Of a DNA stretch of 24,973 bases, positions 1-24,973 are shown piece by piece. Both the position numbers and the translations under genes were made by a program. The notes under the pieces are model-generated. The model saw nothing but the letters and a program-made list of their open reading frames with translations. It was not told where the DNA came from and ran no database searches. The first letter of the stretch is position 1, and each line of letters starts with the position of its first letter. Origin of the DNA: a virus; IMG/VR virus record IMGVR_UViG_3300032665_000178, positions 1-24,973 of that record; one strand, 5' to 3'.

Positions 1-1001
1 GCAGCTCCATTTGACCAATCGTATGCTCCTCTAAAACAGGCAAAATCGTTTTGTCTATTAATATAGATATCAACTGCTACTTGCTCTAATCCAGTAAATA
101 GGCCGCCAACAGCAGCATACTTATCTGTTATGTTTGGAACAATGTTTTGGTTTAAAGACACAGAGTTTTCTAAGTTTTGAGGATTGTAAAGGAACTGAAA
201 CCCGTAAGCCCCATCTATTTTAGTAGAAGTGCTGTCTTGTTGAAGTTGCACAGAGTTACTTGCTGTAGTGTTTGATGAGTATTGCCATTGCCACATAACT
301 CCTCTTCTAAGAGCGTCAGAGACTTTTCTAGGGGTATTGACTCCAGTTTCTAAGTTACTAGGGTCTACAGGCAAGCTCCATTTATGCGGAGGTAAATTAA
401 AATCTATATTAAAAGGGGTAGACGCTTGTTTAGCTGTTATTGAAGGCGGGGGAGGGGTTGTTCCTCCACTATTACCTCCTAATACTTTTTTTCCATTTTT
501 ATCTACATAGCTTTTTGAGTTAGTAACTATTTGAGAGTTTAAAGTGCCAATAACTTTATTAAGGTAGCCTACTATGTCAGAAATATTTGCAACATCGTTT
601 CCATTACTGCTTAGATTAGTTCCAGAAATGCCAGTGCTAAGTCCGCTAGTGTACCCGTATTGAGAATCTGTAGTTGCTTGGTGAAAAAGCGCATATTGAG
701 GGTCGCTAATTTGCCAAGCTTGCCCTAATGGTCGAGACGCGGCGGGTAAAGCTAATAAATTCCAAGCTTGATTGGGCCCCCACGTACCAGAGGCTCCTAC
801 AGTAACTAAATAGGTAGCTATTTCACCATAAAAATTAATTTGTTGTTGTAGCGCTGCATTAGTAGTGTGGGCGGTATTTGATTTAGCTATGTTTGTAGCT
901 GTTGTTGAGGCTGTGGTTGCAGCTAATTGTTCTGCTTTTGCTTTCATTAATGCAGGGGTCAACGCAGCATCAGAAACTCCATTATTGTACGCTCCAGCCA
1001 T
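1..1001 (-). CDS. Minor tail / baseplate protein, partial (3' end outside window)
   Basis: This reading frame stays open from an ATG at 1001 to the left edge, about 333 residues, so its C-terminus is missing. The start overlaps the tape measure stop as TAATG, which points to translational coupling. The N-terminal 60 residues are Ala/Thr-rich and probably helical. The middle has a Gly-rich linker followed by PPPPS, and then a segment with HKWSLPVDPS, RRGVMWQWQY and DGAYGFQFLYNP. The GFQFLYNP type of motif occurs in minor tail and baseplate proteins of actinobacterial and other phages, near or with LysM/gp53-like domains; this is a recollection of family pattern, not a search. Its place directly after the tape measure gene also suggests the baseplate or tail tip. 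No catalytic motif is visible in the part present. Confidence 0.75.
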   Translation of the reverse strand, partial: MAGAYNNGVSDAALTPALMKAKAEQLAATTASTTATNIAKSNTAHTTNAALQQQINFYGEIATYLVTVGASGTWGPNQAWNLLALPAASRPLGQAWQISDPQYALFHQATTDSQYGYTSGLSTGISGTNLSSNGNDVANISDIVGYLNKVIGTLNSQIVTNSKSYVDKNGKKVLGGNSGGTTPPPPSITAKQASTPFNIDFNLPPHKWSLPVDPSNLETGVNTPRKVSDALRRGVMWQWQYSSNTTASNSVQLQQDSTSTKIDGAYGFQFLYNPQNLENSVSLNQNIVPNITDKYAAVGGLFTGLEQVAVDIYINRQNDFACFRGAYDWSNGA

Positions 1002-3178
1002 TACGAAACTCCAATCTGAGCTTTAATATTTTCTGCTTTAAGCGCTTTTTGAACAGCGTCAACCAATTGCTGGCTATTCATTTGGGTTCCACTAATATTT
1101 ATAGAAACCCCACCATAGTTATGGTTAGTAGAGGTTGTAGGTTGAGCTCCACCAGAAGCCCAGCTTCTTAAATCTTGAGCCATAGCGTTCATTGTAGCTA
1201 CATCAATAGTTTTAACAGCGTTTGAAGTTTGAGGGGATTGGTTTGTTGTTCCAGAAGACGATCCACCAACAGTTTGCCCTTTATAATGCCCAGCATCCCA
1301 GCTAGAAGATTGCATTAATTTAAGAAAATCTTTTTGAGATTTTCCTCCACCTACAAGGGCATTTACTAAATCTGTATACCCGCGAGATTTAGCGTCTGCA
1401 CCTGTTAATGTGCCGATAGTTGCTTCAAGACCTTGTTGCCAAGATTTATAAGCTTGTACACCCCCAGTAGAAGGGTCTTGATAGTCTTTACTACTTTTAG
1501 GCAACAAAGAATTAAAGTTTACAGACCCCTTTAAACCGTAAGAAGTATTAAGCGGGTTGTATTTAGCAGTGTTGTTCCAGTTACCGCCTTCTTTACTTTC
1601 CCACATTGTCACGTCAGCTATGCTTTGATCGGTCGGTGTGCCGCCCAAACCTTTAATAAGAGCTTTAGCAAAATCTGCTTGACTGGCTATCTCTCCGCCA
1701 GCTTTTAATTTACCTACGCCTGTCTGTCTGTTAAGACCAGTCAACATGTGGTTAGGTATAACCATTCCATCAGTCTGTGGCACAAACAGTTCAGGGCCTT
1801 TTTCACCAACAATGTAAGGTTTTTTAGCGTCTGCAGGACCGCCAGTTTCTAAGAACCCTAAAAATGGAAGAATCTTTGGCAATAACTTTGTTAATATGTT
1901 TCCGCCAACAGTTCCTACGGCAGTAGTTAGCGCTCCCCCACCAATTCCTTTTACGCCTCCTGCAAAAGATGAAATGCCAGCTAATACTTTAGTTAACGGT
2001 CCAGCAGCATTTGCAAAGTTGTTTAAACCAGCGGCTAATGCAGCAGATCCAGCAAATCCTCCTGCCTGTGAAGCAGCTGTAGTTAAAGCCAAACCTGTTT
2101 GAGCGGCTGTTTGGCTTGCAAGCTCGTTTACAGTCCCTGAGGATATGCCAAGTTTTTGAGCTTCAGTTCTTGTTAACGTGCTTAGTGGCGCGCCGTTCAT
2201 ACGGGTTTTTGCAATAAGGCCGTCGCCAACCACTTTCATGGCTAGTGGGTCATTATTAAGCAAATTGCTTAACATGTTGTATAAAGCCCCGCCTGGTTGC
2301 ATAGATACTTGAATGTCTTGTACAGTAGGTTTTGAATTAAATTTAAGAAGAAACGCCCAAATTTGATCGGTAACTTTATCCCAACCTAAAAAGTCACCAT
2401 TAGCGGATCGCATATTAATGCCAATAGTTCTTAGCATATTTACTGTTTGAGGATTATTAAGGGATGCTTGTGCCTGCACTCCACCAGTAAGCCCTAAACC
2501 AGGTTCTAATATAGAAGCAGTACTTGCTCCTTGCAAAATTTGATTAAAGTTTTTATACCCACCAAATCCTGCTGCCTGAGCCTCTGAGATAGCTTGTGTA
2601 GAGTCTGCAGCGCTGGTTGCAATTCCTGTATGAGCTAAACTACTTGACAAAGCTGCAACGTTTGCTCTTTGCCCTGCAAGTCCTCCAACCGACCCGCCTA
2701 GTCCATAAAAAGAAGCACGTCCTAAAAGCTGATCTAAAGTTACAGCTTGAGGAACTCCAGGCAAAGCTGATTGAATAGTATTAAGTGCTAAATTAGCAGT
2801 AGCTAAGTTAGAACCTACAGAGGTTGCTATGCTTGCTATTCTATTGTTGTTATTGCTTGAGGAGCTTGAGCCAGGCGGCTCTTGCCCCCCACCATTTACA
2901 TCATTATTGTTTCCAGATCCGCCAGACCCTCCGCCTCCACCGCCTGACGAAGGCGGGGCTGGAGGGGTAGGTGGTCGTACAGACACTTGATTAGCTGTAG
3001 ATATAGGCTTACCGTCTGGACCTAAAAGGGCCTTACCCATATTAGTAAAGGAAGATTCAAGCTGTTTTACTTTAGGAAGAAGTGTGCTCTCAATTAAACT
3101 AACAAGGCTTAATAGCTCATTTTTAATAGCCGCAATGGAGTTGGTACTAATACCAAACGCCGATTTAATGTCAGCCAT
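1001..3178 (-). CDS. Tail tape measure protein with embedded lysozyme-like domain
   Basis: A 725-residue protein that follows the tail assembly chaperone, the usual place of a tape measure gene. The N-terminal 50 residues look helical. They are followed by a Pro/Gly/Ser/Asn low-complexity linker (about 68-115) and long Ala/Gly-rich helical stretches (about 360-440) typical of tape measures. Near residue 450 is PYIVGEKGPELFVP, a signature seen towards the C-terminus of many phage tape measure proteins. Residues about 515-635 (MWESKEGGNWNN, KYNPLNT, GGVQAYKSWQQGLEATI) resemble a peptidoglycan-hydrolase or lysozyme-like fold that could help penetrate the cell wall; this is a pattern match only. 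At 725 residues it is short to medium for the family. The start ATG at 3178 has AGGAG seven bases upstream, inside the end of the frameshifted chaperone extension. Confidence 0.85.
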   Translation of the reverse strand: MADIKSAFGISTNSIAAIKNELLSLVSLIESTLLPKVKQLESSFTNMGKALLGPDGKPISTANQVSVRPPTPPAPPSSGGGGGGSGGSGNNNDVNGGGQEPPGSSSSSNNNNRIASIATSVGSNLATANLALNTIQSALPGVPQAVTLDQLLGRASFYGLGGSVGGLAGQRANVAALSSSLAHTGIATSAADSTQAISEAQAAGFGGYKNFNQILQGASTASILEPGLGLTGGVQAQASLNNPQTVNMLRTIGINMRSANGDFLGWDKVTDQIWAFLLKFNSKPTVQDIQVSMQPGGALYNMLSNLLNNDPLAMKVVGDGLIAKTRMNGAPLSTLTRTEAQKLGISSGTVNELASQTAAQTGLALTTAASQAGGFAGSAALAAGLNNFANAAGPLTKVLAGISSFAGGVKGIGGGALTTAVGTVGGNILTKLLPKILPFLGFLETGGPADAKKPYIVGEKGPELFVPQTDGMVIPNHMLTGLNRQTGVGKLKAGGEIASQADFAKALIKGLGGTPTDQSIADVTMWESKEGGNWNNTAKYNPLNTSYGLKGSVNFNSLLPKSSKDYQDPSTGGVQAYKSWQQGLEATIGTLTGADAKSRGYTDLVNALVGGGKSQKDFLKLMQSSSWDAGHYKGQTVGGSSSGTTNQSPQTSNAVKTIDVATMNAMAQDLRSWASGGAQPTTSTNHNYGGVSINISGTQMNSQQLVDAVQKALKAENIKAQIGVS

Positions 3179-3180
3179 TA

Positions 3181-3330
3181 TTATCTCCTGCCTCTTTTAG
3201 CTCTTTCAATCCAGTTTAATCTTTCTCTTACAGATAATTCTTTAATATCTGCTAGAGTCCAACCAGTAAAACTTCTTGTTAAAAACTCATATTGATCTAA
3301 TAAATTCTCGTAATCCGAGTCTTTATAAAC
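3181..3330 (-). CDS. Frameshifted C-terminal extension of tail assembly chaperone (GT-like product)
   Basis: This 49-codon frame ends with TAA at 3183-3181, three bases before the tape measure ATG, and contains no ATG, GTG or TTG. It lies +1 relative to the upstream chaperone frame and overlaps that gene's last codons. Its own frame is closed upstream by a TAG just before ATT TGT TTC, so only about 15 bases are available for a switch. The peptide looks like real protein: FTGWTLADIKELSVRERLNW followed by a basic tail. In long-tailed phages the gene before the tape measure is commonly made in two forms through programmed frameshifting. I infer the same here: ribosomes that slip would make about 311 residues instead of 264. 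A rare ATT start is possible, but it has no ribosome binding site. Confidence 0.75.
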   Translation of the reverse strand, partial: VYKDSDYENLLDQYEFLTRSFTGWTLADIKELSVRERLNWIERAKRGRR

Positions 3331-3337
3331 GAAACAA
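3323..3337 (-). promoter_or_regulatory. Candidate +1 ribosomal frameshift site (TTG TTT CGT TTA TAA)
   Basis: On the minus strand the zero frame reads TTG TTT CGT TTA and then TAA at 3325-3323. A tRNA-Phe on TTT (3334-3332) could re-pair on TTC after moving one base forward, and the next codon would be GTT (3330-3328), entering the extension frame. TTT CGT is the same heptamer core as the known +1 site UCC UUU CGU of the influenza PA-X gene. A -2 slip would reach the same frame, but no good -2 slippery heptamer is visible. The exact slip point is inference. Confidence 0.55.
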
Positions 3338-4117
3338 ATCTACAAGACTAAGTGGTAGCGCCATTAGCTCTCCACATGCCTTGCAGGTCTTGCTCACCTC
3401 CCCTAGGCGTGGGCCTGGGTTACGGCTAATAATTTCTTCTACAATCTTTGATCGGTCTGCCATGCCCATGTTGAGAACAGTGCTTGCTCCAATAGAAGGC
3501 ATATTATTTACAGATCTAACACATCCAGCTAGCAAAATAGTATTTAACTCAGAAGGGGTTTTATCAGAATTCTCTAATAATTTTTTTTGAGTAATTCCTG
3601 TAGGAAGTGAGACAACCGCAATACCTTTTCCTGTTTGCACAGTAAATGTGCGGTCAGCCACGGGGTCTTCTAGTTCTTTAACAGGAACATCTTCATTAAA
3701 ATCAATAGTAGTGACCTGGCCTTCTCCACAGCTTGCGCAAACCACGTTATAGTCAACTGTGTTACCAAAGGTAACTCTTCGGACTCCAAGAAGGATAGCG
3801 TCTCTGTCCCCAGACAATAGAGCGTCTAGGTCTTCACGGGTAGCGTCTCTGGAACCGATTTTTACAAGCCCTCGTTGAAGTAGGATATTAAGAGCTTTAC
3901 CTGTGCTAGTTGCTTTGGCAATTGCCTCTTCATCTACACCATTAAGCTCTCTAACTTCTGCCTTTTTAACTAGTTCTCCACTGCTTTCTATAAAACCGCC
4001 TGGAAGATTAACTTCAGGTCCTAGAGGAGCCTTAGTCTCAATGACTTGTTCTGGCTCCTCTAGCGCCTGCTGAGCGAATTTGTTTACGAGTTCTGCGTCA
4101 GTAATTATTTCTGCCAC
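3323..4117 (-). CDS. Tail assembly chaperone, T4 gp26-like, with zinc ribbon
   Basis: A 264-residue soluble protein between the tail tube and tape measure genes. It starts with GTG at 4117, with AAGGAG eight bases upstream. Two cysteine pairs, CASC (127-130) and CKAC (245-248), could together bind one zinc ion. The stretch LLGVRRVTFGNTVDYNVVC before the first pair resembles the T4-type baseplate hub / gp26 family, whose members carry a CxxC after a similar strand; this is family recall. Gene order argues for a tail assembly chaperone that keeps the tape measure soluble during tube assembly. The last six codons overlap a second frame without a start codon, so a longer product of about 311 residues is probably made by +1 frameshifting after Phe262. 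Confidence 0.75.
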   Translation of the reverse strand: MAEIITDAELVNKFAQQALEEPEQVIETKAPLGPEVNLPGGFIESSGELVKKAEVRELNGVDEEAIAKATSTGKALNILLQRGLVKIGSRDATREDLDALLSGDRDAILLGVRRVTFGNTVDYNVVCASCGEGQVTTIDFNEDVPVKELEDPVADRTFTVQTGKGIAVVSLPTGITQKKLLENSDKTPSELNTILLAGCVRSVNNMPSIGASTVLNMGMADRSKIVEEIISRNPGPRLGEVSKTCKACGELMALPLSLVDLFRL

Positions 4118-4143
4118 TTATTGTTCTCCTTATAAGTTATGTA

Positions 4144-4824
4144 TTAGTATTGTGATGCGGCGTTAAATCCATCTGCTGTTTGGCCAGAACCAGTGACAGC
4201 ATTAGCGGGATTTAAGTAGTAAACAGATAGACCTTCATGGGTTAGGGTCATACTCTCAAACAAGATAGATCCATTGGTAGCATCTAGGTCTGTATAGTTT
4301 AAACCAGTGATAAACGCATTATGAATTTTAAAAGCCATAAGAGGAAAATCACTGTTCATATTAGTATTTGGGTGATCGTTTACTGTGATATAAACGTCTA
4401 CACGGAAGTTATTAGCTCCTGTTCCAAAAGGTCCGCCACTGTTTAGGCCTGAACCCTGTGCTGCAGCAAACAATCCGCGCATCCAAACCATAGCTTGATC
4501 ATTGCCATAAACAACGCCTCGGCTAAATTGAATTGGTTGAAACGTTGTCATACCAGGCATTTGGTGAACGGTAGTGTTGAAGCCACCTTCACGATAAGTG
4601 ATATTTTGAGTGTTGATAGAAAGGCCGCTGATAGTAGTAAAGCCGCCCTGCCATCCATTGGATGTACCATTAGGGTTACCTACTGTTGAATCAGAAGTAT
4701 CAACAATACGTGAATCAAAAGGTGCAGCATCTCCAGTTTTTACAAAGCTAGCTCGAAATCGAAACGAGCGTAGCGGGTCAGTAGCAATACTAGAGTAAAG
4801 CTGATTGAGTGTTGTTGTTGCCAT
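4144..4824 (-). CDS. Tail tube protein (T4 gp19-like)
   Basis: A 226-residue protein directly downstream of the sheath gene, the standard myovirus order. The N-terminus contains DPLRSFRFRASF, the centre contains GFTTISGLSINTQNITYREGG, and the C-terminal third contains FKIHNAFITGLNYTDLDAT. This is the usual pattern of T4-type tail tube proteins: a GL-x-(5-8)-YREGG strand and a late W/F-x-NAFxTGLxYxDLDA segment. It should form stacked hexameric rings inside the sheath. Length is close to that of other gp19-like proteins. AAGGAG precedes the ATG at 4824. No unusual features were seen. Confidence 0.9.
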   Translation of the reverse strand: MATTTLNQLYSSIATDPLRSFRFRASFVKTGDAAPFDSRIVDTSDSTVGNPNGTSNGWQGGFTTISGLSINTQNITYREGGFNTTVHQMPGMTTFQPIQFSRGVVYGNDQAMVWMRGLFAAAQGSGLNSGGPFGTGANNFRVDVYITVNDHPNTNMNSDFPLMAFKIHNAFITGLNYTDLDATNGSILFESMTLTHEGLSVYYLNPANAVTGSGQTADGFNAASQY

Positions 4825-4838
4825 TATTGGTTATCTCC

Positions 4839-6632
4839 TTACCCTTGTGTGATGGTTGTTCCACCATCAAACTGGCCGATGTTGATTACTACGAATTCAG
4901 CTGGGCGCTGTAGGGCAACACCAACTTGAATATTTACATACCCATTATCAATAGCTGATTGAGTGTTGTTGTCAGAATCGCATTTAACAAAGAATGCGTT
5001 TGATGCTTGTGATCCTGCCAAACCGCCTTGACTCCAGAAAGAAGTTAAGAAATTGCTTACTGTTGCATTTATACGAGCCCATAGACGCGAGTCATTTGGC
5101 TCAAAGATAGCAAAACGAGTTAGATCTGTAAGAGACTTTTCAAGGTAGATTAAGGTACGTCGTACAGGAACATACTGAGTGACAAATCCAGGTTGTAGAG
5201 TGCGTGAGCCAAACACAACAATTCCAGCGCCTGGGATGTAGCGAATGGCGTTTACTGGTGCAGCGTCTGAGTTAAGTGCGTCTAGGTTTGCACTTGATAG
5301 AGAAGGAACAGATACAGCTCCTGCAACTCTAGACCCTAAACCAGCAGGGGCTTTAAAGACTCCTCGTGAGGCGTCAGTTGCCGCATAAATTCCCATTACA
5401 GCTCCTGCAGCTCCAACTGTCTTTGTAGAAGTTGAAGGCGCTCCAACTCCAGCGGTTGGATCGGAAATTGTAATTTGTGGGTAGTAAACAGCTGCGTATG
5501 ATGAGGATGTATAGCTCTCAGATAAAATCAACTGGCTAGCTGGATCAATTGTAACTCCATCACTTAGAGCGCTTGTTCCAGCCGCTCCAGTATAAGAAGT
5601 TGCATCAATAACTACAAATGAGTCAGTTCGACCAGATGCATATGAGATAGCTGAGTTAATTGTTGAAGCATCTGTAAAGCCAGCAACGTTAATCAGTAAA
5701 GAGTTTTGAATAGTGTCAAATGGGCTTGGTGAGCCAAACGCAGCAGCTACAATTGTTGACCCTGTTACAACAGATCCGTCTGAATAAGAAGTAAGAGCGA
5801 TATTAGTTTGTGTTGAGGGGTTGCTAATTGGGGATACCGATGTAGATCCTAAATCAGTAGCGACAATGTACTTAGAGCTTTGATTGATAACGTTTACAGC
5901 GTAGCGTGGATCTGTAGACTTCATAATCAAGTTAGGCCATTGCTCAACTAAATATGCTGAGGTTGTTCCACCCAGGTAAACTGAGATATTAAAGTAGTTG
6001 CTTTGAGTTATGGCAGATGCGCTTGCTCCAGTTACTGCTGTTCCAGTTGCAGCGTTAGACACTGTAAACTGAGTTGAAGTAGCTGTCGCAATTGTTACAT
6101 TAGTCAAGTTAAATGCAGAGGTTGAAAGTCCTGTAATAGATACAATTTGACCGGCTGTAAAAGTGTTGTTAGCTGTGTAAGTTACTACACCGCCAGTAGC
6201 TGATGCGGCAGTAACTACGGCATTTAAAACGCCTGTGTTAGAGTTAGAAATGGTTACGTTGAGGCTTCCTCCCCAAGATCCAACACTTGAAGCAGATAGC
6301 TTCAGTGTAGGTTGAGGGCTACCTGCGTTATCGCTAAAACTTCTTGTTCCTGCGGTAGCGCCGGACCCAGGTACGCGAAGAACGTAAGTTCCGCTTCCAC
6401 CATTTGCAAAGTACAAGTAGACTGCAATTGGTAGGTTGTTATTTGCAATAGTATTCCAGCCGCCGTACAAAGATGTGTACTGGCTCCAAGAAGTGATCAA
6501 TGTAGGTGTTGTTGGTCCTCGGTCTGACGCACCAACAAAAGCTCCAACTGTTGTTGAAGAGGCACCAGCAATAGGTGCAATAGGGTTTAACGTCTCTTGA
6601 ACGTATGTCCCAGGTCTAGCGTATGTTGCCAT
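4839..6632 (-). CDS. Tail sheath protein with extra beta-module insertion
   Basis: A 597-residue contractile sheath protein. The N-terminus YARPGTYVQETLNPIAP and the early SYxxGAFVGxSDRGP-type segment are typical of sheath proteins. The C-terminal part, with GFVTQYVPVRRTLIYLEKSL, FEPNDSRLWARINATVSNFL and a late FVKCDSDNN, matches the conserved sheath core that links subunits. Between GSWGGSLNVTISNSN (about 119-133) and YFNISVYLGG (about 213-222), where related sheaths usually run straight on, there is an extra Thr/Ala-rich segment of roughly 75 residues. It has the pattern VVTYTANNTFTAGQIVSITG and is like a small beta-sandwich found in phage fibres. AAGGAG precedes the ATG. The protein works with the tube to drive contraction during injection. 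Confidence 0.92.
   Translation of the reverse strand: MATYARPGTYVQETLNPIAPIAGASSTTVGAFVGASDRGPTTPTLITSWSQYTSLYGGWNTIANNNLPIAVYLYFANGGSGTYVLRVPGSGATAGTRSFSDNAGSPQPTLKLSASSVGSWGGSLNVTISNSNTGVLNAVVTAASATGGVVTYTANNTFTAGQIVSITGLSTSAFNLTNVTIATATSTQFTVSNAATGTAVTGASASAITQSNYFNISVYLGGTTSAYLVEQWPNLIMKSTDPRYAVNVINQSSKYIVATDLGSTSVSPISNPSTQTNIALTSYSDGSVVTGSTIVAAAFGSPSPFDTIQNSLLINVAGFTDASTINSAISYASGRTDSFVVIDATSYTGAAGTSALSDGVTIDPASQLILSESYTSSSYAAVYYPQITISDPTAGVGAPSTSTKTVGAAGAVMGIYAATDASRGVFKAPAGLGSRVAGAVSVPSLSSANLDALNSDAAPVNAIRYIPGAGIVVFGSRTLQPGFVTQYVPVRRTLIYLEKSLTDLTRFAIFEPNDSRLWARINATVSNFLTSFWSQGGLAGSQASNAFFVKCDSDNNTQSAIDNGYVNIQVGVALQRPAEFVVINIGQFDGGTTITQG
6003..6236 (-). other. Inserted beta-sandwich-like module in tail sheath
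   Basis: Sheath residues about 133-210. The segment contains GGVVTYTANNTFTAGQIVSI, TGLSTSAFNLTNVTIAT and QFTVSNAATGTAVTG, a pattern I know from repeated surface modules in environmental phage structural proteins. It interrupts a strand pair that is normally contiguous in sheath proteins, so it probably sits as a surface domain on the outside of the tail. Confidence 0.6.
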
Positions 6633-6644
6633 TATGTCTCCTTA

Positions 6645-7298
6645 TTAGTTTGACGTGATTACTTTTGGTGGTAGGGTTATTAGTCCAGACGGGATATACG
6701 AAGTAGTAGTATCAATATTGACATGTGTAACAATCTGACTTGCAACCGCATTTGCCTCTATTGGGCTCATTTGGCTTAAGATTCTAACTGTAAACACATT
6801 TCTTAAAAGACGACGGTTTCCAGTTTCACCTTGAACGGCGTCTCTTTTTGTAAATCCATCAAGCATCATAGAAAGACTTGCAGTCTCTGTGCCAAGTTGG
6901 TTAGGGACATTTAAGTATCCGTACTTTGATGGAAATTTATTTAGCAGCGTGTACATAAGGCTGCGGTCATGCCGTGGATGACGAGCGTAGCTAGTTACTT
7001 GGTAAATAAGGTCATAAGCAATAGGGGTTTCGTATTCGTAAACAATTCCATCTTGAGGTGCAATTGTTCCTTGATAATCAGTATCCCTAATAATTCCATA
7101 AGTTTGACGGTCTGTACCCGCCATGATGTCAATTAAGTCAATTGTAATGTATGGGAATGACTGGTCACGAATTTCAACGTCAGGGTACCCAAACCAGACT
7201 TTTACAGGCCGATCTGAATTAGCGTCATCTGTTACCGTTATTCCACCTAGTAAAGTTTTAAGTGCCAAGTCTTCAGCTATAATAAAAGGATTACCCAT
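6645..7298 (-). CDS. Probable tail terminator / tail completion protein
   Basis: A 217-residue protein just upstream of the sheath. The ATG at 7298 overlaps the preceding stop as TAATG. Residues about 30-60 (VKVWFGYPDVEIRDQSFPYI then TIDLIDIM) and the later YDLIYQVTSYARHPRHDRSL look like the tail terminator / neck family that caps the tail tube and reports a DxxLIYQV-type strand. Its place between an HK97 gp10-like protein and the sheath fits a tail terminator or tail-completion role in joining tail to head. No enzyme motif is visible. The assignment rests mainly on synteny and weak sequence pattern; it could also be an uncharacterised neck subunit. Confidence 0.6.
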   Translation of the reverse strand: MGNPFIIAEDLALKTLLGGITVTDDANSDRPVKVWFGYPDVEIRDQSFPYITIDLIDIMAGTDRQTYGIIRDTDYQGTIAPQDGIVYEYETPIAYDLIYQVTSYARHPRHDRSLMYTLLNKFPSKYGYLNVPNQLGTETASLSMMLDGFTKRDAVQGETGNRRLLRNVFTVRILSQMSPIEANAVASQIVTHVNIDTTTSYIPSGLITLPPKVITSN

Positions 7299-7636
7299 TA
7301 AATAATTCCTAACGCTGGAAATATGTCATTAACTACTGCATTGGAAAGGTATTTAGTAACAGTCTTAGGCGCACGAAGAATAAATGGACGAATTACTGCA
7401 TTAGGGATCTTCCCTGGAGCGCCGTACTCTTCATCTTCAATCTTTTCAGCAAGCTCGTCAGGATAATCAACAGATATTCCGTAGTTATCATCTACATCCA
7501 CAGTAAGAGCCTCAATAAGGTCTACAGGCCAGTGAGAAGCTCGGCCCATTGACCTAAGCTCTTCTGTAAGAATAGGAATTAAATCATCAGATAATTCTGA
7601 TGCAATTTGATTAATGTTTGCGCTTTTTAATGGCAT
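7298..7636 (-). CDS. HK97 gp10-like neck / tail completion protein
   Basis: A 112-residue protein. The pattern SHWPVDLIEALTVDVDD, then YGISVDYPDELAEKIEDEEYG, then a PNAVIRPFILRAP segment is like the HK97 gp10 family: a W/P-rich segment, a strand ending in YP, an EYG box and an IRPF-type helix. Such proteins sit in the neck between portal adaptor and tail and help join head and tail. The ATG at 7636 lies 26 bases inside the preceding 51-residue gene, and the stop overlaps the next start as TAATG, so the three genes are tightly coupled. Confidence 0.65.
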   Translation of the reverse strand: MPLKSANINQIASELSDDLIPILTEELRSMGRASHWPVDLIEALTVDVDDNYGISVDYPDELAEKIEDEEYGAPGKIPNAVIRPFILRAPKTVTKYLSNAVVNDIFPALGII

Positions 7637-7766
7637 TCTTAACCACCTTAGCCGCTATGTAAGCCTCCGCCGATCTTGCGAGAATATGTCTATCTACTTC
7701 TGGGATGTTGACTTTAATAGCCTTGATGAATTCAACATCAGAGGGCTTGTCTATCTTTCCAGACAT
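7611..7766 (-). CDS. Small hypothetical protein, 51 aa
   Basis: An ATG at 7766 is preceded by AGGAG at a good distance (AGGAGTAACTATG), and the frame runs 51 codons to TAA at 7613-7611. The peptide begins MSGKIDKPSDVEFIKAI and ends in a basic KNAIKKRKH tail; the middle (VDRHILARSAEAYIAAKVV) should be helical. It overlaps the next gene by 26 bases in another frame. It is not recognised. The ribosome binding site, coupling and charged helical composition favour a real gene, perhaps a small neck-assembly factor, but no function can be assigned. Confidence 0.65.
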   Translation of the reverse strand: MSGKIDKPSDVEFIKAIKVNIPEVDRHILARSAEAYIAAKVVKNAIKKRKH

Positions 7767-7813
7767 AGTTACTCCTAGGGAGAGGCATAGTGGTTCGCAA
7801 GGGTGGAGCTTTT

Positions 7814-7827
7814 GTTCCGCACGGAAC
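7814..7827. repeat. Short inverted repeat in the leader before the neck genes
   Basis: GTTCCG-CA-CGGAAC forms a six-base-pair arm with a two-base centre. It lies in the about 75-base leader between the terminator at 7841-7866 and the ATG at 7766. On the minus strand TATACT occurs at 7840-7835, but no convincing -35 lies upstream. It may be an operator or an mRNA 5' hairpin. Confidence 0.3.
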
Positions 7828-7840
7828 TATCTTAAGTATA

Positions 7841-7866
7841 AAGAAAAAGCCCCCATTTCTGGGGGC
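7841..7866 (-). terminator. Rho-independent terminator
   Basis: On the minus strand GCCCCC-AGAAAT-GGGGGC is followed directly by TTTTTCTTT. It is a perfect six-base-pair GC stem with a U-tract, placed seven bases after the stop of the 66-residue basic protein. It should end or attenuate transcription coming from the fibre side before the neck and tail genes. Confidence 0.85.
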
Positions 7867-7872
7867 AAAGTC

Positions 7873-8073
7873 TTATTTCTTTTTAACCTTCTTAGCTAAA
7901 GCTTTATCCATTTTCATGTCTTCTTTAGCAGATGGCTTTTTCTTGTCCATCTTTTTGTCTGCTTTTTCAAAAGCAGCCTTTTGCTTAGGAGACATGCCCT
8001 TCATAAGCTTAGCGTCTTGCTTTTTGTCTTTAGCTTTTGCCTTTTTATCACGGCACCCACATGTAGCGCACAT
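7873..8073 (-). CDS. Lys-rich small protein with N-terminal CxxCGC motif, 66 aa
   Basis: I place the start at ATG 8073, giving MCATCGCRDKK; the frame is open further upstream but that part overlaps the preceding gene. The ATG lies one base after the preceding stop (TAATATG), with an AAGGG-type site just upstream. The first seven residues contain three cysteines (C2, C5, C7), and the remainder is about one third lysine with SPKQKAAFEKADKKMDKKK. Short proteins beginning MCATCGC occur in phage structural regions, and I recall them without an assigned role. The cysteines could bind metal; the basic tail could contact DNA or acidic virion surfaces. A terminator follows immediately. Confidence 0.65.
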   Translation of the reverse strand: MCATCGCRDKKAKAKDKKQDAKLMKGMSPKQKAAFEKADKKMDKKKPSAKEDMKMDKALAKKVKKK

Positions 8074-8074
8074 A

Positions 8075-8254
8075 TTACTTGCCCTTCTTCTCGTCCTTCT
8101 TGCCTTTGATGGCAAGCTTAGTCATTTTTGCTTGACCGTACTTTTTACGGCCAGCTGCTGCAGCAACTGCTGCAGGATTCTCTGCTCCAGACTTAGCGGC
8201 TTCTTTTTCAACTTTCTTGAAACGAGCTCCTGAGCCTAATTTAGCTTTTGCCAT
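8075..8254 (-). CDS. Small basic Ala/Lys-rich protein, 59 aa
   Basis: ATG at 8254 with a strong site (AAGGAGAAAAAATG) and a 59-codon frame ending TAA at 8077-8075. The sequence starts MAKAKLGSGARFKKVEKEAA, has an AAAAAGRKKYGQAKM centre and a Lys-rich end. The GSGxRF and GRKKYGQAKM blocks recall small proteins found beside structural genes in many environmental phages. It is about 25 per cent Lys/Arg and likely helical in part. Upstream the stop of the 29-residue gene lies just before its ribosome site, and downstream the next gene starts one base after its stop. Function is unknown. Confidence 0.75.
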   Translation of the reverse strand: MAKAKLGSGARFKKVEKEAAKSGAENPAAVAAAAGRKKYGQAKMTKLAIKGKKDEKKGK

Positions 8255-8263
8255 TTTTTCTCC

Positions 8264-8353
8264 TTAGGGCTTTTTTACAACTATGTTAGCTGTGGTTTTA
8301 GATGAAGACTTAACAGATATGTTTTGTCCTTTTTTAGTTATTCGGATACTCAT
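8264..8353 (-). CDS. Mini-gene, 29 aa
   Basis: The ATG at 8353 overlaps the preceding stop as ATGA, and the frame ends TAA at 8266-8264 next to the AAGGAG of the following gene. The peptide begins MSIRITKKGQNISVK and ends NIVVKKP: basic and beta-prone, with regular alternation of hydrophobic residues. It has no ribosome site of its own and would depend on re-initiation. Not recognised. The fit between two genes without leftover bases is the main reason for accepting it. Confidence 0.5.
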   Translation of the reverse strand: MSIRITKKGQNISVKSSSKTTANIVVKKP

Positions 8354-8658
8354 GCTGAGGTTACCATCAATAGAGCTACTTTTGGAGAGCCAGATGCCGC
8401 AATAGCGTAAAGTTTTTCATTTGAACCTAGGCTATCAATTGTAACGGAGGCTCCCGCGGCAACTGAAACGCCGTATGAGGAGGATGTCACAGCAGATCCA
8501 CCAATATATACAACAATAGACGCGTCCGTGTTTTGTACAGAAATGCTTCCATACTGCCAAGCATTACGAGTTTCTGGACCAACAGTGACAAGAGCATCGT
8601 TGTTAAGTAGTGTTGCGGTTGAGCTGTTAAGAGTAACAATTGAGTGTGTTAGTGCCAT
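8350..8658 (-). CDS. Small beta-rich virion protein, 102 aa
   Basis: A 102-residue protein beginning MALTHSIVTLNSSTATLL, with SISVQNTDASIVVYIGGSAV in the middle and VSVAAGASVTIDSLGSNEKL later. The pattern of a strand followed by QN/T, an IVVYIGG strand and an AAGASVTI strand matches a small beta-sandwich family common in phage structural clusters, where members may decorate head or tail. It is strongly Ser/Thr/Val-rich and has no Cys. AAGGAG lies before the ATG. Two other short beta proteins (11142-11477 and 15056-15367) have similar length and composition, though clear sequence similarity is hard to judge by eye. Confidence 0.65.
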   Translation of the reverse strand: MALTHSIVTLNSSTATLLNNDALVTVGPETRNAWQYGSISVQNTDASIVVYIGGSAVTSSSYGVSVAAGASVTIDSLGSNEKLYAIAASGSPKVALLMVTSA

Positions 8659-8666
8659 GATTCTCC

Positions 8667-9200
8667 TTAAAGAGGGGTGTCTACATACTGAGTAAATTGA
8701 GGATCGTTGACCATTTCTTCTGGCATAACCTGCACTAGATCAACCGTTAGAAGGACAAAGTTCTCACTAATGATACCGCTTTGCTGAGACTTGTAGGGGC
8801 GAAATACCTGCCCCTTCCATATAACTCGGTCGCGGTCGCGGTTATCTGGATTGTCCATAGTTCCTGGCGCAATCTTTTCAATGTCTAAAGCATTAATTGT
8901 AAGATGAAGGTAGTCAGCGTTATAGAAACCTTGTTGACTGGTTTTAGAGTCGCCCTGTTGAATAACGGCTCGAATAATGGGTATAACGTAGGGGCCAAAC
9001 CAAACTTTACCGCCAGAACCTGTTAGGTAGGAGTCTCCAACATCGTAGATTGGGTCTACAGTAGAATCGTCAAAGTCAAAGATATACCACCAAGCGGTAG
9101 TTCCTACTGGGTTTGTTAAATCGTCGGTTATGCCGTTTGATATTGAGTTACGCTCAAAGTCGCTGGAAAACCTTCCACCTGGGGTATACGCGCGGCTCAC
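8667..9200 (-). CDS. Structural protein, probable neck / head-closure subunit
   Basis: A 177-residue protein with a GTG start at 9200 that overlaps the preceding stop as GTGA. The chain has WWYIFDFDDSTVDPIYDVGD near residue 40, a GGKVWFGPYVIPIIRAVIQQ strand region, an LTINALDIEKIAPG segment and a DRDRVIWKGQVFRPY turn. This reads as a beta-barrel protein and recalls head-tail connector or neck proteins found between adaptor and tail-terminator genes, but I do not recognise a named family. The upstream and downstream genes are both virion components, so a structural role is likely. Confidence 0.6.
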   Translation of the reverse strand: MSRAYTPGGRFSSDFERNSISNGITDDLTNPVGTTAWWYIFDFDDSTVDPIYDVGDSYLTGSGGKVWFGPYVIPIIRAVIQQGDSKTSQQGFYNADYLHLTINALDIEKIAPGTMDNPDNRDRDRVIWKGQVFRPYKSQQSGIISENFVLLTVDLVQVMPEEMVNDPQFTQYVDTPL

Positions 9201-9571
9201 TCTACGGGATCCCAGCTCTTATTTGCCTCATTCCAGAAATAGTTTTTACCGTCATTTGGCATGGGAATAGGCGATGTCCACAAATAAGTGCTCTTATCTA
9301 AAATCCAAGATGCAAAGGGGGGATTAGGGGTGTAGAACCCAACTCCATCCCAAAGCATGCCTATACCTGCGTAGTTGTACCCAATTTGTTGACCTCCGTC
9401 AGGGTTTCCATCTGCGCCGTAGTGAATCCCTCCACGAGTGTTATAGCTTGTTTTTACCCATGTACCCCCAAAGGAATCCATAAGTAATTGGTAACCCTCA
9501 GTGGGATCGTTATTATCTCCAACAGTTACTTGGGTAACAACTCCGTTTTCAACTTTTGCCCAATGCGCCAT
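9197..9571 (-). CDS. Cyanophage-type virion protein (MAHWAKVENGVV family), 124 aa
   Basis: The correct start is ATG at 9571, which overlaps the preceding stop as TAATG; the frame is open further upstream, but that part is an Arg/Trp-rich read-through of Gly codons. The protein starts MAHWAKVENGVVTQVTVGD and contains FGGTWVKTSYNTRGGIHY, YAGIGMLWDGVGFYTPNPPF, SWILDKSTYLW and WDPVE. This is a familiar family in marine and freshwater cyanophages and pelagiphages, normally near tail fibre or structural genes and with no proven function. The repeated aromatic turns suggest a small beta protein on fibres or baseplate. Its stop overlaps the next GTG start. Confidence 0.8.
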   Translation of the reverse strand: MAHWAKVENGVVTQVTVGDNNDPTEGYQLLMDSFGGTWVKTSYNTRGGIHYGADGNPDGGQQIGYNYAGIGMLWDGVGFYTPNPPFASWILDKSTYLWTSPIPMPNDGKNYFWNEANKSWDPVE

Positions 9572-11055
9572 TATCCACCTACCTGAGATCTTGTATATCG
9601 AACAATTACAACTCCAGAACCACCAGGTCCGCCAGCAACATTTGGGTTTGTGTTGTAAGGATAAGCACCACCACCTCCACCAGAAGTAGGAGCTCCTCCG
9701 CCGCCTACTCCGCCCCCACCGCCTGCTCCTCCAGCTCCTCCTCCAGAGGTTCCAGCGCCTCCGCCGCCGCCTCCGTAGTAACCGCCAGAACCTGTTCCTG
9801 TTGCCGTTGCCCAAGAAGAGTAAGATCCTGTGCCTGATCCCCCAGATCCGCCAACATTTGTTGTTCCATTTCCTCCTGCGCCTCCAGCGCCACCGCCTCC
9901 TCCAGCGCCTAAAGATCCAGAGGGGAATCCTCCAGAACCATTAGAAGTTCCACCAGCGTTTCCTTGGCCAGAGACGCCAGCTCCAGGGGTTGGGGTGTCG
10001 CTGCTAGTAGTTCCGCCGTAATGGGTGTCCATAAACCTATCACTTCCAGATGTGCTTGCAACCCCTCCACCTGCCGCAGTTAAACTTCCTAAACTTGAGG
10101 GGTTACCGCCATATGAACCGCCGCCGCCTCCTGCACCAACTGTAACCGTTTGAGAGGTGCTTACTACTTGAGATGCGTAGTATGCAACCCCTCCAGCACC
10201 TCCGCCAGAGCCAGCCTCGTACCCATTATCTTGAGTAAAGTTAATTCCATAAACTCCAGTAAAAGATCCACTGGCACCACCACCTTGGCCACCAGACACC
10301 ACTAAAACGTCTGCAGTAAGGCTAGTGTTTGAAACTCCAAGTGTTCCATTTGATGTAAACGTTCTGTAATAGTAAGTAGCATCAGATGAGAGAGTGCCCC
10401 CCGTCACGCTTGGATAAAAATTTACGGTAACTGAGGAGGAGGCGCTAGAAGGCAAAGAGGTTCCATTAGCATTTGTAGCGGTAACCGTATATGTATAAGT
10501 CCCAGCTGTGGTTTCAGCGATAACTATAGGGCTTGATGCTCCTGAAGCATACGCACCACTAGAAGATGTAGCTGTGTATTGAGTTATAGATTTTCCACCA
10601 GAGTTAGAAGGAACTGAAAATGCTACCGAGACTGACCCAACGCCAGGTGTATAAGAAGGTGTTCCAATTGTGGGGGCCGCAGGCACGGTAGTTGCTGTTA
10701 CAGAGGAAGATGATCTTGAAACGCCTGAAGTCCCTGTAGAGTTAGTGGCTGTAATTGTGTATGTGTATGAAACGTTTGATTGTAAGCCTGTAACAGATAA
10801 TGGAGAAGCTGAACCAGATGCTGTATAAGCTCCTGGGTTAGAGGTTACTGTGTAACTGGTAGGGGCTCCTCCAGTAGCTGCTTTAGTAAAAGCCACGGTA
10901 GCAGCGCCGTTGTTAAATGCTTTTCCAGAGCCAACGTCTGTAACCGATGATATTGTTGGCGCGTCAGGAACATCTGGTATTGTTGTATTTCCAGCGTCCG
11001 CATTGCGGTATTTGTTCCTATTTAAGGTGTTAAGTCTGCTTGCCTTCTTAATCAC
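9571..11055 (-). CDS. Fn3-containing Gly-rich adhesin / tail fibre tip protein
   Basis: A 494-residue protein with GTG start at 11055 (GGAG eight bases upstream). Residues about 29-123 and 124-211 are two fibronectin type III-like domains: PDAPTISSVT then SYTYTITATNSTGTSG, and PAAPTIGTPSYTPGVGSVSV then TYTYTVTATNANGTS. From about 245 to 487 the protein is a Gly-rich domain opening with ADVLVVSGGQGGG and ending GGSGVVIVRYTRSQ. Gly-rich domains of this type form polyglycine II-like sandwiches in some receptor-binding proteins (for example T4-like gp38 adhesins), so a host-binding role is likely. The antisense strand of the Gly stretch gives long Pro-rich frames that are not genes. Confidence 0.8.
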   Translation of the reverse strand: MIKKASRLNTLNRNKYRNADAGNTTIPDVPDAPTISSVTDVGSGKAFNNGAATVAFTKAATGGAPTSYTVTSNPGAYTASGSASPLSVTGLQSNVSYTYTITATNSTGTSGVSRSSSSVTATTVPAAPTIGTPSYTPGVGSVSVAFSVPSNSGGKSITQYTATSSSGAYASGASSPIVIAETTAGTYTYTVTATNANGTSLPSSASSSVTVNFYPSVTGGTLSSDATYYYRTFTSNGTLGVSNTSLTADVLVVSGGQGGGASGSFTGVYGINFTQDNGYEAGSGGGAGGVAYYASQVVSTSQTVTVGAGGGGGSYGGNPSSLGSLTAAGGGVASTSGSDRFMDTHYGGTTSSDTPTPGAGVSGQGNAGGTSNGSGGFPSGSLGAGGGGGAGGAGGNGTTNVGGSGGSGTGSYSSWATATGTGSGGYYGGGGGGAGTSGGGAGGAGGGGGVGGGGAPTSGGGGGAYPYNTNPNVAGGPGGSGVVIVRYTRSQVGG

Positions 11056-11067
11056 GACTTAATCTCC

Positions 11068-11142
11068 TTAGTTGTCTTGGACTTGTGCGTCCTCATAGGT
11101 GTGCCCACCAAGTCCTGAATTACTAGCTTTAGTAGCGGACAT
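11068..11142 (-). CDS. Possible mini-gene, 24 aa
   Basis: An ATG at 11142 overlaps the preceding stop as TAATG, the same junction seen at five other places in this window, and the frame ends at TAA 11070-11068, next to the GGAG of the adhesin gene. The peptide is MSATKASNSGLGGHTYEDAQ plus VQDN. It may be a real small protein or only a leader that keeps ribosomes coupled across the gap. The sequence has no recognised motif. Confidence 0.45.
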   Translation of the reverse strand: MSATKASNSGLGGHTYEDAQVQDN

Positions 11143-11477
11143 TAGGAAATCTCACTTCCAAAAGCACTAAATGAGACAGTTGTTGCAGAGCTGTAAACTT
11201 GAATTGTAGCGCCATTTTGTAAGGTTATACCTAAAGTTAAAAAGGTAGTATCGTTGGCGTTTACAGTGGCTCCATAAACAACCATGTTTGCGGAAGAAGG
11301 CGCAGAGCTGTTAGGTACCACAGCAATTCTATAAGTTGCTGCGGTTGAAGTCTGGTTGCATACCGATATGGTAGAAATAATTGCAGAAGAGGTCCCACTA
11401 GGGGTGTACAAAGTGGTATATGTGCTTCCACCCGCGGCTGTGGTTTGCTGACCTAGTATCTTATAAGCGTTTGCCAT
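11142..11477 (-). CDS. Small beta-rich virion protein (cyanophage-like), 111 aa
   Basis: An 111-residue protein beginning MANAYKILGQQTTAAGGSTY, with TLYTPSGTSSAIISTISVCN, YRIAVVP, TTFLTLGITLQNG and a C-terminal SFSAFGSEIS. This strand order (AYKILGQ start, a STIxVCNxT strand, a RIAV strand and an LGITLQNG turn) matches a family seen in cyanophage and other environmental phage structural regions, with no assigned function. It is the first gene to resume on the minus strand left of the island and has AAGGAGT before its ATG. It pairs with the Gly-rich adhesin downstream, as the 103-residue protein at 15056 does with the adhesin at 14211. Confidence 0.75.
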   Translation of the reverse strand: MANAYKILGQQTTAAGGSTYTTLYTPSGTSSAIISTISVCNQTSTAATYRIAVVPNSSAPSSANMVVYGATVNANDTTFLTLGITLQNGATIQVYSSATTVSFSAFGSEIS

Positions 11478-11513
11478 GGTACTCCTTAAATGGTAGTAAA
11501 GCTAGGATAGTAA

Positions 11514-11544
11514 AAAGTAGAGCATTTGTACCCCTAAAGTAGAG
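11514..11544. repeat. Two direct repeats AAAGTAGAG 22 bp apart in divergent promoter region
   Basis: AAAGTAGAG occurs at 11514-11522 and again at 11536-11544, start-to-start 22 bases, close to two helical turns. Both copies lie between the divergent starts at 11477 and 11563, overlapping the likely plus-strand promoter. This could be a binding site for a regulator of one or both directions; chance is not excluded in an AT-rich spacer. Confidence 0.35.
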
Positions 11545-11556
11545 ATGTGATACCAT
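11526..11556 (+). promoter_or_regulatory. Candidate leaderless promoter of the glycan-modification island
   Basis: TTGTAC (11526-11531) and TACCAT (11551-11556), with a 19-base spacer, lie just upstream of the ATG at 11563. A start of transcription six to eight bases after the -10 would fall on the ATG itself. No Shine-Dalgarno sequence precedes this ATG, unlike most genes in the window, which fits a leaderless mRNA. The spacer is longer than ideal, and GATACC (spacer 17) is an alternative -10. Confidence 0.45.
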
Positions 11557-11562
11557 ATCCCC

Positions 11563-12561
11563 ATGAATCTTGTCCAGCGCTCTGTTTCTAATGGGGGAAA
11601 GCTGGCCCCTTTAGTAATCCCAGAAGGTCTAACTTCAGGCACTGGGCTTATGAATCCATCTATCTTTATTGATGATGATGGGGACATTTTAGTCAACTTG
11701 CGCCATGTAAATTATACACTGTACCACGCTGAGAACAAGCAGAGGTTCCCCAGCCCCTTTGGACCTCTTGCTTACCTTCACCCTGAGAAAGATCAGCGCT
11801 TAGTTACAGAGAACTATCTTTGCCGTTTAGATGAGAACCTAGAAATGATCAACCATACTAAGGTTGAGATGCTCCAACTCCACGAGCCTATTTGGGAGTT
11901 TGTAGGTTTAGAAGACGCGCGCCTAATGCAATGGGAGGGCGTTTACTACTTAGTTGGGGTTCGGCGAGACACTACTACCCATGGCCAAGGTCGTATGGAG
12001 TATAGCCAGATTGAGATTGACAAAGAGACTTGGGCAGTGAAAGAGATAAAGCGCAAACGCATACCCGCTCCAGCGCCTGATGCGTCTTATTGTGAAAAGA
12101 ACTGGTACCCCATATTAGATATGCCATATTACTTTGTAAAATGGACCTCACCTACAGAGATTGTTTATGCGCATCCTACAGCTGAAGAGACTAAACAGAT
12201 TAGTGTTAGAGAGTCTCCACGAACTCCCTTAGACCAACGAGGTAGCTCTCAAGTGGTGCGATGGGGAAACATGTATATTTCTATCTCACATGAGGTAACT
12301 CTTTACAAAAATTACTTATTGCAAAAAGACGGTTTATATCGCCACAGGTTAGTCTTATGGGATCAAGAAATGAACCTCATTGGATATAGCAAAGAATTTT
12401 CATTTTTAGATGGGCAGATAGAGTTTTGTGTTGGAGCTGCTAAGCAAGGTGGAGATCTTCTTGTTAGTTTTGGTTTCCAAGACAATGCTGCATTTGTTCT
12501 TAGAGTACCAGGTCCAGTTGTAGAGGATTTAATTGTGGAGGCTCTTAGTTATGAGAATTGA
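11563..12561 (+). CDS. GH130-like beta-propeller protein (putative glycosidase / glycan phosphorylase-like)
   Basis: A 332-residue protein and the first gene of the plus-strand island. Motifs in order: NPSIFIDDDGDILVNLRHVN (31-50), GLEDARL (115-121) followed by WEGVYYLVGVRRD, CEKNWYP (177-183), RGSSQVV (226-232) and ISHEV (241-245). The NPS, EDxR and EKNW-type blocks match five-bladed beta-propellers related to GH130/GH43, which act on mannosides and other glycans, sometimes as domains beside glycosyltransferases. Whether the catalytic acid is present cannot be settled by eye; it may act as a glycan-binding propeller. No signal peptide, so it acts in the infected cell. The stop overlaps the next start by 11 bases. 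No ribosome site precedes the ATG. Confidence 0.7.
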   Translation: MNLVQRSVSNGGKLAPLVIPEGLTSGTGLMNPSIFIDDDGDILVNLRHVNYTLYHAENKQRFPSPFGPLAYLHPEKDQRLVTENYLCRLDENLEMINHTKVEMLQLHEPIWEFVGLEDARLMQWEGVYYLVGVRRDTTTHGQGRMEYSQIEIDKETWAVKEIKRKRIPAPAPDASYCEKNWYPILDMPYYFVKWTSPTEIVYAHPTAEETKQISVRESPRTPLDQRGSSQVVRWGNMYISISHEVTLYKNYLLQKDGLYRHRLVLWDQEMNLIGYSKEFSFLDGQIEFCVGAAKQGGDLLVSFGFQDNAAFVLRVPGPVVEDLIVEALSYEN

Positions 12562-13111
12562 AGACTTAGTAGTAGAGCTGTCTAAAGATCCTTTTAACCC
12601 AGAACTTAATTTCAAATGCGCTTTAGAATACAACAGAATTAATCAAACCGCTTCTGCCGTTTCTTTTTATCTTAGAACAGCTGAGTACGGTGATGAAGTA
12701 AAAGACAAAGAGATTATTTATATGTCTTTATTAAAAATGGCTTTGTGTTTTGAGGATCAAACTGACAGACAGCACACTGTAATTAACTGCTGGCGTCAGG
12801 CACTCATTGTAGACCCACATAGACCAGAGGCATACTTCCTAATGTCTCAACATTATGAGCGCCAAAAATCATGGCAAGAAGCGTACATGTGGGCAGAGAT
12901 GGGTTTAAGAAACCTAGCTTCAGATCTTCCTGAGTATGTAGGATATCCAGGAATATTTGCTTTAGAGTTTGAAAAAGCGGTAGCTGGTTATTGGATAGGT
13001 AGATATGAAGAGTGCATATCACTATTTAAAAACTTACTTGCCTCAGACATACCTGAAACTTATAAAGAGTCGGTCAAAGGAAACTTAAGGATATTAAATG
13101 TTGCTTTTTGA
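12551..13111 (+). CDS. TPR-like helical protein
   Basis: A 186-residue protein; I choose ATG 12551, with GGAG ten bases upstream, over a TTG at 12533. It is a run of paired helices: DPFNPELNFKCALEYNRI, SFYLRTAEYG, YMSLLKMALCFEDQ, WRQALIVDPHRPEAYFLMSQ, HYERQKSWQEAYMWAEMGLR and FEKAVAGYWIGRYEEC. The DPHRPEAYFLMSQHYE and WAEMGL pattern is that of TPR-type repeats found at the C-terminus of family 2 glycosyltransferases in many phages, but no glycosyltransferase domain is attached here. It overlaps the FkbM gene by 14 bases and shares a 19-base identity with the broken copy at 13762-14057. A scaffold for the neighbouring glycan enzymes is plausible. Confidence 0.7.
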   Translation: MRIEDLVVELSKDPFNPELNFKCALEYNRINQTASAVSFYLRTAEYGDEVKDKEIIYMSLLKMALCFEDQTDRQHTVINCWRQALIVDPHRPEAYFLMSQHYERQKSWQEAYMWAEMGLRNLASDLPEYVGYPGIFALEFEKAVAGYWIGRYEECISLFKNLLASDIPETYKESVKGNLRILNVAF

Positions 13112-13760
13112 TATAGGCGCTAACCGCGGAGATGCCACTATTGCAGGTCTTAATAAAGGTTACCAAGTAGTTGCCTTAGAGCCTGCGCCAAGAGTGTTTG
13201 CTGAGCTAGTAAAAAACTTTATTTATAATCCAGCAGTTATTCCTTTAAAGTTTGCAGTTTCAGACTCTAATGGACAACTAATTGACTTGTACGAGGCTGA
13301 CGAAGATGGCCTATCTTCTATAAATAAGCATTGGCTTACTGGTGATGAGATGCCCTACAAGGGTAAACCTTTTAGAACTGTAAAAGCATATACCACTACA
13401 GTTGATTCCTTAGCAAATGTCTATGGAGAGCCTGATTTAATAAAGATAGATGTAGAAGGCGCCGAATGGTCTGTGTTTAAGGGCATGACTAAGCACCACG
13501 GAACCCTAACTTTTGAATGGACAAACGTAACTATTGGCGAGCACCAATCTCAGTTAGAGTATTTAAAGTCTTTGGGGTACACAGAGTTTGGCCCACAGTT
13601 TATTGAGCACCATCTTCAAGAGCCTAAAGAATGGTTTTCTATTGAAAAATATCGCTTAGACGATTGGGCAATCAAGAACTTAGCAAAATGGGAAGACGGC
13701 GGTTGGAAAAAGTCAGGCCTCAGACCTACAGCAGATGTGGGAATGTGCTGGGTTCGTTAA
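13098..13760 (+). CDS. FkbM-family SAM-dependent methyltransferase
   Basis: A 220-residue protein with class I methyltransferase motifs: DIGANRGD (5-12) as the SAM-binding glycine loop, VVALEP (24-29) with the acidic residue after strand 2, and DLIKIDVEGAEW (113-124), the FkbM signature IDVEGxE. FkbM-type enzymes O-methylate sugars or other small molecules, and phage copies often sit next to glycosyltransferases. The C-terminal part after about 150 (LEYLKSLGYTEFGP, then EWFSIEKYRLDDW) resembles the sugar-handling extension in phage members. The ATG overlaps the TPR-like gene by 14 bases and has AAGGA six bases upstream. It probably methylates a glycan on the virion or host surface; the acceptor is unknown. 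Confidence 0.85.
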   Translation: MLLFDIGANRGDATIAGLNKGYQVVALEPAPRVFAELVKNFIYNPAVIPLKFAVSDSNGQLIDLYEADEDGLSSINKHWLTGDEMPYKGKPFRTVKAYTTTVDSLANVYGEPDLIKIDVEGAEWSVFKGMTKHHGTLTFEWTNVTIGEHQSQLEYLKSLGYTEFGPQFIEHHLQEPKEWFSIEKYRLDDWAIKNLAKWEDGGWKKSGLRPTADVGMCWVR

Positions 13761-13761
13761 T

Positions 13762-14057
13762 AGTAGTTTATCTGAAATTTATCGCGTAATGCTGAGTGGC
13801 GGGAGTGTTATACCTGGGCAGAGCTAGGCCTCTATCATTCAACAGATACAGCCAATCCCTTTTTAGAATACCCGGGGGAATACGCACTTAAGTTTGAAAA
13901 AGCGGTAGCAGGATGGTGGGTAGGAAGAACAAAAGACTCTGTAGAGATCTCCAACTCTCTATTAAAACAAGAGTTAAACGATGACTACAGAGTCTGTGTT
14001 TCAAATAATTTAAGCAGGATTGTCGGGTTAAGGGCTAACCTCTACCGCATCTGCTAG
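13762..14057 (+). pseudogene. Frameshifted remnant of a second TPR-like / glycosyltransferase C-terminal gene
   Basis: After the FkbM stop the sequence still encodes a decayed copy of the TPR-like C-terminus. The first frame reads SLSEIYR (like LMSQHYER in the intact gene); near 13785-13788 the match moves to another frame, giving NAEWRECYTWAELGLYHS, then YPGEYALKFEKAVAGWWVGR and NNLSRIVG up to TAG 14055-14057. The intact gene has KSWQEAYMWAEMGL, YPGIFALEFEKAVAGYWIGR and GNLRILN at the same spacing. A 19-base identity (13891-13909 with 12966-12984) lies in the match. No start or ribosome site is present, and the 5' part of the gene is missing. The last 30 bases overlap the minus-strand zinc-ribbon gene. 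Confidence 0.8.
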
Positions 14058-14195
14058 TACTGTTTCATTCACTAATTGATAGTCATCATTTCCGCATTGA
14101 TTACATGTAGGGAAATACATTGGCTCGTCTTTTCCACGTTGCTCAATATACTGATGTCCACAACATGCTGACACATATTCAAATCTAACTGTCAT
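14028..14195 (-). CDS. Small zinc-ribbon-like protein, 55 aa
   Basis: ATG at 14195 preceded by GGAGATAAATAA, a good ribosome site, and a 55-codon frame to TAA at 14030-14028. The peptide starts MTVRFEYVSACCGHQYIEQR and continues through MYFPTCNQCGNDDYQLVNE. Cysteines 11, 12, 31 and 34 with His14 make a plausible zinc site of the ribbon type (CxxC in the second knuckle). Small proteins of this kind are common in phages, often without a known role. It follows the Gly-rich adhesin gene and its 3' end overlaps the remnant on the other strand by 30 bases. Function unknown. Confidence 0.75.
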   Translation of the reverse strand: MTVRFEYVSACCGHQYIEQRGKDEPMYFPTCNQCGNDDYQLVNETVLADAVEVSP

Positions 14196-14210
14196 TTATT
14201 TATCTCCATC

Positions 14211-15056
14211 TTAGTAGTAAAGAAGAATGCAACCATTACCGCCAGTTCCATTTCCAGCACCCCCACCGCCACCGCCAGAGCCACCCGTTCCACCAGAACC
14301 ACTAGAAGTATTGCCTCCTACACCCAAAACCCCTGCTCCACCTGCTCCTCCACTGCCAGTAGTTGTGCCCCCCGAACCAAACAGCCCAGAACCACCTGCT
14401 CCACCAGTACTGCCATATGAACCGCCGCCGCCTCCAGTAAATGCTCCATTTCCTCCTGAATTCGTGCCGCCAGAGCCACCACCACCGCCACCACCACCAG
14501 ATAGTCCAGCCCCTCCAACTCCTGCGCTTCCTATAGAACCAGCACCCGCACCGCCTGCACCGCCTCCACCAACACCAGCAGCACCTGATAAGCCACCTGG
14601 TGTACCACCTGGTGTACCATAAAAAGAAGTTCCACCTGAACCCCCAGAATATGCAGTTGTTCCATTGTACCCGCCCCCACCGCCTCCACCGCCAAATACT
14701 GTTGATGCACCAGCGCCACCAATGTTCGCAGCACCGCTACCGCCTCCACCAGCAATAAGACCCCCAAAAAACGTGTTACCACCAGAAGTCAAGGCTGCTC
14801 CGCCTGCTCCTACTATACAAGAAGTAGTAGTAGAGACTTTAGCCCAGCCAATGGTAACGCCTCCACCTCCGCCACCTCCTCCATTATTGCCGCTACTAGA
14901 CCCACCGCCACCGCCACCTCCACCACCTACTAAAACTGCGTAAACCCAGTTAATACCTGAAGGAATAGTGACAGAAGTTCCAGAGGTAATTGTTTGTTGA
15001 AGTGTCAAATTTACTGGTGCGTTAGTTGCAAGTGAAGGAATTAATGTGCTACCCAT
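14211..15056 (-). CDS. Gly-rich adhesin-like tail fibre protein, 281 aa
   Basis: ATG at 15056 overlaps the stop of the preceding gene as TAATG. After a 35-residue start (LIPSLATNAPVNLTLQQTIT, then SVTIPSGINWVYAVLVGG) almost the whole chain is Gly-rich (GGGGGGGG runs, GGAGASTVFGGGG, GGNGAFTGGGGG) and ends GGNGCILLYY. The strand YAVLVGGGGGG at the beginning and a short hydrophobic C-terminal strand are the same plan as the ADVLVVSGG...VVIVRY domain of the adhesin at 9571-11055. Such domains can form rigid polyglycine sheets at fibre tips that contact the receptor. The antisense Pro-rich frames are shadows of the Gly codons. Confidence 0.75.
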   Translation of the reverse strand: MGSTLIPSLATNAPVNLTLQQTITSGTSVTIPSGINWVYAVLVGGGGGGGGGSSSGNNGGGGGGGGVTIGWAKVSTTTSCIVGAGGAALTSGGNTFFGGLIAGGGGSGAANIGGAGASTVFGGGGGGGGYNGTTAYSGGSGGTSFYGTPGGTPGGLSGAAGVGGGGAGGAGAGSIGSAGVGGAGLSGGGGGGGGSGGTNSGGNGAFTGGGGGSYGSTGGAGGSGLFGSGGTTTGSGGAGGAGVLGVGGNTSSGSGGTGGSGGGGGGAGNGTGGNGCILLYY

Positions 15057-15367
15057 TATAGTGTTACTCCTGTAATGTGAAAGTTAACTGAAGTTGCTGA
15101 GGCACCACCCTGAATTGTTTTACCTGTACCTGCAGATACTACTGTCTGTTTTAAATCAATAAATTGAGTAGAGTTTGCAGGAAGCGCAGTAGTTGTAAAC
15201 AATGCAGTTCCATCAATAGTAAGAGTAAAGGTCTGTGCTGAGGCTGAGGTATTAGTTACCGCAATATTAGTGACAATATAAGTGCTGCTTGTAGCACCTG
15301 TATATAAAGTAGTCGTGACGGTTGTTGTAGCCGCTCCACGAAATAAGGTTACCGGTGTGACTGCCAT
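15056..15367 (-). CDS. Small beta-rich fibre-associated protein, 103 aa
   Basis: A 103-residue Thr/Ala/Val-rich protein, MAVTPVTLFRGAATTTVTTT, then TSSTYIVTNIAVTNTSASAQ, TFTLTIDGTALF and FIDLKQTVVSAGTGKTIQGG, ending FHITGVTL. This is the pattern of a small beta-sandwich with an IAVTNTSASAQTFTLTIDG strand pair, widely seen in phage structural genes beside fibres. Start ATG directly follows the stop of the fibre gene upstream, and its stop overlaps the adhesin start, so the three are made as a coupled set. It may cap or link the fibre and the Gly-rich adhesin; that is inference. Confidence 0.65.
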   Translation of the reverse strand: MAVTPVTLFRGAATTTVTTTLYTGATSSTYIVTNIAVTNTSASAQTFTLTIDGTALFTTTALPANSTQFIDLKQTVVSAGTGKTIQGGASATSVNFHITGVTL

Positions 15368-18307
15368 TTAGATGTACGCTCCCATGATAGTGAGGATGTT
15401 GTTGTCGTCTCCCCAACGAAGACCATCTGTCTGCGTTGAGTCTGGTACTAAGGTTTGACGGCCAGTACCGACCGCTTGGTTTGTAATTGCTCCAGAAGCT
15501 GTTCCTACAAGTATATCACCCTTAGCTGTAACAGCGGCTGAAGTTAGCACTGTTCCAGAGGTAGGTAATGTTAGGGTTGTAGCTCCAGAAGTTGTAAAGA
15601 TAAGTGAGTTACCTGTTGTAGATAGGGGAACTGTGTACCTTGTAGTAGAAGGAGAGTAGTATAAGTTGCCCGAAGAATCTACTTCCATATTTCCAGCTGC
15701 TGGAGTTGTTAGTAAAACAGCACTGGTCGGGGTAAATCGAAGAGGGGCTGCGGTAGCTGTTCCAGCTGCATGCAGTGGGGAAACTAGTGTGGGGGTTGTA
15801 ATCGTCGGGGATCCAGAAAATACTACAGCAGTTGAAGTTGTTCCTTGAGATCCAGAAGCTGTATAGCCGGTAATATTGTTAAATGCTGTAATACCTGCTG
15901 TACCAGTACCTGTTCCACCGTTTGCAACGTTTAAAGTACCAGCTAATGTTACCGCTCCAGAGGTTCCTGTTGAAGGAGTTAATCCTGTAGTTCCGGCACT
16001 AAAAGTAGTAACTCCAGTAGTACCTGTTAAGTAGGTGGTGTTGTTTAGAGAGCCATTACCCATTACAAATTGGGCTGAAGTTCCACCAGAAGTTATATGC
16101 TGAGCAGCAGTAATATTTCCAGAGGTAGTAAGAGTACCTTGGATGCTTACCGTTTTCGCTGAAAAATCTCCACCTATTAATGGGGTAGATGTAGTAGAGT
16201 TAGCAATGTAAAGTTTGTTAGAGCCTGTTTCATTATATCCAGCTTGATAACCAATAAAGACGTTTCCTATACCAGATCCATTAGAGTATCCTGATAGAGA
16301 TCCAACAAATACATTATTTCCACCAGCAGCAGAAACTCCTGTTACAGGTACACTAAATCCTGAGCCAGTTCCACCAATAGTTGAAGGATCAGCAGATAAT
16401 ACAGTTGTAGTATCTCCTCCTGCACCACCATTAGTGAGGGTTACAGAGGTTACCGCACCGCCAGAAACAACAATGGTTGCTGTAGGATCTAAAATTGGAC
16501 CAGTTCCCGCAGTAGGATTTAACATAACTCCTGTATAGGTTCCATTTGTATACCCAGAACCACCAGTAATAGTACCTAAAGTTGTTATGGAAGTGGATAA
16601 ACTATATCCAGCACGATCTCCAATAAATATGTTCTCAGATCCACTTGTGTTATTGTAACCTGCTCCGTATCCTACTGCTGAGTTGGAATAGCCCGTAGTG
16701 TTAGAGTGTAATGAATTAACTCCTACTGCTGAGTTTACATATCCCGTAGTGTTATAATTTAATGAATTAGATCCTACTGCGGTGTTACTTCCAGTTAAAT
16801 AATTACCTTGATATGAAGCCATAGCTGAATAACCAATAGCAGTATTATATGAATACGAGTTGGTCATTGCTAAAACTGGAACAGAAAATCCTGATCCCGT
16901 ACCGCCAATTGATGCTGCAGATGCAGATAAAACAGTGGTTGTATTTCCCCCAAGTCCTGTTGTTGTAAGAGTTACGGTTGATACAGATCCACCTGAAATT
17001 GTAATATTTGCTTTAGGATAAACAGTCATTGCAGTACCACTAACATAAGTTAGTGTTACATTTGTATAAGTTCCTGCTGTATAACCAGTACCACCAGTAA
17101 TTGTTCCAAGAACGTTGATTCCTGTACCTGCATTTGTTAATGCTCCATTACCTATTGCTGTAGAATAAGTTCCATAATTATTGCCTTTTCCTACTGTTAC
17201 ACCATCAATACTCTGATCAACGCTAAATGAGTTGTTAGCATTTGTTACTGCAATATTAGTAATAGCTCCTGAGGAACCGTTAACAGTTGTAACACCTGTT
17301 GTACCAGTAAGGTAAGTGGTGTTATCTAGTGTTCCATTGCCTTTAACAAATTGGGCAGAAGTTCCACCTGTGGTAACGTGTGAAGTTCCCTGAAGAGATC
17401 CGGTTACTACTACAGACGTACCTGTAGCGGCGCCTATATTTGGGGTGACTAAAACTGCGTTAGTATCAAGTACTACGTTATTACCAGTACCAGTAGGTGA
17501 CTGTAATTGAATAACTCCAGAAACATATTGAAGGCCAGGACCAGTTGTTACTATGCCTTGTAAGCCAGTAGCGCCTTGTGTTCCCGTTGTTCCTTGACTT
17601 CCAGTAGCGCCTGTAGAACCGGTTGTTCCTTGAGTGCCCTGTACTGTGTACATAACCTGAGTGGCGGTAACAATAACTCCTGGAGTAATAGGGACTGTTG
17701 GCCCTGTTTGAGCACCACTTGTTGCAATACTGATAGTGGTGCTAGAGACCGCCCAAGCAAACTGAATATAATCTCCAGCGTTTAATGTAATAACATAGTT
17801 AACTGCTGCAATTAAAGCGCCCGCTCCACCATGAGAAGTGCCTGGGACGTTATAAATTGAGTTAGAGTCGGCTACGTCTGTTCCGTTTTTACGAATCCAA
17901 ACATCAACGTTATCTGAGTTAACGTCAGAGTTATTGAATTGAAACGAGTACTGGATGTTGTAGGTTCCAGCGTGGGAAAAAGTTAACTGGTTACCGCTAA
18001 CAATGCTTACTCCGTTTGCCTCAAACTGTGACCCGATGTTGACTACGTACGCAGTAGTTGTACTTGAGGCAGTTTGAGTTGTGGTGTCATAAAAAGAGCC
18101 ATAGTAGGCAAGAGCACCACCAGCACCTGTGGTTCCCGTGGTTCCTTGAACACCCTGAGCGCCTCCAGAGGTGATCCACGAGGTTCCATTGTAGGTTTTT
18201 ACGCCCTGGATTCCTGTGTTGAAGTAGGTATCTCCAGAACTAAAAGTTCCAGTAGGGTCGCTGGGATAAGCAGGCAGCCCTACTGGTACCAAAAACTTAC
18301 GAGACAT
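15368..18307 (-). CDS. Large tail fibre: collagen-like, C1q-like and YadA-head-like repeats
   Basis: A 979-residue fibre. Residues 1-48 are an N-terminal anchor (FSSGDTYFNTGIQGVKTYNG, TSW). Two short collagen-like blocks, about 49-64 (QGVQGTTGTTGAGG) and 223-251 (QGTQGTTGSTGATGSQG), flank a 160-residue domain starting LAYYGSFYDTTTQT, with GTYNIQYSFQF and LNAGDYIQFAWAVSS, a C1q/TNF-like jelly roll common in phages. Then follow YadA-head-like turns (STAIGNGAL, NTAIGYSAM, NSAVGVNSL, NVFIGYQAGYN) split by two copies of a 79-residue module. The C-terminus KGDILVGTASG and DGLRWGDDN is a common phage fibre end. It should form a trimeric stalk and receptor-facing region. TAGGAG precedes the ATG. Confidence 0.85.
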   Translation of the reverse strand: MSRKFLVPVGLPAYPSDPTGTFSSGDTYFNTGIQGVKTYNGTSWITSGGAQGVQGTTGTTGAGGALAYYGSFYDTTTQTASSTTTAYVVNIGSQFEANGVSIVSGNQLTFSHAGTYNIQYSFQFNNSDVNSDNVDVWIRKNGTDVADSNSIYNVPGTSHGGAGALIAAVNYVITLNAGDYIQFAWAVSSTTISIATSGAQTGPTVPITPGVIVTATQVMYTVQGTQGTTGSTGATGSQGTTGTQGATGLQGIVTTGPGLQYVSGVIQLQSPTGTGNNVVLDTNAVLVTPNIGAATGTSVVVTGSLQGTSHVTTGGTSAQFVKGNGTLDNTTYLTGTTGVTTVNGSSGAITNIAVTNANNSFSVDQSIDGVTVGKGNNYGTYSTAIGNGALTNAGTGINVLGTITGGTGYTAGTYTNVTLTYVSGTAMTVYPKANITISGGSVSTVTLTTTGLGGNTTTVLSASAASIGGTGSGFSVPVLAMTNSYSYNTAIGYSAMASYQGNYLTGSNTAVGSNSLNYNTTGYVNSAVGVNSLHSNTTGYSNSAVGYGAGYNNTSGSENIFIGDRAGYSLSTSITTLGTITGGSGYTNGTYTGVMLNPTAGTGPILDPTATIVVSGGAVTSVTLTNGGAGGDTTTVLSADPSTIGGTGSGFSVPVTGVSAAGGNNVFVGSLSGYSNGSGIGNVFIGYQAGYNETGSNKLYIANSTTSTPLIGGDFSAKTVSIQGTLTTSGNITAAQHITSGGTSAQFVMGNGSLNNTTYLTGTTGVTTFSAGTTGLTPSTGTSGAVTLAGTLNVANGGTGTGTAGITAFNNITGYTASGSQGTTSTAVVFSGSPTITTPTLVSPLHAAGTATAAPLRFTPTSAVLLTTPAAGNMEVDSSGNLYYSPSTTRYTVPLSTTGNSLIFTTSGATTLTLPTSGTVLTSAAVTAKGDILVGTASGAITNQAVGTGRQTLVPDSTQTDGLRWGDDNNILTIMGAYI
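16343..17110 (-). repeat. Duplicated 79-residue module within the large fibre
   Basis: Residues about 400-478 (17110-16874) and 577-655 (16579-16343) share LGTITGG-GYT-GTYT, a VSGG-V-SVTLT-type segment and IGGTGSGFSVPV. They sit on both sides of the block of YadA-head-like turns. A second pair, GGTSAQFV-GNG-L-NTTYLT at about residues 314-333 and 741-760, shows further internal duplication. Confidence 0.85.
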
Positions 18308-18323
18308 GAATTACTCCTAATTA

Positions 18324-19931
18324 TTAGCCAGATATTACAAATTGCAATGCACCGTTTGGTGGTGCAGTAATCCAAGAGAAGGTAGTGTGGTTAGCGTCTG
18401 TGTGAGTAACATCAACAAAGTACTCAACAAGACTTGTGGGGTCGTATACGTTTTCTGTTGTGTAGAAGGTGTTAAGTCCGTGGTTAACAACCTGTGTACC
18501 GTTAGCAGAAAGTCCGCCGTAGTTAACACGATACTTTTCAGCAACTAAGGTTGTATCAACTGAGACAACACCTGCGCTTACAAGAATACCCGAGCCCTGA
18601 GTAACTGAAGCTTGAGAGCCCTGAAGACCTTGAACACCCTGTGTACCTTGGTTACCTTGGAGTCCTTGTAAACCTTGAGTTCCTTGTGAGCCAGTGGTTC
18701 CAGTAGTACCCTGAGTACCAACGGTTCCCTGTGTACCAGTTGCGCCTTGTGTTCCAACAGTACCTTGAGCACCTGTAGTACCTTGAATACCTGAAGGTCC
18801 TTGGATACCGACAGCACCATCAAGGTTAACTGTCCATGATGTGAATGTTCCAGAGCCAACGCTGCCTGTGACGTTTATGGTCATGCTGCCTGTTGCAGGT
18901 GTGTAGGCAGTAACGTTACCGTACATTAAGTTAGAGATACTGTTTGCAACAATTACTGACTGTCCAACAGAGTAAGACAGGTAAGTTCCTACAGTAAAGG
19001 TTTGAGTACCAGTACCGCTAATGGTCATTGAGGTTGTTGAGGATGTCTGATAAACGTTACCGGCGGTACCTTGTAAACCTTGTGATCCAGTCGTTCCTTG
19101 AATACCCTGTGTGCCTTGAGTTCCTTGAGCACCAGTGGCGCCTGTGGTTCCTTGCGCTCCAGTTGTACCTTGAGATCCTGTGGTTCCTGTTGTACCTTGT
19201 GAGCCTGTAGTACCAGTTGTGCCTTGGCTACCTGTTGCTCCAGTTGTGCCCTGTGAGCCAGTAGTTCCCTGTGTTCCGTTAGTTCCGTTTGTTCCTTGTG
19301 TTCCAGTAGTGCCTTGTGATCCTGTAGTGCCCTGGATTCCTTGTAGACCGCTAGTAGCAAAAGTCCACGCTGCAAATGTTCCAGAGCCGCCTGTGTTTGT
19401 AACGTTAACAGTAATGCTACTGTCTAATGTAAGCGCGGTAATTTGACCCAGCATAAAGTTAGAAGGCGTACCTGTGTTAGTTACAATTACATATTCACCA
19501 ACGTTAAAATCGCCAGAGTTAGTTACTGTAAATGCTTTAGATCCTGTGCCAATTGTGGTAGATGTAGCAGAGGTTACGTTAAGGTGAGACCTTCCCTGAA
19601 CTCCTTGAGTTCCCTGGGTTCCCTGTGTGCCTTGAGTACCAGTTGTTCCTTGGGTACCGTTTGTTCCAGAAGTTCCCTGGGTACCTGTAGTTCCCTGCAG
19701 GCCTGTGGTACCTTGGATGCCTTGGGTTCCCTGGGCGCCTGTTGTACCTGTTGTTCCTTGGCTAGCGTTTAACCACGCAGTTCCGTTCCAAGTCCTAAGG
19801 TAGTTAAGAGTAGTGTCATAATAGACCTGACCAAGTGAAGGTGAGGATGGGGCGGTAGAGAGGTTCTGAATTACAGGATTCAGTAACTGGTTTTGCTTTA
19901 AATCAATACCAGTAAGAAAAATACGTGCCAT
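18324..19931 (-). CDS. Collagen-like tail fibre protein, 535 aa
   Basis: A 535-residue fibre with an N-terminal anchor (FLTGIDLKQNQLLNPVIQNL, then YYDTTLNYLRTWNGTAWLN) similar to that of the next fibre. Three Gly-X-Y collagen-like blocks (about 57-113, 195-291, 372-440; GTQ, GTT, GSQ triplets) alternate with two related beta modules (about 114-194 and 292-371) of the form VGEYVIV / VGQSVIV, then GTFAAWTF / GTFTSWTV. The C-terminal 70 residues include VVNHGLNTFYTTENVYDP and LVEYFVDV, a compact HNL-type fibre end domain. Phage collagen-like segments trimerise without hydroxyproline. Start ATG has AAGGAG upstream. Confidence 0.85.
   Translation of the reverse strand: MARIFLTGIDLKQNQLLNPVIQNLSTAPSSPSLGQVYYDTTLNYLRTWNGTAWLNASQGTTGTTGAQGTQGIQGTTGLQGTTGTQGTSGTNGTQGTTGTQGTQGTQGTQGVQGRSHLNVTSATSTTIGTGSKAFTVTNSGDFNVGEYVIVTNTGTPSNFMLGQITALTLDSSITVNVTNTGGSGTFAAWTFATSGLQGIQGTTGSQGTTGTQGTNGTNGTQGTTGSQGTTGATGSQGTTGTTGSQGTTGTTGSQGTTGAQGTTGATGAQGTQGTQGIQGTTGSQGLQGTAGNVYQTSSTTSMTISGTGTQTFTVGTYLSYSVGQSVIVANSISNLMYGNVTAYTPATGSMTINVTGSVGSGTFTSWTVNLDGAVGIQGPSGIQGTTGAQGTVGTQGATGTQGTVGTQGTTGTTGSQGTQGLQGLQGNQGTQGVQGLQGSQASVTQGSGILVSAGVVSVDTTLVAEKYRVNYGGLSANGTQVVNHGLNTFYTTENVYDPTSLVEYFVDVTHTDANHTTFSWITAPPNGALQFVISG
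18612..19763 (-). repeat. Gly-X-Y coding repeats and duplicated beta modules
   Basis: Three collagen-coding stretches (19763-19593, 19349-19059, 18818-18612) built from degenerate nine-base units, separated by two related beta-module coding stretches (19592-19350 and 19058-18819). The triplet repetition is interrupted and codon choice varies, so it is a protein repeat, not a satellite or CRISPR. It offers many sites for length change by recombination. Confidence 0.85.
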
Positions 19932-19945
19932 TGTCTACTGTCTCC

Positions 19946-20764
19946 TTAAGATAGGTACGCTGTGCCAGAGAATCCGCCTGAGAAGGTTACTTGTAGTGAA
20001 TTTAGGCTTAAATAAGCTACTTCTCCTTCAACAATACTACCAGCGGAATCTTCAATTGTAAGGTTAGGGTAAAAATTTAAATTATGATTAATTGTCCACA
20101 CCGTTGATGGTGAGCCTTGTGTATACACATAAGAAGTCTTTGGTGTTGTTCCTTGAACGCCTTGTATACCTTGTACTCCTTGAGCTCCACTGCCAGCAGG
20201 TCCTTGAACACCTGCGGGTCCCTGAAGTCCTGCAGCTCCGCTCGGATTTATGTACCAATAATCATCAGCTCCACTTCCCGTTACCGCGGTAAAGGAGATG
20301 CCCATTACCCCATTTTCTGGGTTATAGTTTGTGATTATTCCATAAAATGCCAAACCATACACATTTTGAGAAACACCGATAATAGTATCTCCTACTGTGT
20401 ACGCTAGGCCTTGAGCTCCAGAAGAGTCAGATGTAACAATACCGCTATGTATATTTGGGCTTATAGATCCTCCAGTAAATATAAGTGCAGAGTATTTATC
20501 CGCGGAACCTTGTATGCCTTGAACACCAGCTACTGCATAAACGTTTGTTCCAGGTTGAGGTATAACGTTTATAGCTTGCGTTGCTTGAACTGGTGCTGGG
20601 GGATTAGGGGCGGCTATTACTGTTGGAGCGCCTGGGATTACTGATATCGAGGAAGGTGTGGGCGAAGTTATAGTGACTGGATTACTAGTTTGTGGTACGA
20701 CAATTATAGGGCTTGAGCAGGTGCACCCAGGGCCCCAGTTATTACCGCAACCGCAATTAGTCAA
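19946..20764 (-). CDS. Cys-headed short collagen-like fibre protein, 272 aa
   Basis: A 272-residue protein starting at TTG 20764 within the end of the adaptor gene (8-base overlap) with AGGTGA just upstream. The first 16 residues contain four cysteines (NCGCGNNWGPGCTCS), then a Pro/Thr/Val-rich linker. Two short collagen-like blocks (VQGIQG near 80, GLQGPAGVQGPAG and VQGIQGVQGTT after about 180) flank a beta module (YTVGDTIIG, GVMGISFTAVTGSGADDYWY) of the same kind as those in the 535-residue fibre. The C-terminus VWTINHNLNFYPNLTIEDS with VTFSGGFSGTAYLS is the HNL-type fibre end domain. A link between adaptor/baseplate and fibres, or a short fibre, is likely. The Cys cluster could bind metal or form disulfides after lysis. 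Confidence 0.75.
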   Translation of the reverse strand: MTNCGCGNNWGPGCTCSSPIIVVPQTSNPVTITSPTPSSISVIPGAPTVIAAPNPPAPVQATQAINVIPQPGTNVYAVAGVQGIQGSADKYSALIFTGGSISPNIHSGIVTSDSSGAQGLAYTVGDTIIGVSQNVYGLAFYGIITNYNPENGVMGISFTAVTGSGADDYWYINPSGAAGLQGPAGVQGPAGSGAQGVQGIQGVQGTTPKTSYVYTQGSPSTVWTINHNLNFYPNLTIEDSAGSIVEGEVAYLSLNSLQVTFSGGFSGTAYLS

Positions 20765-21821
20765 GTGTCACCTGCTGTATGGTGAACACCTGCCCACGAA
20801 TGTAGGTATGCTCATAGCTAGAGTCTGTATTAGAGGTCATTTGCAAATCCCAGAAACCTCGCACAGGTAAATAGGCTGTTTGCTGTTTCGTTAAAGCTAA
20901 CTGAACTCTGCTTAAAGTAGAACTTGTAGAAATTATTGTGGGTGTAAATGTTGCATACAGTGATGGTGAGTTAGGATATGTACGGATTTGAGCCGAAATT
21001 GTGTAGCCAGTTACATTAAATGGGAAATCAAACTCAACTGAAAAAGAGTCTCCTTGATAGATAACAAGGTCATAAATTGACGCGTAAGGGGGTTGCGCAT
21101 TGCGACCAGTTAGGTCATTATTAATGTAAACGCGCTCTGGCATACGAGCATCGTCTACTTCTTGACCCATATAAATAGGAACAAACTTATTAGTTGTGCG
21201 TGAAGTGCGAATGAGTGTGCCCATCTCTATGCGCCATAGGCCAACATTGAGCTGTGAGCAGAGCATTCGATACTGGTCCCAGCGTCTCTGAATAATGTCA
21301 GTTAACTGCTGGTAGCGCTGTGCTCTTGGTATTACCACGCCATCTGGAGCGGTAATATTAATATCAAAAGCAGTATCAGTGGCAAGAGCCCAAAGCGCCT
21401 CAATAGATGCAAGAATTGCAACGGGGTACTCTTCTACTGGGGGAATTGTGCTTATTGTTACCAAAGATCCATATGCGTCTGTTCGGTTATATGTGTGCTC
21501 AGTAACAGCATCATTTACAAAGGTAGTAATATCATCATCTGTAAAATAGCGGTAATTAGTTCCAGATACCGCAATCGGACCTCCAGTGTAGGGTGCCACA
21601 TTAAAAGTAATAATTCCAGTATTTTGTTGTAATGTGTAATCTGTTGGATTTGCCAGAGGGTTGTTATCAATTGTTACATAAAGTGTGGCTGGATCTACAG
21701 GATACTTTCCAAGAGGAAAAACTGTAGTAGTGCCATCACCAGTAGCTGTGAAGCTAAACTGTGCTGGTTGGTCGCCTATCTCCAAGCGAACTCGTGAAAT
21801 CAAATCTGATAATACGGCCAC
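20757..21821 (-). CDS. Head-tail adaptor fused to a BppU-like Ig-fold domain
   Basis: A protein of about 354 residues. I prefer GTG 21821 (AAGGAG five bases upstream) to TTG 21824, only two bases from the site. The N-terminus SDLISRVRLEIGDQP and helices near 95-185 (DDITTFVNDAVTEHT, AILASIEALWALATDTAF, QRYQQLTDIIQRRWDQY) are typical of gp6/gp15-like head-tail adaptors. A beta insert (FTATGDGTTTVFPLG, DYTLQQNTGIITF) splits the first two helices. After a linker the last 100 residues (YDLVIYQGDSFSVEFDF, ISAQIRTYPNS, GFWDLQMTS, TYIRGQV) match the Ig-like domain found at the N-terminus of some baseplate upper proteins. Adaptor position between capsid and fibres fits; the Ig domain may recruit a fibre. 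Confidence 0.7.
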   Translation of the reverse strand: MAVLSDLISRVRLEIGDQPAQFSFTATGDGTTTVFPLGKYPVDPATLYVTIDNNPLANPTDYTLQQNTGIITFNVAPYTGGPIAVSGTNYRYFTDDDITTFVNDAVTEHTYNRTDAYGSLVTISTIPPVEEYPVAILASIEALWALATDTAFDINITAPDGVVIPRAQRYQQLTDIIQRRWDQYRMLCSQLNVGLWRIEMGTLIRTSRTTNKFVPIYMGQEVDDARMPERVYINNDLTGRNAQPPYASIYDLVIYQGDSFSVEFDFPFNVTGYTISAQIRTYPNSPSLYATFTPTIISTSSTLSRVQLALTKQQTAYLPVRGFWDLQMTSNTDSSYEHTYIRGQVFTIQQVTLD

Positions 21822-21880
21822 CAAAACTCCTTAAGCTCTATAGGTACTATGATGTCGGAATTTTGCAAAAAAGTCTGTAC

Positions 21881-21913
21881 AAACGAAAAGAGCGCGCCAA
21901 TAAAGACGCGCCC
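21881..21913 (-). terminator. Probable weak terminator before adaptor gene
   Basis: On the minus strand GGGCGCG-TCTTTATTGG-CGCGCTC can form a seven-base-pair stem including one G-U pair, followed by TTTTCGTTTG. It lies about 18 bases after the stop of the 121-residue gene. The long loop and broken U-tract make it a weak or attenuating terminator. Confidence 0.55.
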
Positions 21914-21930
21914 ACTTCGCTAAGAATGTC

Positions 21931-22296
21931 TTAGATAACGCCCGCTAAGTAGCCTTTTTCTTTAAGGTGCTGAGCAACGTGTTTTGTAACTTTATACTTG
22001 ACACCAGCTTTAAAGCTGTAGCTATTTCCTTTACCAAGAGTCATGTTTTCAAGGTCTTGGATCACGCGGATTTCTACACTAGCATCGTCTTCTGACCCTA
22101 CTGTAACGGGGTCATCTACAATAACTGTAGCGCGGTTAGGTTTAGTTGCGTCAATAACTTCGGTCTCTAATTGAACCTTTGCTTGAGCTGTCACCATAGA
22201 CATCTCAGCTGCACGTTCCTGTTGTGCTTCAATGCTCTCTTTTAGCATCTTTTCACGAACACGGCCCGTTACATCTGTGGGTTTTGCATTTGCCAT
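21931..22296 (-). CDS. Small structural protein downstream of capsid gene, 121 aa
   Basis: A 121-residue protein with AGGAG before ATG 22296. The first half is helical and charged (KMLKESIEAQQERAAEMSM); the second half holds VEIRVIQDLENMTLGKGNSY, then SFKAGVKYKVTKHVAQHLKE and a GYLAGVI end. The VRVIxDLxxMTxGxGxxYxFKxGxKYKVxxxVAxHL layout is one I know from small proteins placed after major capsid genes in other phages, where they are listed as hypothetical or head proteins. A role in head completion or capsid decoration is plausible from position only. A GC-rich hairpin lies upstream of the gene and a weaker one downstream. Confidence 0.65.
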   Translation of the reverse strand: MANAKPTDVTGRVREKMLKESIEAQQERAAEMSMVTAQAKVQLETEVIDATKPNRATVIVDDPVTVGSEDDASVEIRVIQDLENMTLGKGNSYSFKAGVKYKVTKHVAQHLKEKGYLAGVI

Positions 22297-22330
22297 TATA
22301 TTTCTCCTAATTAATGTCTCGATTAGATAA

Positions 22331-22353
22331 GGCGGGGATTTTAAGTCCCCGCC
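22331..22353 (-). terminator. Strong GC hairpin after major capsid gene (terminator / attenuator)
   Basis: GGCGGGGA-loop of seven-TCCCCGCC is a perfect eight-base-pair stem about 30 bases after the capsid stop. On the minus strand it is followed by TTATCTAAT, a weak U-tract, so it may only reduce read-through, leaving capsid transcript more abundant than the genes after it, or protect the 3' end of the capsid mRNA. Confidence 0.7.
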
Positions 22354-22384
22354 CTTTAAGCAATATTAAGTTGTAAGGGGTTTC

Positions 22385-23458
22385 TTAATTTGTTTCAATT
22401 ACTACGACGCTCTGGTCAGTAATTAGACCGAGGCCGAAGATTGAGTACCAAGCAAGAGCGTGCTCACGGCCGAAGTCCAAGATACCGCCATCGCGGAGCT
22501 CGACTGGAAGTGAGATAGCGTGACCAAATGCGTTGTCACCGATCATAATAGCTGAATAGCGATCTGATCCGCCATTACCTGTGAGGGTGTTAGGTGTTGT
22601 GTAACCGCCGCCAGGAACAACAACTGGGTTAGCAACTGTTGAGTCTGCTGTGTAGTTTGCACCAGCACCACCAGGAACGTGAAGAACCTGTGTTGTTTCG
22701 ATGAATACTACGTCATAGAGGCGACCAATTTCACCAAGCATGAAGTTACCAGGAGCAGCGTACTTTGTTACTTCGATGAACTCAGGGTTGTCACGAAGTG
22801 TACGTGATTGGTGTGGGTGAACGAAGCAGACGTAGGTCTCTCCCAACCTTGGGATGTTCTTGGTAGCAAGGGTCTCAACTGTGTCCTTGATAACGTGAGG
22901 TGTCAAGTAGCTTGAACCTGTCATCGCTGCACGGTTTGCAGCAAAGGTGCCGTATCCGTACCAGTTGTTAACTGCTGAAGAGATAGATGAGCGATCTTCA
23001 CCGTAAAGTGTTGAAGAAGCTGCATAGAGTGTGTCGCGTGAAAGCTGATCGATGTAAACAGCCATGTTACGACCGAGAAGACGTGAAGCAGAAGCCATAA
23101 CGTCATCGAATGAAGCGTTCAAAAGAAGCTCAGAAACAGCAAGAGCATAACCATGCTCAGCTACTGTGATTGAGAACTGTTGAGCGGTAAGAGCGTTAGT
23201 CTGCATACGGACACCTTCAACGAGAGGTGAAGCGAATCCGAGGTTGTTGTAACGCATGAAGTTGATCTGAAGACCAGGAGCTACTCCGAGCTCTGTCTTC
23301 TTTACTGCAAATTGCTCAAAGCGAAGGATAGGCATAGCCTGGAACAAGATTTCCTTGGACCAGATTGTCTGAATCGCTTGAGTCAATTGGGTGTTTGTAC
23401 CTGAGTACGCTGTAGGTGCGGCAGCTAAATTGCCTGTTCCTGTAATTCCACTAGCCAT
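22385..23458 (-). CDS. Major capsid protein (N4-gp56-like family)
   Basis: A 357-residue HK97-fold type capsid protein. The N-terminus TQLTQAIQTIWSKEILFQAM is followed by PGLQINFMRYNNLGFASPLV and EGVRMQTNALTAQQFSITVA, the pattern of the N4-gp56 family (a xxVxFxRYxxLxxxxPLxEG box and then TxQQxxxTVxxxGYAxxxSE). Later segments are VYIDQLSRDTLY, IPRLGETYVCFVHPHQSRTL, PGNFMLGEIGRLYDVVFIET and YSAIMIGDNAFG. It follows the scaffold gene in normal head-gene order. Codon choice looks more uniform and its GC somewhat higher than in the neighbouring fibre genes, as expected for the most abundant virion protein. AAAGGA lies before ATG 23458. Confidence 0.9.
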   Translation of the reverse strand: MASGITGTGNLAAAPTAYSGTNTQLTQAIQTIWSKEILFQAMPILRFEQFAVKKTELGVAPGLQINFMRYNNLGFASPLVEGVRMQTNALTAQQFSITVAEHGYALAVSELLLNASFDDVMASASRLLGRNMAVYIDQLSRDTLYAASSTLYGEDRSSISSAVNNWYGYGTFAANRAAMTGSSYLTPHVIKDTVETLATKNIPRLGETYVCFVHPHQSRTLRDNPEFIEVTKYAAPGNFMLGEIGRLYDVVFIETTQVLHVPGGAGANYTADSTVANPVVVPGGGYTTPNTLTGNGGSDRYSAIMIGDNAFGHAISLPVELRDGGILDFGREHALAWYSIFGLGLITDQSVVVIETN

Positions 23459-23538
23459 TTAAGGTAGTTTCCTTTCGAGAGTGTTCAATGAACGTGGTTG
23501 ATAGTTGTAGATACTAGTAGGTTTTAGTTGATTAAGTG

Positions 23539-24324
23539 TTATCCCAAGATTCCAGTGGTCTTACCTTGCGCTCGAGAGCTCAAGATACTTCCACGGATTT
23601 TTGCGTATTCGTTCATCGGCATAGCTGCAATATCTGCTGCTGTAAACTGACGTGATTCCGAATTGTTTTCCAGCGGTCCATTGCCTGGCAAAGTTGCTCT
23701 TACGCCTGGCATTTCTCTACGCTGTTGCTGGATAGCAGACTGCGCAGATTCCAAGATACTGTTAGAACGCTCAACTAAACTCTCGATGCTTGCACTAATC
23801 TCTTCAGGAGTATTGCCCTGAACGTAGTCAAGTAGTTGCGGAATGATGTTATCGCGGTTCTGCTCAATAGCTTGGGTACGAAAAGCTTGCAGTTCTGCAA
23901 ACTGACGTTCACGCTCCAGGAGAGCGAAGGCTCGTTCACGCTCATGGCGCTCACGCTCCAACTGCTCTTTCAACTCTTCAGCAGTAAGCTTTGCAAATTC
24001 CTTAGCGTCGAGTTCTTCCTCTAGCTTTGTTCGTTGCTTAGCTTCTTGTTCAGCAGCTTCTTGAGCTGCCTTCTCTGCCTTAAGAGCTGCCTTTTCTTCA
24101 CGTTCTTTCTTAATGATTGCAAGTTCTTCCTTGAGACGTTCAATCTCTGGGTACAACTTGTCTTTCTCTTGAGAACGAACTTTTGCTAAGTCCTCTTCAG
24201 TGTAGAACTTAACATTTTGCTCAGAAGTAGCAGCAGGCGCGTCAACGCCCTGCACATTTACTACTGGAGCTATTCCTGATTCTTCTGCAAAAGCAGAGAT
24301 CATTTGGTCTGCAGTTTCTGACAT
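23539..24324 (-). CDS. Capsid scaffolding protein, coiled coil
   Basis: A 261-residue protein between portal and capsid genes. The acidic N-terminus is followed by a long Glu/Lys/Ala-rich coiled coil (about 45-170), for example KLYPEIERLKEELAIIKKER, and then a C-terminal region QRREMPGVRATLP with FTAADIAAMPMNEYAKIRGS. The position, charge pattern and long helix are typical of phage scaffolding proteins. The FTxxDIxxMxxxEYxKxR motif near the C-terminus is common in scaffolds of actinobacterial phages and should contact the capsid protein. No serine-protease motif was seen, so a separate prohead protease is not encoded here. AAAAGGA precedes the ATG. Confidence 0.85.
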   Translation of the reverse strand: MSETADQMISAFAEESGIAPVVNVQGVDAPAATSEQNVKFYTEEDLAKVRSQEKDKLYPEIERLKEELAIIKKEREEKAALKAEKAAQEAAEQEAKQRTKLEEELDAKEFAKLTAEELKEQLERERHERERAFALLERERQFAELQAFRTQAIEQNRDNIIPQLLDYVQGNTPEEISASIESLVERSNSILESAQSAIQQQRREMPGVRATLPGNGPLENNSESRQFTAADIAAMPMNEYAKIRGSILSSRAQGKTTGILG

Positions 24325-24395
24325 ACTTATATCCTTTTATCCTAGGGGTCGTTTTCCAAATGCCTTGCGGCGTATCACGTATGACCTAACTTGTT

Positions 24396-24434
24396 GTTAT
24401 AGTCTTTATTTTGACAATTTAATTACAAATTGTC
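24396..24434 (-). promoter_or_regulatory. AT-rich intergenic dyad and -10-like box before the scaffold gene
   Basis: In the 123-base spacer between portal and scaffold, GACAATTT-GTAATT-AAATTGTC (24434-24413 on the minus strand) is a perfect eight-base inverted repeat followed by an A-rich run, so not a terminator in this direction. TATAAC (24401-24396) follows and looks like a -10 box, but no standard -35 lies 17 bases upstream. An operator with a promoter for the scaffold and capsid genes is possible. Confidence 0.35.
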
Positions 24435-24447
24435 TGCATAAAGGCTT

Positions 24448-24973
24448 TTATTTTTCGTACTCTTGTGGTATTCGTCTCTGAGGGAGTTTCGTACCATAAG
24501 CATCAGTTACTAGGCGGCTGCGGAGTTGTTGGTCTCCAAGCTGAGCGGCCATAGTGGCTTCATCCAAGATCACTGGTTCCTCAGGAGTCATTGGCATTTC
24601 TTGGCCTTCTGGGCCAGTAGAGTTCATAGGTGTAGAAGGTGCTCCAGCGCCACCAGGCATAGCGCCTGTGATTGCTGCAATATCCTGCTCAATTTGAGTA
24701 TTGATAAGTTTGAGGGCTCCATCAGCCATAGCGTCATCTTGTAGCTCTTGACGAATTTCTGTAAGCTTCTCAGCAGGGAAAGGCTCACCAAGGGTGCGCA
24801 AAGCGCCTTCTTTAGACTCAAGGCCAAGTGACAATTTAGTCTGAACCTCATTAAGAGTGATCAACTTGTCAAGAGGAAGTGGCTGTTCAAAGTGAACGTA
24901 TGAGCGGAAAGTAATAGGGTCATTAAGATCCAACTTAGGAAGCTGACCTGGCTTCAACGGCACAGTGTTTGTG
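24448..24973 (-). CDS. Portal protein, C-terminal part (5' end outside window)
   Basis: The frame is open from the right edge to TAA at 24450-24448, about 174 residues. A GTG at 24963 could be read as a start, but the upstream codons (TNTV) stay open to the edge and no ribosome site can be seen, so I treat it as the end of a longer gene. The segment DLNDPITFRSYVHFEQPLPL then DKLITLNEVQTKLSLGLESK, GALRTLGEPFPAEKL and LKLINTQIEQ is typical of the helical C-terminal part of phage portal proteins, and a Pro/Gly/Met-rich tail follows. The position before scaffold and capsid supports this. Portal dodecamers form the DNA gate at the capsid vertex. Confidence 0.8.
   Translation of the reverse strand, partial: TNTVPLKPGQLPKLDLNDPITFRSYVHFEQPLPLDKLITLNEVQTKLSLGLESKEGALRTLGEPFPAEKLTEIRQELQDDAMADGALKLINTQIEQDIAAITGAMPGGAGAPSTPMNSTGPEGQEMPMTPEEPVILDEATMAAQLGDQQLRSRLVTDAYGTKLPQRRIPQEYEK

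Follow-up and report, generated by a model that had tools for sequence, protein, structure and literature searches.

A UUU-CGN junction conserved among relatives and a predicted +1 frameshift in a T4-type tail assembly chaperone gene

The window, by which is meant here the whole stretch of 24,973 bases of viral DNA that was analysed, carries on its minus strand a contractile-tail gene run of sheath, tube, chaperone and tape measure (Table 1). The chaperone gene lies between the tail tube and tape measure genes, and its zero frame ends in GAT TTG TTT CGT TTA TAA. A second frame, at +1, is open from 14 bases ahead of this stop; two bases separate its own stop from the tape-measure ATG, and the ribosome site of the tape measure gene lies inside its end. 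All 52 codons of the open +1 frame in the window were searched for ATG, GTG and TTG and none was found, as the sequence-only reading had stated. When the sequence is translated with a +1 step after TTT, a protein of 311 residues results, whose junction is DLFVYK (VDLF-VYKD). This product, the 49-codon frame, the short overlap and the end just ahead of the tape measure gene, all described in that earlier reading, were reproduced.

Table 1 Features of the chaperone locus and its neighbours in the window
Feature	Position	Strand	Basis
Tail sheath gene	4839..6632	-	PF17482, phrog_23
Tail tube gene (gp19 family)	4144..4824	-	PF06841, 9.3e-21
Chaperone ribosome-binding site AAGGAG	4126..4131	-	sequence
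Zero frame, short chaperone (TAC-N), 264 aa, GTG start	3323..4117	-	ORF; PF12322
Conserved block AACCCAGGCCCACGCCTAGGGGAGGTG	3395..3421	-	synonymous constraint; possible hairpin, SD-like end; main clade only
TTG codon before shift codon (E site)	3335..3337	-	81/90; conserved at nucleotide level
TTT shift codon (P site)	3332..3334	-	TTT in 90/90 distinct relatives
CGT waiting codon (A site)	3329..3331	-	CGN in 84/90
C skipped by predicted +1 shift	3331	-	C in 89/90 relatives
Zero-frame stop TAA	3323..3325	-	
+1 frame, predicted 49-codon C-terminal extension of long chaperone (TAC-NC)	3181..3330	-	no start codon, selection
+1 frame stop	3181..3183	-	
Tape-measure ribosome site AGGAG	3185..3189	-	
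Tape measure gene, 725 aa	1001..3178	-	PHROG tape measure match 8.2e-9

The zero-frame product matches PF12322 (T4_baseplate) with 33.3 bits (E 5.3e-8), above the curated cut-off of 24.5 bits, and also matches phrog_150, 'baseplate hub'. The same family was matched by all 25 aligned relatives at the E limit of 0.1 that was used, and two CxxC pairs (C127/C130 and C245/C248) are invariant among them. From the letters alone a CxxC zinc-ribbon chaperone had been proposed; the CxxC pairs were borne out, and the assignment is corrected to the T4 gp26/gp51 family, an already identified chaperone. The zero-frame product alone was modelled by AlphaFold2 with 62 relatives, giving a mean pLDDT of 88.6. 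Among solved structures the HK97 tail assembly chaperone 2ob9 ranked first in Foldseek (E 0.23, prob 0.91) and again in VIA-align (Z 6.5, below 8, over 90 residues at 4.5 Å), where it was followed by 3fgx (Z 6.1), 5ir0 (Z 4.6) and zinc-ribbon structures at Z 3.5 and less. A viral structure library returned proteins named T4-like baseplate hub assembly proteins as best matches, and when the family profile was run against the sequences of solved structures, no significant match came up. Taken by themselves the numbers for 2ob9 are modest; that both aligners rank it first agrees with the position of the gene. The identity of the product as a tail assembly chaperone is supported by comparative evidence, with which the position of the gene and, modestly, the predicted fold agree.

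Both gp26 (208 aa) and gp51 (249 aa) of T4 match PF12322 (8.8e-64 and 3.9e-52), and gp51 extends about 48 residues beyond gp26 at the C-terminus, so that the two look like a short and a long form. The likeness to the window is close, in that gp51 consists of the family domain and about 48 residues and the 311-residue form of TAC-N and 49; in T4, however, two separate genes are present, whereas the window has one gene with a predicted +1 shift. The T4 pair was considered as a novel claim and dropped, since gp26 and gp51 have already been published as the short and long T4-type tail assembly chaperones (Vladimirov, Gautam and Davidson, Virology 2022, as cited in PMC10885494 and PMC12846349). In an older review, chaperone frameshifting was described as conserved 'except T4' (PMC5009743).

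With little change, the shift site recurs in about a hundred related phages of lakes and soil. Scanning viral contigs with the fused protein gave 72 relatives (contig L002 being the window's own sequence), and 80 further loci came from a profile scan, together with two contigs of bacterial genomes (Streptomyces and Saccharothrix). No match to the window came from an identity search of the phage collection; by tblastn in phage records, the Streptomyces phages BRock, Alone3, LuckySocke, pSt2308 and GiJojo were recovered. These near isolates suggest, through sequence kinship, an actinobacterial host for the phage of the window. The +1 arrangement was present in all four Streptomyces phages examined (BRock, Alone3, pSt2308 and GiJojo), with the junction CTG TTT CGC GAA CTC stop, or CTG TTT CAG in the case of Alone3. 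In their records the chaperone is annotated as two separate genes, or the first gene alone is given.

Ninety distinct junctions were compared, and as the relatives share kinship, the counts that follow are not counts of independent events. The P-site codon is TTT in all 90 and the next base is C in 89, the exception being the T of a TGA stop. The waiting codon is CGC in 47 junctions, CGT in 31, CGA in six, CAA in three and CAG, CTC and TGA in one each, which makes CGN in 84/90, and the zero-frame stop follows 0-3 codons past the shift site. Before TTT stands TTG (81), CTG (5), CTC (3) or CTA (1). Among all leucine codons of the family TTG has a share of 10.6%, yet it fills this place in 81 of the 90. 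Both TTT and the preceding TTG are under exceptional synonymous constraint, the excess at the pre-shift leucine being 0.76 against -0.03 to 0.42 at other invariant leucine columns. The +1 frame would be untranslated ahead of the shift, and overlapping coding therefore does not account for TTG. Outside this site, TTT CGN is depleted in the same phages (54 observed, 118 expected) and TTC CGN enriched (89 observed, 51 expected). This depletion fits a slippery pair that is shunned by ordinary genes, and a codon-pair bias of other origin may contribute in part. The +1 direction and the TTT CGT slip site proposed from the sequence alone thus agree with the comparative evidence, and the alignment with relatives that had been suggested as a check showed TTT CGN to be conserved.

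The +1 domain evolves as protein, with purifying selection in the +1 frame alone. In the three largest length classes, pN/pS in this frame was 0.23, 0.50 and 0.61, compared with about 1.0-1.5 for the same region in the other two frames; internal stops occur in 0/90 sequences in the +1 frame and in 89/90 in each of the others. The domain has the motif GW-(S/T)L-x-(D/E)-(I/V)...RER..W. Its match to PF06528, the part of P2 gpE+E' that is encoded through the frameshift, lies below the cut-off (E 0.018, best member 0.0068) and, like that of 2ob9 to the zero frame, is weak when taken singly; for this comparison the frame of P2 E/E' was checked in the P2 sequence.

Judged from these sequence comparisons, it is highly likely that a programmed +1 frameshift in a T4-type tail assembly chaperone gene yields the short and the long form from one gene. 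The +1 frame might instead be a separate small gene, opened by a non-standard start or by termination-reinitiation at the zero-frame stop. The closeness of that stop to the downstream frame would suit such a gene, as would the TTG, GTG or ATG found somewhere in the +1 frame of several relatives, the ATG that contigs L252 and L257 have in the downstream frame, and the annotation of two genes, or the first only, in the Streptomyces phage records. Nevertheless, we consider this quite improbable: the frame of the window is without any start, 47 of the 90 relatives have none within nine codons past the shift, and no start column is conserved. Moreover, conservation of the +1-frame protein starts at the shift codon itself, and a separate gene leaves the codon-level conservation of TTG TTT C without a reason. 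The lack of a separate start for the second frame, put forward from the sequence alone, is supported by the relatives.

A -2 shift would reach the same frame as a +1 shift, and -2 shifts are known in the chaperones of some phages; no tool result spoke in its favour. Re-pairing after a -2 step is impossible around TTG TTT or CTG TTT, where TTT would sit on TGT, and the change in other clades to CTT-T/C is likewise +1 competent. As for +1 slippage on another codon, TTT is the only one in the overlap that is able to re-pair at +1, and joining of the frames in either of these ways is slightly less probable still than a separate gene. That the two frames once formed a continuous gene whose end has decayed or was mis-sequenced, and that the short form only is made, is scarcely credible, as nothing beyond the split itself suggests it and about a hundred distinct sequences, isolates included, retain the split, with purifying selection on the +1 domain. 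Neither chance nor the sequencing error that the earlier reading named as a possible refutation explains the arrangement, which recurs in 90 distinct homologues and in isolated Streptomyces phages. Transcriptional slippage was rejected, there being no long homopolymer.

Under the programmed +1 frameshift, most ribosomes would terminate at TAA and release the 264-residue TAC-N. The shift itself is very probably, as far as sequence allows, a slippage of tRNA-Phe from UUU to UUC that gives a minor 311-residue chaperone. The anticodon GAA of this tRNA pairs with UUU by wobble and with UUC perfectly, which is the established reasoning for UUU_C sites, so that a move of one base forward improves the pairing. 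A minority of ribosomes would pause while UUU holds tRNA-Phe in the P site and CGU waits in the A site; re-pairing of this tRNA on UUC would then carry the reading into the +1 frame, and TAC-NC would be made. If the analogy with gpG/gpGT of lambda holds, the tape measure protein may be covered by many copies of TAC-N and few of TAC-NC, and the tail-tube protein may be recruited by the extension of TAC-NC. Rarity of the A-site codon was rejected as cause of the pause: of the arginine codons in the window's genes, CGT and CGC belong to the most frequent, and neither the preference for CGN nor a pause is accounted for by rarity.

With respect to stimulators, the sequence 3' of the shift site is unpaired in the RNAalifold prediction, and at a spacing of 3-4 bases from the site there is no Shine-Dalgarno-like element. 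Within the chaperone gene, a block (AACCCAGGCCCACGCCTNGGGGAGGTG in the window) shows strong nucleotide-level conservation in the main clade. This block (AACCCAGGCCCACGCCTTGGGGAGGTG) lies 45-90 bases, or about 60, upstream of the shift codon, which is too distant for Shine-Dalgarno stimulation of a ribosome at that site, and it was absent from the outlying clades. A hairpin of -10.8 kcal/mol can be drawn in it. As a proven stimulator this hairpin was rejected, because one covarying pair only was observed, shuffled sequences folded nearly as well and the block is absent in distant clades.

Frameshifting in tail chaperone genes is classical. The gene pairs G/GT of lambda and E/E' of P2 resemble the chaperone of the window in having a short form and a low-level long form encoded just before the tape measure, and in P2 the PF06528 domain of E' weakly matches the +1 extension; they differ in shifting by -1 on heptamer-type slippery runs, whereas the predicted shift of the window is +1 on UUU-CGN. 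In RF2 (prfB), CUU UGA similarly involves a P-site +1 slip at a slow A site, and related chaperone clades have UUU UGA or CUU UUA/CUA; unlike RF2, the chaperones mostly have a sense codon in the A site and are without the Shine-Dalgarno-like element at 3-4 base spacing. Sites of the type UUU_CGN with +1 shifting are cited for influenza PA-X (Firth 2012) and plant amalgaviruses (Nibert 2016; both via PMC5009743 and PMC7230728). These share with the window the P-site UUU, the A-site CGN and the +1 slip of tRNA-Phe; they concern eukaryotic ribosomes and unrelated proteins, and the preceding codon is UCC in PA-X and UUG in the window.

The sequence-only reading had called a UUU CGU site in such a phage chaperone unusual; a precedent exists in a tailed virus, since a TTT-CGC +1 chaperone shift was proposed in 2020 for the HF1-group haloviruses HF1, HF2 and HSTV-2 (PMC7230728). 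The HF2 junction reads AAG TTT CGC AGA TAG, and here too TTT CGC stands just ahead of the stop of the first frame, in a gene between tail tube and tape measure, with a +1 step. The host, however, is archaeal and the second domain is unlike that of the window; the HF2 chaperone (156 aa) gave no PF12322 match and no significant match of any kind in Pfam. Beyond the family of the window, the motif thus has at least one earlier proposal, in a chaperone that apparently belongs to another family, although remote homology may link the two. A UUU-C(GN) +1 site in the bacterial PF12322 family was not found described in the literature searched, in which Vladimirov 2022 is represented through citing papers. 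What is apparently new is the +1 UUU-C(GN) site as the prevailing device across bacterial PF12322 chaperones, and also the conserved element upstream of the site. The isolated Streptomyces phages offer a bacterial system for the UUU_CGN +1 site known from PA-X, so that the codons flanking UUU can be tested on bacterial ribosomes. Furthermore, the frameshifted chaperones of many contractile phages are linked to T4 gp26/gp51, and an annotation in which the second frame is recorded as a separate hypothetical gene, or is missing, can be corrected.

When wider clades were included, the 138 sequences comprised 119 with TTT-C, eight with TTT-T and 11 with CTT-Y, and all of these are shift codons on which the tRNA can re-pair at +1; after clustering at 70% identity, TTT-C was present in 50 of the 58 clusters. 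Distant PF12322 proteins again have a second frame at +1; in most of them CGN, CTN or CCA stands after TTT, and a marine clade has TTT TGG. A +1 continuation was also observed in isolates: Streptococcus vB_SagM-GXN1 (TTC TTT CGT), Bacillus SP-15 (TTT TTT CAC), Listeria LIS04 (TTT TTT AGT), Microcystis Mel-JY01 (TTT TTT TGG) and Flavobacterium immuto (TTT CTT TGG). A tentative and on the whole doubtful extension of these observations is that +1 slippage on UUU-C at a conserved Leu-Phe close to the end of PF12322 chaperones is the old, prevailing route to the long T4-type chaperone in bacterial contractile phages, from which the separate T4 genes gp26/gp51 and rare -1 cases are derived, and that in the main freshwater clade a conserved element 60 bases upstream (hairpin and GGGGAGGTG) tunes the shift. 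If this were true, that element would stimulate shifting from upstream in a way of a new kind.

Several variants of the junction deserve separate mention. In the freshwater contigs L204-L237, TTT CGN is replaced by CTT TTA or CTT CTA, an RF2-like CUU slip. In another freshwater clade (L060, positions 1560-1565, and also L061-L063) the stop TGA stands directly 3' of TTT, and the zero frame thus ends at the shift codon itself. Two PF12322-like loci, L079 and L266 (gut phage MT121964 and Agrobacterium phage Atu_ph07), show apparent shifts in the opposite direction, -1, at TTT TTC.

Elsewhere in the window, large collagen-like proteins with GTTG/GTQG repeats, probably tail fibre or surface proteins, are encoded at 15368-20764 (minus strand). 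Three genes of opposite strand lie within the structural region at 11563-13760 (plus strand); by eye, that at 13098-13760 resembles an FkbM-type methyltransferase and that at 11563-12561 a glycan-processing enzyme. At 7873-8254 (minus strand) lie two overlapping lysine-rich reading frames, one of them zinc-finger-like (CATCGCRDKKAK) and covering the end of the other, a small one (8254-8075); they could be a further frame-linked pair.
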